A stretch of DNA of 64,000 nt from Frischella japonica (GTDB taxonomy: Bacteria; Pseudomonadota; Gammaproteobacteria; Enterobacterales; Orbaceae), in contig NZ_JABURY010000016.1 in NCBI RefSeq assembly GCF_014489845.1, positions 1-64,000 of the forward strand. The letters run 5' to 3'. Made by a program: the position numbers and the translations under genes. The notes under the pieces are model-generated. The model did no database searches and was not told where the DNA came from. It saw only the letters and a program-made list of their open reading frames with translations. Below are positions 1 to 64,000 of this stretch, piece after piece. The first letter of the stretch is position 1; each line of letters starts with the position of its first letter.

Positions 1-608
1 AATGCACTAAAAATCATCCCATACAATTTTGGCAATGCTTTCCCTATTTTTGGATTAGCTGTATTTTGATTAACAATCTGTTGCGACTGAAACGGTTGGC
101 TGTTTTCAATTGTCGGTATATCAAAGTAACCCTTATTTAACAACGTTAAGCCATAAAGAATTAATCCACTAATAGGTAAAATCCAAGTAATTGCAAATAG
201 TTGTGGTATGATGGAAAAAACCACTAAAAATGCTATCGTGTCATGAATATCAAAATCTAACTCGGAACTTAAATTGGACATATAGTCCCATAACGTTGGT
301 GAAATTATTTTTAGCGAAAATTCATAGATTAAAAATTTAGTTAGACAGAAAATAACTGAAAAAACAATTGCTAATACAATTGTTTGCTGATAGTTTTTAG
401 TGGTTAACAAATACAATTTTTGATTATTAAAAAAGATACAACTCAATAACAGAAAAAAGAAAAAAAACGTTATTTGCTGTATTCCTAACAAAATATATTG
501 AGAAATATCTGGTAAAGTAGGACTAAAATTCATTAGTAACAATGATTCTACAACCCACAATATAATAAAGCAGATACTTGAAAACAATAATGGTAAACGA
601 TAGTTCAT
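1..608 (-). CDS. Integral membrane protein of unknown function, C-terminus beyond the window edge
   Basis: An open minus-strand frame runs from an ATG at 608 to the window edge, about 202 codons without a stop. The start is preceded by a strong ribosome binding site (AGGAAGGG, 3 to 10 bases upstream). The product begins MNYRLPLLFSSICF and shows about four or five hydrophobic segments, including FFFFFLLLSC, VLAIVFSVIF and IAFLVVFSIIP, followed by a polar stretch rich in Gln and Asn. I do not recognise the family. It points the same way as dnaX but lies 336 bp beyond it, so it is probably a separate transcription unit. Membrane location is inferred from hydrophobicity only. Confidence 0.6.
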   Translation of the reverse strand, partial: MNYRLPLLFSSICFIILWVVESLLLMNFSPTLPDISQYILLGIQQITFFFFFLLLSCIFFNNQKLYLLTTKNYQQTIVLAIVFSVIFCLTKFLIYEFSLKIISPTLWDYMSNLSSELDFDIHDTIAFLVVFSIIPQLFAITWILPISGLILYGLTLLNKGYFDIPTIENSQPFQSQQIVNQNTANPKIGKALPKLYGMIFSA

Positions 609-944
609 ATTCCCTTCCTAAAATAGTATTCAATCGATAAGTTGTGGTGTTTTCTCAGCGTCATTTATACGACGCATTATTTATTTGCTGGATAACAAGT
701 AGCCGTTTATTAAATTTTTACCATCATCGGGCAGGTTATAAATGATTTGTATGTAATACACCGACAATGCGCTACGCCATTCACGCTAACTTTTAACATG
801 ATATATACCCACATTCTGGCTTTCTACATGCATACCTTCATTTAATGCGCTTACTTTATTAAATCCGCTAGATAGAGCGTCACTACTTTATATTTTACGA
901 TTGCTTAATCAATAACTGCGCAAATTTTATGCCTACGAATTATA
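609..944. other. Gap between dnaX and the membrane protein, containing a coding-like remnant
   Basis: No intact gene is visible in this 336-bp stretch. It holds the broken frame listed at 681-887 on the minus strand. No convincing terminator hairpin with a T-run was found downstream of dnaX. Confidence 0.4.
681..887 (-). pseudogene. Unrecognised gene fragment with one in-frame stop
   Basis: The minus-strand frame from 887 to 681 reads like protein (segments SALNEGMHVESQNVGIYHVKS and later LPDDGKNLINGYLLSSK) but is interrupted by a TAG at 786-788. It has no start codon with a ribosome binding site and ends at a TAA at 681-683. The composition is like neighbouring coding sequence. I do not recognise a family. 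It is most likely the tail of a gene decayed downstream of dnaX, but a chance open frame in AT-rich DNA cannot be excluded. Confidence 0.3.
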
Positions 945-2975
945 TTATAAAGGGCGAATACTTTCATCATCAATTTTTGCTTCAAAAAATTGACATAGCA
1001 AAGCGACTTTACTGTCCGAATTGACCGCCTTTCTAGCTTGGGTACATTTATCCTGAAAGATGACTTCACGTACTTCTGCAGGAGTTGAATGTGTATTGTC
1101 ATCATCAATCACAACATCAATATTGACGATTTGCTGACGATAACTTGCTAATGCTTCACTTAATCGCCTTACATTGGCTGGATTTTTTACTAAATGAGCA
1201 TATGCTGATCGCACATGTAATATTATATGTTGCTCATCAATGTGTTCTAAAAAAGCATTAATTGCAATTTGTTTAATTAAAGGTGGTAAAGCTAACCTCT
1301 CTATTTCAGCACTCCAAGCATCAATCTTTATTGCTTCTTGGATGAGTTTTTCAACCAGCTCAGGCGTTTTTTCATGTTCAAAAGCTGAACGAATCGACTT
1401 AGCATCTAATTTATTATCTACATTAGCGGTAAAATGCTCACTAAACTGCCACTGATAGGTTTCAGCAGTTTCAGCCTCATTTGTTATACTATCAAATGAG
1501 GTTGTTTCACCATTCTCTTTAGCGACGTCTATCGTTGGTAAACTTAATTTTGTGTTAATTTGTTCGATTTTATCTTTTGGTATAATCGATTGTACAGGTT
1601 CAACCTGTTTAGACTTTTTTAAGGTTTTTTCACCATCAATTAATTGTTGTCTAGCTGACAAAATCGATTTAGTAATATCTGATATGTTCTCACTATCTGT
1701 AATTCCTGTTTCTGGTCTAGTTGATGATGGTTCTGCAGCAACAACACTGTCCTCTTGTCGAAACTTAGTGGCTGGATTAACCACATATTTATCATTACTA
1801 CTGGAATTGGTATGAATCGCTGCTGGTTCGGGAGATGGCGTGTTATCAATGATTTTAGCCTGAGTCATATCCGCACCGGCTGATGCAAAATATTTTGGCA
1901 TAAACGCCAGAGCTCTTAAAAAACTCATTGCGACAGCCATCTTTTTATCAGGTGCATAATCAAGTTCTTTACGTCCATTTATCAAAATTTGATAAAACAG
2001 TTGGACATCGTTTGGAGGCATAGCCTGGGCTAAATAACGGATACGTTGTTCAGCGTCAGCATAATCACCTAAAGCGGTTGGTACAATCTGTAAAAATGCA
2101 ATTTGTTGTAATAATGCTATTGTTTCTACTAATAAATTATCCCACTCAACACCTTGTTTAGCAGCAGTTTCGAGGTGTTGCATTAATCCACTTCCATCGG
2201 CATGATAAAGCGCTTCGACTAGTGCAAACGGTAGGGTTTGATCTAATGTGCCAAGCATCATCATTACAGCAGATGTTTCTATTTGACCATTACCTAAGGC
2301 AATCGCTTGGTCAGTCAAACTTAATGCATCACGCATACTACCATTTGCAGCTTTAGCTAATAATTGTAATGCTTTTTCTTCGTGATTTATTTGCTCAATA
2401 TGCAAAATTTTCGCTAATTGATTTTTAATCAATGTTGCATCTAATACATTCAAATGTAAGTGTAAACAACGGGATAAAATCGTTACAGGTAATTTTTGTG
2501 GATCGGTAGTTGCCAACAAAAACTTAACATGTTCTGGTGGTTCCTCGAGTGTTTTAAGTAATGCATTAAAACTACTACGCGATAACATATGCACTTCATC
2601 AATCAAATAGACTTTAAAACGACCTTTTGTCGGTAAATATTGAATATTATCAATTATTTCTCGCGTATCTTCTACCTTGGTACGTGATGCGGCATCAATT
2701 TCTAACAGATCAACAAATCGACCCTGTTCAATGCTGAGACAATTATCACAAACACCACATGGCGTGGCTGTGACACCTGATTCACAATTTAAGCCTTTAG
2801 CAAATAAGCGAGCTATCGTCGTTTTACCTACTCCACGCGTACCGGAAAAAAGATAAGCATGGTGAATTCGCCCTAATGATAATGCATTAGACAAAATCGT
2901 TAATACCTGCTCTTGCCCGACGACTTCACTAAACAATTTCGGTCGCCATTTTCTGGCTAATACTTGATAACTCAT
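945..2975 (-). CDS. dnaX: DNA polymerase III subunits tau and gamma
   Basis: This is the clamp-loader ATPase of the replicative polymerase. The full frame gives tau, 676 residues, close to the E. coli tau of 643. The AAA+ core is intact: Walker A GTRGVGKT at residues 45-52, four zinc-binding cysteines at about 64, 73, 76 and 79, Walker B with LIDEVHML, and the SRC sensor in LSRCLHLHL. The C-terminal part is the tau-specific region that contacts DnaB and the polymerase alpha subunit in E. coli. A heptamer at 1614-1620 lies between the two regions and should give the shorter gamma by -1 frameshifting (see that entry). The usual downstream partners ybaB and recR are not next to it here, and apt is not upstream. 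Confidence 0.97.
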   Translation of the reverse strand: MSYQVLARKWRPKLFSEVVGQEQVLTILSNALSLGRIHHAYLFSGTRGVGKTTIARLFAKGLNCESGVTATPCGVCDNCLSIEQGRFVDLLEIDAASRTKVEDTREIIDNIQYLPTKGRFKVYLIDEVHMLSRSSFNALLKTLEEPPEHVKFLLATTDPQKLPVTILSRCLHLHLNVLDATLIKNQLAKILHIEQINHEEKALQLLAKAANGSMRDALSLTDQAIALGNGQIETSAVMMMLGTLDQTLPFALVEALYHADGSGLMQHLETAAKQGVEWDNLLVETIALLQQIAFLQIVPTALGDYADAEQRIRYLAQAMPPNDVQLFYQILINGRKELDYAPDKKMAVAMSFLRALAFMPKYFASAGADMTQAKIIDNTPSPEPAAIHTNSSSNDKYVVNPATKFRQEDSVVAAEPSSTRPETGITDSENISDITKSILSARQQLIDGEKTLKKSKQVEPVQSIIPKDKIEQINTKLSLPTIDVAKENGETTSFDSITNEAETAETYQWQFSEHFTANVDNKLDAKSIRSAFEHEKTPELVEKLIQEAIKIDAWSAEIERLALPPLIKQIAINAFLEHIDEQHIILHVRSAYAHLVKNPANVRRLSEALASYRQQIVNIDVVIDDDNTHSTPAEVREVIFQDKCTQARKAVNSDSKVALLCQFFEAKIDDESIRPL
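1594..1622 (-). promoter_or_regulatory. Programmed -1 frameshift signal in dnaX (gamma production)
   Basis: On the minus strand, codons TTA AAA AAG contain the slippery heptamer A AAA AAG (1620-1614) in the same phase as in E. coli dnaX. Slipping back one base gives Val (GTC, 1614-1612) followed at once by TAA (1611-1609), so the short product would be about 455 residues. Five bases after the heptamer lies a perfect hairpin, ACAGGT-TGA-ACCTGT (1608-1594). About ten bases upstream is a GATGGTGA stretch that could act as the internal Shine-Dalgarno stimulator. Heptamer phase, immediate stop and hairpin spacing all match the E. coli cassette. Confidence 0.88.
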
Positions 2976-3367
2976 AATTGATAAAAAAACCTTATAATGT
3001 TTATCACCGTTATTAAGAACGGTTAGCTAAATAAATATTGTTCATGATTATTATGCGTGTACTATCATAGCATAGTTTTGTGACCATTTTAGGTTAACGA
3101 TTATCGCTCAATTAATTATTTTTTGTAATAAACCGCTAACAACATAGCTAAACACAGCATCATAATAGCACAGCCTAAACGATGGAATAATAGATAATGA
3201 AAATGTTGCCAAGAGATAGACAACTTACAATGAAGTTGGCATAAATGATAAAAGTATTATTCAAAATGCCTGACATTATAAGTGGCTAAAATTAATTAGT
3301 ATAGCCTGTATACTACAATGTATTATAATAGTTAGATGATCAATCAATTGATTTACACCATAACTAA
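2976..3367. other. Gap upstream of dnaX with a possible promoter
   Basis: There is no intact gene in this 392-bp stretch. On the minus strand an extended -10 (TGCTATGAT, hexamer at 3069-3064) about 90 bp upstream of dnaX could be its promoter, with a weak -35. A small inverted repeat, ACCGTT-N6-AACGGT, lies in the predicted leader near 3010-3027. A short minus-strand frame ending in hydrophobic residues (LGCAIMMLCLAMLLAVYYKK, stop near 3119) may be a gene remnant but is too short to judge. Confidence 0.35.
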
Positions 3368-3856
3368 TCAATCCACAATACGTCGAGCGCTCAAGTAGTG
3401 ATTACGCCAATAATGATCGTTTAGATTTGAGTATTGTACCCCATTTTTAGTTGACGCATGCAAAAATAAGCCGTTTTTATAATATATACCGACATGTAAT
3501 CCTGTTGTACCACGACCACTTTTAAAAAAGACTAAATCACCTGCAGATAATTGCTTCACCGCTTTACCCTCTATTATCTGTTCTTTAGTAACTCGTGGTA
3601 ACACTTTACCTAATTTCTGATGATAAAATGTCTTTGTCAAGCCTGAACAATCGATCCCTTTTGAATTATTGCCCCCATAGCGATAAGGCGTTTTTTTCCA
3701 TACCTGATAAAATGATTCGATCTTTTTTATAATTTGTGGATGTGATTGATTGTCAGCATATAAACTAGATTCGGAACTACATGCCGTCAAACAGATAACT
3801 AAAAAGAATAGTAGATTACGTAAATTAATTAACCGATTGCAATTCATTGGCCACAT
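3368..3856 (-). CDS. NlpC/P60 lipoprotein, MepS-like murein endopeptidase
   Basis: Predicted outer-membrane lipoprotein peptidase that cuts peptide cross-links in murein. A signal peptide ends in the lipobox LTAC, with the lipidated Cys at about residue 26. The NlpC/P60 domain carries the catalytic Cys in GIDCSGLTKTFY, the first His in GLHVGIYY and the second in FLHASTKNG, matching E. coli MepS (Spr). I place the start at the ATG at 3856, because AGAGGT at 3870-3865 is correctly spaced for it; a TTG at 3862 is too close and the ATG at 3847 too far. The start overlaps the end of the GTPase gene by 32 bp, which suggests translational coupling. MepS versus NlpC assignment is open. Confidence 0.85.
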   Translation of the reverse strand: MWPMNCNRLINLRNLLFFLVICLTACSSESSLYADNQSHPQIIKKIESFYQVWKKTPYRYGGNNSKGIDCSGLTKTFYHQKLGKVLPRVTKEQIIEGKAVKQLSAGDLVFFKSGRGTTGLHVGIYYKNGLFLHASTKNGVQYSNLNDHYWRNHYLSARRIVD

Positions 3857-5201
3857 TATCAATTACCTCTTGTCGTTGTTCACTATAACTGCCGATTTTG
3901 ATCTTTTTATTTAAGCTCGACCACTCTTGATGGATTCGGCTAACTTGTAAAGATCGAGGTAATTTCCCTTTCTTCCAAGCCGATTCATTCAATTTTTCTA
4001 ATACAATTGGTCGCTTATCGGCATGTGCACGTGTTGCTAAGCTGGCATTTAATTGCATTAAACGTATCGATAAATAACAAATCACCGCATCATCAATACT
4101 CATTTTAGTATAACCTGCAAAATGATTTTTAATTTTTGAACCATAATGTTTAATTGCTTGCGCCAATCCACCAACGGTCGCGCCAATTAAAGCGGCCGAC
4201 CCCAATGTAATGCCCCCTAAAGCTAAATCAAAACTAGCACCAATTGTGGCACCTGAAATCATTCCTTTACCAACGGAAATTCCAACTAATTTAATTGCTT
4301 CCAAATTAAACAAATCGTTAGAAAAACGCCCTTCCACTAAGGGGAGATTTTCGTTGGTTTCGTATGCTATATTAAAACGATACAATTTGAGTAAATCGTT
4401 AATGGCTTTATGTTCTCGTTGACGTACTTTATTCTGCATAATTTTTGCAATCGAAGTAATATCATCTTTTGCTTTTTCACTATAAGCTGCCACATCGATC
4501 AATGCTTCGGCGATAATCAATTTAGCAGTCTGTTGCCGTGTTAGACGTTGTTGATTAATACGTTCCTGCCATAAACTTAATACGACATTAGCCGATTCTA
4601 GTAATAATGATAATCCACTATATAAACGTTCCTCACCTTCAAGGGAAGGAAATACTGCATCGAAACGTACCGTAATATGAACACCAACCCTTGACAATAG
4701 CTGCTTCCAGCCTTCTTCATAAGGTGAATCACTCGCTGTAAAATTCAATACTGCTAAAATCGGTTTATCACTGTAGGTCAAAACCGCTAATTCATCATGA
4801 TATTTCGCCAATATTGGTTCTCTGACATCGATCACATAAATTGCGGCTTGGCTATTTAATAATTGGCGAATAACTTTGGCTTCTTGTTCAAATTGATATT
4901 TTGCTTCGGGACTCGCTAAAAATTGCTGTAATTTATCTATACCGTCTTGCTTCGGGTTATCACGATTTAAACGTGATATATAATCAAATAGCGCAATACT
5001 ATCTTCCAGTCCTGGAGTGTCATAAAAGACAATTTTTTTTCCTTGATTGAGCGAAAATTTGATTGCCTCAACATGTCTAGTAGTTCCTGGCTTATCGGAG
5101 ACCTTACCTAGTTCACTATCTTGCGTTAAAGTACGTAACAGAGAGGTTTTCCCAACATTAGTATGACCTACAATGGCTAAATTAAGTTCATTTAACATCA
5201 T
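3825..5201 (-). CDS. Membrane-associated P-loop GTPase, DUF3482 family
   Basis: An Era-like G domain is at the N-terminus: Walker A GHTNVGKT, switch II DTPG, and an NFTASD stretch in place of the usual NKxD specificity motif. The C-terminal half is the DUF3482 region, with a glycine- and alanine-rich stretch (GATIGASFDLALGGITLG) that could insert into a membrane. The function of this family is not known. The gene directly follows the DUF2868 membrane protein, a pairing seen widely in proteobacteria. A GTG at 5207 is the first possible start, but it lies inside the ribosome binding site AGGTGA, so ATG at 5201 (or 5198) is preferred. The downstream lipoprotein gene overlaps its 3' end. Confidence 0.85.
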   Translation of the reverse strand: MMLNELNLAIVGHTNVGKTSLLRTLTQDSELGKVSDKPGTTRHVEAIKFSLNQGKKIVFYDTPGLEDSIALFDYISRLNRDNPKQDGIDKLQQFLASPEAKYQFEQEAKVIRQLLNSQAAIYVIDVREPILAKYHDELAVLTYSDKPILAVLNFTASDSPYEEGWKQLLSRVGVHITVRFDAVFPSLEGEERLYSGLSLLLESANVVLSLWQERINQQRLTRQQTAKLIIAEALIDVAAYSEKAKDDITSIAKIMQNKVRQREHKAINDLLKLYRFNIAYETNENLPLVEGRFSNDLFNLEAIKLVGISVGKGMISGATIGASFDLALGGITLGSAALIGATVGGLAQAIKHYGSKIKNHFAGYTKMSIDDAVICYLSIRLMQLNASLATRAHADKRPIVLEKLNESAWKKGKLPRSLQVSRIHQEWSSLNKKIKIGSYSEQRQEVIDNVANELQSVN

Positions 5202-5207
5202 TCTCAC

Positions 5208-6521
5208 CTAATTATTTAACCAAGTAGGATTAGCTTGTTCAAGTTGTAGTGACTGTATACAATCAAGCCAATTATGAAATTGACGCCCCTGATTGATTAA
5301 CCAAATACGACAATGATGTGATTTACCCTGTAAAGATTTTATTAAATGTGTTATGCCTCGTTCAGGAGAGCGATCGGTATCAATTGCGATCAATAATTTC
5401 TCTGCTGGATAACGTTGTAAATGCTCTAAAACCTGTTTTTGTTGTTCATTAGTATTCATAAAACCTAAAAAATTGGTATTATTTGGTATCGACCAACTTT
5501 CCGCAATTTCGATAGCCACTAAAACATTCTGTTGACCTTGAATTGGAATGTTGTCGATTTTAGTGGGCTGGTTATTCGCATAAACAATTTCTTTATCAAT
5601 TATCGTTTTACTTATATAAGACTCTAAATCGGGCAACAATAACTGATATTCGGGAAGTTGAATATCTAGCATTATGCTTCGGCAAGCCACTCGCCATTTT
5701 ATCCAACAAAAGATGAGTAATCCAAAACGAACGAGTACGCCATAAACAATAAAAACGCCTAATAACCATATTGCCCAGGCAGATCTCGCCTCTGCTGCGG
5801 CAATTGCCTGATCGCTGGTACGTATGATCGCATCATCGGGTATCGAAAACCCAAGCCATGAGGGAATTTCTCCTAACAAATAGGTTATTTTAACTACAGT
5901 ATCCGTAGTTAACAATGTCGTTTGCCATTCAAAGCTATAGTGTTTGGTTGAAAGTAAGGCGATAAGTATAAATAATGCCATAATCAAAAGTACTGACCAT
6001 AGCAAATTAACCACCGTACCAATCAACCAACGAATTTGTCCACCAAACAAAGATATCAATGCCGGCAATAATTGAGTTACTGTATTCTTTTTAGTGAATT
6101 TTTGCGTTAACCAAGACCAAATATAGACAAAGAAACTTCCACTTTCACTCGGTAAGATAATCCATGATAATAGCCAGATTGTTAACATTAAAAAATGAAA
6201 ACCTAACAAACATACTAAAGCCCAATACAGATTAACAGGATTGGTCGCTAAGGCACTAAATGCTATACCAGCACCACTAAAAAAAGCCAATAAAACCAAT
6301 AAAAACAACGATGTATAAGCTGCGCGCAACCATCTAATCTGGGCTAATTTAACCCCATATTGTATACTAATCGTCTGAGCGCGTTGGATGATTCGCTGAG
6401 CTAAATTACCATCCATCGCTCTTGCCTGTCGGTTAGCATCATCATCTTGAAAACGACCATTATCCTTTTCAATTAAACGGATGGTTTCAGTTAACCAAAG
6501 CGATTTAAGATATTGATTCAT
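5208..6521 (-). CDS. DUF2868 membrane protein, partner of the downstream GTPase
   Basis: 437 residues. After a charged N-terminus (about 65 residues) come two hydrophobic segments near 65-130, a second pair between about 165 and 190, and another near 250-275; the C-terminal third is soluble. This matches the DUF2868 family, which is found next to DUF3482 GTPases. The stop codon abuts the start region of the GTPase gene, so the two are almost certainly co-transcribed and coupled. The C-terminal domain includes VLVAIEIAESW and LLIAIDTDRSPERG, strand-like motifs with a possible nucleotide-binding look, but I would not assign an activity. Confidence 0.8.
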   Translation of the reverse strand: MNQYLKSLWLTETIRLIEKDNGRFQDDDANRQARAMDGNLAQRIIQRAQTISIQYGVKLAQIRWLRAAYTSLFLLVLLAFFSGAGIAFSALATNPVNLYWALVCLLGFHFLMLTIWLLSWIILPSESGSFFVYIWSWLTQKFTKKNTVTQLLPALISLFGGQIRWLIGTVVNLLWSVLLIMALFILIALLSTKHYSFEWQTTLLTTDTVVKITYLLGEIPSWLGFSIPDDAIIRTSDQAIAAAEARSAWAIWLLGVFIVYGVLVRFGLLIFCWIKWRVACRSIMLDIQLPEYQLLLPDLESYISKTIIDKEIVYANNQPTKIDNIPIQGQQNVLVAIEIAESWSIPNNTNFLGFMNTNEQQKQVLEHLQRYPAEKLLIAIDTDRSPERGITHLIKSLQGKSHHCRIWLINQGRQFHNWLDCIQSLQLEQANPTWLNN

Positions 6522-7124
6522 AAAAAATTAAAGTGATACTGGTTACAGTTTTATTTATTATACACATTATTTTTTTAACTGTGCAGGTTTTGTTTTTATC
6601 AGGAGTAGAAAACATTGTTTTTGGGTAATTTTATAATCTATTGTTTTTTATTGCTTTAATATTCAATTTTAATAAATTTATTCTACATTTAAACGCTATT
6701 TATTAATATTTAAACACTACACAAAATGATTATAATTAGATAGTTATTACGATCCAGAAAGATCAAACCTTTAAAACATTATTGATTTTCTCCTCAATGA
6801 TATAGATAAACCTTATCTCTTCTACTCAGTTGTTAATCCAATTATATATAATTGGATAAGTTTAAATAATTTACAAAGCAATGTAATTATTTCAATTAAG
6901 ATAAATATCGATCGCAGCGTAAGTGATTTAGATAATGTCTAAAGATAAATTAAATTTCATAGCTAAATGTTTAAAATAAATTCAATTTACATTTTAATTA
7001 TATCGCAGTTTTATTAATCAATATTTCAATAATAATATTTTAAAATATCCACAGATTTACAAACTAATATATTCAGTATTATAGTATCTAGCATGTTGTT
7101 TAATACATAATCAAATAAAATCGC
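6522..7124. other. Very AT-rich gap between two divergent genes
   Basis: This 603-bp stretch separates the DUF2868 gene (minus) from the DMT exporter (plus). I see no coding sequence. It should hold both promoters. The one clear structure is the 22-bp palindrome listed separately. Confidence 0.5.
6836..6857. repeat. Perfect 22-bp palindrome
   Basis: Arms ATCCAATTATA and TATAATTGGAT meet without a spacer. It lies 268 bp upstream of the DMT exporter and 315 bp upstream of the DUF2868 gene, so it could be an operator for either. No adjacent regulator gene is visible. Confidence 0.5.
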
Positions 7125-8045
7125 ATGAACAAAAAAAATTTTTTTAATAGTAAATTTGTTATTTTTTTATTATTCATCATTGTATGTTTGACATGGGGAA
7201 CTACATGGATTGGCATAAAAATTGCGGTTGAAACGGTTAACCCGCTTCTAGCTGCCGGTTTACGTTTTGTGATTGCCTTTCCTTTTTTAATTTTAATCAC
7301 GATTTTCGCAAAATCACCAATATTATTTCCCAAAAAAACAGGGCACTTTTTCATATTATTAACGATATTTTATTTCACGATACCTTACTATTTGATAAGT
7401 TTTGGTGAACAATATGTATCATCTGGTTTAACATCTCTCCTATTTAGTACCATGCCTATTTTTTCTATTCTTTTTGCTAAAATAATTCTCAAAGACAAAA
7501 TTTTTATAAATCAGTTAATAGGTATCTCAGTCGGTTTTCTTTGCTTGATCTATATTTTGATATCAGAAGGGTTGGTTATTTCGTATACCGATTTTTTGGG
7601 GGTTATCTCTATCCTTTTAGCGGCATTAATGCATGGTTTCTTATATGTTTATTCGAAAAAAGCTGGTGAAGGCATAAATGTTTTTACCTTCAATACACTT
7701 CCAATTGGCGTCGCTGGCATTATGCTATGTCTTTTAAGTTTTTATTTTGAAGATAATCATTTCCAAAATATATCTTTAAATAGTTGGTTAGCATTAATTT
7801 ATCTAGGTATTTTCGCATCAGTAGGTGGCTTTATAGCCTATTTCTTTTTACTCAAGCGAATGAGTCCAGTTATACTATCATTTATTTTCATAATTTTTCC
7901 CGTTGTTGCGATTTTCATTTCATCTATTTATGATAATAAAATCATTTCGACTAATTTTATTATCTGTACTTTTATCATGTTGTGTGGTTTTGCAATAACT
8001 AAATTACCTATTGATTTTTTAAAAAAGAAAATGCATAAAGTTTAG
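7125..8045 (+). CDS. EamA/DMT family exporter
   Basis: 306-residue inner-membrane protein with ten predicted transmembrane segments arranged as two EamA repeats. The first repeat begins IIVCLTWGTTWIGIKIAVE, typical of the RhaT/YdcZ-like drug and metabolite transporter superfamily. The second repeat starts near residue 150 (FLGVISILLAALMHGFLYVYSK). Such proteins usually export amino acids or other small metabolites; the substrate cannot be told from sequence. The start ATG has no strong ribosome binding site. It is a single-gene unit followed by a hairpin terminator. A second DMT gene lies at 51506. Confidence 0.85.
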   Translation: MNKKNFFNSKFVIFLLFIIVCLTWGTTWIGIKIAVETVNPLLAAGLRFVIAFPFLILITIFAKSPILFPKKTGHFFILLTIFYFTIPYYLISFGEQYVSSGLTSLLFSTMPIFSILFAKIILKDKIFINQLIGISVGFLCLIYILISEGLVISYTDFLGVISILLAALMHGFLYVYSKKAGEGINVFTFNTLPIGVAGIMLCLLSFYFEDNHFQNISLNSWLALIYLGIFASVGGFIAYFFLLKRMSPVILSFIFIIFPVVAIFISSIYDNKIISTNFIICTFIMLCGFAITKLPIDFLKKKMHKV

Positions 8046-8050
8046 ATAAA

Positions 8051-8112
8051 AAACCACATGATATTAAAAAGAAATTAATAAAAATCTTTCTTATTACTAT
8101 CATGCGGTTTTG
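8051..8112 (+). terminator. Long hairpin downstream of the DMT exporter
   Basis: An outer stem AAACCACATGATA pairs with TATCATGCGGTTT with one mismatch, and an inner stem AAGAAA/TTTCTT sits in the loop. The arms are followed by TTTTG. It is well placed to end the transcript at 8045. Confidence 0.6.
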
Positions 8113-8517
8113 TCTTGGTACATAGTTCAAATACGGCAAAAAAATATTAAAAAATACTATTTAACTAAAACCTCAACCCTCTCCATGAAACGAGAAAGCA
8201 ATTGATATTGAGCATCTCGATTTTATTTAATTGTCTATGAGACAGTGATAACTAATAGCGCTATACCGTTAATTAAGGCTTCTTTTGAACGACTAATCTG
8301 CCAACAAACATTAACAGTTAAATATGTTTTATTTTACAAACTAAACATCAGTAATATGAAATGCAAAAAACACTTTATCAGATAAAAGATTGGCAAGCTG
8401 GTCTTTTTATATGAACTAGTTCATCAACCGTATGGTAACCCCAGACAAAAGTGGAAAGTTACCACGGTATAATCAACCTCAGCCATTGATTTAAGTTGTT
8501 AAAATCTAGCTAAAACT
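8113..8517. other. Convergent intergenic stretch
   Basis: No gene is visible between the DMT exporter and roxA, which converge here. A perfect 14-bp palindrome, ATGAACTAGTTCAT, lies at 8411-8424. No clear terminator for roxA was found. Confidence 0.4.
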
Positions 8518-9627
8518 TTAATCGGAAAAATACCAAAATCCTTGATTAATCAAATCTAACATGCCATTTAACAACGTAGGATCATTAAAATCTTTTTCAG
8601 TTAGTATTTCTTTCTGACATAATAAATCAATATACTGCTCGTTCAGAGCAATTCGTTGGCCATGTATAAACCCTTGCTTTCCGATTTTAAATATTCGGAT
8701 GCTCGGAACTCGGTGTAATTGCGAACCATCATTGATTTCTTGCTGTAGTTCTTCAAATGTGTAGGGTGGATCGAGTGGAATGATATCCAGTTCATGCATT
8801 GGTTGTGTAATATGCTTACCAAACCAATCAATAAACAATTCTTGATTATTTATCAATTGGCATAGCTGTGATTTAAGCATCTCAATTTCATAGTTTTGTA
8901 TTTGATAAGGTGCCTGTGATAATTTTAAATCAGGATCTTGGTAATAAATCTGTTTATTTACAGTATCTAATACGTAATCAGCAAAGCTACTTAACATCTC
9001 TTGTGAACTTGGCGTTTTGAAACCCACTGAATAACTTAAGGATTCTGTCAAACTGATACCATTATGTGGAAAACCCACTGGAATATAGAGGATGTCACCT
9101 GGATTCAATTCTTCATCAATTATCGGTTGATATTCCTCAACATGTAATAATGCCGGATGGGCACAAAATTCGAGATAATTAGGATTTTTGTCACCTACCA
9201 TCCAACGGCGTTTTCCCATACCTTGTATTATAAATACATCATAATTATCAATATGCGGCCCAACCCCAGCTTGTGCAGTTGCATAAGAGATCATCAAATC
9301 ATCAAACTGCCAATGTGGTAATACGCGAAAAGGTTCTATCAGTGTTGCAGCAGATTCATGCCAGTGATCAACAGCTTGAACTAAAAGCGTCCAGTGGCTT
9401 TCCCCTAAATGATCATAACTTTCAAATGGCCCATATTGCGCATCCCATTTACCATCTTTGTTAGTAACAATGCGACTTTCAATGTCTTCTTCTAACGCTA
9501 AACCAGCTAACTCATCTGGTGTGATAGGATCACTGAAATTTGCTATTCCTTGCCGTATCACTACTGGTTTTTTTTGCCAATAAGTTGTCAAGAAATGCTG
9601 CCAATTTATGGTTAATTGATTTTTCAT
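8518..9627 (-). CDS. roxA: Ribosomal protein uL16 arginine hydroxylase (JmjC type)
   Basis: Fe(II)/2-oxoglutarate-dependent oxygenase of the YcfD/RoxA family, which in E. coli hydroxylates an arginine of ribosomal protein L16. Length 369 residues against 373 in E. coli. The JmjC facial triad is visible as HID in GVGPHIDNYDVF and the distal His in PVGFPHNGIS; RRW follows the first pair as in the family. The C-terminal winged-helix region (LHRVPSIRIF and RIALNEQYIDLL) is present. A good ribosome binding site (AGGATG) precedes the ATG. It lies just downstream of clpA on the same strand with a 28-bp gap, so it may be part of the clpS-clpA transcript. Confidence 0.93.
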   Translation of the reverse strand: MKNQLTINWQHFLTTYWQKKPVVIRQGIANFSDPITPDELAGLALEEDIESRIVTNKDGKWDAQYGPFESYDHLGESHWTLLVQAVDHWHESAATLIEPFRVLPHWQFDDLMISYATAQAGVGPHIDNYDVFIIQGMGKRRWMVGDKNPNYLEFCAHPALLHVEEYQPIIDEELNPGDILYIPVGFPHNGISLTESLSYSVGFKTPSSQEMLSSFADYVLDTVNKQIYYQDPDLKLSQAPYQIQNYEIEMLKSQLCQLINNQELFIDWFGKHITQPMHELDIIPLDPPYTFEELQQEINDGSQLHRVPSIRIFKIGKQGFIHGQRIALNEQYIDLLCQKEILTEKDFNDPTLLNGMLDLINQGFWYFSD

Positions 9628-9655
9628 TTTACATCCTATAATTTATCTTTTTGAT

Positions 9656-11962
9656 TTATTTAGAAGCAACCACTTTAGCCCGATAAATAAAATTTAGTTT
9701 ATTATTTATTAAACTAATTTTCACATTACCACCATGCTGCAGTTCTCCAAACAAGATTTGCTGTGCCAATGGTTTTTTAATCTGCTCTTGAATAATGCGG
9801 CCCATTGGTCTGGCCCCCATGGTTTTGTCGTATCCACAATTAGCTAAATAGTTATTTACCTCTTTAGTCAGGCTTAATGAAACGTTTTTATCTTTTAATT
9901 GGTCTTTTAATTCTGTTATTAACTTATCTACTATTTGTAACATAATTGGTTTAGATAAATGTTCAAACCAAATAATATTATCTAAACGATTGCGAAATTC
10001 AGGACTAAATACACGCTTAATTTCTAACATCGCATTATGACTATTATCTTGCTGTGAAAAACCAATCGACGTTTTGATGGACTCTTGTACACCAGCATTC
10101 GTTGTCATGACAATGATAATATTTCGAAAATCAGCTTTTCGTCCATTACTGTCTGTTAATGTCCCATTGTCCATAATTTGCAATAACAAGTTATAAATAT
10201 CGGGATGTGCCTTTTCAATTTCATCGAGAAGTAATACAGCATAAGGATGTTTTAATACTTGATCTGTTAGCAATCCACCCTGTTCAAAACCAACATATCC
10301 AGGTGGTGAACCAATTAAACGGCTAACTGTGTGCGATTCTTTATATTCCGACATATCAAAGCGCAAAAGCTCAATACCAAGCATTTTGGCGAGTTGTAAC
10401 GTAACTTCGGTTTTCCCTACTCCAGTTGGTCCAGCAAATAAAAAAGATCCAATCGGCTTATGATCGCGACCTAATCCAGCTCGATTTAGTGTTATGGCAT
10501 CACTTAATACATTTATTGCTTTATCTTGTCCAAACACTACCGATTTTAAATCGTCCGATAAGTTTTGTAATTTGGTTTTATCGGAAGTAGATACGGTTGT
10601 TTCGGGAATACGAGCCATTTGAGCAATAATTTTCTCAATATCGACAGTATCGATGATTTTTTTCTGTTTTTTAGCTGTAAGTAAGCGATTTTGTGCTCCA
10701 GCTTCGTCAATAAGATCTATCGCTTTATCCGGTAAAAATCGATCAGGTAAATATTTAACAGATAACTCAACTGCGCTTTTCAGTGCTTCCGGCGTGTAGG
10801 TTATATGATGAAATTGTTCATATCGTGATTTTAATCCCATCAATATTTTCACAGTATCAGCAATGGACGGTTCAGTTATATCAATTTTTTGGAAACGTCG
10901 TGCTAATGCACGGTCTTTTTCAAAGAGGCGATTATATTCCTGGTAAGTGGTTGATCCAAAAACACGAATTTTACCAGATGCTAACAATGGTTTAAATAAA
11001 CTCGCTGTATCAAGCTTACTTTCTCCTGTCGCACCGGCCCCAATAATGACATGAATTTCATCAATAAATAAAATACAATTTGGTTGCGATTCTAACGCTT
11101 GAATCAATTGCTGAAAACGTTTTTCAAAATCTCCTCGATAAGTGGTACCAGCAATCAAAGCTGAAATATTAAAGGAATAGATTGTCGCCTTTTTGAGTAC
11201 TTTAGGTACCTTGTTTTGTTCAATTAACCAAGCTAACCCTTCAGCAATCGCTGTTTTCCCTACTCCAGCTTCGCCCACCAAAATTGGATTATTTTTACGT
11301 CGTCGGCAGAGAACTTGCATCACCCGTTCAATATCTCGTTCACGACCAATTATTGGATCAATTTGACCCTCTTCTGCTAATTGATTGAGATTTGTGGTAT
11401 AGAGTAAAAGCGGATCTTGATTTAATTCTTTATCGCTTTCTTTATTATGATGCGATTCAAAGAAATATTGATGTGCCTTATTATAAAACGATGAGTCAGA
11501 CTCCAACCCAAAATCTTTACTGATTGAGCTACCGTAATGTAATTCAGATAAATATTGGGTTAATGTTAACCAATCTAATCCCATACAAGTTAATAAATAT
11601 ACGATTTGAGAATCTTCTTCACCAAGAATAGCAACTAACAAATCACTGCAAGTAACTTCACTTTTCCCCGCTGATTGAACCTGAATAATTGCATTTTCAA
11701 TAACACGATGAAATGCCAGTGTTGGTTCGGTTTGTTGGTTAAGTCCAATATTTGATAAAAATGTCGCATTTTCTTCAATATACCAATTAATCTCATTAAT
11801 GAGATGATCCATATCAATGTTTAGGTTATTGAAAATTTGGATGATTGATTCATCTTTAAGTAATGATAGTAAAAGTTGTTCAACAGTAAGATATTCATAT
11901 CTTAAATTTTGTGCTTTTGTAAATGCATCATTAATTACCGATTGTAATGGCTTACTAATCAT
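9656..11962 (-). CDS. clpA: ATP-dependent Clp protease ATPase subunit ClpA
   Basis: AAA+ unfoldase that feeds substrates into ClpP. It has an N-terminal double Clp repeat (binds ClpS), a first AAA module with GEAGVGKT and [13 protein letters not shown], a second with GPTGVGKT and [11 protein letters not shown], and a ClpP-docking loop around SIGFSQQD, equivalent to the IGL loop of E. coli. The frame is open to 11986, but alignment with known ClpA starts at MISKPLQ, so the ATG at 11962 is preferred; GGAG lies 11 bases before it. That ATG overlaps the clpS stop as ATGA, tighter than in E. coli, where the genes are separated. clpP itself is not in the window. Confidence 0.96.
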
Positions 11963-12264
11963 GACGGTATCTGCTCCATAGTACATTTTAACGGAAACCG
12001 GTGTTGGCGAGCATAATGATTTACTTGGTACACTTTAGTTTCAGCAATTTCTGCCGTATAAATACCACAAATCGCTTGCCCTTTTTTATGAATGGCAAGC
12101 ATAATTTGTGTTGCCTCATTTTCTTCAAAGTTAAAGTATCGAATTAACACTTCAACGACAAATTCCATCGTGGTGTAATCATCATTATGTAAAATGACAC
12201 AATATTTATTGGGTGGAGCCAAACTTTTTAGACTCAGATTTTGAATACTTTGCCTTACGCTCAT
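11959..12264 (-). CDS. clpS: Clp protease adaptor ClpS
   Basis: Adaptor that delivers N-degron substrates to ClpAP. The core CVILHNDDYTTMEFVVEVL and the downstream KKGQAICGIYTAEIAETK and HPL-like segment match the family, including the Asp-Asp pair and Met that shape the N-degron pocket. About 101 residues, as in E. coli (106). A GTG at 12273 is in frame, but ATG at 12264 fits the family start and has GAG at suitable spacing. Translationally coupled to clpA by an ATGA overlap. Confidence 0.95.
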   Translation of the reverse strand: MSVRQSIQNLSLKSLAPPNKYCVILHNDDYTTMEFVVEVLIRYFNFEENEATQIMLAIHKKGQAICGIYTAEIAETKVYQVNHYARQHRFPLKCTMEQIPS

Positions 12265-12433
12265 AATTAACACTCTACTTATTGTTCATTATCAGTTATA
12301 ATACCTATTTTTAGTTATGATTAATACTTAATTTACGTCAAGAAGTTATTGTCATACCAATCACTCACGTAACCTATTAATTTTTTAAACTTTAGACTAT
12401 TGACTAGTTTTTGATCAGTTGTAAATAAATCCC

Positions 12434-13375
12434 ATGAATGATATTCGTAACATTATTGCGCCAAAAAACACTTTAGTATTATTTAGATGGTTAACCACCG
12501 GTAAACTTAAGCTTAATTCGCTTTGGGAAAGTAGAGCATTTCGTTATAAATTCGCGTTACGTGCCCTTTTTGTCAGTCCAATAACTTTTAAATGGCTCAG
12601 TCACCTAGCCAGATATCCGCTAATGGGTTATTTTTTTTCGCGACAATCTAATTTACCATGTAAGCTTTTACGCCCTTATTTATCTTCTTGCCTGAGCAAA
12701 AAAGCCTGTTTTCAAGCTCTTGTATATCATTACAATTTTTTTTCTGCGCATAGTGAAAAGCTTACTCAAGCATTTTACAATCATCCACCTTTTTTGTTAG
12801 CTGATTTGTTTACCAAAAATGCTCACAAAATTCGCGTAATGATTCAGGCAAAAAATAAATATGCTCGCGAGGGCGAAATTACACTCTATCTGTTTGATGA
12901 AAATAATGTTGATTTAGCTACATTAACCTTTACTATAATGCAATATGGTCAAAAATCATCATTATTTATTGCAGGTTTACAGGGTCCTGACCGTGATGAT
13001 GCCAAATCTGCGATTCAACAAGCTACTAAAGATTGCTATGGTTTGTTTCCAAAGCGTTTAATTGTTGATGCAGCTCTCACACTTGCTGACGTTTTTGGTT
13101 TAAAACAAATTGTTGCAGTCAGTAAAAATACTCATGTCTATAATAATTGGCGTTATCGAAAACGTTTTAATCGTGTCCATTCTGATTACGATGAAATATG
13201 GCAAACAATAGGCGGTAAACAAAACTCACAAGGTTTGTATATTTTACCCAATACCATTCACCGAAAAGCTATTGAAGAAATTGCAAGTAAAAAACGGTCT
13301 ATGTATCGTAGTCGTTATGCTTTACTAGATGAATTACATGAATCAATTCATCAGCGAATGTCAGCTTTGCTATAA
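12434..13375 (+). CDS. VirK/YbjX family protein (DUF535)
   Basis: 313 residues. The DUF535 signature is seen as LFIAGLQGPDRDD, near residue 180, and VDAALTLADVFGLKQIVAVSKNTHVY, here read in parts, near 215-240, followed by RVHSDYDEIW. E. coli YbjX and Shigella VirK belong to this family; VirK has been linked to virulence-factor surface localisation, YbjX has no firm role. It is divergent from clpS. In E. coli ybjX also lies near clpS-clpA, so this is a retained neighbourhood. The ribosome binding site is weak. Confidence 0.85.
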   Translation: MNDIRNIIAPKNTLVLFRWLTTGKLKLNSLWESRAFRYKFALRALFVSPITFKWLSHLARYPLMGYFFSRQSNLPCKLLRPYLSSCLSKKACFQALVYHYNFFSAHSEKLTQAFYNHPPFLLADLFTKNAHKIRVMIQAKNKYAREGEITLYLFDENNVDLATLTFTIMQYGQKSSLFIAGLQGPDRDDAKSAIQQATKDCYGLFPKRLIVDAALTLADVFGLKQIVAVSKNTHVYNNWRYRKRFNRVHSDYDEIWQTIGGKQNSQGLYILPNTIHRKAIEEIASKKRSMYRSRYALLDELHESIHQRMSALL

Positions 13376-13496
13376 TCAGCAATAACTATCGAATGAAATG
13401 GTCAAAATTCAGATTTAGTAACTTTTAATAAAGGTTTTGAATGCATTATTATGTGATAACATGATAATCATTAGTATAATTAGGATGAATAAAGAC

Positions 13497-14402
13497 ATGT
13501 GGTTTGGTATTTTAATTGCACTCGTTCCGCTTTTTATCGGTTATTCAATTAAATTGAAAAATGCCGTTTGGATTGTACGAGTAAATAAATCATTAAGTTA
13601 TTTAGTCTATGCTATCTTGTTTTTGATGGGGAATGAACTGGCGCAATTAAATGATTTATTGAATAATTTACAAACCATCCTGTCATCAACAATTATATTA
13701 TTTATCTGCAGTTTTGGTTTTAATATGATATTTCTGTTAATTTTAGATCGTATTTATCCGTGGCGAAATCAAGCTAATCACCATGAGCTTCCAGCACGAT
13801 GGAAGATGATTTTAGAATCATTAACTATCTTTTTTGCATTAATAATAGGCTTTGTTTGTGGTCTTTTACCTTTAGCTATATGGCAATATAATCAAATTAT
13901 TAGTGAAGTTATTCTGGTGATTCTTTTAATATTGGTCGGTATTCAATTGCGTAGTAATAACATTACGGTAAAACAAATCGTGATAAATCAAGTGGGAATA
14001 ACTACAACGCTCATCGTAATTTTATCGACATTACTTGGTGGTTGGCTTGCGGCTTATTTGCTCAAATTGCCGGTCAATACTTCCATGGCAATGTCCGCCG
14101 GATTTGGTTGGTACTCACTTTCGGGCATTTTAATGACCGAGGCACAAGGCGCTGTTGTTGGAAGTATCACTTTTCTTAGTGATATTCTGCGAGAATTGTG
14201 CGCTATTATGTTGATACCGAGTCTAATTCGACGTTATAAACTCACAGCATTAGGCATTTGTGGAGCAACATCAATGGATTTTACTTTGCCCATGTTACAA
14301 AAAGGAGGTGGTATTATGATGGTGCCGCCAGCAATTGTACAAGGCTTTCTATTGACGTTGATTATGCCAATATTAATGACATTACTTAATTATTATTTTT
14401 AG
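13497..14402 (+). CDS. lysO: L-lysine exporter LysO (YbjE)
   Basis: Inner-membrane protein with eight or more hydrophobic segments; DUF340 family. It matches E. coli LysO closely in ILLILVGIQLR, SAGFGWYSLSGILMTEA and GICGATSMDFTLPMLQ. LysO exports L-lysine and thialysine. The open frame starts at 13437, but the family start corresponds to MWFGILIALVP at 13497, which has AGGATG upstream; the earlier Met residues lack this support. It precedes ychJ by 18 bp and probably forms a two-gene unit with it. Confidence 0.92.
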   Translation: MWFGILIALVPLFIGYSIKLKNAVWIVRVNKSLSYLVYAILFLMGNELAQLNDLLNNLQTILSSTIILFICSFGFNMIFLLILDRIYPWRNQANHHELPARWKMILESLTIFFALIIGFVCGLLPLAIWQYNQIISEVILVILLILVGIQLRSNNITVKQIVINQVGITTTLIVILSTLLGGWLAAYLLKLPVNTSMAMSAGFGWYSLSGILMTEAQGAVVGSITFLSDILRELCAIMLIPSLIRRYKLTALGICGATSMDFTLPMLQKGGGIMMVPPAIVQGFLLTLIMPILMTLLNYYF

Positions 14403-14420
14403 GACATTGTAAATTGCATT

Positions 14421-14819
14421 ATGAATAAAAAAAATATGGATTTATGCCCATGTTGTTCTGGGCAACTTTATAAAAATTGTTGTCAACCCTATCATTTATG
14501 GCGAAAAAATGCCCCTAATGCAGAAATACTAATGCGTTCACGTTATAGTGCTTATGCATTACGTCAAGCAGATTATTTAATAAAAACGTGGCATCCCAAA
14601 ACATTACCAAGTAAATTAGCCGAAGAGATCAGTGATGCTAAGTGGATTGATTTAGTTATTCATAAAAGTTGGGCAGGAAAGGAAACGAATGAAGCCTATG
14701 TTGAATTTACTGCTCGTTATCGTAATAAAAATGGCAAAGCTGAAAGAATGCATGAAACCAGTCATTTCATCAAACAAGGCGATCATTGGTTTTACATTGA
14801 TGGTATTTTTAACGTTTAA
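14421..14819 (+). CDS. YchJ family SEC-C motif protein (UPF0225)
   Basis: 132 residues. The N-terminus carries the zinc-binding SEC-C motif CPCCSGQLYKNCC, followed by MRSRYSAYA and the conserved core WIDLVIHKSW and VEFTARYRNKNGKAERMHE-like region. This is the YchJ family; it has an NTF2-like core and no proven function. In E. coli ychJ is elsewhere, so the pairing with lysO is local. Two hairpin terminators follow. Confidence 0.88.
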   Translation: MNKKNMDLCPCCSGQLYKNCCQPYHLWRKNAPNAEILMRSRYSAYALRQADYLIKTWHPKTLPSKLAEEISDAKWIDLVIHKSWAGKETNEAYVEFTARYRNKNGKAERMHETSHFIKQGDHWFYIDGIFNV

Positions 14820-14948
14820 TTTAACGAAAATCTTTTTTATTATCTTTGAAATCCCATGATTTTGGTTATTTTAAATGTTTTAAATCGATAAATAATTGAG
14901 TATGTCAAAAATACATTGTTTATTAATTTACGCTTATTAAGCATTTTT

Positions 14949-14980
14949 CAAAAATCACGATACATTTTTGGTGATTTTTT
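14949..14980 (+). terminator. Rho-independent terminator after ychJ
   Basis: AAAATCAC (14951-14958) pairs with GTGATTTT (14971-14978), with a 12-base loop and a T-run. The A-rich 5' flank means it could also act on the minus strand, downstream of serC. Confidence 0.7.
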
Positions 14981-14996
14981 AGTATCTTCCAACCTT

Positions 14997-15028
14997 AAGA
15001 TAATGCCAAATGCCGGCATTATCTTTTA
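14997..15028 (+). terminator. Second terminator hairpin after ychJ
   Basis: AAGATAATGCC (14997-15007) pairs with GGCATTATCTT (15015-15025), an 11-bp perfect stem followed by T residues. It stands in tandem with the terminator at 14949 between the convergent ychJ and serC. Confidence 0.75.
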
Positions 15029-15080
15029 AAATTCACTTTATCAATTGGATATATCAGGTAATGTAATAATAGTTAAACTT

Positions 15081-16169
15081 TTATCCTTTTACTCTTTCAA
15101 ATTCCTTCATAAATTCAATTAAACATTGAACACCATCCAAATCCATTGCATTGTAGATAGATGCTCTGATCCCACCTACAATACGGTGTCCTTTAACACC
15201 AATAATTCCATGTTGAGCAGCTTCAGCGACAAACATGGTATCAAATTCTTCATGTGCACAAACAAAGGGAACATTCATAATCGAACGATTTTCGGTAGCA
15301 ATATTATTACTATAAAAATCAGATTGATCGATATACTGATATAACATTTGTGCTTTTGAACGATTACGTTGTTCCATTATTGTTAAGCCACCTAATTGCT
15401 TAAGCCACTTAAATACTAACCCTGACATATACCAGGCAAAAGTTGGCGGTGTATTAAACATTGAATCATGTTTAGTTTGAATCGTATAATCCAATACTGA
15501 CGGTAATTCTCGTTTTGCTTTACCCAATAAATCTTCTCGTACAATTACGATAGTTACCCCAGATGGACCAATATTTTTTTGTGCCCCTGCGTAAATAATA
15601 CCGTAACGTGTAACATCAATCGGTTTTGACAAAATACAAGATGAGAAATCAGCAACGATAATTCTATCGTTAAATTGTGGATCATCAAAAATCGCCAATC
15701 CCTCAATCGTTTCATTCGGACAGTAATGAACATAAGCAGAATCTGAAGTCAATTGCCATTGATTGAAAGATTTTATTCCAATTTTTTCTTCATGCACTGT
15801 CTTGACGTTAATACGGTTAACTTGACAATACTTTTCTGCTTCATCGGCAGCACATTTGCTCCAATAGCCACTTATAATATAATCGGCGGAAGTATGATTT
15901 GACAAAATATTTAAAGGTACGCCAGCAAATTGAGATCGGGCACCACCTTGCAAAAATAAAATATGATAATTTTCAGGTATATTTAATAGCTCCCGTAAAT
16001 CTTGGGTAGCTTCTAATGCACACTGTTCAAAATCTTTGCCACGATGACTTAGTTCCATTACTGAGCACCCTGTTTGATGCCAATTTAATAATTCAGATTG
16101 TGCTTGTTTTAAAACATCATGCGGTAAAATTGCCGGACCGGCACTAAAATTAATCGTTTTTTTCATCAT
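15081..16169 (-). CDS. serC: Phosphoserine aminotransferase
   Basis: PLP enzyme of serine and pyridoxal phosphate synthesis. It has the family start INFSAGPAILP, the VMELSHRGKDF segment, LFLQGGARSQFAGVPLN, and the PLP-binding lysine in AGAQKNIGPSGV. The C-terminal VGGIRASIYNAMDLDGV is conserved. 362 residues match E. coli (362). It is a single-gene unit here; aroA, its usual downstream partner in enterobacteria, is absent from this site. Confidence 0.96.
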   Translation of the reverse strand: MMKKTINFSAGPAILPHDVLKQAQSELLNWHQTGCSVMELSHRGKDFEQCALEATQDLRELLNIPENYHILFLQGGARSQFAGVPLNILSNHTSADYIISGYWSKCAADEAEKYCQVNRINVKTVHEEKIGIKSFNQWQLTSDSAYVHYCPNETIEGLAIFDDPQFNDRIIVADFSSCILSKPIDVTRYGIIYAGAQKNIGPSGVTIVIVREDLLGKAKRELPSVLDYTIQTKHDSMFNTPPTFAWYMSGLVFKWLKQLGGLTIMEQRNRSKAQMLYQYIDQSDFYSNNIATENRSIMNVPFVCAHEEFDTMFVAEAAQHGIIGVKGHRIVGGIRASIYNAMDLDGVQCLIEFMKEFERVKG

Positions 16170-16336
16170 TCAATGCTCTTCATTTATCGTAAATGTTGTT
16201 TATTCTATTACAGAATTTAGTAAAGGCAATGCGGACAAATCGATTAATCCTTAAAGATAAGATAATTTAATTAATTTTTGATAATTGGTAAGCTTAGGTT
16301 ATAATTACTCGTAATTTTGTTTTTGACCATGTCATC

Positions 16337-17854
16337 ATGTTGAGGTGTCATATTTTTAAGTTAGTCACTCGAGTTTATCATAAGTTTTTTCAACCCCAAT
16401 CAACTCATAAAACTGAATCAAGTATTGAATCATTATCAGATTCCAATACGGTTACGCATTCAATTCCAGTATGCGAAGTTATTCCTCGTAATAAACATAA
16501 TATTTCTCGTCAGGCGGTAAGTGAAAATGCCTTAAAAGTTTTATATCGTTTAAATAAACAAGGATATCAAGCTTATTTAGTCGGTGGCTGCGTTCGCGAT
16601 CTTTTATTAGGCAAAATACCAAAGGATTTCGACATTACAACCAATGCAACACCAGAACAAGTACAAAAAGCATTTCGCAATTGTCGTTTGGTGGGACGTC
16701 GTTTTCGTTTAGCGCATATTATGTTTGGCAAAGAAATTATTGAAGTAGCAACATTTCGAGGTGAACATAACAATACAAATGTTGAGATTACAGAAAACCA
16801 ATCCATCAAATTAGATGCTAATAGGTCGAAGCGTTCACAATCTGGTATGCTATTGCGAGATAACGTGTATGGCACTATTGAACAAGATGCAATGCGCCGT
16901 GATTTCACAATTAATGGTTTATATTATAACGTAAAAGACTTTACTATTCGTGATTATTGCCATGGTATTGAAGATTTAAGAAATGGTATTATTCGTTTAA
17001 TTGGCGATCCAGAAACTCGTTATCGTGAAGACCCAGTTAGAATGTTACGTGCAGTACGTTTCGCTGCAAAATTGGCGATGAAAATTGATTCTCAAACTGC
17101 TGCACCGATTCCAAAACTCGCACCATTGTTAAAAAATATCCCTGGCGCTCGATTATTTGATGAATCCCTCAAACTTCTACAATCTGGACAAGGTTATGCA
17201 ACTTATCAACTATTGAGAAAATATCAGCTTTTTCCTTTATTATTTCCGACACTAGCGCATTTATTTGACCGTGAAACAAGCAGTCATAAAGCCGGTGCTA
17301 GTCATTTAGAGCGAATCATTGAGCAAGTGTTAAAAAATACCGATTATCGTATTGCTAATCACAAACGTGTTAATCCCGCTTTTCTATTTGCTGTAATGCT
17401 GTGGTATCCATTAGCCGAACATACACAAAATCTGATCATGGAAAGTGGTCTAAACTATCATGATGCATTTGACTTAGCTATGAATGATATTTTAACTAAG
17501 CAGTGCTCGGCAATTGCCATTCCCAAAAAACTTACGGCTACCATGTGTGACATTTGGCGTTTACAATTACGCTTTAATAAACGAAGTCCTAAACGAGTTA
17601 ATGCCATTTTCGAGCATGCTAAATTCCGAGCAGCCTATGATTTATTAGAGCTACGCGCTTCTATTGAAAATGGTGAATTATTGACATTAGCCAAGTGGTG
17701 GGATGAATATCAGCAAGCTGGTCATGAACAACGTTTAACATTAATAAAACAGGTATCACACAATAATCCGAAAATTTACGCAAAAAAAACAAATAGAAAT
17801 CGTACTCGGACAAAAACCAATCGTTCAAGAAATGAGTTAAAGAAATCTGATTAA
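16337..17854 (+). CDS. pcnB: Poly(A) polymerase I
   Basis: Adds 3' poly(A) tails that promote RNA decay. The nucleotidyltransferase core is intact: [20 protein letters not shown] with the GS-like motif and catalytic [21 protein letters not shown], and [12 protein letters not shown], then [17 protein letters not shown]. The C-terminus is very basic ([14 protein letters not shown]), as in E. coli. 505 residues. The only usable start is ATG at 16337; E. coli pcnB uses a non-ATG start. folK, which follows pcnB in E. coli, is absent and lptD follows instead. Confidence 0.95.
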
Positions 17855-18079
17855 GATTATCCTAAACTTATTTTACTTTGGTATAAATCCCTGAAGGGGT
17901 CTTGGTGACGTCAATTACAAAAGTTGTTATTAAGTATGTGTTTTGATTATTAGTAATTTAATTCAGCTGAAAATGAAAATCTTTGCTGTTTTTATCGCTT
18001 ATTAGTTAGCACTTTTGTAAATTATCGATATAATATTGCGATAAATATTAATTCGTGATTATTGCTTACAGAAATACTA

Positions 18080-20467
18080 ATGAAAAAACTCACTCCTACT
18101 TTTATTGCAGTCACTGTTTGTATATCTCTTTATTCTCCAAACAATTATGCTAAAGATAATAAAATACTTAAGCAATTTCAACCTCAGAATAATCAACGAT
18201 GTCTTGTTAATGTACCGCTCAATAATCGACCTTCTCCTCAGAAAGATATTAATGAACAACCAATTAATGTTATTTCCGATAATTTCAAAGCTGAATTACC
18301 AAGTAAAGCTATTTACACCGGCAATGTTATAGTGACCCAAGGTAATCGGCAAATCAATTCTGACCAGATGACCTTAATTCAATCACAGAATCAAAATCGT
18401 GATATTTTTTTAAATGGTAATATTATTTATCAAGACGATATGGTTGAACTGCATGCCGAAAAAGCGTCCATGAATCTAGTTAATAAAGAAATTGAAATCG
18501 ATAATTCACAATATCATTTGGTTGGCAGGCTTGGACGTGGTTCAGCAAAAAAAATGCAATTTACAAATAACCGCTATTTGGTTATTAAAGGTGGGAGTTT
18601 TACCTCTTGTCCAATAGAAAATAAAACCTGGAATATCGAGGGTTCAAAAATTATTCATGATAATGATGAACAACTTCTAGAAGTATGGGATGCAGTTTTT
18701 CGAATAGCCAATGTGCCTGTATTATATACACCATATTTACAACTCCCTACTGGGAGCATACGCCGTTCGGGTTTACTTATGCCGAATTTTTCTTATGATA
18801 GCATTAGTGGAATTGATTTCTCTTTACCCATTTATTGGAATATCGCACCAAATTATGATGCGACATTTACACCTAGAATTATTCAAAAACGAGGTATTCA
18901 ACTACAATCTGAAGGGCGCTATCTTAACGCAATTGGTTTAGGTACTGTTGCATTTGACTGGTTGCAATATGACGATCAATATAGCAAGGACAGAAAAGGT
19001 CGACGTCATAGCAATGAAGCTGGCTATAGTAATAATAATTACCGATGGTTATTTCATTGGAAAAATGAAGAACAGATTAACGATAATTGGCGACTAACAG
19101 TGAATTCTACTCGGGTAAGTGATAACCAATATATTACTGATTTAGGTTCAAAATATGCAGCAGAAACAGATGGTTATCTCACACAAAGTTATACCATTGG
19201 CTATGCTGATGAAAATTGGGATATTGATTTGAATTATAAATATTTTCAAGCATTATATGATAATTTAAAGCATCAACTATATCGCCCAGAACCTCAATTA
19301 AATATCAATTACTATGATGATATCGGCAACTTTAATTTTAAGACCTTTTCGCAGGTATCACACTTTGTGACTTCTGGAAAAGATAATCCAAAAACTTGGC
19401 GCTTTCATATTGAACCAGGATTAAACTATGCGTTGATGTCTTCTTGGGCATCACTTAATACTGAAGTCGGCTTTTTAGCTACCCACTATGATCAAAATGT
19501 TCCTAAATCAAATACGAGTAAAAATTATTTGAAAGAAAGTGTTAATCGGTTTCTACCAAAATTTAGTATTGACGGAAAAATGATTTTTGAACGCAATATT
19601 AATACATTTACTGGATACACGCAAACATTAGAACCTAGAGTAAAATACCTTTATATTCCATATCGCAATCAATCACGTATTGATAAATACGATTCATCCC
19701 TATTACAATCCGATTATATTGGTTTATTTAGAGAACAGCCTTATAGCGGACTCGATCGTATCCCATCAGCCAATAAAATAGCTACAGGTATTACCACGCG
19801 TATATATGATGATGATCAGGTTGAAAAATTCAATTTATCCGTTGGGCAAATCTATTATTTTACCCGTTCCAAAACAGGCGATTATCGTTCACCAATCGAT
19901 AAAGATACTGGTACATTGACCTGGGCAACGGATAATTTTTGGCGTATTGATAATAATATGGTTTTCAGAAGTGGGATTCAATATGACACACGAATCGATA
20001 AAATTTCTTTGGCCAATGCCATTTTTGAATATCGTGTCAGTGAAAACAAAATGGCACAATTCTCTTATCGTTATGCTAATAAAAAATATATTGACAACAT
20101 AGAAGTAGATAAAGGTAATATACCTTATAAACAAAATATTTCGCAATTTGGAATTATGACATCGTGGCCATTGACCGATAATATCAATGCGGTGGGTTCG
20201 CTTTTCTATGATATTGACAATAAACAAATTGCTGATGATTTCATCGGTATACATTATGAAGATTGTTGTTGGGGAGTAAGTTTACAATATGGACGAAAAA
20301 TCGTTGATTGGAACAGCGTTTCAAGAGCGAGTAAATATGAAAACAAATTTTCAATAAACTTCGAATTAAGAGGTTTTAACCAAAATAGTAATACTATTGC
20401 TAAAATGTTAGACTTTGGTTTATTGCCTTATAAAACTGCATTTGACGAAAATTATGGAACTAAATAA
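18080..20467 (+). CDS. lptD: LPS-assembly outer-membrane protein LptD
   Basis: Outer-membrane barrel that inserts lipopolysaccharide with LptE. A signal peptide is at MKKLTPTFIAVTVCISLYSP with cleavage near NYA. An N-terminal OstA/LptA-like jellyroll (ISDNFKAELPSKAIYTGNV, DQMTLIQSQNQNRDIFLNG) is followed by a large beta-barrel. Cysteines corresponding to the E. coli disulfide set are present: one in QRCLVNV, one in FTSCPIEN and the adjacent pair in YEDCCWG. A TTG at 18062 opens the frame, but ATG at 18080 starts the signal peptide. 28 bp separate it from surA, its chaperone, as in E. coli. Confidence 0.95.
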   Translation: MKKLTPTFIAVTVCISLYSPNNYAKDNKILKQFQPQNNQRCLVNVPLNNRPSPQKDINEQPINVISDNFKAELPSKAIYTGNVIVTQGNRQINSDQMTLIQSQNQNRDIFLNGNIIYQDDMVELHAEKASMNLVNKEIEIDNSQYHLVGRLGRGSAKKMQFTNNRYLVIKGGSFTSCPIENKTWNIEGSKIIHDNDEQLLEVWDAVFRIANVPVLYTPYLQLPTGSIRRSGLLMPNFSYDSISGIDFSLPIYWNIAPNYDATFTPRIIQKRGIQLQSEGRYLNAIGLGTVAFDWLQYDDQYSKDRKGRRHSNEAGYSNNNYRWLFHWKNEEQINDNWRLTVNSTRVSDNQYITDLGSKYAAETDGYLTQSYTIGYADENWDIDLNYKYFQALYDNLKHQLYRPEPQLNINYYDDIGNFNFKTFSQVSHFVTSGKDNPKTWRFHIEPGLNYALMSSWASLNTEVGFLATHYDQNVPKSNTSKNYLKESVNRFLPKFSIDGKMIFERNINTFTGYTQTLEPRVKYLYIPYRNQSRIDKYDSSLLQSDYIGLFREQPYSGLDRIPSANKIATGITTRIYDDDQVEKFNLSVGQIYYFTRSKTGDYRSPIDKDTGTLTWATDNFWRIDNNMVFRSGIQYDTRIDKISLANAIFEYRVSENKMAQFSYRYANKKYIDNIEVDKGNIPYKQNISQFGIMTSWPLTDNINAVGSLFYDIDNKQIADDFIGIHYEDCCWGVSLQYGRKIVDWNSVSRASKYENKFSINFELRGFNQNSNTIAKMLDFGLLPYKTAFDENYGTK

Positions 20468-20495
20468 CAAATAATATTGTCAAATTAACATATAA

Positions 20496-21812
20496 ATGAA
20501 TAAATGGTTGACCATGATTACTAAAATTAAATTTTATTTTACATCTTTTTTAATCTTATTTTGCGCTGCGAATATTCAGGCCGCACCAAAGGTGGTCGAT
20601 GGCGTTGCGGCTATTGTGAATAACAATGTCATTTTACAAAGTGACATTGATGAAATGTTACAAAATGTAAAGGCAAGTACAGATCCCCAAAATTTGCCAG
20701 ATGATAAAGCGCTAAGACACCAAATCATAGAACGCCTAATTAATGAAAATCTCATTTTGCAACAAGCTGCAAAATTGAATATTAAAATTAGTGAAGATGA
20801 TATAACGGAAGCCATTAAATCTATTGCCCAAAAAAATAATATGACTATTAATGATTTGCGTGGTTATTTAGCAAGTGTTGGCATGAGTTACAATAGCTAT
20901 CGCCATAAAATATCAAAAGAGTTACTTATCGAGCAGGCTCGTATGAATATTATTAAGCAACGTATCATGATAAGCGATCGGGAAGTCAATAATTTGGCCA
21001 ATGAAATAGCTAAACAGCCGAATAAAAATCGTGAAGTTAATATTAGCCATATTTTAATTGCTTTACCAGAAAGCCCAAGCAAAAAACAGATTGAAGATGC
21101 CAACACAAAAGCACAAAATATTGTTGATCGTCTGAAAAAAGGGGAAAGTTTTGCTAAACTCGCTGCTACATATTCAAATGATGAAAAAGCATTAGAAGGT
21201 GGAAAAATGGGTTGGCATAAGCTCAATGAGTTGCCTTCTATTTTTGAAGAACGTTTAGTTCGTGCGCAAAAAAATGATATCATTGGACCGATCCGATCAG
21301 GTGTTGGATTTCATATTTTGAAAGTCGAAGGAAATCATTCTGAGGCACCTAAAATCATCACGATCAAAGAAGTAAATGCACGTCATATTCTGATCAAAAC
21401 CAATGTATTAGTGACAGATGAAATAGCAAAAAATAAAATTCAGGAAATTCGACAATCTATAGTAAATGGCTCAACCTCTTTTGCTTCTGCTGCTAAACTT
21501 TACTCGGAAGATCCTGGTTCAGCTGATAACGGTGGAGAATTAGGCTGGAACAATCCTAATAATTTTGATAGTAATTTTAGAGCAGCTTTATTAAGATTAA
21601 GTAAAGGTGAAATAAGTCAACCGGTCAAATCAAGTTATGGCTGGCATCTAATTCAATTAATGGATAGTCGTAATGTTGACAAAACGGAAGATGCGAAAAA
21701 AGATCAAGCTTATCGTTTAATTTTTAATCGTAAATTTGGTGAAGAGCTACAAGTTTGGATTCAAGAACTTAAAGGGGATGCTTATATAAAAATTATGGGT
21801 GATGATAATTAG
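20496..21812 (+). CDS. surA: Periplasmic chaperone and peptidyl-prolyl isomerase SurA
   Basis: Chaperone for outer-membrane proteins including LptD. A signal peptide ends at about NIQA-APK. The SurA N-terminal domain reads [22 protein letters not shown], and two parvulin domains follow, the first with [10 protein letters not shown] and the second with ARHILIKTN and GGELGWNNP. 438 residues against 428 in E. coli. It sits between lptD and rsmA. pdxA, which separates surA and rsmA in E. coli, is missing here; the rsmA start follows the surA stop after one base. Confidence 0.95.
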
Positions 21813-21813
21813 T

Positions 21814-22623
21814 ATGAATAATCGTATGCATCAAGGGCATTTTGCACGGAAACGATTCGGTCAGAACTTTTTAAATGATGACAACGTTATTGAAAATATT
21901 GTAGCAGCCATTCAACCCAAAAAGGATCAAGCTCTGGTCGAAATTGGTCCTGGCCTTGCTGCACTGACTGTACCGATTAGTCAATTAGTTGACCAGTTAA
22001 CAGTGGTTGAAATTGACCGTGATTTAGCAGCAAGATTACTTAATAATCCTTTTTTAAAACATAAAATCAATGTGATTCAAGAGGATGCTATGATGGTTGA
22101 TTTTACCATTCTTGCAGAACAGATGAAGCAGCCATTAAGAGTTTTTGGTAATTTACCCTATAATATTTCGACACCTTTAATGTTCCATTTGTTTCAATTT
22201 ACACATGCAATTTCTGATATGCATTTTATGTTACAAAAAGAAGTTGTAAATCGCTTAGTCGCAGCACCCAATTCTAAAGCCTATGGTCGGTTAAGTGTTA
22301 TGGCACAATATTATTGTCAGATTATTCCTATCTTAGAGGTACCACCTTATGCATTTAAACCTGCTCCAAAAGTTGACTCTGCGGTAGTTAAATTAATACC
22401 TCATGCTGATATACCTCATAAAGTAAAGGATGTACGAATGCTATCTCGCATAACAACTGAAGCATTTAATCAACGCCGAAAAACGATTCGTAATAGTTTG
22501 GGGAATTTATTTAATTCAGAACAACTCACTGCATTAAATCTTGATTTAGATGCGCGCGCTGAGAATCTAACGTTGCAACAATATTGCCAGCTGGCTGATG
22601 CTTATAGCTTAATGAGTGAATAA
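21814..22623 (+). CDS. rsmA: 16S rRNA adenine-1518/1519 dimethyltransferase
   Basis: KsgA family enzyme that dimethylates two adjacent adenines near the 3' end of 16S rRNA. SAM-binding motif [11 protein letters not shown], catalytic motif [10 protein letters not shown], and the C-terminal [20 protein letters not shown] are present. The family start is [20 protein letters not shown], so ATG at 21814 is preferred over the open-frame start at 21799, which would overlap surA. One base separates it from surA, so translation is probably coupled. Confidence 0.96.
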
Positions 22624-22626
22624 ATC

Positions 22627-23451
22627 ATGGCAAACTTACTGATTGGCGATATTCATGGTTGTTACTATGAATTTATGAAAGTGCTTGAGAAAGCTAATTT
22701 TAGCCAATCTGATACAATCTGGTTAACGGGAGATCTCGTTGCCAGAGGACCTGATTCGTTAGCGGTATTACGGTTTGTAAAACAACATTGTAACCAAATA
22801 CGTCTTACTTTAGGTAATCATGATATTCATCTTTTAGCCGTCTATGCGGGAATTACTAAAAATCATAAAAAAGATCACATTGAACAAATTCTAACAGCTC
22901 CGGATTGTGACGAGTTAATTAATTGGTTAAGACGCCAGCCCTTATTACAAATTGATAACCAATTGAAATTAGTTATGGCACACGCTGGCATCTCTCCGCA
23001 ATGGGATTTAGACACAGCAATTAAATGTGCCAAGGATCTAAGTTCTGTGCTATCCAGCGACACATATCCTTTATTTTTAGATTCAATGTATGGTGATTTT
23101 CCTGATTCATGGCAGGACGATTTAAAAGGTTTAGATCGATTACGCTTCATAGCCAATGCTTTTACGCGTATGCGTTATTGTTATGATGATGGTCGCCTAG
23201 ATTTCTATTGCAAAGATGCACCAGAAGACGCACCAAGCAAACTTAAACCTTGGTTTAAGTTACCCCGTAAAATACCCGAAAATTATAGTATTATATTTGG
23301 TCATTGGGCATCGTTAAAAGGTAAAGGTACGCCTGAAAACATCTATGGTTTGGATACTGGCTGTTGTTGGGGAGGTAAATTAACATGTTTACGTTGGGAA
23401 GATAAGCATTATTTTTTTAAACGCAATCAAGACGCTTCTGACAAAATTTAA
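22627..23451 (+). CDS. apaH: Bis(5'-nucleosyl)-tetraphosphatase (symmetrical) ApaH
   Basis: Hydrolyses Ap4A and related dinucleotides and removes Np4 caps from RNA. Metallophosphatase motifs are intact: [43 protein letters not shown] and the late FGHWASL with LDTGCCWGG. 274 residues, close to E. coli (280). It follows rsmA by 3 bp; apaG, normally between them, is absent. Confidence 0.95.
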
Positions 23452-23656
23452 AATAAAATTTAATACTATATATCGATATTTCATTACCTTTAATTCTTTT
23501 AGTTTTGTTAATCATATCTTTTATCGGTATCTTAATTGTTTACATTTTGTTATGTCTTAAATCTAATACATTAAGCACGAATTTAACTGCGCTGGTGTAA
23601 TTTTTAAATTAATAACGCTATACTAATAACACTAAATAAAAAAGTAAGGATTGTTT

Positions 23657-25489
23657 ATGTTTGTTTGGCACACGATTTGTACCGGGCTAAAATATATTGG
23701 GAAAACCTTAAATCTAATTAGAATTATCTTTTTAAATATTGTCTTTTTTTTCTGTTTATTTTTACTTATAGGGTTATCCAGTTCTGAGAATATCCCCCAA
23801 TCAGGTGTTTTAATTCTCGATATTGAAGGCGTACTTGTTGATACAACAAATGTTGATCAAGATTTTTATGAATTAAGTAAAAAACTGAGTGGTAATAAAT
23901 TTGATCCTTCTCGTGAAAATAGCTTATTTGAACTTACTAAGAAAATTGATCAAGCAACATCCGATAATGCAATAAAAGGTATCATCCTTAAATTAGATAA
24001 ATTTAATGGTGGATCATTGCCTTCTCTGGAATATCTGGCAAAACATTTAAAACAATTCAAAGCAGCCGGAAAACCTATTTATGCTTATGGTAGCAAGTTT
24101 AATCAAAAACAATACTATTTAGCCAGTCTTGCCGATAAAATTTATTTAAGTAATATTGGAAGTGTAGAAATTTTTGGTTTTGCCGCTAACAACTTCTATT
24201 TCAAATCATTATTAGATAATTTAAAAGTCAACACTTATGTGTATAGAGTGGGAACCTATAAATCTGCTGTAGAACCCTATATTAGAGATGATATGTCTGA
24301 AGAGGCTAAGCTAAATACTCGTCGTTGGTTAATGCCAATGTGGAAAAACTATTTATCTGATATTTCTCAACAACGTGACATACCTAATGATATGTTAGCA
24401 CCAGATTCTGATACATTTTTAGAACGCTTAAAAATGGTCTCAGGTAATTTGGCTGAATATGCTCTTGAAAATAAAATTATTGATTCAATTAAAACAAATA
24501 GTGAATTCGAACAAGAGATGAAGGCGTTTTTTAATACAAATGATTCAGTCAGCATTTATGATTATCAGCTTCAAACAAATGAACAGCAAATCATTGATGG
24601 ACAATCTACGATGAATCACAAGCCTGAAATAGCTATTGTTTTTGTTAATGGTACAATTGTTAAGGGTGACAGCACTAATGATACAGCTGGAAGTGAAACT
24701 ATTGCTCAACAGATAAAAAAATTGACCAATAATAGCAATATTCGCGCGGTGGTTTTGCGCATTAATAGTCCTGGTGGTAGTGTTGATGGTTCTGAGGAAA
24801 TTCGCAGTGAATTAGCAGCATTGAGAGAGAAAGATATACCTGTTGTTGTGTCAATGGGGGGATTAGCTGCATCTGGTGGTTACTGGATAGCGACAGAATC
24901 AGATTATATTTATGCAAGTTCAAATACCATTACAGGCTCAATCGGAATTTTTGGAATTTTACCAAATTTTGAAAATAGCCTCTCTTCGATCGGTGTTCAC
25001 ACTGACGGTGTCGCTACCTCACCATTAGCGAGTTTATCGGTAACTAAAGCGCCATCAGAGCAATTCAATCAGCTCATGCAAATGACCATTAATAATGGCT
25101 ATGACATGTTTATATCGCTTGTGTCACAATCACGAAATATGAATTATGAAGCTGTCGATAAAATTGCTCAAGGGCAAGTCTGGTTAGGTGAACAAGCTAA
25201 AGAAAATGGTCTAGTCGATGAAATTGGTGATATTGACAATGCTGTACTTAAAGCAGCAACTTTAGCCGGTATCACTGATTATACAATTTATTGGCAAAAA
25301 CAAGATATTAACTATTTTAATGCAATGTTAAACAATTATTCAGCCATATTACCAAAATCGCTTACGCAAATTTTATATAATGAACTACCAATGGTCAAAG
25401 AGGTTAAGCAGCGCATGACATTATTGGAAAATTTAAATGACCCACAAAATCGGTATATTTATTGTTTAAATTGTGCTGAAGTTAATTAA
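23657..25489 (+). CDS. sppA: Protease IV, signal peptide peptidase SppA
   Basis: Membrane-anchored serine protease that degrades cleaved signal peptides in the periplasm. One N-terminal transmembrane segment (IIFLNIVFFFCLFLLIGL) is followed by two ClpP-like domains. The catalytic lysine lies in VGTYKSAVEP (first domain) and the serine in GGLAASGGYW (second domain), the same dyad as E. coli K209/S409. The oxyanion region RINSPGGSV is present. AAGGA is spaced correctly for ATG at 23657; the TTG six bases earlier is not. A strong terminator follows. Confidence 0.95.
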   Translation: MFVWHTICTGLKYIGKTLNLIRIIFLNIVFFFCLFLLIGLSSSENIPQSGVLILDIEGVLVDTTNVDQDFYELSKKLSGNKFDPSRENSLFELTKKIDQATSDNAIKGIILKLDKFNGGSLPSLEYLAKHLKQFKAAGKPIYAYGSKFNQKQYYLASLADKIYLSNIGSVEIFGFAANNFYFKSLLDNLKVNTYVYRVGTYKSAVEPYIRDDMSEEAKLNTRRWLMPMWKNYLSDISQQRDIPNDMLAPDSDTFLERLKMVSGNLAEYALENKIIDSIKTNSEFEQEMKAFFNTNDSVSIYDYQLQTNEQQIIDGQSTMNHKPEIAIVFVNGTIVKGDSTNDTAGSETIAQQIKKLTNNSNIRAVVLRINSPGGSVDGSEEIRSELAALREKDIPVVVSMGGLAASGGYWIATESDYIYASSNTITGSIGIFGILPNFENSLSSIGVHTDGVATSPLASLSVTKAPSEQFNQLMQMTINNGYDMFISLVSQSRNMNYEAVDKIAQGQVWLGEQAKENGLVDEIGDIDNAVLKAATLAGITDYTIYWQKQDINYFNAMLNNYSAILPKSLTQILYNELPMVKEVKQRMTLLENLNDPQNRYIYCLNCAEVN

Positions 25490-25491
25490 TA

Positions 25492-25516
25492 AAAACAGGG
25501 CAATGCCCTGTTTTCT
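25492..25516 (+). terminator. Rho-independent terminator of sppA
   Basis: AAAACAGGGC and GCCCTGTTTT form a perfect 10-bp stem with an AAT loop, followed by a T-rich stretch, three bases after the stop codon. Confidence 0.9.
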
Positions 25517-25942
25517 CTTTAATTGATTGTATAAACTATCCGACTCAATACTAACTGTCATTCATAATATATTTCAAATATTGTAATTAAATACCGCTCT
25601 ATACTCATGATATAAATTCAGTTTAAAACCAACAGAGAGTTAACCTAAAACAGGATTATTTTTTTAAGATTAAGTTAGCAATCAAACAGATTAAATTTTA
25701 TAGGACAATCGCTAATCCTTTAGTTAATTTACTAAATTCGTATATGACTATTAAAATTGTTGTGATGTAAATAAATGGAAAAAGACTTAAGCCCATTTTG
25801 TTTATAAACATATCGTCAGCTTTATATCTTTTTTACACACTTTTTAATTACAATTGAAATCTTCGATTTCTGTGTAATTTTATTATATATGGAATTATCA
25901 GTAATTAGCGTAAAAATAAGTAGGTAATAACATTTTGATGAG
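25517..25942. other. Convergent gap between sppA and fabB
   Basis: No gene is seen. The one structure is a hairpin at 25848-25877 (outer TTACA/TGTAA, inner GAAATC-TTC-GATTTC) followed by TTTTATTATA, which looks like an orphan terminator on the plus strand. Confidence 0.35.
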
Positions 25943-25973
25943 ATAAAAAAATAGCACTAATTTAGTGCTATCT
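25943..25973 (-). terminator. Rho-independent terminator of fabB
   Basis: ATAGCACTAA and TTAGTGCTAT form a 10-bp stem centred near 25961; on the minus strand the stem is followed by seven T residues. It lies about 20 bp beyond the fabB stop. Confidence 0.88.
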
Positions 25974-25993
25974 AGATTTACATAATTAGAATG

Positions 25994-27205
25994 TTATTTA
26001 CTAAATTTCTTCAATACGATAGCAGCATTAGTACCACCAAAGCCAAAACTATTAGACATAACTGTCGTTAATTCTTTTTCTGTTGGTTGAGTTATAACAT
26101 TCATATCTTTTGCTGCTTCATCTAATTCATCGACATTAATACTTGGCGCAATAAAATTATTTTGTAGCATCAATAAACTATAAATAACCTCTTGAGCACC
26201 TGTAGCACTTAATGAATGACCAGTCATTGACTTTGTTGAAGAGATTGCAGGAACATTATCGCCAAAAACTTGTTTAATTGCCCATAACTCTTTAACATCG
26301 CCGACTGGGGTGGATGTACCATGAGTATTAATGTAATCAATTGGCGAATCAACATTTTCAATAGCAAGTTGCATACAACGTACAGCCCCTTCACCAGATG
26401 GTGATACCATATCATAACCGTCAGATGTTGCGCCATAACCGACTATTTCACCATAAATATGCGCTCCACGTGCTAAAGCATGTTCAAGTTCTTCAACGAC
26501 GACCATTCCAGCGCCACCAGCAATAACAAAACCATCACGATTAGCGTCATAAGCGCGTGATGCTTTCTCTGGAGTATCATTATATTTTGTCGATAATGCA
26601 CCCATAGCATCAAACTCACAAGACATTTCCCAACAAAGTTCTTCACCACCACCAGCAAAGACAATATCTTGTTTACCTAACTGAATAAGCTCAGCTGCAT
26701 GACCTATACAGTGAACAGAAGTTGCACACGCTGAAGTCATTGAATAGCTCACGCCTTTAATTTTAAATGGTGTTGCTAAGCAAGCAGAAATCGCAGAAGA
26801 CATGGATTTAGTTACTGCATAAGGACCAACCCCACGTAGGCCTTTTTCTTTCATTCCTGCAACAACCGAATATTGTGTTTTCGTTGAACCACCATAACCC
26901 GCAATAAGACCAGTACGCGGGTTAGATATCATTTCAGGTGTAAGTTTAGCATCATCTATTGCTTGTTGTAATGCTAAATAGCCATAAATTGAAGCATCAT
27001 TCATAAAACGTACGATTTTACGATCGATTAAACCAGTTGTATCTAATTTGATATTACCACAAACATGACTACGCATACCGCTGTCTTTCATTTCTTGAGA
27101 AAAAGTAATCCCACTCTTTCCTTGTTTTAAGGATTCCAATACTTCTTTAGTATTATTACCAATGCTTGATAAAATTCCTAAACCTGTTATTACGACTCTT
27201 TTCAT
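25994..27205 (-). CDS. fabB: 3-oxoacyl-[acyl-carrier-protein] synthase I
   Basis: Elongating condensing enzyme, essential for unsaturated fatty acid synthesis. The Cys-His-His triad is intact: Cys160 in [12 protein letters not shown], His in [11 protein letters not shown] and His in [15 protein letters not shown] with the conserved Lys before it. The C-terminal [15 protein letters not shown] is present. 403 residues against 406 in E. coli. GGGAG precedes the ATG. The promoter with a FabR-like palindrome lies 51 to 79 bp upstream. Confidence 0.97.
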
Positions 27206-27255
27206 TTATTACTTTGCTCCCAAAGAAATATCTTTCATGTAAAAAAATTTCGCTA

Positions 27256-27284
27256 ATTATAGCTTACAGTTGTAAGCTGAACAA
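27256..27284 (-). promoter_or_regulatory. fabB promoter with FabR-like operator in the spacer
   Basis: On the minus strand a -35 TTGTTC (27284-27279) and a consensus -10 TATAAT (27261-27256) are exactly 17 bp apart. The spacer and first -10 base hold a perfect 18-bp inverted repeat, AGCTTACA-AC-TGTAAGCT (27278-27261). It fits the AGCNNACA-NN-TGTNNGCT pattern that I recall for the E. coli FabR sites at fabA and fabB. Binding here would block RNA polymerase. The assignment to FabR is inference; the palindrome and promoter geometry are visible. Confidence 0.72.
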
Positions 27285-27509
27285 TAAGATTTGTAAATTA
27301 TTTATCAGGTAGTTTTTTTATGATATTATTTAATATAATTAGTAATATAGTGTATATTTTTCTGTATTTTTTACTGAAAAATTAGTGAACAGGTGTTAGC
27401 TGATTAATAACAAAGCATAAAATATTAACCGCTTTTTTACTTTATTATTGATAATTTTTTTTGAAATTTAATATTTAATAACATTGTTAGGATTGATTTA
27501 CAGTTTTTG

Positions 27510-27537
27510 TTGACCAAAAAATAATATGTTAAAATAC
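27510..27537 (+). promoter_or_regulatory. Possible rsfS promoter
   Basis: An extended -10, TGTTAAAAT (27527-27535), lies 35 bp before the rsfS start, with TTGACC at 27510-27515 upstream; the spacing between them (14 bp) is short. It is the best promoter candidate for the rsfS operon. Confidence 0.4.
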
Positions 27538-27569
27538 ACTAAAATGAAAAAAACATTTAGAGGAATATT

Positions 27570-27887
27570 TTGCAACAGTCACTTCAAGATTTTATCATCG
27601 ACAAAATCGATGACTTAAAAGGAAAAGATATCGTTATATTAGATGTTAAAGGTAAATCAAGTATTACTGATTACATGATCATCTGCACAGGTACATCCAA
27701 TCGGCATGTTAGCTCAATTGCCAATCATCTATTAGAAGAAGCTAAAAAACAGGATTACTTAGTATTAGGTAGTGAAGGCCAAAATGATGCCGATTGGGTG
27801 GTTGTTGACCTTGATTCCGTTATGGTTCACATTATGCAAGAAGATAGTCGTCAACTTTATGAGCTTGAAAAGTTGTGGAGCAAATAA
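27570..27887 (+). CDS. rsfS: Ribosome silencing factor RsfS
   Basis: Binds ribosomal protein L14 and blocks subunit joining under starvation. 105 residues; [22 protein letters not shown], in parts, and [31 protein letters not shown] and YELEKLWS match E. coli RsfS. The start is TTG at 27570 with AGAGGA upstream; E. coli rsfS also uses TTG. It leads the rsfS-rlmH-ybeY unit. Confidence 0.95.
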
Positions 27888-27890
27888 TTA

Positions 27891-28361
27891 GTGAAGCTTC
27901 AACTTATTGCCGTAGGTACCAAAATGCCTCAATGGGTATCAACTGCTTTCTATGATTATACATCACGTTTTCCGAAAGATATGCCTTTTGAATTGATCGA
28001 AGTCCCTGCCGGAAAGCGAACTAAACATGCTGATATATCAAGAATTTTGGACAAAGAAGGCGAGCAGATGTTAGCAAGTTGCGGTAAAGGTAATCGTATC
28101 GTGACATTGGATATTCCAGGCAAACCATTATCTACAGAAAATTTAGCTTGTGAGCTGGATAAATGGAAATTAGATGGTCGCGATGTAAGCTTGTTAATCG
28201 GCGGACCAGAAGGATTATCGCCTGCTTGTAAAATGGCCGCGCATCAAAGTTGGTCATTATCACCGCTTACCCTTCCTCACCCCCTTGTTAGAGTTATTGT
28301 TGCGGAAAGCTTATACCGAGCCTGGAGCATTACAACAAATCACCCTTATCATAGAGAATAA
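27891..28361 (+). CDS. rlmH: 23S rRNA pseudouridine-1915 N3-methyltransferase
   Basis: SPOUT-class enzyme. [12 protein letters not shown] at the N-terminus, [29 protein letters not shown] (SAM-binding knot) and [20 protein letters not shown] are all conserved. 156 residues against 155 in E. coli. GTG start at 27891 with GGAG upstream, three bases after the rsfS stop. The order rsfS-rlmH is as in E. coli, but mrdA does not follow; ybeY does. Confidence 0.96.
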
Positions 28362-28371
28362 ACATTTAATC

Positions 28372-28830
28372 ATGGATCAGATCATTCTAGATTTACAAAT
28401 AGTTACTACCGATACGAATACCATACCTAGCGAACAAAAAATTCAACAATGGTTAACAGTGATATTACCCCAATTTGTACCACAAGCTGAATTAACAATT
28501 CGTGTGGTTGATGAACAAGAGAGCCAATATTTAAATAACCTCTATCGTCATAAAGACAAACCAACAAATGTATTATCATTTCCTTTTGAATCTCCAATTG
28601 AAATGGAAACGCCGCTTTTAGGTGATCTCATTATCTGCAAAGGGATAGTTGAACAAGAAGCTAAAGATCAACATAAATCACTTGAATCACATTGGGCACA
28701 TATGATTGTCCATGGTTGCCTTCATTTATTAGGTTATGATCATATCGAAGAAGCTGAAGCTCAAGAAATGGAAAATATTGAAATTGAAATTATGACAGAA
28801 CTAGGATTCACAAATCCTTATGAATCTTAA
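28372..28830 (+). CDS. ybeY: Endoribonuclease YbeY, rRNA maturation factor
   Basis: Zinc-dependent RNase for 16S rRNA 3' maturation and ribosome quality control. The metal motif [11 protein letters not shown] is intact, with the preceding SHWAHMIV and the [12 protein letters not shown] segment. The frame opens at 28285, but alignment to the family begins at [11 protein letters not shown], so ATG 28372 is chosen; the upstream part overlaps rlmH. 152 residues. The PhoH-like partner ybeZ, usually directly upstream, is missing. Confidence 0.95.
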
Positions 28831-29080
28831 TCAATTTATAATTTTTACTAAAATTAAATTTAAAAAATGGGTACATTCAAAACTTTTTAACAAATTCACC
28901 AGGATATATTTTATAAATAAGCGTTTTGTTGCAGTTAATTGATGATATTGTTATCATTTCCCTTTCATCCACACGATTAAAATAGTAAAAAGTATTTTAA
29001 AATTGGTCGGAAATCGGGATACATTATGTATAAAATAAAATCTATTATAGTTAATAATCTTTTGGAAGGAATGCGATAAA

Positions 29081-29947
29081 ATGGTCGATGACAATCACCA
29101 ACGATCAAAGAAAAAATTTTCTTTATGGCTACATCAATTGTTTAGTTCAGAACCACAAAACCGTGATGAACTCATTACTTTAATTCGGGAAGCGCAAGAA
29201 AATCAACTAATTGACCCTGATACCTTTGATATGATTGAAGGTGTAATGGATATTGCAGATCAACGTGTTAGAGATATTATGATCCCCAGAACACAGATTG
29301 TTCCTCTGAAATTAAATTATTCCTTACAGGAATGTTTAGATGTTATTTTTGAATATGGTCACTCACGTTATCCGGTAATTAGTGAAGATCGCGATCACAT
29401 TGAAGGTATTTTATTAGCTAAAGATTTATTAATTTTTATGCAACAAGGTAGTGATACTTTTGATCTAAAAAAAGTTTTGCGTCCTGCTGTGATAGTGCCA
29501 GAAGGTAAACGCGTTGATCACATGTTAAAAGAATTTAGAATGCAACGTTATCATATGGCTATAGCCATCGATGAATTTGGTGGTGTATCAGGATTAGTTA
29601 CTATTGAAGATGTTTTAGAATTAATCGTTGGCGATATTGAAGATGAATATGATGAAGTAGAAGATCGTAATATTCGTAAACTAGCACCTTCAGTTTATAC
29701 AGTCAAAGCCTTAACGGCAATTGAAGATTTTAATGATATCTTTTCAACCCATTTCAGTGATGAAGATGTAGATACGGTTGGTGGATTAGTTATGCAACAG
29801 TTTGGTCGATTACCCGTTAAAGGAGAAATGGTTAGCATTGAAGATTATCAATTTAAAGTCGCCTTAGCTGATAAACGTCGGATTATTCAGTTGCATGTTA
29901 CTTTACCTGACCATGCCCCTGAACCTGATTTAGAAAAACAAAATTAA
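29081..29947 (+). CDS. corC: CorC/YbeX CBS-domain protein
   Basis: Cytosolic protein linked to magnesium and cobalt efflux. Two CBS domains (about residues 65-190: RVRDIMIPRTQI, EGILLAKDLL, then DEFGGVSGLVTIEDVLELIVG) and a C-terminal CorC/HlyC domain (GGLVMQQFGRLPVKGEMV). 288 residues against 292 in E. coli. A 250-bp gap separates it from ybeY, and GGAAGG lies upstream of the start, so it may have its own promoter. It abuts lnt directly. Confidence 0.93.
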   Translation: MVDDNHQRSKKKFSLWLHQLFSSEPQNRDELITLIREAQENQLIDPDTFDMIEGVMDIADQRVRDIMIPRTQIVPLKLNYSLQECLDVIFEYGHSRYPVISEDRDHIEGILLAKDLLIFMQQGSDTFDLKKVLRPAVIVPEGKRVDHMLKEFRMQRYHMAIAIDEFGGVSGLVTIEDVLELIVGDIEDEYDEVEDRNIRKLAPSVYTVKALTAIEDFNDIFSTHFSDEDVDTVGGLVMQQFGRLPVKGEMVSIEDYQFKVALADKRRIIQLHVTLPDHAPEPDLEKQN

Positions 29948-31513
29948 ATGTTTAAGCAAGTTTTGATACAGCAATTAATGGCTACCATTCTTGGTGGTAT
30001 AGCAGTATTTAGTTATGCGCCATTTCACTTTTCATTACTTGCTTTAATATCTTTTAGTGGGTTATTGCTGTTAATTGCTGACAAATCAGCAAAACAGGCA
30101 GCCATTATTGGTTTAAGTTGGGGATTGGGCTATTTCAGTTCTGGAATACACTGGGTTTATATTAGCATTAAGCAGTATGGGGAATTACCAACAATTGTTG
30201 CGATAACCATTCTAGTGTTATTGATAGTTTATTTATCGCTCTATCCATTATTATTTGCCACTTTAGTAAGGTTAAGCAATAAATTAGCGCCAGCTTACTC
30301 AGTTAAACAATTAGTACTGCTTTCTCCCTTACTTTGGCAATTTACCGAATATCTTCGTGGTACTATTCTCACTGGCTTTTCATGGTTAGAATTTGGTTAT
30401 AGCCAACTTGATTCACCGCTAAAAGGCTTATTTCCAATAATTGGTATCGACGGTGTTAATCTAATATTTAGTATCCTTTGTGGTTTACTAGCTTATCTAA
30501 TATGTCATTTAATTTATCTTATCCGTTATAAACAATGGCGCATTTCAAAAACGCACTTTTTTAATGCGTTAATTGCACTATTAATATTTTATTTTGCACC
30601 AATATTGACCAATTGTGCCGAATGGACGCATCAAGATAATTCGCGTCAAGTTAATGTTTCATTAGTTCAAGGCAATATTACTCAATCATTAAAGTGGAAT
30701 GCTAATCAGCTTGAAAATACCTTACATACTTACTATTCTTTAACCAAAAATTTGTTAGAACAAAGTGATATAATAATTTGGCCTGAAGCTGCGATTACTG
30801 ATCTAGAAACTAATCAACAGTTCTATTTACGTCAGCTTGATCAATTAGCTCGTGCTAATCAGAGTGCTATCGCTGTAGGAATTATTGATCTGCGTCATAA
30901 TTCAGATGATTATGATATTTTTAATACATTAATTGTATTAGGGGATGAAAATCCATATCACTATCCTACCGAAAACCGTTATAATAAACATCATTTGGTT
31001 CCTTTCGGTGAATATATTCCCTTACAATTATTACTCGAGCCGATAGCTAATTTACTGCAGATTCCTATGTCATCAATGTCATTTGGTGAAAGAATTCAAA
31101 AACCATTAGTTATGAAAGGATTCAAATTTACAACTGTGATATGCTATGAAGCAATATTATCAGACTTAGTATTAGCAAACTTTAGCAATGATACCGATTT
31201 TTTATTAACTGTATCTAATGACGCTTGGTTTGGTGAAAGTATTGGACCATGGCAACACCTTCAAATGGTGCAAGCTAGAGCTTTAGAATTTGGTAGAACG
31301 ATGATTCGTAGTACTAATAATGGTATTACCGCTATAATTGATCCTTCAGGGAAAATTTTACAACAAGCACCACAATTTAAAACAACTACCCTATCTATGC
31401 AATTATCTCCGAATACGGGTCTAACCCCTTATGCTAAATGGGGGCATTTCCCACTTTTCATTATGATGATTATACTCTCGCTACTACTTATACCTAAAAC
31501 CAGATATAATTAA
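29948..31513 (+). CDS. lnt: Apolipoprotein N-acyltransferase
   Basis: Adds the third acyl chain to lipoproteins in the inner membrane. About six N-terminal transmembrane segments, then a nitrilase-like periplasmic domain with the catalytic triad: Glu in IWPEAAI, Lys in YNKHHLVPFGEYIP and Cys in VICYEAILSD. 521 residues against 512 in E. coli. The ATG follows the corC stop with no gap, implying coupling. The order corC-lnt-gltI is retained from enterobacteria. Confidence 0.95.
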   Translation: MFKQVLIQQLMATILGGIAVFSYAPFHFSLLALISFSGLLLLIADKSAKQAAIIGLSWGLGYFSSGIHWVYISIKQYGELPTIVAITILVLLIVYLSLYPLLFATLVRLSNKLAPAYSVKQLVLLSPLLWQFTEYLRGTILTGFSWLEFGYSQLDSPLKGLFPIIGIDGVNLIFSILCGLLAYLICHLIYLIRYKQWRISKTHFFNALIALLIFYFAPILTNCAEWTHQDNSRQVNVSLVQGNITQSLKWNANQLENTLHTYYSLTKNLLEQSDIIIWPEAAITDLETNQQFYLRQLDQLARANQSAIAVGIIDLRHNSDDYDIFNTLIVLGDENPYHYPTENRYNKHHLVPFGEYIPLQLLLEPIANLLQIPMSSMSFGERIQKPLVMKGFKFTTVICYEAILSDLVLANFSNDTDFLLTVSNDAWFGESIGPWQHLQMVQARALEFGRTMIRSTNNGITAIIDPSGKILQQAPQFKTTTLSMQLSPNTGLTPYAKWGHFPLFIMMIILSLLLIPKTRYN

Positions 31514-31951
31514 TTATCAATATGGCACATTTCTTGCTTAAATATAATTGGTAAGAACTAAACAAATGATTTGAATTGCATCTAAAATGACTAATAAAAA
31601 AATGCATATTTTTCTTATTAAACACCAATGGCAATTCCCAAAAAAAATTGTACTTTAGTCGATATAAAATTATTTGTAATTAATTAAATAGATAGTGGTT
31701 TAAAAACGACAATTTGTATCATTTAAGTTCAAAAATTCGTTAATAAATTAATAAAATGAGTTAATAAACGGTCATTTAATTTATTAAAAGTTTCTAAAAT
31801 TCAAAATGTTATACTTTGTAAGCATTTATATAAAGCATAAATATGCAAAAAAATTACTTTTATAAGCAAAAATCAGTTATAATACGCGGCTGTTGTAAAA
31901 ATATCTTAGATATTGAATACAATATAAACCTTAGAAAAAGAGGAAATTGAT
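31514..31951. other. Gap before gltI, probable promoter region
   Basis: No gene is visible in 438 bp. A TATAAT at about 31883-31888 within CAGTTATAATACG is a candidate -10 for gltIJKL, with a poor -35. A weak AT-only hairpin near 31598-31613 could act as a terminator for lnt. Confidence 0.35.
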
Positions 31952-32872
31952 ATGACCAAATTTAAAAAGTCTAAGACTAAACTGGCGAAATTAATGTTAT
32001 CTTTGGGTGTGCTTGGTTTAATTCATACCAATGCGTACGCTGAAGAATTAACTGGCACACTGGCGAAAATTAAAGATAGCGGTGTAATTGTTGTCGGTCA
32101 TCGTGAATCGTCAATTCCTTTTTCTTATTATGATAATAATCAAAATGTAATTGGTTATTCACAAGATTATTCAAATTTGATTGTAGAAGCAGTAAAAAAA
32201 GAACTTGATATGCCTAATTTAAAAGTGAAGTATTTACCTGTCACTTCTAAAACACGGATTCAGTTATTAAACAATTATACCTACGATTTTGAATGTGGCT
32301 CAACGACTAATAATCTTGAGCGCCAAAAAGTGGTTGATTTTTCTAACTCGATTTTTATTGTTGGTACTCGTTTTTTAGTTAAGGCGGATAGCAATATTAA
32401 TAACATCGAGGATCTTAAAGGTAAAAATGTAACAACAACAGCAGGTACAACATCTGAAATTCGTTTAAATCAGATTAATAATCGTGATAATTTAAAAATT
32501 CGAATTATTACACCTAAAGATCATGGTGATACATTCAATGCCCTTGAAACAGGGCGCGCAGCCGCATTTCTTATGGACGATGCGCTGCTTGCTGGAGAAC
32601 GTTCAAGAGCAGTTAACCCAGCAGAATGGAAAATAGTTGGCGAACCTTTATCTTATGAATCTTATGGCTGCATGCTTAGAAAAGGTGATACTCAATTTAA
32701 ACAATTAATTGACAAAACCATTGCCAATGCACAATTATCAGGCAAGGCGTTAGAATCTTATAATCGCTGGTTCACTCAACCTGTTCCACCAAATGGTGCA
32801 AACATGAACCTCGAAATTTCACCGAAAATGATTGAGCTTTTTGCCAACCCGAACGATAAAGCATTAGATTAA
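31952..32872 (+). CDS. gltI: Glutamate/aspartate ABC transporter, periplasmic binding protein
   Basis: Family 3 solute-binding protein. A signal peptide ends near NAYA-EEL. The E. coli GltI pattern is clear: GHRESSIPFSYYDN, GYSQDYSN, FECGSTTNNLERQK, TTAGTTSEIRLN, FLMDDALLAGER and YGCMLRKGD. 306 residues against 302. AAGAGGAAATTG precedes the start. First gene of gltIJKL, separated from gltJ by a hairpin. Confidence 0.95.
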   Translation: MTKFKKSKTKLAKLMLSLGVLGLIHTNAYAEELTGTLAKIKDSGVIVVGHRESSIPFSYYDNNQNVIGYSQDYSNLIVEAVKKELDMPNLKVKYLPVTSKTRIQLLNNYTYDFECGSTTNNLERQKVVDFSNSIFIVGTRFLVKADSNINNIEDLKGKNVTTTAGTTSEIRLNQINNRDNLKIRIITPKDHGDTFNALETGRAAAFLMDDALLAGERSRAVNPAEWKIVGEPLSYESYGCMLRKGDTQFKQLIDKTIANAQLSGKALESYNRWFTQPVPPNGANMNLEISPKMIELFANPNDKALD

Positions 32873-32894
32873 TTGCTTTTAAATTTTAATCAAA

Positions 32895-32921
32895 GTACTG
32901 AATGTTATCATCATTCAGTAC
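32895..32921 (+). promoter_or_regulatory. Intercistronic hairpin between gltI and gltJ
   Basis: GTACTGAATG (32895-32904) and CATTCAGTAC (32912-32921) form a perfect 10-bp stem with a 7-base loop. No T-run follows, so it is more likely an mRNA stabiliser or processing site than a full terminator. The position equals that of the SroC sRNA in enterobacterial glt operons, though no sequence likeness to SroC is claimed. Confidence 0.65.
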
Positions 32922-32946
32922 AAACCTAATGAATAATACATAAATT

Positions 32947-33681
32947 ATGGATTTTAATTGGACTTTATTTTTTGAACCAACACCTTATGGTGATGGAATT
33001 TATCTAAACTGGTTATGGAACGGTGCTGTTGTTACCCTTTCATTAGCCATTACATCGTGGGTTATTGCTTTTGTTTTAGGTTCAATTATTGGGATTATGC
33101 GCACTTTTAAAAACAAATGGTTAAATACATTTGCAGTTGCGTATATTGAACTTTTTCGCAATATCCCTTTATTGGCACAAATGTTTATTTGGTATATGTT
33201 AATGCCAGAAATGTTAAGTGGAGCTTTGAAAACGTGGTTTATTCAAGATTTGGATCCAAATGTCCATAGCTTTATTTTAGCCGCTATTGCTTTAGGTCTA
33301 TTTACTTCAGCCCGTATTGCGGAGCAGGTTAGAACAGGAATTCAAACCCTTCCTGTTGGACAAAAATACGCTGCCACAGCTTTAGGATTATCCAAATTAC
33401 AAATGTATCGATATATCCTATTACCAAATGCCTATCGTAAAATTGTACCGACCTTAACTTCGGAAATGACGAATATTATTAAGAATTCGTCTGTTGCATC
33501 AACGATTGGTTTGATTGATCTTATTGGACAAATTGATCGTATTAATGAATCAACTAACAGTATAGTTGAAATATTATGTGGTGTAACACTAACTTTTATG
33601 CTTATAAATTATTCAGTAATAACTATTATGCGACTTGTAGAAAAGAAAACCCGTTTACCTAATATGATGAGTGGAGGTTAA
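32947..33681 (+). CDS. gltJ: Glutamate/aspartate ABC transporter permease GltJ
   Basis: Inner-membrane permease of the HisMQ type. It starts [24 protein letters not shown], here cited in part, as in E. coli GltJ. The permease consensus [14 protein letters not shown] and the EAA-loop region [22 protein letters not shown] are present. 244 residues against 246. It pairs with GltK to form the channel. Confidence 0.94.
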
Positions 33682-33683
33682 AG

Positions 33684-34376
33684 ATGCAATTATTAGAATG
33701 GATTGCGAATATTCCAACACTTATTAATCATCATAATGAATTACTTTTAATGGGTTTATGGTTGACGGTAAAAATTACATTTACGGCGGTTGTTGTTGGT
33801 ATTATATGGGGCACCGTATTAGCATTAATGCGTTTATCGAATATTAAACTACTAAATATTTTCGCTCGTGGTTATGTTAATTTATTTCGTTCAATACCTT
33901 TATTATTAGTATTATTATGGTTTTATTTAGCTCTACCGCAAGCAATTAAATATTTATTCCAATTGCCACCTTACGCTGATGTAAGAATCGCATCTGCGAT
34001 GATAGCATTTGCGTTATTTGAAGCAGCTTATTATTCTGAAATCATTAGAGCAGGGATTAATGCTGTTAGTAAGGGGCAATATCATGCTGCCTTTGCACTA
34101 GGAATGACTAAAGGTCAAACGATGCGACTTATTATTTTGCCACAAGCATTTAGAGCGATGATTCCTTTGCTATTGACTCAAGGTATTATCTTATTCCAAG
34201 ATACCTCTTTGGTTTATGTTATGAGTTTAATCGACTTGTTTGGTGCAAGTGTAACGCAAATTGGTATGGCTCAAGGTGGGACAGCAAAATATTCGATGAT
34301 TATTTTTGCAGCTATTAGTTATTTTGTTATTTGTTTTAGCGCATCGCGTTTAGTGAATTATTTGAAGAAGGACTAA
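33684..34376 (+). CDS. gltK: Glutamate/aspartate ABC transporter permease GltK
   Basis: Second permease subunit. [18 protein letters not shown] and the EAA-loop [23 protein letters not shown], seen in parts, are typical. About five transmembrane segments; 230 residues against 224 in E. coli. Two bases separate it from gltJ, with AGTGGAGG overlapping the gltJ end as ribosome binding site. Confidence 0.94.
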
Positions 34377-34378
34377 AA

Positions 34379-35104
34379 ATGATTACCTTAAAAAATATAT
34401 CCAAATGGTATGGTCGATTTCAAGTTTTAAAAGATTGTACAACACAAGTTGAAAAAGGTGAGGTTGTCGTTGTTTGTGGTCCATCTGGTTCTGGTAAATC
34501 AACGCTAATCAAAACTGTTAATGGGTTAGAGCCGGTTCAAAAAGGAAAGATTTTTATTGGTGATACCGAGATCACTAGTAATTCTACTAATTTAGCTCGC
34601 TTACGTTCAAGAGTCGGGATGGTATTTCAACACTTTGAATTATTCCCACATTTAACTATTTTAAAAAATCTCACTTTAGCACAAATTAAGGTGCTTGGTC
34701 GTTCTGATGATGAAGCTAAAGAGAAAGCATTATCATTACTTGAACGTGTAGGTTTATCTGCTCATGCTAATAAGCTACCTGGTCAACTTTCTGGTGGTCA
34801 ACAACAGCGTGTAGCTATTGCCCGTGCACTTTGTATGGATCCAGTAGTTATGTTATTTGATGAACCAACTTCAGCCCTTGATCCTGAAATGGTTAATGAA
34901 GTATTAGATGTTATGGTTGAATTAGCTTATGAAGGGATGACAATGATGGTTGTTACTCATGAAATGGGCTTTGCTCGAAAAGTTGCTAATCGCGTAATAT
35001 TTATGGATAAAGGAGAAATCATTGAAGATACTTCTAAAGAACAATTCTTTAGTGATCCGCAAACAGATCGAGCAAAGGATTTCTTAGCTAAAATCATTCA
35101 TTAA
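34379..35104 (+). CDS. gltL: Glutamate/aspartate ABC transporter ATPase GltL
   Basis: ATPase of the importer. Walker [11 protein letters not shown]-loop [10 protein letters not shown], signature LSGGQQQR, Walker [15 protein letters not shown] and the switch His in VVTHEMGFA are all intact. 241 residues, equal to E. coli. Two bases after gltK and followed by a terminator, closing the operon. Confidence 0.95.
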
Positions 35105-35123
35105 TATTTTTATCTTATTGATT

Positions 35124-35157
35124 AGTGGATCAGCATGATCCACTTATTTTATTTTTG
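35124..35157 (+). terminator. Rho-independent terminator of gltIJKL
   Basis: AGTGGATCA (35124-35132) and TGATCCACT (35136-35144) form a 9-bp stem with a 3-base loop, followed by a T-rich tract. Confidence 0.88.
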
Positions 35158-35213
35158 ATAGCGCAATTTTCCTGCTGTTTATCCTACATTATTCTAATGT
35201 GATAAAAGACTTA

Positions 35214-37133
35214 TTATTCCGTTATAGTGGTTAATTCAATATTTTTAAGCTGAGTTAAGAGTCCGCTTTGTCGTTGAGTTTTTGTTTGTATGGTACGAGT
35301 TAAAATCGTACTTTCCGAAAAAATAGCTACTTTTTGTTTAGCTCGTGTCACTGCTGTATATAACAATGAGCGGGTTAATATAGGTGAATATTCATTAGGT
35401 AATACAATACTTATATGATCGAATTCGGAACCTTGTGATTTGTGAATGGTCATTGCATAAACAGTTTCATGTTCTGGCAATCTGTAAGGTGAAAACCCTT
35501 TAATTTCACCATTCGGCAATAAAAAATAAACCCGTAATTTACTAGCATCATCAGGATCAGGCAAAGTAATACCGATGTCGCCATTAAATAGTCCTAATGT
35601 AAAACTATTACGTAATATCATAATAGGACGACCAACATACCATGGTTGCTGTCGTGTACGCTGAATAATTTGCTGATTTTCTAACGTTTGTTCAATAACT
35701 TTATTTAATCCATCGACGCCAAATGCCCCTTCTCTTAAAGCACATAATAAGCGATACTGGGCAAAGTAATTCAATATATGCTTAATATTTACTGGTTGCT
35801 TAACGATTTCTAAAAAGTAATTTCGATAATGATTAACACTATATTCAATAGCTTTTAAATATTGTTGCTGGTTTATTAAAGTATTATAAATAACATCTAT
35901 ATGTTGATTGTTGTTTAATAATTTCAACACTGTTTGATGCTCACCGGCCTTTATTAAATTTGCTAATTGTCCAATTCCTGAATGGTTATTAAAACGATAG
36001 CTCTTTTGTAAAAGACAAACACAATCGGCTAATGATACTTCTTCTGTTTTACCGGTTAACTGATAGGCACATAATTCATTTATCATTTTAACATGTGGTT
36101 GGCTATAACCACGATCATACAATTCACAAAGATCACCAAATACCGCTCCAGCTTCAACCGAAGATAACTGTTCTTTATCACCTAATAAGATAAGTCGACA
36201 TTGTGTAGGTAATGCATCAATCACTTTTGCCATCATAGGTAAGTCAACCATAGATGCTTCATCAATAAGTAAGACATCAATACTCAATTTATTTTGTTCA
36301 TTATAGCTATATTGATTGGTATTGGGTCTGGCTCCCAACAAACGATGTAAAGTAATTGCTTCTGTGGGTAAACTATTTTTTATCGAAGAGGGTAAATTTA
36401 AGTGAGATAACGCATTGGATAAAGATTCAGTAAGCCTAGCTGCCGCCTTACCTGTTGGCGCAGTTGCCATAATCTGTATTTTTTTTGCATCTGGTTCTTG
36501 AATAATCTTGACTAAAGCTACCAGTAATTTACTGATTGTGGTCGTTTTTCCGGTACCAGGCCCGCCAGATATAATAGCAATTCTGCGAGTTAGGGCTGAA
36601 ACTACCGCTACTTTTTGCCAATCGATTTCACCTGAATGAGTATCTGGAAATAAATTATTAATGATATCAATCATTTTTTGTTTATCATTAGATATATATA
36701 ACTGCTGACCTAATCCAAAAAATTGGGCAACCTGTTTTTCGTATAACCATAAACGCTGAAAATACAGTTTATTTTCGTGTAAAATTAATGGTGTTAAATT
36801 TTGACTATAGCCGATAATGTCATGACCAAGCTGACTGCATAATTGTAGCCAATCAGTTAGCTTTGGATGCCCAAGTTGTTCAAAAATTGTTTCTGCTATG
36901 TCACGACCCAAACGGTAGTCAAATTGCGCTCTGGATAATTGCGTTAAATCAATACAAACATGACCACTTCGAATTTCAACACTCATCCAAAGTATTAAAA
37001 AAGCGAGTCGGCATGACTGTTTATGATCGTCTAAATTTACTTTTTGGATAAAAAAACGAGCAATATGAAAATCCAAAGCAGTAAATGTGCCCTTGCTTCG
37101 TAATTGTTCTAAAAAATCAATGCTATTAATCAT
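35214..37133 (-). CDS. recD: Exodeoxyribonuclease V subunit alpha (RecD)
   Basis: Fast helicase motor of RecBCD. Superfamily 1B motifs: Walker A IISGGPGTGKTTTI, motif II LLIDEASMVDLPMM, RLILLGDKEQLSSVEAG, and the C-terminal AMTIHKSQGSEFDHI and LLYTAVTRAKQKV. 639 residues against 608 in E. coli. recB, recC and ptrA, which surround recD in E. coli, are absent; nagK lies upstream on the same strand with a 33-bp gap. RecB and RecC must be encoded elsewhere if the complex exists. Confidence 0.93.
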   Translation of the reverse strand: MINSIDFLEQLRSKGTFTALDFHIARFFIQKVNLDDHKQSCRLAFLILWMSVEIRSGHVCIDLTQLSRAQFDYRLGRDIAETIFEQLGHPKLTDWLQLCSQLGHDIIGYSQNLTPLILHENKLYFQRLWLYEKQVAQFFGLGQQLYISNDKQKMIDIINNLFPDTHSGEIDWQKVAVVSALTRRIAIISGGPGTGKTTTISKLLVALVKIIQEPDAKKIQIMATAPTGKAAARLTESLSNALSHLNLPSSIKNSLPTEAITLHRLLGARPNTNQYSYNEQNKLSIDVLLIDEASMVDLPMMAKVIDALPTQCRLILLGDKEQLSSVEAGAVFGDLCELYDRGYSQPHVKMINELCAYQLTGKTEEVSLADCVCLLQKSYRFNNHSGIGQLANLIKAGEHQTVLKLLNNNQHIDVIYNTLINQQQYLKAIEYSVNHYRNYFLEIVKQPVNIKHILNYFAQYRLLCALREGAFGVDGLNKVIEQTLENQQIIQRTRQQPWYVGRPIMILRNSFTLGLFNGDIGITLPDPDDASKLRVYFLLPNGEIKGFSPYRLPEHETVYAMTIHKSQGSEFDHISIVLPNEYSPILTRSLLYTAVTRAKQKVAIFSESTILTRTIQTKTQRQSGLLTQLKNIELTTITE

Positions 37134-37166
37134 ATGCTTTTATCGTACTGTTACCCTAACTTATTC

Positions 37167-38105
37167 TTATGAAATAGTATGCTCATTAAGAGGATCTTTT
37201 GCCAAACTTAGTAATGCTGCACCTCTCGCGCCTCCTGCATCGCCAAATCTCGCCTTTTCAATACGAGGTATCGTCATTTGCGGTAATAGATATTTCGATA
37301 TGCGCTTTGGCACTTCCTGATAAATCAGTTCAAAATTAGATAAACCGCCCCCCAAAACGATTAGCTGCGGATCAACAATTACCATAACATTAACTAAATA
37401 GGCGGCTAATAACTCCAAATAACGATCAATGTGTTGTTCAGCGTTTGCATCTCCTTGATAATAATGTTCGATAATTGTCTTAGCCTTTAATGATTTATGA
37501 AAATAATAATGATACAGCCACTCAAAACCTGTACCAGAAAGATAACGTTCACAGCATCCTTTTAAGCCACAACCACATTGCGTCAAAGGAATATCTTTTC
37601 CCAATATATTGAGCATATTAACCGATAAATTAAGGTGACCAATCTCACCACCACAACCATTAGCTCCATTAATCACTTGGTGATTAATAATAATACCGCC
37701 ACCTAGTCCTGTACCTAAAATCACGCCTAATACATTGTTATATTGTAAAAAATCTTTATGATAAGCTTCAGAAAGGGCGAAACAATTAGCATCATTATTC
37801 ATAAATATCGGGCGATCAACTGCACGTTCTAAATCCGCCATTAAAGGCTGATTTTTAACAGCTTCAATATTTGTGGTATATACTGTTTTTTCTTGATCAT
37901 TAATGATACCAGGAATACCAATACCAATTTGACCTTTTATTTTAAATCGTTGATCTGCTTCATTAATCAAAGAAATCATTGCATCTAAAAATGCTTGATA
38001 ACTTGATTGAGGCGTATCAATTCGCTTAGTCCATAACTGATTGAGATCCTGATCAAACACAGCCAACTCTATTTTTGTTCCACCAATATCAAATCCATAA
38101 AGCAT
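37167..38105 (-). CDS. nagK: N-acetyl-D-glucosamine kinase (ROK family)
   Basis: Phosphorylates GlcNAc recovered from murein turnover. It follows E. coli NagK closely: YGFDIGGTKIELAVFD, NNDANCFALSEA, LGTGLGGGIIIN, the zinc-binding CGCGLKGCCERYLSG and GDAGGARGAALL. 312 residues against 303. Fructokinase Mak is the closest alternative, but the N-terminus and the SYQAFLDAMISLINEADQRF segment favour NagK. It probably shares a transcript with recD. Confidence 0.85.
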   Translation of the reverse strand: MLYGFDIGGTKIELAVFDQDLNQLWTKRIDTPQSSYQAFLDAMISLINEADQRFKIKGQIGIGIPGIINDQEKTVYTTNIEAVKNQPLMADLERAVDRPIFMNNDANCFALSEAYHKDFLQYNNVLGVILGTGLGGGIIINHQVINGANGCGGEIGHLNLSVNMLNILGKDIPLTQCGCGLKGCCERYLSGTGFEWLYHYYFHKSLKAKTIIEHYYQGDANAEQHIDRYLELLAAYLVNVMVIVDPQLIVLGGGLSNFELIYQEVPKRISKYLLPQMTIPRIEKARFGDAGGARGAALLSLAKDPLNEHTIS

Positions 38106-38320
38106 GATTGATTATCCTTATAAAAAATTTGTTAATAGTCATGCTAGTATAAACCCATCAATATTTAAAGTGTATTATTTGCCAAACGAAATGATGAACA
38201 TTGTAACAAAATGCTATTCGTTATATACCGTGATTTTTTCATATTTCTTTAGATTTAATTTGACAAATGATATTACATATCAAAAAGTAGGATGAATTCT
38301 CAATGTAAATAAACTTGTTA

Positions 38321-38947
38321 TTATACTAATTCACCTTTTACCAAGGGTACAAAATTAACGGCTTCAATGATTTTAATGGTAAATTGTTCTTGATTTCTTT
38401 CAATAAGTTGTAGTGATTGTTGATGTTGTCCAACAGGAATAACTAAACGACCCTTATCGGCCAGTTGAAGAATTAACTCCTGTGGAATTTCTGTAGCAGC
38501 AGCCGTAACAATAATACCATCATAAGGTGCACGCTCAGGCCACCCTAACCAACCGTCACCATGGCGAGTTGAAACATTATGAATATCAAGTTGTTTTAAG
38601 CGTCGTTTTGCTTGCCACTGTAAACTCTTAATCCGTTCAATAGAACAAACATGTTCTACCAAATAAGCCAATACTGCCGTTTGATAACCTGAACCGGTCC
38701 CTATCTCCAAAACTTTTGAGGAAGGTTTTAAATTTAATAGTTCTGTCATTTTAGCAACGATATAAGGCTGAGATATTGTTTGTCCTACACCAATAGGTAA
38801 TGAACGATTATCATAAGCCTGATGAGAAAGTGCTTCATCGATAAAATGCTCACGAGGTATAGCGGCGATTGCTCTTAATACCATTTCGTCACGAATACCA
38901 AGTTGTATAAGCTGTTCAATCAATGATTGCACTTTTAAGTTAAACAT
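38321..38947 (-). CDS. pcm: Protein-L-isoaspartate O-methyltransferase
   Basis: Repairs isoaspartyl residues. SAM motif [16 protein letters not shown], the family segment [21 protein letters not shown] and the C-terminal [11 protein letters not shown] are present. 208 residues, as in E. coli. Last gene of the tusE-ftsB-ispD-ispF-truD-pcm row. surE, which lies between truD and pcm in E. coli, is absent, leaving only 23 bp between them; nlpD and rpoS do not follow. Confidence 0.95.
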
Positions 38948-38970
38948 CAGATCAATTCCTTGTTATTGAA

Positions 38971-39996
38971 TTAAGCGATTAATTCACGTAATACACTTGT
39001 TGCATAACATCCCGCAGGAAGCCAAAAATCAATGGTGATTGTTGTATCATCTAACCACTGCCATTCAAGATTTTTTGGTCTTAAGATTATTGCACGTCGC
39101 AGCGTTTCCAATCGTTCTTTTTTGAATAATGGCAATAATGGTGACCAATGCTGAGTAATGTAGGTTGTCTCGAAAGCGAGAGCTTCATCTGCGGTATTTA
39201 ATTGTTTATCACCCAACATTGGCGCAGTAATATTTAATTCACCAGAATTAACACGTTGTTGTAAGCATTCTAATTCAGCAACTGTTGCCAGAAACCAACT
39301 GCCACGTTCGGCAAGTTGTAACACATCACCATTAAGCACTGTGTTAAAAATATCACTCTTTATTCTTTGGCTGACTAGGCCATTAAATATTGCACTACGT
39401 GCCGCCGATAAATAGAAGCTACGCTTCTTTCGATCCTTAACTACAATCTCATTATTTGCCCAAAGTGTCGCTTGAGTTAAATTGTGATCATCACGGCCAA
39501 AACGTTGTTCCCCAAAATAATTAGGCACACCGCATTTTTGAACAGTTTGTAATCGTTCTTCAAGTGCATATTTATCACTAATTTCTTTTAATCGCAATGA
39601 GAAGAAATTGCCTTTTAGGCCACCGATACGCAACTTCTTTTTGTGTCGGGTCACTGATAAAACATCACAGCCCGCAATCTGAAATTGAAAAAAATCAGGT
39701 GTTAGCTTACCTGGAATGTGTAAGCCGAAATATTGAGTCGTCACTGCATTACGATCTTTTAATCCAGCATAACCGACTAATTTGGTTGAAATATTGGCAT
39801 ACTTGGCTAATTGTTCTGCAACAAATAAAGTATTACAATCTTCTTTACGAATTTCAACAAAAACATGCTCTCCTTCACCATCGAGCTCATAACCTAGATC
39901 TTCCTTAACAATGAAGTCTTGGTTACATTGTTTATAAACCCCCGTAACTTGGGGTTTACCATTTAGATAATTAAGATGTTCCAATTTGTCTACCAT
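38971..39996 (-). CDS. truD: tRNA pseudouridine-13 synthase
   Basis: TruD family. The catalytic Asp lies in GYAGLKDRNAVTTQYFGLH; GVPNYFGEQRFGRDDHN and RSAIFNGLVSQRI are the other signatures. 341 residues against 349 in E. coli. It begins 15 bp after ispF. Confidence 0.95.
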   Translation of the reverse strand: MVDKLEHLNYLNGKPQVTGVYKQCNQDFIVKEDLGYELDGEGEHVFVEIRKEDCNTLFVAEQLAKYANISTKLVGYAGLKDRNAVTTQYFGLHIPGKLTPDFFQFQIAGCDVLSVTRHKKKLRIGGLKGNFFSLRLKEISDKYALEERLQTVQKCGVPNYFGEQRFGRDDHNLTQATLWANNEIVVKDRKKRSFYLSAARSAIFNGLVSQRIKSDIFNTVLNGDVLQLAERGSWFLATVAELECLQQRVNSGELNITAPMLGDKQLNTADEALAFETTYITQHWSPLLPLFKKERLETLRRAIILRPKNLEWQWLDDTTITIDFWLPAGCYATSVLRELIA

Positions 39997-40011
39997 AATA
40001 TTATACAGTTA

Positions 40012-40491
40012 TTAGTGATTGATTTTAGTCAGTAAGACCACTGCTTCACAAGCAATCCCTTCTTTTCTGCCGGTAAAACCAAGCTGTTCTGTCGTTGTGG
40101 CTTTAACACTAATTTGTTCATAATGTGCGCTTAAATCTTCAGCTATATTTATACGCATTTGAGGAATGTGCGATTTCATTTTTGGCTCTTGTGCAATGAT
40201 AGTCGCGTCCAAATTTACTAATTGGTATCCTTTAGACCTTACAATTTCAAATGCTTTTCTTAATAAAATCCGACTATCAATACCTTTATATTGGTTATCG
40301 GTATCAGGAAAGAGTTGACCGATATCACCTAACGCTAAAGCACCAAGTAAAGCATCAGTAATAGCATGTAATACTACATCACCATCAGAATGAGCAATAA
40401 AACCAAATTCATAAGGTATTTTCACCCCACCTAATGTTAATGGACCCTGCCCACCAAACTTGTGCACATCGAAACCATGACCTATTCTCAT
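40012..40491 (-). CDS. ispF: 2-C-methyl-D-erythritol 2,4-cyclodiphosphate synthase
   Basis: MEP-pathway enzyme. The metal-binding [38 protein letters not shown] and C-terminal [19 protein letters not shown] are intact. A GTG at 40494 is in frame, but MRIGHGFDV at ATG 40491 matches the family and has GAGAG upstream. About 159 residues, as in E. coli. It follows ispD by 26 bp. Confidence 0.95.
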
Positions 40492-40520
40492 CACCTACTC
40501 TCTTCTTTTTAATTTAAAAG

Positions 40521-41246
40521 TTATGATTCTTGATAAAAACCTTGTTCTTGCAAAAAGAATTTTGCTAATGCCAAATCTTCCATACGGGTGATTTTAATAT
40601 TATCACGTCGACACTCAACCAATCTAGGTTGAATCCCCGCTAACTCCATCGCTGATGCTTCATCGGTAATTGTTAATCCTTGTTTAAGCGCAAAAGCTAA
40701 ATTTTCTCTTAATTGCTTAACATTAAACATCTGGGGCGTTGCTGCCGCCCATAATAAACGTCGATCACAAGTTTGTTCAATATAATTCATATCATAACAT
40801 GATGCTTTTTTTATAGTATCTGTCACTCTGGTAGCCAAAATACCGCCTTTACGCTCTCGTAATGTTTGTTTAATAAGATTCGAAATATCGGCATGATTTA
40901 CACATGGACGTGCAGCATCATGAACTAAAACCCAATCATCATTTTCTAATAACATTAAACCAGCAAGAACCGAATCAGCACGATTTTCACCACCATAGGT
41001 TATCTGAATTTTTGCATGCTGCGAAATAGGTAACAAATGAAATTGATTATCATTTGGATGCAGTACAACCACAATTTTTTCAATTAAAGGGAAAGCCAAT
41101 AAATTATTTAACGTGTACTCTAAAATCGTTAATGCACCAATTTTAATATATTGCTTAGCTATTGGACTATTCATTCTAGCACCGATTCCCGCTGCAGGTA
41201 CCAGCGCAACTATATTATCTTCATTTGATTTAATCATAGTGATCAT
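40521..41246 (-). CDS. ispD: 2-C-methyl-D-erythritol 4-phosphate cytidylyltransferase
   Basis: MEP-pathway enzyme. LVPAAGIGARMNSPIAKQYI is the CTP-binding N-terminus; GGENRADSVLAGL, VHDAARPCV and TRVTDTIKK follow. 241 residues against 236 in E. coli. The ATG at 41246 overlaps the ftsB stop as ATGA; ATG 41237 is an alternative start. The ftsB-ispD-ispF order is as in enterobacteria. Confidence 0.94.
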   Translation of the reverse strand: MITMIKSNEDNIVALVPAAGIGARMNSPIAKQYIKIGALTILEYTLNNLLAFPLIEKIVVVLHPNDNQFHLLPISQHAKIQITYGGENRADSVLAGLMLLENDDWVLVHDAARPCVNHADISNLIKQTLRERKGGILATRVTDTIKKASCYDMNYIEQTCDRRLLWAAATPQMFNVKQLRENLAFALKQGLTITDEASAMELAGIQPRLVECRRDNIKITRMEDLALAKFFLQEQGFYQES

Positions 41247-41539
41247 CTTGATGGAACGGACTCAGTAACAATGCGATAAAAATGTTCATCTGGCTTAATC
41301 ATACCTAAATGATTTCTTGCCCTTTCTTCAACCGCTTGCGAACCTTGGTAAAGATCAGCAACTTCAGCGAACATATGCTCATTACGCATTTTTAGTTGAT
41401 CATTTTCCTGGGTTAACTGATTAACAATATCGCGATTTTGCCAGTAATCAAATAGATTATTTTTACCAAACCACAAAGAATGTTGTAAATAACACAAAAT
41501 TATGATCAATAATACTGATAACCGCCATTTTAACAACAT
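41243..41539 (-). CDS. ftsB: Cell division protein FtsB
   Basis: Small bitopic divisome protein that forms a complex with FtsQ and FtsL. One N-terminal transmembrane segment (LSVLLIIILCYLQHSLWFG) is followed by a coiled coil (VNQLTQENDQLKMRNEHMFAEV, in part) and the conserved EERARNHLGMIKPDE. 98 residues against 103 in E. coli. AAAGGT lies upstream of the start. Confidence 0.93.
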   Translation of the reverse strand: MLLKWRLSVLLIIILCYLQHSLWFGKNNLFDYWQNRDIVNQLTQENDQLKMRNEHMFAEVADLYQGSQAVEERARNHLGMIKPDEHFYRIVTESVPSR

Positions 41540-41549
41540 TGAAGTACCT

Positions 41550-41879
41550 TTAAATACATTTTACTGGTTTAGGTAGCCCAGCTAATTTTGTTGCTTGTTT
41601 AGCTGGACCAGCAGGGAAAAGTTTATATAAATAACGACTATTTCCCTTTTCTGCTCCTAGTTTCTTTTCCATTGCTTTAACCAAAGCTCTAATCGCTGGT
41701 GAGGTTTTATATTCCAAATAAAAACTTCTTACAAAATTAATAACTTCTAAATGGGCATCCGTTAATGCTATCGCTTCATTTCTTGCAATTTGATGAATTA
41801 ATTCTGGCGTCCAGTCCTGCCAATTTTTTAAATAGCCATCTTTATCAGTGGCAATCACTTTACCATTTAACTCTAACAT
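41550..41879 (-). CDS. tusE: Sulfurtransferase TusE (DsrC family)
   Basis: Final sulfur carrier to MnmA for 2-thiouridine in tRNA. The DsrC fold signature runs from [20 protein letters not shown] to the C-terminal GLPKPVKCI, whose penultimate Cys is the active residue. 109 residues, as in E. coli. It lies 10 bp before ftsB, an association not seen in E. coli. A consensus -10 TATAAT at 41914-41909 with a poor -35 may be the promoter for the whole row. Confidence 0.93.
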
Positions 41880-42018
41880 AGTGATCCGACAATAATAAAA
41901 TTAAGAACATTATACAGAATTAAATATTATTGAGCATCGTTAACTATTATAAAAAACAGTATTTTTTACTATATTTGATGAAATTTAAAGCAAACAATAA
42001 AAAAAATAAAAAAAGCTA

Positions 42019-42047
42019 TTTACAAATTACCAAGTCTACTTTAATAT
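42019..42047 (+). promoter_or_regulatory. tRNA-Ser promoter
   Basis: TTTACA (42019-42024) and TAATAT (42042-42047) are 17 bp apart, placing the start point about 7 bases before the mature tRNA 5' end. Confidence 0.65.
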
Positions 42048-42060
42048 TCACAGCCATTGC

Positions 42061-42148
42061 GGAAGTGTGGCTGAGCGGTTGAAAGCACCGGTCTTGAAAA
42101 CCGGCGAGGGGCGACCCTCCCAGAGTTCGAATCTCTGCGCTTCCGCCA
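42061..42148 (+). tRNA. tRNA-Ser, anticodon UGA
   Basis: 88 nucleotides including an encoded CCA end. The acceptor arm GGAAGTG pairs with CGCTTCC (one G-T). The anticodon arm is CCGGT-CTTGAAA-ACCGG, so the anticodon is TGA, reading UCA and related serine codons. The long variable arm (GAGGGGCGACCCTC) is typical of tRNA-Ser, and the T-arm CAGAGTTCGAATCTCTG is intact. Its 3' end is copied at 43936-43955. Confidence 0.97.
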
Positions 42149-42159
42149 TCTTTCCTAAA
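42140..42159 (+). repeat. Direct repeat at tRNA-Ser 3' end, candidate attL
   Basis: CTTCCGCCATCTTTCCTAAA is identical to 43936-43955; after five mismatches ATCAAA also matches. The repeat begins inside the acceptor stem, the usual core for tRNA-integrating phages and islands. Confidence 0.7.
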
Positions 42160-42559
42160 GATTAATCAAATAGTTACAATTCAAAACTCAATAAATAACT
42201 CTCTTCCCAAATATATCACTTAGAATATACAGTTAGAATATATTTCTCACATATCTATTTTCCCTAAAATACCTGTTTTACGTACAGTGAAAATCATCAT
42301 CAATTTTTTTGCTGGGGTAAAACTCATACCATTTTTAGCAAATTTCTGCGATCCGCTTTCCAGCTTTTCACTTCAATTCACACTCAAGAAAATTATTAGT
42401 TATGATGAATAAAACTAACTAATCTTTCATAACATGATCACAATAAACTACACAAAACAATTTACATACTAACCGACCCTGACACCGATTCAATTTACGA
42501 TTGCGAAATTGATTCGTATTTGATTTTTCCTCTCTCTCGATATACACAATGACTGGTAG
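42160..42559. other. Non-coding stretch after tRNA-Ser
   Basis: No intact gene and no integrase are visible here. The base composition is like the surrounding accessory DNA. Confidence 0.45.
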
Positions 42560-42670
42560 TGCTTTTATCGGAATAACGGATTAAACAAAATCGGAATTTT
42601 TGAATCGTATCAAGATGCGGTAGAGTATGTTAAGTTGAAGATTGAAGATGAATCTTTTAACTGGATATGA
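42560..42670 (+). pseudogene. C-terminal fragment of an unrecognised protein
   Basis: A 36-codon frame directly after a TAG (42557-42559) reads CFYRNNGLNKIGIFESYQDA then VEYVKLKIEDESFNWI before a TGA. It has no start codon, and the composition is protein-like. The YRNNGL...FESYQDAVEYV pattern resembles tails of small cytosolic proteins, but I cannot name the family. Confidence 0.35.
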
Positions 42671-42705
42671 TTTAATAATCATCTTATTAATTATTGAGAT
42701 CAACC

Positions 42706-43062
42706 ATGAAAAAAATAATAGCGATATTTTTTATCTTATTTTCGTTTAGTGTTTATTCTTATGATATTGATGAGTTAATTAAGAAAGCAAACAACGGAGA
42801 CGCAGAAGCTCAAAATAAGTTAGGTAAGATATATTCTGATGGCAACAGTACAATTACAGATTATGAGAAGGCTATAAATTATTATAAATTATCCGCAGAG
42901 CAAGGTAATTTATATGCTCAACACAACTTAGGCGTAATGTATTATTTTGGCAAAGGAGTACCTAAAAATTTATCTATTGCAAAAGAATGGTTTAAAAAAT
43001 CTTGTGACCAAAAATTTGTAATTGCATGTGGTTATTATAAAAAATTAAATAAGTTTAATTAA
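42706..43062 (+). CDS. Secreted Sel1-repeat (TPR-like) protein
   Basis: 118 residues with a signal peptide (MKKIIAIFFILFSFSVYS) and at least two Sel1 repeats: DAEAQNKLGKIYSDGNSTIT with YEKAINYYKLSAEQGN, then LYAQHNLGVMYYFGKGVPKN with LSIAKEWFKKSCDQ. Sel1 proteins mediate protein contacts and often accompany secretion or toxin-immunity genes. The frame opens at 42694, but the signal peptide starts at ATG 42706. It lies within the tRNA-flanked element and its end overlaps the tail-fibre remnant on the other strand. Confidence 0.75.
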   Translation: MKKIIAIFFILFSFSVYSYDIDELIKKANNGDAEAQNKLGKIYSDGNSTITDYEKAINYYKLSAEQGNLYAQHNLGVMYYFGKGVPKNLSIAKEWFKKSCDQKFVIACGYYKKLNKFN

Positions 43063-43108
43063 TAACTTGACCTGCACCGTCGGTTAAAACTCCCGAAATT
43101 TTTGCCAT
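43055..43108 (-). pseudogene. N-terminal remnant of a prophage tail-fibre gene
   Basis: The ATG at 43108, with GGAGA upstream, starts MAKISGVLTDGAGQVIN and stops at once. The first residues match the N-terminus of lambda-type side tail fibres (Stf begins MAVKISGVLKDGTGKP). The rest of the gene has been replaced by the Sel1 gene region. This is the best evidence that the tRNA-flanked segment came from a prophage. Confidence 0.6.
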
Positions 43109-43130
43109 AATTTTAATTTCTCCAGATAAT

Positions 43131-43158
43131 AAAAAACCGCTACTAAAGCGTTTTTTTT
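43131..43158. terminator. Terminator-like hairpin, bidirectional
   Basis: CGCT-ACTAA-AGCG flanked by six A residues on one side and eight T residues on the other. It lies at the 3' end of the minus-strand frame at 43157. Confidence 0.5.
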
Positions 43159-43363
43159 ATTTTTTTAATGTCATAAGCGTAATGATATCGGGAATGCCCG
43201 TTTTATGATGTTTATCGCTCTCGTGCATACTAACACTAAATGTTGCGTGCGCTGGAATGACAACATAATATGTGTTGCTAGCAATATGATTATAATTTGT
43301 TGTTTCCATTGTTTTTACCAAAACAAATCTACCATTAGTATTATCGAATGTAACAACCAGCAT
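43157..43363 (-). CDS. Small protein, possibly from a decayed phage tail module
   Basis: 68 residues, no signal peptide, rich in beta-forming residues (TYYVVIPAHATFSVSMHESD). It lies directly upstream of the tail-fibre start remnant on the same strand, where lambdoid phages carry small tail accessory genes. That context is the only guide to function; I do not recognise the sequence. It may be the C-terminal part of a longer gene. Confidence 0.4.
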   Translation of the reverse strand: MLVVTFDNTNGRFVLVKTMETTNYNHIASNTYYVVIPAHATFSVSMHESDKHHKTGIPDIITLMTLKK

Positions 43364-43577
43364 GGTTGTTTATGAAATTATAAGCTTAAATCAGAGTTTC
43401 TACGCAGCAAATAAACTTTATAAATTATTACCCTATCTTAAGATTGATGAGTTAATTATTAAAAAGGCAGGGGCTGATCAGGCTAATCTTTTAGAAGATT
43501 ACTTTGGAATCTTTGAAAATAAATTCGTGCTAGTGCTGAAGAATTTAAGAAATAATGAGTTAGATAATATTAAATGA
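43362..43577 (+). CDS. Doubtful small hypothetical protein
   Basis: 71 residues, charged in the second half (LLEDYFGIFENKFVLVLKNL). There is no good ribosome binding site, and the frame stays open upstream across the minus-strand gene, so it could be a fragment or a chance frame. No family recognised. Confidence 0.3.
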   Translation: MVVYEIISLNQSFYAANKLYKLLPYLKIDELIIKKAGADQANLLEDYFGIFENKFVLVLKNLRNNELDNIK

Positions 43578-44018
43578 TTAGATTATTAACATTTATGTTC
43601 TTTTGCTGCATTGCAGCTAATTAGAACAATTAAAATGCAAAAAATACTGACAGATATCTATGCAAAGGTGTATGAAAAATTTTCATATTCATGTCAAAAG
43701 GAATGTTTTATTTATTGTTCAAAATATGCTGAAAAATTAACTACAGATACCAGCTAAAAATAAGTAAACTTTGCTATACTACATTTGTTAAAAAATAAAA
43801 TATATGTATGCTAGTTTCTGTTTAGATCAGTTAAGGTACAGACAGTGAACGGATACTAAAACGGGTGCAGATTTATTTTTTATTTAAAATATGATTTTAA
43901 ATCAATCGTATAAAAATAATTTTGATAAGTTAGCCCTTCCGCCATCTTTCCTAAATACCAATCAAAACCCAACAAGATAAAATAAAAATACTATTCAATA
44001 TACCATCTAGCAATTAAA
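43578..44018. other. Gap holding the second copy of the tRNA end
   Basis: No gene is visible. A compact inverted repeat lies at 43597-43627 (outer GTTCT/AGAAC, inner GCTGC/GCAGC). The attR-like repeat at 43936 closes the element. Confidence 0.4.
43936..43955 (+). repeat. Direct repeat of tRNA-Ser 3' end, candidate attR
   Basis: Twenty bases identical to 42140-42159, with no tRNA body upstream. The intervening 1.8 kb is the presumed remnant of an integrated element. Confidence 0.7.
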
Positions 44019-45371
44019 CTAATTAGCTTTACGCAGGTTACCATTCGTTTTCAGTCCAGTTTGTATTTCTGTAAACTTCTTTTCTGACACTTCCACAATA
44101 CATTGAGCCACTTTAGTCCCCTCTTTTACATGGACGATAGATGCTCTTAAGTAATTGCCAAAATCGGTTTTTAATAAACTCTCATAATAAATACCAACGC
44201 ACTTATTATAAGGCCATTGGTTATCATTTTGACATTGTTCAGCAATTCTCTCTTTTAGAGCTGATGCATCAAAATCAGACGCTTCTTCCAATTGTACCTG
44301 ACCTGTTTTTGAACAAGCACAAATTAAACAGTCTTGCTGATCATGATTATCACCCAATACTTCTAATGGAATCATTAAAGATGGAACAGGGACTGATTGA
44401 TAAAGTTTTTCATAATTGACGGTAAAAGATTTTTGATTACATTTCATTATCAAATTATCATCGCCAAATAAGCTGACATCATCTACTGATTGGCATTGAT
44501 TTGAACCAAGTAAATAGTAAGCTAATTTAATCACTTTATCATTAGGGAATTGATGAGTATGTTGTTTTTGAAATTCAATAATACGATCACTAATATGGGA
44601 TTTTAGTTCATTTTCATTCTTGTCTAACATTGGTAGAACATATAGTTGGTCATAATATTTGCCATATCTAGTTCCATCAACAGGATCTTTATAGATAATA
44701 GTATAATCATTATCATCGAGTAAATTGATATAAGGATATTCTGAAACTAAATAATCTTCATAGTGATCTAATCTTCCACCATTCCAAGGATTAACAAATG
44801 AGGAATTACCTTTTTGAGTAGCTAGCGCATAACTTAATATGCTGTTATCCGGATTTTGACAACTTAAAATAATGTACATTTGGTCATCGGTAACAAAAGA
44901 GTGTTTAAATTTATGACAAATTGGTTTGTCATAATTAGCACTACCATAATAAAATTTACCACCGTTTGTTGCATAACCTTTAGCGAAATTCTCTCTTAGA
45001 TTTTGAATCCGTCTTTCATCTAATGTTCCTTTATCTTCATAAAAAGGTTTTAAAGTATCGCCAAGTAATTCCTCTTCATGTGCTTTTTTTTGCTGCCTAT
45101 AATTTTGCTTTTTATTTTCTATGATTAAGTTATTTATCGGGATAAAAAAGATAATTGTAAATAACATTGTAATTGTTATGTAGTCACTTGTCTTTTTATT
45201 GGATTTGATTAGTAAGTAACATAACCCGATAATTGCATTAAAAATAAATAAAATGATAATTAAACCTGTAGTTACATTTTGATCGCTAAGTATAAGGTTT
45301 CTATTTTGACCAAGTCGAAAAAAAATTAAAAGGTATTCAATTGAGAGCAAAATTGTAATAAAAATTCGCAT
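44019..45371 (-). CDS. Membrane-anchored hypothetical protein with large extracytoplasmic domain
   Basis: 450 residues. Three hydrophobic segments lie in the first 90 residues (IFITILLSIEYLLIFF, GLIIILFIFNAIIGLCYLL, ITMLFTIIFFIPINNLII), followed by a soluble domain with several cysteines (for example CLICACSKTG and QCQSVDD). The domain has a KFYYGSANYDKP segment and many Asp/Asn/Tyr residues. I do not recognise it. The frame is long and clean, so the gene is real; no ribosome binding site is clear. It lies just beyond the attR-like repeat and is followed by decayed sequence. Confidence 0.65.
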   Translation of the reverse strand: MRIFITILLSIEYLLIFFRLGQNRNLILSDQNVTTGLIIILFIFNAIIGLCYLLIKSNKKTSDYITITMLFTIIFFIPINNLIIENKKQNYRQQKKAHEEELLGDTLKPFYEDKGTLDERRIQNLRENFAKGYATNGGKFYYGSANYDKPICHKFKHSFVTDDQMYIILSCQNPDNSILSYALATQKGNSSFVNPWNGGRLDHYEDYLVSEYPYINLLDDNDYTIIYKDPVDGTRYGKYYDQLYVLPMLDKNENELKSHISDRIIEFQKQHTHQFPNDKVIKLAYYLLGSNQCQSVDDVSLFGDDNLIMKCNQKSFTVNYEKLYQSVPVPSLMIPLEVLGDNHDQQDCLICACSKTGQVQLEEASDFDASALKERIAEQCQNDNQWPYNKCVGIYYESLLKTDFGNYLRASIVHVKEGTKVAQCIVEVSEKKFTEIQTGLKTNGNLRKAN

Positions 45372-46198
45372 ATTTTATATATTTTCAGCTATTTTATATT
45401 TTCATATTATTATCATGACAATAATAGTGAATAGCAAATTATTTATATGTTTATAATCAAGTTTTGAATTGATCGATACTATCAAGTTAACTCATCTTGT
45501 CGTTATCAACAACGAGAAAATACTAATGCTAAATTAATAAATTAATTACACTACCTTATTTGTCTGATAATTGGGTATCGATTTTCATTGATTTTTGTAT
45601 AAATAATTCTCAACAAGGGAAAATCAATTCACCTGTATCTCTTTCAATAGTTAATGTAATTTATCCAATCAGTATTAATCAGTTGGTACCAATTGTAAAA
45701 ATATAACTAAATTGTTTAGGCAAGTCGTAGCATTGCTTGTTTTAAATCAATGGCTACTGAAAGTCGAAGTGTTTAGGAATATTGGTCGTGTAACGCCATA
45801 TGACATTAATGCTGTGGTGACTGTTAGGTTTAATATTTATACCATTAACCAAACTTAAAAATTATTAAGCAGATCGTCGGATAGGCAAAATCACTTTCAC
45901 TTTGTCCATTTGAAACAGGTGAAGGAAATAGTTTCAGTAACATCATGCTCTGTTACATTCTAAAATTGATATGAGACATCGATTTTAGTGTCGATGATAA
46001 TCAGAGCTTCTGTTTCCAAAGAATATAACTCACCATTAACAAAGTACCAGTGCTGTTGTTAGCTAATGTTAGAAACGATACTATAGCTAATCTCAATAAG
46101 AACAATTTATTAATCAATTCATTACGATAGAACAGAACTTTTAATATTATATTAACTTAGAATAATAAATGTAGTTATCGATTTTGTTAGCTATTACT
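45372..46198. other. Decayed intergenic region
   Basis: 827 bp without an intact gene. It includes the broken minus-strand frame at 45865-46058. The rest shows no clear structure. Confidence 0.45.
45865..46058 (-). pseudogene. Unrecognised gene fragment with stop and frameshift
   Basis: The minus strand reads HWYFVNGELYSLETEALIII then DTKIDVSYQF, a TAG, NVTEHDVTETISFTCFKW, and after a shift of frame DKVKVILPIRRSA and TAA. The continuity across the stop and the short shift suggests one decayed beta-rich protein. The family is not recognised. Confidence 0.4.
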
Positions 46199-47365
46199 TT
46201 AAATACAACGATATACCGCCTCTTTGATTTTTTTGGGGTATAGGCCTGACATTCCTTCTATCGCTGTATTAGTAAAAATAACAACTGCTAAATCTTGTTG
46301 AGGGTCGTAAAACCAATCATGTCCGTACACACCAACCCACTCTATTGTGCCTTCACCTTGAGGTGTTTGAGCTATAGCTGGATTATCAAGTACCGCACCG
46401 CCATAACCAAATCCCCAACCTGGACCTTGAGTAGCAAAGTCACTACTAATATAACATTTAGCCATTTTATCCATTAATTTTTGTTCGCTTATTGGATTAT
46501 TTTTTGCGGTTAATGCTAACAAAAATTGTATAAACTCACACGCATTGCCAACCATACCTGCGCCACCAGATTGGTAAGCATTATTATTGTATATCCGTTT
46601 AGGATCATAAGATAAAATTCCATTATTCCATTCCGCACCTAAATGCATAAAATATGGACTTGGCATTGGTAAGGGCTCTGGAGTGGCATCATAATAATGA
46701 GTTACCAATAGACTGCTTTCAGATATAGTAAAACCAGTGTGTGGCATGTTTAAAGGTTCGGTTATTAGAGTTTTGATGACACTTGCTAATGATTGCTTTG
46801 TGGCCGCTTCTATTACTGCTCCTAATACATCTAGTGCTAATGAATAACACCAACTCGTCCCTGGTTGGTAAATAAGTGTAGTTTGAGATAAGCGCTTAAG
46901 ATTCTCTTCCAAGCTGATAGCAATTTGATCAAAACCATCAGAAATCTGCAAAGAATTATAATTACCTTTACCATTAGGTTCATCAAATCGATACTTCAAC
47001 CCAGCACTATGAGTCAGTAAATGATGTAAAGTTATAATCGGTTGCTCACCACTGTCAAGCTTAGGAGTGAAGCTAGGAAGATAATCGGTAACCGGCGATT
47101 GTAAATTAAGTAATCCTTTTTCTACTAAACATAATGCAGCAGCTGTCACTATTGGCTTCGTAACAGATGACAATAAAAATAGCGAGTCAGTATGCATAGG
47201 TATTTTTTGTTCACGATTAGCATAACCACAAGCTTGCTGATAGATAATTTCTCCATTTTTAGCCACTATAACAACAGAACCAACGATTCTTTTGTTTTCT
47301 ATAGCTTCTTGATTGACGTGATTGATACTTTTAGACATTGCTGCTGATAGATGGTTAGTATTCAT
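46199..47365 (-). CDS. Serine hydrolase, class C beta-lactamase family
   Basis: 388 residues, no signal peptide visible, so probably cytosolic (esterase-like). The SxxK active-site motif is LSSVTKP near residue 65, and the Tyr motif appears as CYSLALDVLG, where the usual YxN is YSL. The third motif is replaced by GVYGHDWFYDP. The N-terminal GEIIYQQACGYANREQKIPM and HHLLTHSAGL are typical of the EstB/LpqH-like family. Substrate unknown. Single-gene unit with AAGGATG before the start. Confidence 0.8.
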   Translation of the reverse strand: MNTNHLSAAMSKSINHVNQEAIENKRIVGSVVIVAKNGEIIYQQACGYANREQKIPMHTDSLFLLSSVTKPIVTAAALCLVEKGLLNLQSPVTDYLPSFTPKLDSGEQPIITLHHLLTHSAGLKYRFDEPNGKGNYNSLQISDGFDQIAISLEENLKRLSQTTLIYQPGTSWCYSLALDVLGAVIEAATKQSLASVIKTLITEPLNMPHTGFTISESSLLVTHYYDATPEPLPMPSPYFMHLGAEWNNGILSYDPKRIYNNNAYQSGGAGMVGNACEFIQFLLALTAKNNPISEQKLMDKMAKCYISSDFATQGPGWGFGYGGAVLDNPAIAQTPQGEGTIEWVGVYGHDWFYDPQQDLAVVIFTNTAIEGMSGLYPKKIKEAVYRCI

Positions 47366-47689
47366 AATACATCCTTATACATTATTTATAACTTAATAAT
47401 GGGTGTTACTTTTTTATATATAATTTTTAAATAATAATCTAATTTAATTAACCAATAAAATTATTTAGCTGTTTTAAATAAGTTTATCAGATTTATCTTG
47501 TATCCCTGGTAGAACCTAAACTACAAGGTTATCAATAATATTGATAACTTAAACTAACGATAGTTTCTATTTTTATTAACCTTAGATCATAAATTTATCC
47601 AGAAAATTCCTTAAGCTTTTTATTTTGTTACTAGCATAAATTAATAATAAAAACCAATACACTATTCTTAAATTATTAAATAAAATCAC
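47366..47689. other. Gap with a near-perfect palindrome
   Basis: No gene is visible. GTTATCAAT-AAT-ATTGATAAC at 47528-47548 forms a perfect inverted repeat, 163 bp upstream of the hydrolase, and could be its operator or a transcribed hairpin. Confidence 0.35.
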
Positions 47690-47718
47690 AATAAAAAACC
47701 CTAGATAAACTAGGGTTT
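47690..47718 (-). terminator. Terminator after the aspartate decarboxylase remnant
   Basis: AAACCCTAG (47696-47704) and CTAGGGTTT (47710-47718) form a 9-bp stem; on the minus strand it runs into six T residues. It belongs to the gene whose 3' end lies at 47754 and has outlived its 5' end. Confidence 0.85.
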
Positions 47719-47753
47719 GATAGTAGAGTTGATAAGTTAATCAGTATGATTAT

Positions 47754-48188
47754 CTATTTTTTATTAGCTTTACCTTGATACTCTGCATAATACTCTTGTG
47801 CAAGTTTACGCATAGATAAACCAATTGCCGCATATTGATATTCATTTAAGTTAGCTAATGAAGCCCGAGCAGATGGATGTTGCACTGCAAACCCTTTACC
47901 TGGTAATAAAACTACACCAGCTTCATCAGCAATTCTAAATAACATTTCAGATGGATTTTTATTTTTTAAGATCCATTTAGCAAACTTATCATCATAAAGT
48001 TCACGACAAATATGTTCGAGATCAATTAAGGTATAATAATCGACACTATTTTCATCAGTATTATGTTCAAGTCCTAAATGTTGATACAACGATGCTGCTC
48101 GACGACGAATTAACGATTTCAATGCGGCTTTATAACTTTGATCAGTATCCCTCATTTCACACAATGCACTAAGTGAATTCGAAAATTA
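47754..48188 (-). pseudogene. Aspartate 4-decarboxylase (bifunctional aminotransferase), C-terminal fragment
   Basis: The last 144 codons match the C-terminal domain of the fold-type I PLP enzyme AspD/Asd: LKSLIRRRAASLYQHLGL, VDYYTLIDLEHICRELY, ADEAGVVLLPGKGF and ARASLANLNEY. Intact enzymes have about 530 residues with the PLP lysine in the missing part, so this piece cannot be active. Homology continues upstream of the first possible start (FSNSLSAL) to about 48188, where two TAA codons end it. The 5' part is replaced by the TetR gene region, a clean deletion junction. Confidence 0.75.
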
Positions 48189-48241
48189 TTATTTTTCTGA
48201 TTTGACAGTTACTTTCAATTAAACATTTTTAATTTGTATAC

Positions 48242-48799
48242 TTAATTCCTATTCAACAACTCTGCCATTAAATTAATGGTATCTTGTTCAATCTGCTCAT
48301 TAAGATCCCTATCATTTTTATACACTACACTAATATTAATTAATCCTTCAAGAATCACCATCAGTTTATTTGTCAAAGACTCTTTATATGAATAATCTTC
48401 AAGTTTTGAATAAATTAGATGTCTAACAAATTCTTTATGCTCCATAAGTATATCTGATACGCAAGGCAAGGTTTCACGCATTTCCTCAACTGCTCGCATG
48501 AATAAACAGCCATTATAATCCACTTCAGAAAACCATTTTTTATGCCATTTAAATATTTCCAAAATAGCATTTTTTCCATTGAGTCCTTTGATAGAATCCT
48601 CAAGTTTTGAACGAAATATTGAGTCTCTATGTTTCAACACTTCTACGATAAGTTTATCTTTGCTTCCAAAGTGATTGTATAAAGTAGTTTTAGAACATCC
48701 TGATATATCCCTAATATCATCTACTCCTACACTAGAAAAACCAGTTCGATAAAACAGTTTTTCTGCTGTCTTAATAATTAATTCATCTGTTTTTTTCAA
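48242..48799 (-). CDS. TetR family repressor
   Basis: 185 residues. The N-terminal helix-turn-helix reads GFSSVGVDDIRDISGCSKTTLYNHFGSKDKLIVEVL, here in parts, at about residues 19-50. The C-terminal ligand domain has WFSEVDYNGCLFMRAVEE, as in the AcrR/YxaF-like group. The start is TTG at 48799 with AGGTGA spaced six bases before it. It is divergent from the HPP gene, and two matching operators lie between them, so it probably represses both. Confidence 0.85.
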   Translation of the reverse strand: MKKTDELIIKTAEKLFYRTGFSSVGVDDIRDISGCSKTTLYNHFGSKDKLIVEVLKHRDSIFRSKLEDSIKGLNGKNAILEIFKWHKKWFSEVDYNGCLFMRAVEEMRETLPCVSDILMEHKEFVRHLIYSKLEDYSYKESLTNKLMVILEGLINISVVYKNDRDLNEQIEQDTINLMAELLNRN

Positions 48800-48826
48800 A
48801 ATAAATCACCTAAATAAATTGCAAAG

Positions 48827-48871
48827 TGAACAGATCTGTACTACTATCAATTTTGTGTACAGATCTGTTCA
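48827..48871. promoter_or_regulatory. Twin TetR operators between the TetR and HPP genes
   Basis: TGAACAGATCTGTAC (48827-48841) and GTACAGATCTGTTCA (48857-48871) are exact reverse complements of each other, each centred on the palindrome ACAGATCTGT. The centres are 29 bp apart. This is the classic layout for a self-regulating TetR repressor. Confidence 0.8.
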
Positions 48872-48913
48872 TATTTTCTATTCATATATTATAACTTATA
48901 AGGAAAACAATTA

Positions 48914-49453
48914 ATGAAATTCTTTCTTTGGGGTAGTGAAAAACTACCTAATAGACCTAAATTACTTGATTTATTTCAAGGACTGTTAGGCGGAACTTTG
49001 GCAATTTTAACTCTGGAATATCTGACTATCTATTCTAGTAGCTATTTTATTATGGCTCCGTTTGGAGCTTCATGTGTTATCTTATTTGCTGTTTCTCAGT
49101 CTCCTCTTGCACAACCAAGGAATGTAATTTTTGGGCATCTTATATCTGCATTTATTGGTCTTATATTTTTGAAATTATTTGGTGATTCAATTTTTATTAC
49201 TGCTTTAGCGGTGGGTTGTGCTATTGCAGCAATGCAATTCTTAAGATGTGTACATCCACCAGCAGGTGCGAATCCGTTGGTTATATTATTAACAGCAAGT
49301 CAGGTTAATTACGATTTCAGTTTTTTATTGTTTCCCGTGCTTTCAGGCTCCATCTCTCTGGTAATAATAGCCTATGCTGTTAACAATCTACTATCTAAAA
49401 ACCAGTGGCCAATTTATTGGTTAGCATTTTTTAATGATAAAAAGAAGGAGTAA
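48914..49453 (+). CDS. HPP family integral membrane protein
   Basis: 179 residues with four or five transmembrane segments and the family signature CVHPPAGANPLV. HPP proteins have been linked to nitrite transport in cyanobacteria and chloroplasts, otherwise unknown. AAGGAAAAC precedes the start. Divergent TetR control suggests induction by a small molecule. A strong ribosome binding site (AAGGAG) at its 3' end leads into a broken downstream frame. Confidence 0.82.
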   Translation: MKFFLWGSEKLPNRPKLLDLFQGLLGGTLAILTLEYLTIYSSSYFIMAPFGASCVILFAVSQSPLAQPRNVIFGHLISAFIGLIFLKLFGDSIFITALAVGCAIAAMQFLRCVHPPAGANPLVILLTASQVNYDFSFLLFPVLSGSISLVIIAYAVNNLLSKNQWPIYWLAFFNDKKKE

Positions 49454-49458
49454 TAAAT

Positions 49459-49678
49459 ATGACTTTACTTGAGATAAATATTTATTGGATAGGTTAACAA
49501 ATAGGTACAAAGACTATAGTTAATAGTGATGTTGAAGCTGCGGTTAATATTTTAGGAAAAGACAAAGCTGTAAATACTGTTATTTTAAATAATTTTTAAA
49601 ATAGCTTGTGCGAATATAGTAGGCGGTACTTTCATAACCGGTTTCATTAAAAGGGAAGCTAGAATAGTTAGCAAATAA
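49459..49678 (+). pseudogene. Broken gene directly downstream of the HPP gene
   Basis: An ATG at 49459 with AAGGAG eight bases before it starts MTLLEINIYWIG, then an in-frame TAA (49495-49497); the frame resumes with IVNSDVEAAVNILGKDKAVN and TVILNNF. After a one-base shift it continues FKIACANIVGGTFITGF and IKREARIVSK. Good translation signals followed by a stop and a shift show a recently inactivated second operon gene. The family is not recognised; the glycine-rich end could be a membrane segment. Confidence 0.45.
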
Positions 49679-49843
49679 ATAATTTGTGATACTCAAAACC
49701 TAGCTTTGAACTTGATTAAAAATAATATTAATTTAATCAAAATTAGTCCTGTACTTCAACGCCAACAAAAAAGCTCTACAATATTCTATAAAAATTTTTT
49801 AAGATAGCTATGTGATATAAACAATAAAATTCAGGTTGGCGAA

Positions 49844-51155
49844 GGACCCTATCCTAGATTTTGTGTATTTGCCAGTTAGAGGTGACGAGTCATTCTGTCA
49901 CCAAATTCTATAATAAATCGATTTATCGCACTCTTCCAGTTTTGAATAGGCATAGTCCATTTTTTAGATGCTTGTTGTATCGCTAAGTAGATGACCATTT
50001 TAACTGAGTCATCGGTCGGGAATACCTTTTTTTCTTGATAGCATGACGAATAACACTATTCAAAGACTCTATTGCATTGGTGGTATAAATCGCTTTGCGA
50101 ATATCCTGAGGATAAACAAAGAAGGTGCTGAGGTTTTCCCACTGTCTGCGCCAGGATTGACCAATATACGGGTACTTATCATCCCAAATCTCCTCAAAAT
50201 GAGCGAGTGCCTGTAATGCCTGTTCTTCGGTTGGAGCCTGATAAATCATCTTTAAATCTTTGGTTAGTTCTTTGTAATCTTTCCAACTCACCAATTTCAG
50301 ACTACTGCGCACCATATGGATGATACAGCGTTGAATTTTAGTATCCAGATACACCGTATTAATCGCATCTGGAAAGCCCTTTAATCCATCTATACAAGCA
50401 ATTAAGATATCTTCGACACCTCGATTTTTAAGTTCTGTGAGTACTGACAACCAGAATTTGGCACCTTCATTTTCTGCCATCCATAAGCCAAGCAGTTCCT
50501 TTTTACCTTCCACATTGATGGCTAGCGCAAGAAAAACGGATTTATTGATGATACTTCCATCTTGTTTCACTTTGACCGCAATGCAGTCCAAATAAATAAT
50601 TGGATACAGATTCTCAAGCGGACGATTTTGCCATTCGACCACTTGCTCTTTTACTGAATCTGTCACTTTAGAAATCAGAGTCGGAGAGATATCAACATCA
50701 TACATCTCTTTGAATGTGTTGGTAATTTCCCTTGTCGTCATACCTTTGGCATACAAAAAGAGAATTTGATGATTAATTTTATCGATGCGTGTTTGATGCT
50801 TTTTAACTAGCTGAGGTTCAAAACTGCTTTCTCTATCTCGTGGAATGGCAAGCTCTAACTCGCCATCATCACTTATAACGGTATTTTTACTATAACCATT
50901 ACGAGTATTGCTACCTCGTTTTTTCTGATGTTTTTCATGACCTAGATGCTGTGCCATTTCTTCATTTAAAGCCGTCTCAATCACCAACTTATTCATAAAG
51001 CCCGTTAATTTACCTAAATCTTCCTGAGTTTTTATGCCTTTGGCGAGCTCTGCGGCCATTTCTCTTAGTCTTTTTTCGTCCATTTATATCTACCTATTTT
51101 TTCTCATTAGAGTAGTTCAAATATAGACAAATACACTAATTTATTTATAGGGTCC
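49844..51155 (-). mobile_element. IS256-family insertion sequence
   Basis: 1312 bp, the expected size. Imperfect terminal inverted repeats of about 30 bp: both ends begin GGACCCTAT and share GTGTATTTG at bases 20-28, with a diverged block between. One transposase gene lies on the minus strand. The 8 to 9 bases flanking each end do not match, so no target duplication is visible; recombination or deletion next to the element is likely. Confidence 0.88.
49876..51083 (-). pseudogene. IS256-family transposase, frameshifted near the C-terminus
   Basis: Mutator-type DDE transposase. The frame from ATG 51083 covers 366 codons to a stop at 49983. Catalytic residues are present: Asp in YLDCIAVKV, Asp in IACIDGLKGFPDA and Glu in NAIESLNSVIR. 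At an A7 run (50033-50027) the reading leaves the family frame; in the other frame VFPTDDSVKMVIYLAIQQA continues to INRFIIEFGDRMTRHL and a TAA at 49876. One lost A explains it. A -1 slip on A AAA AAA would restore the full product of about 410 residues, so slippage could still make some active enzyme. Confidence 0.85.
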
Positions 51156-51237
51156 ATCAATCTATTTTTTGGGCGAGGATCAATCTTCTATATTGATATG
51201 CAGGTAATTAATTTTACTTTGATAGTATTTCTCTAAA

Positions 51238-51336
51238 CTATAAAAATTCCCATTCTAAAGTTTTATCAAAATTTTTATTTTCATAAAAATAACTGACTAC
51301 TTGCATAGCCATTTCTTTATCAACACAATACTTCAT
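51238..51336 (-). pseudogene. Small fragment resembling the tail of an Imm1-type immunity protein
   Basis: The frame MKYCVDKEMAMQVVSYFYEN then KNFDKTLEWEFL ends at TAG 51238 and stays open for about nine codons upstream of the ATG. The pattern of a helix with a paired aromatic, then a short charged loop and EWEF at the end, resembles Imm1 proteins. The likeness is by eye and weak. It lies next to the IS256 right end, which may have cut it. Confidence 0.3.
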
Positions 51337-51505
51337 TTCAAAGTCACCTAATTGCCTTATTTAAAAATAAAAAAAAACTATTATGACAATCAACACATTT
51401 ATTACCTTTTGTAATAAATGATATTACTCATTATATAATGCTCTTTTGTTCTAAAAAGATTATAAAAGTCAATAAAATAATTATAAGTGAAAAAGGCTGA
51501 CTGTT

Positions 51506-52429
51506 ATGAAAAACATTAGAATAGAAAACGGTAAATACACATTATATTTATTAATCACTGTATTTGGCTGGGGGGTTATGTACCCCGCTTCAAAACATGC
51601 AGTATCTTCAGGCATAGATGGCTATTATCTTACGTTTATTCGTTATATTCTCGGTGCCATTCTGGTAAACTTTGTTTTGTTTATTATAGAAGGTAAAAAA
51701 AGTTATAAAACGGAGGGTAAAACTTTCCAATTATGGCTTTTTGGAACAATAGGTTTTGCTGGCTTAAACTTTCTGACTTTCATTGGCATTGGGTTCTCTT
51801 CTGCCGAACATGCAACAATCATATTAGCATTAATGCCAATGTTATCCATGATTTTATCATCTATCCTTAATCAAAACATACCAAATATTAAAACAATATT
51901 ATGTACCTTATTAGCTTTTGTAGGAATTGTTTTAGTTATTACGAATGGGGATTTTAATCATCTGATAGTATTATCAAGCGTCGTTGGTGACCTAATGCTG
52001 TTAGCTGCTACAACTTGCTGGGTTATTTATACCTATTTTGCAAATACAATGCTTAAAAAGCATAATTGGAGTGCGTTAAGAGTGACGGCATTAAGTTCTT
52101 CTCTTGGCGTGTTAAGTATTATTGTTATTACTTTAATAGTATCTTATTTAAATATAGCCAGCCCACCAAGTTCAAAAGCATTCATCACCTGCAGCTTTGA
52201 TATTTTTATACTTGTTATCACAACATTAGTAATCGTCACTTGGAATGCTGGAATCAATGGTCTTGGTGCTATCAATGGTATTTTATTTGTAAATTTAGTA
52301 CCTGTGTTTTCTTTCATTATTGGCATATATCAAGGTCATTGTCTTTCATATTTCGAGGTAATTGGTTCAACAATCACTATTATTGCACTTATTTTTAATA
52401 ATTATTTCATGAGATTAGCAAATAAATAA
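51506..52429 (+). CDS. EamA/DMT family exporter
   Basis: 307 residues with ten predicted transmembrane segments and two EamA repeats, the first starting LLITVFGWGVMYPASKHAV. SSAEHATIILALMPML is typical of the YdcZ/RhaT-like amino-acid and metabolite exporters. A LysR gene follows 93 bp downstream on the same strand and may control it. It shares only family-level likeness with the DMT gene at 7125. Substrate unknown. Confidence 0.83.
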   Translation: MKNIRIENGKYTLYLLITVFGWGVMYPASKHAVSSGIDGYYLTFIRYILGAILVNFVLFIIEGKKSYKTEGKTFQLWLFGTIGFAGLNFLTFIGIGFSSAEHATIILALMPMLSMILSSILNQNIPNIKTILCTLLAFVGIVLVITNGDFNHLIVLSSVVGDLMLLAATTCWVIYTYFANTMLKKHNWSALRVTALSSSLGVLSIIVITLIVSYLNIASPPSSKAFITCSFDIFILVITTLVIVTWNAGINGLGAINGILFVNLVPVFSFIIGIYQGHCLSYFEVIGSTITIIALIFNNYFMRLANK

Positions 52430-52522
52430 TAGATAACATCTTGATTTTTGTTTAACTTGAGTTCATTTAATCGAAATTATAGAATATTGTGGTAGTTATT
52501 TTAGATTTATGAAGGCAATCCA

Positions 52523-53443
52523 GTGAAAAAGCAGCTAAAGAATATGCATATCGCTAGTCTTGAATTATTTTTAATTGCAGCAGAGAATGAAAATTTTTCA
52601 GTTACTGCTGAATATTTAAATATTACTCCTGCTGCTGTCAGCCGTTCAATTAGAAGACTTGAAGATAAAATCGGATTTGATTTATTTTCACGTACAACAC
52701 GGCAAGTCAAATTAACACGAGAGGGGCGTATCTATTATAAAAAATGTTCCGAAATATTAGATATGTTAAATAACGCTGAACATTTTATAAAAACAGAAAA
52801 AAATACTATCGGTGGTAAATTAAAAATTAGTGTACCAGAGACTTTTTTCAACTATAAAATCTCGCCTTTTCTAGCTAATTTTTCCGAAGAGTATCCTTAT
52901 TTGAAACTTGATTTTTATATCACTAATAGAAATATTGATTTTGTTGCTGAAGAATATGATCTATCTGTTAGGCTTATACGAGAAAATACCAAACTAGAAG
53001 CATTTCTAATCAAAAAAAACTTATTTAATGCAACAACTGGGCTCTACGCTAGCCCAAATTACCTTGCTAAAAATGGCATGATTACTTGCCCTTCTGAATT
53101 GAAATATCATAAATGTATCAATTTTAGTTTAAGTCAAAATAACAAGCGATTTCAATGGGTATCCTTGAACAAAGACACCATTAAAGATACTATCAACAAT
53201 AGTCAAATACAAATTTTTGATAGTATCCAATCAACTAAATTTTTAGCATTAAATGATGGCGGCATAGTTCAGCTCTTTAATTTTTCTGTACAAGAGGAAC
53301 TACAACAGAATGAATTAATTGAAATTTTACCAGATTATAAACAAGAAAATAATTGGAAGTTTTGCTTTCTTTATCCTTCGGCTTATAAAAAATCGATCAA
53401 ACTTAAAGTATTCATTGATTATTTTGCAAAAAAATTAACTTAA
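52523..53443 (+). CDS. LysR family transcriptional regulator
   Basis: 306 residues. Winged helix-turn-helix at the N-terminus: LELFLIAAENENFSVTAEYL, ITPAAVSRSIRRLEDKIG and LFSRTTRQVKLTREG. The effector domain follows with GGKLKISVPETF. GTG start at 52523 with AAGG seven bases before it; ATG at 52544 is possible. CrgA/DsdC-like regulators of this kind often control an adjacent exporter, here the DMT gene. Confidence 0.85.
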   Translation: MKKQLKNMHIASLELFLIAAENENFSVTAEYLNITPAAVSRSIRRLEDKIGFDLFSRTTRQVKLTREGRIYYKKCSEILDMLNNAEHFIKTEKNTIGGKLKISVPETFFNYKISPFLANFSEEYPYLKLDFYITNRNIDFVAEEYDLSVRLIRENTKLEAFLIKKNLFNATTGLYASPNYLAKNGMITCPSELKYHKCINFSLSQNNKRFQWVSLNKDTIKDTINNSQIQIFDSIQSTKFLALNDGGIVQLFNFSVQEELQQNELIEILPDYKQENNWKFCFLYPSAYKKSIKLKVFIDYFAKKLT

Positions 53444-54179
53444 ATTAAGTTAAATAATAAATTGGAAATAAAAGTCATTATACAAAAATAGCGTTACAAT
53501 TTAGCTTTTCATTGAAAAACATTGACGATATATATCTTAAATCAAACTTATTGTAGTGAATAAGTTTTAATAGCTTTTTTGAATAGATTCTAAAAAAATT
53601 ACGTATCAAACAAATGATGAGAGTTATATATTCTATATTTATAAAAAGTACTTCTTTATAATCTTCCAATTAACATATGATTCTATAAATCCAATAATAA
53701 TAGTACAATTAATCATAATAACATTTACTGTCTATCTATCAATTTATAGAGCATAAATTCAAGCTCCGAGGATATTGTAATAACACGCAATATTCCCACT
53801 TAAATTGCAGTATGACTAATAATTAAAAATAACTTTTTTCCCTTTTAAATATTATATTTGTTTTTTGTTGAGCCTGCTGGTAAATAAAAGCACCGCCTAA
53901 TTTTTAAAAAAAATAGTCACTGCTATCAAAAGCAAGTTTAGCAAATTTTGCTCCCTCCTTTAATGGATTTTCTAATAGCAATACCCATGATTAGAAATAA
54001 AATTGAATCTTTAGCGATATTATTCAGAAATTACAGTTTTATATCGTGGCAATATTTTATTGCTACTTATTTATAGATAGGGCTTCGAAATATTTATAAT
54101 CTCGCCAATAGCCGTAATCGCTGAATATTTTCTTATGTTGTTGATATCATATGGAGCAAAGCATAATTACACTAAAGGT
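53444..54179. other. Gap after the LysR gene with decayed sequence
   Basis: 736 bp without an intact gene. It includes the minus-strand fragment at 53823-53990. A 63-codon frame at 53478-53669 is open but AT-driven and unsupported. Confidence 0.4.
53823..53990 (-). pseudogene. Unrecognised C-terminal gene fragment with a frameshift
   Basis: The minus strand reads WVLLLENPLKEGAKFAKLAF and DSSDYFF to a TAA after an eight-T run, and in the next frame KLGGAFIYQQAQQKTNIIFK to REKSYF and TAA. One frameshift at the homopolymer joins them. The gene is downstream of the MFS exporter on the same strand and may once have belonged to its operon. Confidence 0.4.
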
Positions 54180-55661
54180 TTATTTGGCAACTGATTTAGG
54201 AATCCAGCAAATTGCTAGTATAGCGACAATAAAAGTTAGCGTACTTGCCACACCAATGGCAATGTGCATTCCTTCAACAAAGGCTTCTTTTGCCTGATTT
54301 ATTAATGCAATTGCTAAATTGGGATAATCAAGCGTTTCATTTAATGTTCCAGCAATTTGGGGGCCAGAAATTCTGAAGAAAAATGCAGCTAAAGAACCCA
54401 AGATCGTAATTCCCAAAGCATTTCCTATTTCATTACTTGTTTCAGCTAAAGAAGCAGCAGCACCTGCATTTTTTGAAGGTACTGCTGAAACAGCTATTTC
54501 AGCAACCAGACTAAAAGATAAACCATATCCAACACCCGCTATAATTGATGAAACTATTACAGCTATGGCTCCGTGTGCTGTATTGGTAAATAATAGCGTT
54601 GCTGCCCCTAAACTAATTAGTAAATGAGTCATAATGAGTGAAGTTTTTTTGCCAATACGATCAGCAACTTTATTGGTAACGATACATGTTATGATTAATA
54701 CCAATGCAGCCGGTAGAGCAAATAATGCAGCGGTAAAAACGTCAAATCCTAGAACAGATTGAAGATAGATACCCGTCAAATAACCTGAAGCTGACCATAC
54801 AACCAAGGATAATAAACCAGTAACAATCGCAATTGAAAAAACACGATCTTTAAATAAGGATATATTTAATAAAGGATATTTAATATGATGTTGTCTTGTG
54901 ATAAACCAAATTAAACTTATAATACCAATCAAACCAATTGTGATTTGTAAAGTTGATATACCATAAGCTGCAGCGCTTTTTATCGAATAAGTAAAAAATA
55001 AAATCCCTACAAACGATAAAACTAAACTTAATATGTCGATCTTTCCATAGTTTAATTGTTTAACTTCTTTCAGATAAATAGGTGAAAAAATTAAAAACAA
55101 GATAATGATCGGCAGATTAATAAAAAAAACCACACCCCAATCAAATTTACTAAGAAGAAATCCGCCTATAATTGGTCCAATAGCAAATCCCGCCGCAAAA
55201 GTAGCTGCAAATATTCCAATTGCTTGTGCTAACTGTTTTGGATTTAAAAATAAATTACTGAGAATGGCAAGTCCGGATGGCAATAATGTAGCACCTCCTA
55301 GCCCCATAATTGCTCGACTGATAATTAACATTCCTGGATTAGAAGAAAATGCTGCACAAAGTGAACCAATACCAAAAGTTATTGAACCAAATATGATTAA
55401 TTTTAGCCTACCGTAATGATCACCTATATTTCCGAACGTTACTAATAAAGAACCAACAATAAGTCCATAAATATCTAAGATCCATAATGACTGATCAGCT
55501 GTAGGTAAAATTGATGATGTAATTTTGGGCATAGCCAAATACAGTATAGAGCCATCCATTGAAACTAAAAGAACTAACGCTAATATAGTCATTAAACCAA
55601 ACCATGCTTTGTTATCCGCTTTTGTGTTTACAAAAGAACACGCTTCATTTCTATCTATCAT
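54180..55661 (-). CDS. MFS multidrug exporter, DHA2 (14-TMS) family
   Basis: 493 residues with about fourteen hydrophobic segments. The motif-A region is GNIGDHYGRLKLIIFG, motif C-like glycine-rich ATFAAGFAIGPIIGGFLLSK, and the first segment carries VSMDGSILYLAMPKI, as in SmvA/QacA-type proton antiporters for cationic drugs. AAGGA precedes the ATG. The stop of a degraded gene lies four bases upstream, and a TetR gene is divergent about 700 bp away, so drug-responsive control is likely. Confidence 0.87.
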   Translation of the reverse strand: MIDRNEACSFVNTKADNKAWFGLMTILALVLLVSMDGSILYLAMPKITSSILPTADQSLWILDIYGLIVGSLLVTFGNIGDHYGRLKLIIFGSITFGIGSLCAAFSSNPGMLIISRAIMGLGGATLLPSGLAILSNLFLNPKQLAQAIGIFAATFAAGFAIGPIIGGFLLSKFDWGVVFFINLPIIILFLIFSPIYLKEVKQLNYGKIDILSLVLSFVGILFFTYSIKSAAAYGISTLQITIGLIGIISLIWFITRQHHIKYPLLNISLFKDRVFSIAIVTGLLSLVVWSASGYLTGIYLQSVLGFDVFTAALFALPAALVLIITCIVTNKVADRIGKKTSLIMTHLLISLGAATLLFTNTAHGAIAVIVSSIIAGVGYGLSFSLVAEIAVSAVPSKNAGAAASLAETSNEIGNALGITILGSLAAFFFRISGPQIAGTLNETLDYPNLAIALINQAKEAFVEGMHIAIGVASTLTFIVAILAICWIPKSVAK

Positions 55662-55664
55662 AAT

Positions 55665-55946
55665 TCATTCCTTAAACTGATAAAGTTTGTGTTGTAATGG
55701 TTGATTGTCACTAAGAATAGTGAGCTTATTTTTTTGAATTTTGGTACCTTTAGGAGTTAAAACTAAATCAGATGAAATTGCATCGATGAAAAATTTTTGT
55801 TATTTAATACTTGTTTTTTCATTAGTTGGATGCCTTTATTTATTTCAACTAATCACTCCATGGCCTTTTATATGAGCCCTAATAGGATAGAATTCCGAGT
55901 AAAAGTGATAAATTTCATCAGGAATGACTTTTTCTTCATAAACCAT
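55665..55946 (-). pseudogene. Degraded first gene of the MFS operon
   Basis: An ATG at 55946 with a strong AAGGAGAG upstream starts MVYEEKVIPDEIYHFYSEFY then PIRAHIKGHGVIS and TGA. The protein resumes in other frames as EINKGIQLMKKQVLNNK and FFIDAISSDLVLTPKGT, KIQKNKLTILSDNQPLQ and HKLYQFKE, ending at TGA 55667-55665. About 94 codons with at least two frameshifts. The family is not recognised. Its ribosome binding site and its close join to the MFS gene show a former two-gene operon. An inverted repeat TCACTA-AGAA-TAGTGA lies inside it (55708-55723). Confidence 0.5.
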
Positions 55947-56360
55947 TCTCTTCTCTCTCCTTAAAAAACTAAAAATACGCTTTGCTCTTTAGTCATCCCA
56001 TCTAACAGAATTAAATACGTAACAACGACTTTTTTAAATGAATTCTTAACGTTAAAAGATATAAATTCTATATAAAAAATGCCCTCTTTTAATTATGTTA
56101 ACAATCGAAATTGTGATTTATAAAGGCTCGTAGAATAGCTAATCATACAAGTTGTCATAAAATGAAACATTTCTCTTTATGTAAAATGTCATTTGATGAC
56201 ATAAAATAAAGTATATGCAAAGTACTTGTGATTGACAAGAAATTAGTGAACTATATTTGCTTACATATCTAATCTGGTTTTATACTATAAGCTGGTGAGT
56301 CGACAAGGTATAAATTATAAACTGTAATACGCAACTTATTTATTAACGGAGCATTAATAC
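55947..56360. other. Divergent control region between the MFS operon and tetR
   Basis: No gene is visible. Apart from the palindromes at 56153-56202, nothing stands out. GGAG at 56348-56351 is the ribosome binding site of the TetR gene. Confidence 0.4.
56186..56202. promoter_or_regulatory. Candidate operator of the TetR regulator
   Basis: ATGTCAT-TTG-ATGACAT is a perfect 17-bp inverted repeat, 159 bp before the TetR start. A weaker copy, TGTCAT-AAA-ATGAAACA, lies 33 bp to the left (from 56153). Twin palindromes fit autoregulation by the TetR protein. Confidence 0.5.
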
Positions 56361-56987
56361 GTGACGAAATTAAATGACTCACTTCGAGAAAGAAAAAAAA
56401 TTAAAATGCGTGAAGAGCTGGTTGAAGCTGCATTTAAATTATTTGTACAAAAAGGGTTTGATAATACTACGATAAACGATATTGCAAACCTTGTTGATGT
56501 ATCTCCTAGGACGTTTTTCCGTTATTTTTCAAGTAAGGAGGATGTTGTGTTGGATTATCAATTAGTTGAATATGATGAAATTATCACAGCATTAGAATCT
56601 CGACCAGCAAATGAACCTATTTTACTAGCAATGAGAAAAGCATCGGTAAATGTAACAAGATCTTGTGAACAAGGAGCTTATGGCATTGATCCAAATCGTT
56701 TTAAAACACTTAGAGATTTGATCCGAAACCATCCATCAATCCGCGCAAAGAATCATGAAATATTAAAAGCTAAAAAGCAGCTTCTTACAGAACTAATAGC
56801 AAAAAAAATGGGAGTAGATTATTTATATGATGTTAGACCAACGATATTATCAACTTTATTAGAGTATGTGTATAGTGCTACTTATGATATATGGAAAGAG
56901 CATAAAGACCGCGCTTCATTCTATGATGTACTTGACGAAACCTTTATTCTTATTGAAAAAGGCATGAACTATCCTTGTGAATCTTGA
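56361..56987 (+). CDS. TetR family repressor, probable MFS regulator
   Basis: 208 residues. Helix-turn-helix: LVEAAFKLFVQKGFDNTTIN, DIANLVDVSPRTFFRYFSSK. The C-terminal half resembles the mycofactocin/AcrR group with RFKTLRDLIRNHPSIRAKNHE, cited in part. Start GTG at 56361 with GGAG nine bases before it. Divergent from the MFS operon, which it most likely represses; this is inferred from position. Confidence 0.85.
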   Translation: MTKLNDSLRERKKIKMREELVEAAFKLFVQKGFDNTTINDIANLVDVSPRTFFRYFSSKEDVVLDYQLVEYDEIITALESRPANEPILLAMRKASVNVTRSCEQGAYGIDPNRFKTLRDLIRNHPSIRAKNHEILKAKKQLLTELIAKKMGVDYLYDVRPTILSTLLEYVYSATYDIWKEHKDRASFYDVLDETFILIEKGMNYPCES

Positions 56988-57919
56988 ATTCATAATAAAG
57001 GGAATTTTACTAAAATTTTTCAAATGATTACCCAATGCAACTTTATTTTTGAATAAAATGAACTTGCATAAATATCTATGATGCGGATTTTTTTAAAATC
57101 TTTATAGATATTAAAAAAGTATTTGTATCACCAAAAAATTTTGTGAAATATCTTTAAATTAAAGGCTGAACATATTACTAGAAGTAATAGATGTCTTTCA
57201 TATGCAAAGTAGCGCATTTTTATTCCTTGATGGAATTTGTTACCGAAGCTAAAACATTAATCCCCCCTTATGCATAAAATAGCAACTTATTTTCTTAATA
57301 ATAAAAAATTAATAGCTTATTATGTTTTAGCTTTGCACAAAAAATGAAGATATTTCGTTGTGATTATGAGCGATATAACCCCAGCTGAGTTTAAATAAAC
57401 CGCTAGAATCATCTCTAAATTTAGCGCTTCTTTTATTCTTATCAATAATGTTTTAAGTCTTAGATCATAATCGCATACAGCCACCTCAGTAAAAGTTTAT
57501 GATATTTGATTTAACTGAGTCACTACATGCTTAATGATTGCATGATCTGCCATGATAATGCCGAGATCAGACAAACAATTGCCATTTCGCTCCTCAGCCA
57601 CCACATAAACACATAACCGACTAGCTACAAACAAGGTTATACAGTTAACTTAAATAGCTCAAAAGCTTGTAAAGCGATAACATTAGCCAATAATACAAAT
57701 TCTTTTATAAGTGGCGACAACCAAATAAATCTCCTATCTTGCAAGGTTTTAAAAAGGCATATTAAACATACTTAATTTAAGCACGGATAATATATCCGCA
57801 TTAATCAAAAACATTGCTCAAACTGACGAAATTAACTTTAATAATTGACAGTTAATGGTTAGATAAATAATGTAACATCTATACTATAACGATAATAACT
57901 TTTAAATTGATTTCAATAA
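56988..57919. other. Gap with decayed sequence
   Basis: 932 bp without an intact gene. It contains the fragment at 57497-57733. I see no terminator or repeat of note in the rest. Confidence 0.4.
57497..57733 (-). pseudogene. Unrecognised gene fragment with a frameshift
   Basis: The minus strand reads RRFIWLSPLIKEFVLLANVI then ALQAFELFKLTV and TAA; overlapping it in another frame are TLFVASRLCVYVVAEERNGN and CLSDLGIIMADHAIIKHVV ending TQLNQIS and TAA at 57497. One frameshift joins them into about 80 residues. Both halves have normal codon-like composition. I cannot name the family. Confidence 0.4.
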
Positions 57920-58735
57920 TTACTCACTATATTCGGTGGTAAACATTTGTAACGCAGGCTTACTTAATTTTTGATATTTACTATATGCAGAAGCAACATT
58001 TAACCGGATATTAGCTTTTGATTCACCCTTTAACCAGCTTTCAATCATAGCATAAACGCTATAAGCTTCAGGAGCCATATTATGCCGAGTTAAAATTAAC
58101 GGTGTTATACCTAAACGCGACAAAGGTGATGAAAAATATTGTTGGCTCTTGCAAGCAAAAACCGCTGCATAGCGTGATTTTTGTTGTTCTTGTTGTTCTT
58201 TTGATAAGGTATTCCAACGCCAACTATCGGGTAGTAATTTATGCCATGACAATTCCATCAAATAATTATGACCGATATAAACCACCAAATCCGCTTTACC
58301 CCCGGCCATAATTTTTTTATTATCATAAGAAAATGATTGTTGTTTATTACCCGATGAATAATCAATAAAATCACTTACTGCATCACTAATATAGTATCCA
58401 TCATAAGCTTGAGCAATAAGATAGACATCTTTACTACGATGCTTATAAACGATTTCTTCTAATATTTTTGCATTGGTCGGTTTGTGGATTTTTAAAATTT
58501 GCCACTCTTTATGCTTTGCAAAATAGGTTTTAAATCCATATGCAGCCCCCCAATACAAATTATTTTGAGGATCCTGTCCATTACCTATTTTTTCAGGAAC
58601 TGGAGCTATCATTTGATATTTGTTATCACATAATGCGACAACAACATGAATAACTTTTGTATTAGCAAAGCATGTTCCAGATAAAATAAAATATATAATT
58701 GATAGCATCCAAAAAAATAAATTTATTTTTTTCAT
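57920..58735 (-). CDS. Secreted protein with caspase-like His/Cys layout
   Basis: 271 residues with a signal peptide (hydrophobic to about residue 21, cleavage near CFA-NTK). His156 ends a hydrophobic strand (ADLVVYIGHNYLME), and Cys195 ends another (AAVFACKSQQYF), the spacing and strand context of the catalytic pair in clan CD (caspase/CHAT) peptidases. Other conserved-looking parts are NLYWGAAYGFKTYF and DVYLIAQAYDGYY. AAGGGAATG lies upstream of the ATG. I recall similar unnamed secreted proteins with GHNGLMD-like motifs; the peptidase idea is inference. Single-gene unit. Confidence 0.65.
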   Translation of the reverse strand: MKKINLFFWMLSIIYFILSGTCFANTKVIHVVVALCDNKYQMIAPVPEKIGNGQDPQNNLYWGAAYGFKTYFAKHKEWQILKIHKPTNAKILEEIVYKHRSKDVYLIAQAYDGYYISDAVSDFIDYSSGNKQQSFSYDNKKIMAGGKADLVVYIGHNYLMELSWHKLLPDSWRWNTLSKEQQEQQKSRYAAVFACKSQQYFSSPLSRLGITPLILTRHNMAPEAYSVYAMIESWLKGESKANIRLNVASAYSKYQKLSKPALQMFTTEYSE

Positions 58736-58794
58736 TAGTAATCATTCCCTTAATAAATAGTTATAATAGCTTTATCAACTGTTAAACAATATCT

Positions 58795-59061
58795 TTAACA
58801 AATACTAAATATTAAACAATAGTTGATAAAATTAATCCCAAGCGTGGGGGGGCTTTTTGGTGGTGTTCCTGTTCTTAATGAAAAAGTTGATTCAGCAGCA
58901 TTTATATAGGTAAGACTAAAGCTGCCTAATTACCCATTTTTACATTTTTTATTGTATTCATCTAATAGATCTTTGTTATTTTTGAAATCTTCTACCGTTT
59001 AGGTCTTTTCATTACATCATAATAAAAACATAGCCATAATCAATACTAAAACTTTTTTCAT
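58795..59061 (-). pseudogene. EexN-like lipoprotein, broken by three in-frame stops
   Basis: ATG at 59061 starts MKKVLVLIMAMFLL; then TGA, CNEKT, TAA, TVEDFKNNKDLLDEYNKKCK, NG, TAA and LGSFSLTYINAAESTFSLRT to the stop at 58795. The signal peptide, lipobox Cys, TVEDFKNN segment, Cys before NG and late INAA fit EexN family lipoproteins, which give entry exclusion in type IV conjugation systems. All parts stay in one frame, so decay was by point mutations. Confidence 0.55.
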
Positions 59062-59225
59062 TTAAACCCCTTGCAACGTTGACTAATATTAAATGAAGAT
59101 TTATTGTGTTTTATTAAAAAATCATTTACAGCTAAGCAGAGTCATTCAGATATTGTTTTCAAAGGCAACTTTGCTCGTTTATTTTTTAGTGCAATATCTT
59201 CTAATTCTTCATTAATGGCTTCCAT
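59058..59225 (-). pseudogene. Remnant upstream of the EexN-like gene, one in-frame stop
   Basis: ATG at 59225 starts MEAINEELEDIALKNKRAKL then PLKTISE, TGA, LCLAVNDFLIKHNKSSFNIS and QRCKGFK; its TGA overlaps the EexN-like ATG as ATGA. The tight overlap shows that both were an operon. In conjugation clusters the gene before eexN is often virB5, but nothing here proves that. Confidence 0.4.
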
Positions 59226-59319
59226 CTATTTCAAACGAAATTTTTTCGTTTCTTTAGATTTGCTCGGAATCTTCAATTTTAGTTCTTTTTATTAATTAGC
59301 ATATAATAAACATTTAATA

Positions 59320-59526
59320 TTAAATAATATCAAGTTGATTTAGCAAATTACTTATTTCATTATTTACTTTTTCATTATCTGTTCCAATCAAAATTTTACC
59401 ATTAGATTAGCTTATAAAATACCCGTATCTATAATATGTAATGTAACCTAATAGTTTTATGTTATTTTTTTTGATAGATTTTTTCAATGACTTACCAGTA
59501 GCACACTTAAATAATTGGGTTAGTTG
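59320..59526 (-). pseudogene. Third remnant of the minus-strand cluster
   Basis: The frame reads FKCATGKSLKKSIKKNNIKL, LGYITYYRYGYFIS, TAG/TAA-type stop, then SNGKILIGTDNEKVNNEISN and LLNQLDII to a stop at 59320. One in-frame stop, no shift. Not recognised. Confidence 0.38.
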
Positions 59527-59681
59527 TTACTAAAGTTTGATAGCAATATACTTGCAATTTTGGGTTTGAATCTTCTATGCGTTACAATTATTCTTCTAAT
59601 GCTAAGTCGTGTTTAATTACAATAATAAGTGAATTATTTCAATCATTAATTAAAATAATAACTTTTTAGTGCTAAATTATA

Positions 59682-60569
59682 ATGATTTTGGCAACAAACT
59701 TTTATAATATAGAACGAAGTTTTGATTTTTTATATTTAATAATGATAATAAATAATAGCTTTAACTCTTATCAAGATTTCTTTGTTTCCGAACACCAAAA
59801 TATTGTTATAACATCTCGATTACCGAAAGCATATTCAATCAATTCTGAATTTAGTAAAATTACTTTAATAAAAAAAGGAATTGGTTTGCATGTTGTTAAC
59901 GGCAAACCTTACCCAATTTATCCTGGAATGTTATTTTTTACTCAATCCACTGATTTACATATCTATGAACATACAGAAAATTTAGAGGCAATTAGTATTT
60001 TATACTTACCATCTTCCTATTTTGTTTTAATAAAAGGATTTGAAGCTTTAATCCCAAAACAGTTTGCCTCATTCCATATCCATCGTTTTTTAGATAAAAA
60101 TAGTGTAAATACGATTGAAATGTCTTTAAATAAACTGATCGCGAGTGCAAAAAAAACTTATATTGAACAAGAGAGTCTATTTTTACGTTTTTTAGTTAAT
60201 TTAAGGCATTGTAGTTATCACTATAATCAGGAAAATAGTAGCGAACGCCGTTTTTTACGGTTAATACGCTGGCTACTCTATAATTTTGACGAGAATATTA
60301 ACTGGAATGCACTATCCGAACAATTTTCCGTTCCAATTCGGACTCTACATCGTTATTTAGATAAAGATATCAATCTTTCACCACAGCGTTTTGTCACAAA
60401 ATTAAGATTGTTTAATGCCTATTATCAATTGTTATATACAAATGAGTCGGTCATTTCCGTTGCCATGGCAAATGGCTTTGAAGATCAATCCTATTTTGCT
60501 ACCTGTTTCAAGAAAGAATTTGGCGTTTCACCTCGCACCATACAAATGTCGGGAGGTAAGCGAATATAA
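59682..60569 (+). CDS. AraC family transcriptional regulator of the PTS cluster
   Basis: 295 residues. The C-terminal AraC DNA-binding domain has both helix-turn-helix units: INWNALSEQFSVPIRTLHRYL and ISVAMANGFEDQSYFATCFK with KKEFGVSPRTIQ. The N-terminal half is a cupin-like sensor (GIGLHVVNGKPYPIYPGMLFF). ATG at 59742 is a possible later start. It is 219 bp upstream of the PTS genes, co-directional, and probably activates them in response to the sugar or its phosphate. Confidence 0.88.
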   Translation: MILATNFYNIERSFDFLYLIMIINNSFNSYQDFFVSEHQNIVITSRLPKAYSINSEFSKITLIKKGIGLHVVNGKPYPIYPGMLFFTQSTDLHIYEHTENLEAISILYLPSSYFVLIKGFEALIPKQFASFHIHRFLDKNSVNTIEMSLNKLIASAKKTYIEQESLFLRFLVNLRHCSYHYNQENSSERRFLRLIRWLLYNFDENINWNALSEQFSVPIRTLHRYLDKDINLSPQRFVTKLRLFNAYYQLLYTNESVISVAMANGFEDQSYFATCFKKEFGVSPRTIQMSGGKRI

Positions 60570-60603
60570 ATTTTAACTTTGCAATATTGAACCTTTTTCA
60601 TAT

Positions 60604-60623
60604 TTTGTGAACCTCATCACTTA
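60604..60623 (+). promoter_or_regulatory. Probable CRP site
   Basis: TGTGA-ACCTCA-TCACT (60606-60621) has the 6-base spacing of the CRP consensus and nine or ten matching positions. It lies about 170 bp upstream of the PTS IIA gene, as expected for a catabolite-controlled operon. Confidence 0.65.
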
Positions 60624-60630
60624 CCTATTT

Positions 60631-60659
60631 AAAACTTGGACAATATAAATAAAAACTTG
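60631..60659 (+). promoter_or_regulatory. Direct repeats 21 bp apart, candidate AraC-family half-sites
   Basis: AAAACTTG occurs at 60631-60638 and 60652-60659, a 21-bp period (two helical turns), the typical spacing for AraC-type activator half-sites. The extended sequence also holds an inverted pair TGGACAA/TTGTCCA. It sits next to the CRP site. Confidence 0.5.
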
Positions 60660-60717
60660 TCCATGAGTTTAATGAAATATTTATTCTATATATTAATCTT
60701 AATACCTAAATAAATGC

Positions 60718-60740
60718 TTCTTATAAAGAGTTTATAAGAA
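60718..60740. promoter_or_regulatory. Perfect 23-bp palindrome before PTS IIA
   Basis: Arms TTCTTATAAA and TTTATAAGAA flank GAG. It ends 48 bp before the IIA start codon and may be an operator or a leader hairpin. Confidence 0.5.
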
Positions 60741-60788
60741 TTAAAGTATTGTTTTTATTTAATAAATACTATAGGGGATTGAGATACC

Positions 60789-61259
60789 ATGTCTATTGCA
60801 GACCAATTTTTGCACAAGTCTTTAATACAATTTAAGCAACACTATGATTGTCAGGAAGCATTTTTTTCGGAACTTAATCAAAGGTTATCTACACAAGGAT
60901 ATGTTGAAGAAAGTTATTTATCTAACATTATCAGCAGAGAAAATATCTATCCAACGGGTTTAGTTACTTCCACAATAAATATTGCAATTCCACATACTGA
61001 CCCTCAACACATTAAAAAACCTTTTATTGATATAACGAAATTAAATTCCCCTCTGACATTTATTGAAATGGGCAGTACTGATAAAAAAGTAGATGTCACT
61101 TGGATTTTTGCACTGGGTGTCACAAATGGTGCAAATCAAGTCGAGCTATTGCAAAAACTAATGCGGCTATGTAGTCAAAAAACAACTATAAATAAACTTC
61201 AATCTTTAACTGATATTGAAGAAATTTATCAATTCTTTTCACTAAATATAGACTTATGA
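60789..61259 (+). CDS. PTS sugar transporter EIIA, fructose/galactitol type
   Basis: 156 residues of the PTS EIIA-2 family (GatA/FruA-like). The phosphorylated His69 lies in NIAIPHTDPQHI. The N-terminal ESYLSNIISRENIYPTGL and the DVTWIFALGV segment fit the family. It takes phosphate from HPr and passes it to the EIIB at 62122. First gene of the operon, with GGGGATTGAG before the ATG. Confidence 0.9.
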   Translation: MSIADQFLHKSLIQFKQHYDCQEAFFSELNQRLSTQGYVEESYLSNIISRENIYPTGLVTSTINIAIPHTDPQHIKKPFIDITKLNSPLTFIEMGSTDKKVDVTWIFALGVTNGANQVELLQKLMRLCSQKTTINKLQSLTDIEEIYQFFSLNIDL

Positions 61260-61269
61260 GGTAAATTCT

Positions 61270-62091
61270 ATGATCAAACATAATATTGAAACAGCACCAT
61301 TTATACGTGAAATGTGTGATATTACATACAAATTATGGCAAAAAGGTTGGGCTGAAAGAAATGGTGGTAATATCAGTTATTTATTAAAAGAAGAAGAAGT
61401 TGCACCATACTTGGATACATCAAAAATTATTTCGGAATCCGTTATGCCAATTCCCATTCCAGAATTAAAAAATAGAATATTTTTAGTTTCTGGGTCAGGA
61501 AAATATTTTCGTAATGCAATTACCAATCCTGCCGATACTTTAGTTATCATTAAAATATCTGATGATGGAACAAAATACCAAAAACTTTGGGGACTGATTA
61601 ATGGTGGAAATCCTACGAGCGAACTTGCATCGCATCTAAAATGTCATGCAACACGATTAAGTGTTGATCCTGAACATCGTGTCATTTTCCATACCCATGC
61701 AACATCAACCATTGCTATGACATTTGTACATGATTTGGATGAATCAAAATTCACTAAAACATTATGGCAACAAATAACAGAATGTTTGATCGTCTTTCCG
61801 GATGGCGTCTCAATCGTGCCTTGGATGATTGCCGGTACAGTTGAACTTGGTTGGGAATCAGCACGTAGAATGGAATATTGTCGGGTGGTAATTTGGGCTC
61901 ATCATGGAATTATGGGTGCTGGCACTAGTATGGATGATGCTTTTGGGTTGGTTGAAACTGTAGATAAAGCGGCTGATATTTATTTACAATCCGCCTCGGT
62001 TACTACGGGTATTAAACAATCTATTACAACTGAACAACTTAAAAGTTTAGCTAAAGCATTTAATGTCGTTCCCCGTGAAGGTATTTTGTAG
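61270..62091 (+). CDS. rhaD: Rhamnulose-1-phosphate aldolase (RhaD type)
   Basis: Class II zinc aldolase, 273 residues against 274 in E. coli RhaD. Zinc ligands His141, His143 (IFHTHATS) and His212 (WAHHGIMG) and the catalytic Glu118 (NPTSELASH) stand at almost the same numbers as in E. coli. AERNGGNISYLL and VSGSGKYFRN are also shared. RhaD cleaves L-rhamnulose 1-phosphate to glycerone phosphate and L-lactaldehyde and accepts related ketose 1-phosphates. rhaA and rhaB are not here; PTS genes surround it, so the substrate may come already phosphorylated. Confidence 0.88.
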   Translation: MIKHNIETAPFIREMCDITYKLWQKGWAERNGGNISYLLKEEEVAPYLDTSKIISESVMPIPIPELKNRIFLVSGSGKYFRNAITNPADTLVIIKISDDGTKYQKLWGLINGGNPTSELASHLKCHATRLSVDPEHRVIFHTHATSTIAMTFVHDLDESKFTKTLWQQITECLIVFPDGVSIVPWMIAGTVELGWESARRMEYCRVVIWAHHGIMGAGTSMDDAFGLVETVDKAADIYLQSASVTTGIKQSITTEQLKSLAKAFNVVPREGIL

Positions 62092-62121
62092 TTGATGAAT
62101 AAATAAAAAGGAAGCATGTTT

Positions 62122-62421
62122 ATGAAAAATATTAATGTAATCTCTGTATGTGGTTCTGGAACAGTAACAAGCTCTATGGTTGCAGAGAAGGTTAAAGATA
62201 TTCTTGAAGTGAATGGGTATAAGGCTAAAACAGTAGAAGTCAATCCTGGTGGGGTTGATGGTCAATTAACTTCAGGAAAATGGGATATTATTGTTCACAC
62301 CAGTCCCTTAAAAGGGACTTATCAGCTTCCTTGTATAAATGCTGTTGGTTTATTAACAGGATTAGATGAAGAAGGCTTTATTGAAGAACTATTAAAAACT
62401 ATTGAAAAACTCGATATTTAG
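62122..62421 (+). CDS. PTS sugar transporter EIIB, galactitol (GatB) type
   Basis: About 99 residues. The phospho-accepting Cys10 lies in VISVCGSGTVTSSMVAEKV, as in GatB/UlaB-like domains. The frame opens at ATG 62116, but AAGGA is well spaced only for ATG 62122. It lies 30 bp after the aldolase gene and 52 bp before the EIIC gene. Confidence 0.9.
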   Translation: MKNINVISVCGSGTVTSSMVAEKVKDILEVNGYKAKTVEVNPGGVDGQLTSGKWDIIVHTSPLKGTYQLPCINAVGLLTGLDEEGFIEELLKTIEKLDI

Positions 62422-62473
62422 TTCTGTTCAATATAACAAAGCATTTATCCGATAATATAAGGAGATAATATCT

Positions 62474-63892
62474 ATGTTAGAGTATTTATCAAAAATTATG
62501 GGGGCTTTCGGTGCAGCTATTATTGTACCCATTGTCATATTCTTTATTGCTTTAATTATGAAAGTTAAAGTAAAAAAAGCATTTCAATCCGCATTGAATG
62601 CCGGTATCGGTTTAACCGGTTTTGGTATGCTTATCGGGGCATACACACCAGTGGTTACCCCTGTGATCAATAGAATGGTTGAAGATTCAGGTATATCATT
62701 GCGAATCTTGGATACTGGTTGGCAAGCGACAAGTGTTGTTGCTTACTCAACACAGGTTGGCATGATCTTTTTAGGATTAGGGCTTTTGTTCCAAATCATT
62801 TTATTTGTTACACGTTATACTAATATTTTCATGCCGTCAGACATGTGGAATAACTTTTCATTTATGTTGTGGGGCTCAATGCTTTATATTGCAACTGGAA
62901 ATATTTATCTTGCGATTGGTTTAATGATTCTATCTAATCTATATTCGCTCGTATGTTCTGAAATTGTTGCTAAAAGATGGTCAACTTATTATGGTTATCC
63001 TGGGTGTACCATGACAGCGCCACATCATGTATGTTCTGTACCACTGGCTATTGTTGTTGATTGGATCTTAAATAAACTTGGTGCAAATAAAGTTCAGTGG
63101 AATCCGCAAACTCTTCAAGCAAAATTAGGATTTATGGGTGAACCTATATCTTTAGGTCTAGTACTAGGTTGCTTAATTGGTTTAGCTGGCAATTTTACGC
63201 GTTTAGATACAATTGAAGCTTGGGGTGAAATGCTTAAAGTTGGAGTAGCAACGGCTGCCGTGATGTGTATTTTTCCGAAAATTGCTGGGGTATTTGCATC
63301 CGCTTTCACTACCATAACTGATTCATCAAGAAAAACTGCCAAGAAAGGAAGTAAAGATCGCGTTTGGTTCTTAGCAATTAATGATGCTGCTGGTTATGGT
63401 GAGTCAGCAACATTACTCACAGGTATGTTGTTAATTCCTATCATTTTTATTTTAGCTATCATTTTACCGGGTAATGAAACATTACCAATGGTTGACTTAA
63501 TTGCAATTCCTTACATGATTGAATTGATTATTGCGATCAGTAATGGGAATATTTTCAAATCGCTAATATCTGGAACAATTTGGTGTGTCGGTGGCCTTTA
63601 CATCATTACCAACGTAGCCCCAGTATTTACTTCTGTAGCGCAAGATGTTGGCGTGATATTACCGGCCGGTGCTATGTTAATTTGTAGCTTTGCTGTTATG
63701 ACCAATCACTTAATGGGTGGATTATTTATTATCTTTTTAACCCAAAACCCTGTCTATATTGCCTTAAGTGTTATTGTCTACATCGTATTTTATCTGTTTG
63801 TCCGCTTTAAGAGAGAGGCGATACATGATTATTTAGAAAGACAAGCTTTGGGCATTAATAATAAAGAAGAACTAGTAGGAGAATCACAATGA
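62474..63892 (+). CDS. PTS sugar transporter EIIC, galactitol (GatC) type
   Basis: 472 residues with about ten to twelve hydrophobic segments. GatC family features: KKAFQSALNAGIGLTGFGML near the N-terminus, PSDMWNNFSFMLWGSMLY, and YGESATLLTGMLLIPIIFIL in the second half. Galactitol, and in related proteins other polyols and ketoses, are transported. AAGGAGATAATA precedes the ATG. Its TGA overlaps the next ATG (ATGA). Confidence 0.9.
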   Translation: MLEYLSKIMGAFGAAIIVPIVIFFIALIMKVKVKKAFQSALNAGIGLTGFGMLIGAYTPVVTPVINRMVEDSGISLRILDTGWQATSVVAYSTQVGMIFLGLGLLFQIILFVTRYTNIFMPSDMWNNFSFMLWGSMLYIATGNIYLAIGLMILSNLYSLVCSEIVAKRWSTYYGYPGCTMTAPHHVCSVPLAIVVDWILNKLGANKVQWNPQTLQAKLGFMGEPISLGLVLGCLIGLAGNFTRLDTIEAWGEMLKVGVATAAVMCIFPKIAGVFASAFTTITDSSRKTAKKGSKDRVWFLAINDAAGYGESATLLTGMLLIPIIFILAIILPGNETLPMVDLIAIPYMIELIIAISNGNIFKSLISGTIWCVGGLYIITNVAPVFTSVAQDVGVILPAGAMLICSFAVMTNHLMGGLFIIFLTQNPVYIALSVIVYIVFYLFVRFKREAIHDYLERQALGINNKEELVGESQ

Positions 63893-64000
63893 AAATAGTT
63901 GTTATAGGCGACGCATTAGTAAGCTCGGCAACGCTAGTTGATGCTGCGAAACAGATTCAGTTTCCAGGAAGTGATGAACAAATAGAATTTAAAATATTTG
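63889..64000 (+). CDS. Partial gene, possible D-isomer 2-hydroxyacid dehydrogenase
   Basis: The ATG at 63889 overlaps the EIIC stop; the frame runs off the window edge after 37 codons (MKIVVIGDALVSSATLVDAA and KQIQFPGSDEQIEFKIF). GGAG lies eight bases upstream. The start resembles D-2-hydroxyacid dehydrogenases related to phosphoglycerate dehydrogenase, but too little is visible for a firm call. As last visible gene of the PTS-aldolase operon it may act on a product such as lactaldehyde-derived lactate, or on another intermediate; this is speculation. Confidence 0.45.
   Translation, partial: MKIVVIGDALVSSATLVDAAKQIQFPGSDEQIEFKIF

What the first reader, a model, noticed from the sequence alone, without database searches (positions are those of the whole stretch)
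60789..64000. PTS-coupled aldolase operon that may bypass isomerase and kinase
A RhaD-type aldolase with all catalytic residues sits between Gat-type EIIA, EIIB and EIIC genes, with an AraC regulator upstream and a possible dehydrogenase downstream. In known rhamnose pathways the sugar enters by RhaT, is isomerised (RhaA) and phosphorylated (RhaB) before RhaD. Here the PTS could import a ketose (L-rhamnulose, or another 6-deoxy or plain ketose) as its 1-phosphate, which RhaD cleaves at once to glycerone phosphate and an aldehyde. I know of galactitol and sorbose PTS systems, but not of this exact arrangement.
Basis: partly seen in the sequence, partly recalled or inferred. Interest (0 to 1): 0.78.

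Follow-up and report, generated by a model that had tools for sequence, protein, structure and literature searches.

The report
PTS-coupled rhamnulose aldolase sugar operon
This bacterium carries an operon that appears to import a rare sugar or sugar alcohol already phosphorylated and to split it with a rhamnose-pathway aldolase, so that the usual isomerase and kinase are not needed; the same operon recurs in a few relatives and in enterococci.

Summary
A RhaS-like regulator, EIIA, RhaD, EIIB and EIIC lie in order at 59682-63892, with PTS phosphorylation sites and aldolase catalytic residues intact. Beyond 64000 follow a D-2-hydroxyacid dehydrogenase (HADH) and a lactaldehyde reductase (FucO). 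The genome has no RhaA, RhaT or rhamnulokinase and one RhaD, this one. EIIA-RhaD-EIIB-EIIC-HADH recurs in 21 other genomes (4 Gammaproteobacteria, 17 Lactobacillales). Two comparisons support the assignment. In near-complete Orbaceae genomes with rhaA, a rhaD lies beside it in 14 of 14 lacking this operon and 0 of 2 carrying it. In four sister operons FucA replaces RhaD while PTS and HADH stay. So the PTS product probably becomes a ketose 1-phosphate cut to DHAP and L-lactaldehyde (or glycolaldehyde). That step is inferred. No paper listed by my searches described the arrangement. New variant of a known kind.

The parts
59682..60569 (+). AraC-family regulator, RhaS-like; the ORF starts at 59682 but the RhaS match begins at residue 31, so the true start may lie downstream
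   Evidence: NF010028 RhaS 223.7 bits (cut-off 288), RhaR 94 bits; HTH_18. Relatives 64-69% identical beside the operons of G002, Budvicia and RIT691; the two AraC genes beside that of Zophobihabitans are only 37% and 29%.
60606..60621 (.). CRP-like palindrome TGTGA-N6-TCACT upstream of EIIA
   Evidence: best upstream match to TGTGA-N6-TCACA with 0-1 mismatch in 5 of 5 gammaproteobacterial operons, at -160 to -185; the one Enterococcus upstream region tried has 3 mismatches; the only match of this quality in the 20 kb around. The consensus is recalled.
60789..61259 (+). PTS EIIA (PTS_EIIA_2), phosphorylation site His69 (IPH)
   Evidence: PF00359 107 bits. IPH kept in 18 of 18 type A EIIAs looked at.
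61270..62091 (+). RhaD-type L-rhamnulose-1-phosphate aldolase
   Evidence: NF002963 350 bits over cut-off 170; E. coli RhaD 1gt7 at 1.5e-71 with the catalytic residues; the only RhaD match in the genome.
62116..62421 (+). PTS EIIB, phosphorylation site Cys12 (CGSG)
   Evidence: PF02302 27.4 bits (cut-off 23.6); CGSGTVTS kept in 20 of 20 EIIBs checked, one genome counted twice and Oceanobacillus included.
62474..63892 (+). PTS EIIC of the Gat family (PF03611), a subfamily separate from GatC
   Evidence: EIIC-GAT 236 bits; TIGR00827 260 bits against a cut-off of 542.
63889..64000 (+). Start of the D-2-hydroxyacid dehydrogenase (HADH), which runs to 64938 in contig coordinates (L002:8889-9938), past the window; its start overlaps EIIC by 4 bp. 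FucO follows at 64992-66146 (L002:9992-11146), outside the window.
   Evidence: 2-Hacid_dh domains, best PDB match phosphoglycerate dehydrogenase 1wwk; FucO NF007911 697 bits over cut-off 537.

Best explanation
This is a PTS-coupled DHAP-aldolase operon. A Gat-type enzyme II (EIIA, EIIB, EIIC) imports a substrate and phosphorylates it on C1. The product becomes a ketulose 1-phosphate of L-rhamnulose type, most likely L-rhamnulose 1-phosphate, which RhaD cleaves to DHAP and L-lactaldehyde; FucO reduces the lactaldehyde to 1,2-propanediol. No isomerase or ATP kinase is used. The conserved HADH most likely works between PTS and aldolase: the PTS imports an alditol (a 6-deoxyhexitol such as L-rhamnitol, or a pentitol), and HADH oxidises the C2 hydroxyl next to the phosphorylated CH2 to give the ketulose 1-phosphate, with NAD recycled by FucO. 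A RhaS-like AraC protein and CRP probably control it. Shown by sequence and genome comparison: the parts, their conservation, RhaD as the genome's only member of the rhamnulose aldolase family, absence of RhaA/RhaB/RhaT. Inferred: C1 phosphorylation, the substrate, the HADH reaction, the control. The confidence is for the core (PTS product enters RhaD without isomerase or kinase and yields DHAP plus a 2-hydroxyaldehyde); the alditol/HADH step alone I put at about 0.4.
For: Gene order EIIA-RhaD-EIIB-EIIC-HADH in 22 genomes with the window. Own genome: RhaA 0 hits, RhaT 0, its one hit to the rhamnulokinase model a xylulokinase, one RhaD. Loss of the canonical rhaD: in Orbaceae genomes at least 90% complete and with RhaA, the RhaD match ends 22-32 bp from the RhaA match in 14 of 14 without this operon and 0 of 2 with it (P = 1/120). 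In G002 rhaB-rhaA-rhaT-fucO-rhaM lacks just rhaD, where two relatives read rhaA-rhaD-rhaT-fucO. Sister operons keep PTS and HADH but have FucA instead of RhaD: L086, L087, L088, L127 (FucA model passed by L086); Oceanobacillus has FucA plus bifunctional RhaEW. FucO follows in 15 of 17 Lactobacillales operons and in the window. HADH in 22 of 22; its nearest solved relatives are phosphoglycerate dehydrogenases, which oxidise the carbon next to CH2-O-P (recalled); Arg, Glu, His and an RGG motif are kept.
Against: No assay, expression or growth data. I recall no D-2-hydroxyacid dehydrogenase that oxidises an alditol phosphate, and the conserved Arg normally binds a carboxylate (recalled). HADH is not tied to these aldolases without exception: L131 has PTS, MDR, AraD and HADH but no RhaD or FucA was recognised, and three loci with EIIC at 57-63% (L128-L130) show none of the partner genes. 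FucO is not in the operon in 4 of 5 gammaproteobacterial cases (in Zophobihabitans it lies nearby on the other strand) and was not recognised in L126; in L046 the contig ends first. Zophobihabitans has RhaA but no RhaB, which fits direct phosphorylation of the ketose. The rhaD-loss argument rests on two genomes; with the incomplete genomes counted, two of which (G034, G036) have RhaA and no RhaD match, it is 15 of 17 against 0 of 2 (P = 6/171). PTS-linked RhaDs differ from canonical ones at sites near the catalytic HxH and HHG, so the native substrate may differ.
Confidence: 0.65

Rival explanations
1. Direct ketose route: the PTS imports or phosphorylates a ketose, L-rhamnulose first of all, as its 1-phosphate, and RhaD cleaves it at once. 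HADH does something secondary, for example redox balance as a lactate dehydrogenase.
For: G043 has RhaA and FucO close to the operon but no RhaB over cut-off and no RhaT, so the EII could be its rhamnulose kinase. No enzyme needs to act between EII and RhaD.
Against: HADH is in 22 of 22 operons and in all 4 FucA sister operons without an obvious task. Its RGG motif is shared with FucA-linked and MDR-linked HADHs, which argues for a dedicated pathway step. A 498-aa XylB-like FGGY kinase in G043 (289 bits, under the XylB cut-off of 380) could act as rhamnulokinase.
Confidence: 0.3
2. Pentose-level variant: the substrate is xylitol, L-arabitol or L-xylulose; the intermediate is L-xylulose 1-phosphate, RhaD gives DHAP and glycolaldehyde, and FucO makes ethylene glycol. 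(It overlaps with the best explanation in mechanism and differs in substrate.)
For: L-xylulose has the same C3/C4 configuration as L-rhamnulose, and RhaB and RhaD serve L-lyxose through L-xylulose 1-phosphate in E. coli mutants (recalled). Related Enterococcus operons pair RhaD-HADH or FucA-HADH with MDR and AraD-like genes, in L093 also a transketolase half, a pentitol signature.
Against: No AraD or MDR gene was recognised in the type A operons; their links are to rhamnose genes: rhaD loss in G002, RhaA in G043, side by side with rhaB-rhaA-rhaD-rhaM in E. hulanensis.
Confidence: 0.25
3. Sugar-acid route: the PTS imports a keto-aldonate (for example a 4-keto-pentonate or 5-keto-hexonate) phosphorylated next to its keto group; the aldolase gives DHAP plus glyoxylate or tartronate semialdehyde/hydroxypyruvate, which HADH reduces as a glyoxylate/hydroxypyruvate reductase.
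For: Fits the known chemistry of the D-2-hydroxyacid dehydrogenase family and its invariant Arg (chemistry recalled). A weak EIIC relative (43.5%) sits with ascorbate genes in L. brevis.
Against: Does not explain FucO in 15 of 17 Lactobacillales operons and in the window, RhaEW in Oceanobacillus, or the link to rhamnose genes.
Confidence: 0.1
4. Hitch-hiker: RhaD lies in the PTS operon but serves only the ordinary rhamnose pathway, and the PTS substrate is processed otherwise.
For: G002 seems to use this RhaD for its rhamnose operon.
Against: The window genome and five Enterococcus genomes (G046, G047, G052, G055, G056) have the operon and no RhaA match; FucA takes RhaD's part in sister operons.
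Confidence: 0.05

Closest known systems
Phosphorylative L-rhamnose pathway (RhaT-RhaA-RhaB-RhaD-FucO) of E. coli and others
   Same: RhaD aldolase, FucO lactaldehyde reductase, RhaS-like regulator
   Different: No RhaA, RhaB, RhaT; a PTS and a D-2-hydroxyacid dehydrogenase instead. PMC3870299 (passages seen) names a symporter and ABC rhamnose transporters; 'phosphotransferase' occurs 0 times in its text.
Galactitol PTS operon (GatABC with GatD and tagatose-bisphosphate aldolase; recalled)
   Same: EIIA, EIIB, EIIC of the same families; polyol-type PTS
   Different: EIIC far below the GatC cut-off; no GatD-like gene in the operon; a DHAP aldolase of the RhaD family acts on a 1-phosphate.
D-arabitol PTS pathway of Bacillus methanolicus (PMC6685057; search listing only)
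   Same: PTS import of an alditol followed by a phosphate-level dehydrogenase is the assumed logic (recalled)
   Different: The dehydrogenase is recalled as an MDR enzyme leading to the pentose phosphate pathway; no RhaD cleavage.
RhaEW, bifunctional rhamnulose-1-P aldolase/lactaldehyde dehydrogenase (PMC3870299, passages)
   Same: Cleaves L-rhamnulose 1-phosphate; found with FucA, HADH and the same EIIC type in Oceanobacillus
   Different: Not in the window; a fused protein that oxidises lactaldehyde.

Membership tests
L-rhamnulose-1-phosphate aldolase (RhaD) | Score over a curated RhaD model | tested here: met
   NF002963 350 bits over 170; but TIGR02624 367 bits under 401.
L-rhamnulose-1-phosphate aldolase (RhaD) | Zn ligands H141, H143, H212 and catalytic E117, E171 (numbering of E. 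coli; roles recalled) | tested here: met
L-rhamnulose-1-phosphate aldolase (RhaD) | Activity on L-rhamnulose 1-phosphate | not testable with these tools
   Indirect: the only RhaD in G002 and G043, which have RhaA without a rhaD beside it.
PTS enzyme II of the Gat family | EIIC PF03611, EIIA with phospho-His, EIIB with phospho-Cys | tested here: met
Galactitol-specific PTS (GatABC) | EIIC over TIGR00827 cut-off | tested here: not met
   259.9 bits against 542.2.
Canonical L-rhamnose pathway | RhaA and RhaB present | tested here: not met
   no RhaA in G000; with 67: its one kinase hit is a xylulokinase.
Lactaldehyde reductase (FucO) | Score over curated model | tested here: met
   NF007911 697 bits over 537; E. 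coli FucO 1rrm 8e-177.
D-isomer-specific 2-hydroxyacid dehydrogenases | 2-Hacid_dh and 2-Hacid_dh_C domains with Arg, Glu, His triad | tested here: met
   R267, E296, H315 invariant in 12 aligned members.
D-isomer-specific 2-hydroxyacid dehydrogenases | A named equivalog (PGDH, GhrB, D-lactate DH, PdxB) fits | tested here: not met
   best TIGR01327 195 bits against 454; none of the 25 shown over cut-off.
RhaS regulator | Score over NF010028 | tested here: not met
   223.7 against 288; RhaS-like only.

The most novel reading that the evidence does not exclude
The HADH subfamily with the motif RGGxE(H/N) is a new alditol-1-phosphate 2-dehydrogenase inside the D-2-hydroxyacid dehydrogenase superfamily, and PTS-EII + this enzyme + an interchangeable DHAP aldolase (RhaD or FucA) form a modular, undescribed route for 6-deoxyhexitols or pentitols that avoids isomerase, ATP kinase and the pentose phosphate pathway.
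Probability: 0.35. Interest if true: 0.75.

Novelty: new variant of a known kind. Interest (0 to 1): 0.55.

Why it matters
If right, deoxy-sugar or polyol catabolism has a PTS entry that delivers the aldolase substrate in one or two steps at the cost of one PEP, in Orbaceae (a family widespread in insect guts, PMC11434166, abstract start in a listing) and in enterococci. It would give a substrate to an orphan EIIC subfamily, a function to an orphan dehydrogenase subfamily, and a neat case of aldolase swapping (RhaD/FucA) on one PTS chassis. It also suggests that rhamnose phenotypes cannot be read from rhaBAD operons alone: two Orbaceae genomes appear to borrow their rhaD from this operon.

Tried and rejected
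Galactitol operon: rejected, EIIC far under the GatC cut-off and no GatD-like gene in the operon. Ordinary rhamnose operon cut by the window edge: rejected, no RhaA or RhaT match in the genome and no rhamnulokinase over cut-off. Fucose route in the window: the aldolase is RhaD, not FucA. The dehydrogenase as GatD-like: rejected, it is a D-2-hydroxyacid dehydrogenase.

Led nowhere or little: plasmid searches for EIIC, HADH and RhaD gave only matches under 60% identity, useful for context alone; the E. faecalis plasmid hit shows no annotated gene in the stretch. Papers: no listed title or abstract start described a PTS tied to a rhamnulose aldolase, for rhamnose/rhamnulose/rhamnitol PTS phrases, returned 0 papers; some of these lists were longer than what was shown, and the library holds open-licence PMC only. 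The promoter and terminator scan found no more than shuffles. Structure prediction was not run: without coordinates it would not decide the HADH substrate. Wider survey: EIIC at E <= 1e-90 in 1 of 394 sampled genomes of the own order (the window itself), 22 of 105 genomes of the family of Enterococcus rivorum, 33 of 395 sampled genomes of its order; many of these matches are other subfamilies (41-65% identity), and I looked at the surroundings of only some.
Full report
The observation. The window is G000:C8:1-64000, in a 2.66 Mb genome. It belongs to the family of Zophobihabitans entericus: G043, told as 'same family', has the contig length of NZ_CP050253.1, and that genus is in Orbaceae. Taking 20 kb around the edge shows what follows: a 349-aa D-2-hydroxyacid dehydrogenase (HADH, 63889-64938) whose start overlaps EIIC by 4 bp, then FucO (64992-66146), then a gap of about 0.9 kb to a gene on the other strand.

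Quality of the parts. RhaD passes NF002963 but is a little under TIGR02624. The catalytic positions of E. coli RhaD are kept (roles recalled). EIIA His69 and EIIB Cys12 are present. EIIC belongs to the Gat family but not to GatC proper. FucO passes the lactaldehyde reductase models and matches E. coli FucO (1rrm) over its length. The regulator is nearest to RhaS but under its cut-off. A CRP-like palindrome lies 160-185 bp before EIIA in all five gammaproteobacterial operons.

What the genome lacks. No RhaA match, no RhaT, one RhaD. The only hit to the rhamnulokinase model (58 bits against a cut-off of 528) passes a xylulokinase model. The genome has three class II aldolases: RhaD, one AraD, and one that reaches no curated cut-off (L114; best 133 bits against 251).

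Conservation. A pattern scan of a collection of 84,980 species genomes for EIIC gave 22 loci, 18 of them at 74-88% identity and 4 from Limosilactobacillus/Lactobacillus at 44%. I annotated these, and relatives found by other searches, by BLAST against the window proteins and a few reference genes and repeated the count at the end. The order EIIA-RhaD-EIIB-EIIC-HADH, which I call type A, is present in 21 genomes besides the window: Zophobihabitans, G002, Budvicia diplopodorum, Enterobacteriaceae RIT691, and 17 Lactobacillales (L043-L053, L055, L060, L061, L099, L100, L126). Of the 18 close loci, 17 are type A; Oceanobacillus jeddahense (L054) differs. All 17 Lactobacillales operons have a PRD-regulator-like gene, before the operon in L126 and after it in the other 16; 12 of 17 have a ~190-aa protein, of which the two examples tested (L049, L054) had no Pfam or NCBIfam match; FucO follows in 15. 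In L046 the contig ends first, and in L126 no FucO was recognised. Among the five gammaproteobacteria FucO is in the operon only in the window; in Zophobihabitans it lies close by on the other strand. The operon is rare in the own order: 1 of 394 sampled genomes, the window itself. In the family of Enterococcus rivorum 22 of 105 genomes have an EIIC at E <= 1e-90, and in a sample of its order 33 of 395; these counts include other subfamilies.

A natural test of the aldolase. In the family, 19 of 44 genomes have RhaA and 18 of 44 have a RhaD. Comparing coordinates, a RhaD match lies 22-32 bp from the RhaA match in 15 genomes, 14 of them at least 90% complete. The two genomes of that completeness with RhaA but without a RhaD beside it are G002 and G043, the two that carry both RhaA and the PTS operon; its RhaD is their only one. 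For the 16 such RhaA genomes this is 14 of 14 against 0 of 2 (P = 1/120). If incomplete genomes are counted, G034 and G036 also have RhaA and no RhaD, and the figures are 15 of 17 against 0 of 2 (P = 6/171). In G002 the operon reads rhaB-rhaA-rhaT-fucO-rhaM, whereas two relatives (L107, L108) read rhaA-rhaD-rhaT-fucO. The simplest reading is that the PTS-linked RhaD took over L-rhamnulose 1-phosphate. Two of G002's other class II aldolases are AraD-type; the third (L112), like L113 in G043 and L114 in the window genome, is unassigned and could in principle act too. In Budvicia, RIT691 and several enterococci the PTS-linked RhaD and a RhaD beside RhaA coexist, so takeover is not a rule.

A second natural test. 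Sister operons keep PTS and HADH but have a FucA-type aldolase in place of RhaD: L086, L087, L088 (EIIC 68-69%) and L127 (EIIC 64%) (the FucA model was tested and passed for L086). Oceanobacillus has EIIC, a ~200-aa protein, EIIA, EIIB and HADH followed by FucA and the bifunctional RhaEW aldolase/dehydrogenase. Thus one PTS/HADH chassis occurs with three kinds of aldolase that act on ketulose 1-phosphates. More distant operons carry RhaD-HADH with MDR and AraD (type B: L072-L077, L096, L103, L104, L105) or FucA-HADH near MDR and AraD-like genes (type F: L093, L094, L098, L101, L102; a transketolase half identified in L093). Type C operons (L079, L080) have PTS, an MDR dehydrogenase, a canonical-type RhaD and FucO but no HADH. 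Exceptions: L131 has HADH without a recognised RhaD or FucA; L092 has FucA and MDR without HADH; L090 and L091 have FucA and only a distant HADH-like gene (31-32%, without RGG); L128-L130 show the EIIC type without the other genes; L089, L095 and L097 show neither aldolase among the genes listed.

Phylogeny. In a tree of 38 RhaDs the PTS-linked types A and B fall together, apart from canonical and type C RhaDs, with support short of firm (86/96). The five gammaproteobacterial type A proteins are one clade (100/100) away from the canonical gammaproteobacterial RhaDs. This suggests transfer between Bacillota and Gammaproteobacteria; direction is not shown. Sites beside the catalytic HxH and HHG differ between the two groups.

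How it may work. RhaD needs a ketulose 1-phosphate; the only phosphorylating system in the operon is the PTS. If the PTS takes a ketose, HADH is idle. If it takes an alditol, something must oxidise C2 next to the phosphorylated carbon. HADH's nearest solved relatives are 3-phosphoglycerate dehydrogenases, which oxidise just such a carbon (recalled), and in type C operons an MDR dehydrogenase is present where HADH is missing. HADH has the family's Arg, Glu and His, and a motif RGGxE(H/N) kept in 26 of 26 HADHs of type A, FucA-sister and Oceanobacillus operons (TCRGG in 23 of them) and in the type B and F members aligned. The Arg sits in the loop that binds the substrate in this family (recalled), compatible with a second anionic group. 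Three relatives at 32-38% identity with RGG or RAG at the same place lie close to FGGY kinases, two of them also to an aldolase gene, again as if a phosphorylation step and a dehydrogenase were paired. This is inference. Against it stands Zophobihabitans: RhaA near the PTS operon, no RhaT, no rhamnulokinase over cut-off, which suggests that the EII can phosphorylate L-rhamnulose itself, unless the XylB-like kinase does so.

Literature. Rhamnose transporters in PMC3870299 (passages) include a symporter and ABC systems; the word phosphotransferase does not occur. PMC5090037 (passages) tested Gilliamella growth on rhamnose against rhaA, rhaB and rhaD; PMC11325843 (passages) reports rhamnose genes (rhaABD) in 57 of 95 genomes. 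The passages I saw mention no PTS-linked rhaD. No title or abstract start listed described the arrangement, and one search returned nothing.

Verdict.

Noticed in passing
L078:6541-12113 (G002:C1, about 891.5-897.1 kb); L107, L108: Rhamnose operon rhaB-rhaA-rhaT-fucO-rhaM without rhaD in G002; RhaT over curated cut-off here and in two relatives, although PMC11325843 (passage) reports no known rhamnose transporter gene in its Gilliamella genomes. Whether these genomes are Gilliamella was not checked.
   Followed up: partly
L112:574-1338, L113:588-1253, L114:571-1233 (G002, G043, G000): An unassigned class II aldolase (34-35% to FucA, no curated cut-off reached) beside a PRD/EIIA-like gene and within about 3 kb of another, distant EIIC in each genome.
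   Followed up: partly
L049:14575-15138 and equivalents in L043, L044, L047, L050-L053, L055, L060, L061, L100; L054:11474-12100: A protein of about 190-210 aa, conserved in 12 of 17 Lactobacillales type A operons and in Oceanobacillus; the two tested (L049, L054) have no Pfam or NCBIfam match.
   Followed up: partly
L079:5654-15009 and L080:3398-11099: Type C operons: PRD regulator, PTS, MDR dehydrogenase, canonical-type RhaD and FucO; perhaps a deoxyhexitol pathway of its own.
   Followed up: partly
L073:11257-14345: Next to the type B operon: a 415-aa gene, an IF-2B family gene and a FucA-like aldolase, reminiscent of the DHAP shunt for 5-deoxy sugars (PMC10986504, search listing only).
   Followed up: no
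L082, L083, L084: HADH relatives with RGG or RAG motifs lie close to FGGY kinases in Klebsiella, Haladaptatus and Rubrobacter; an orphan kinase-dehydrogenase pair.
   Followed up: no
L036:12715-13965 (Zophobihabitans entericus): rhaA in a genome without rhaB over cut-off and without rhaT.
   Followed up: partly
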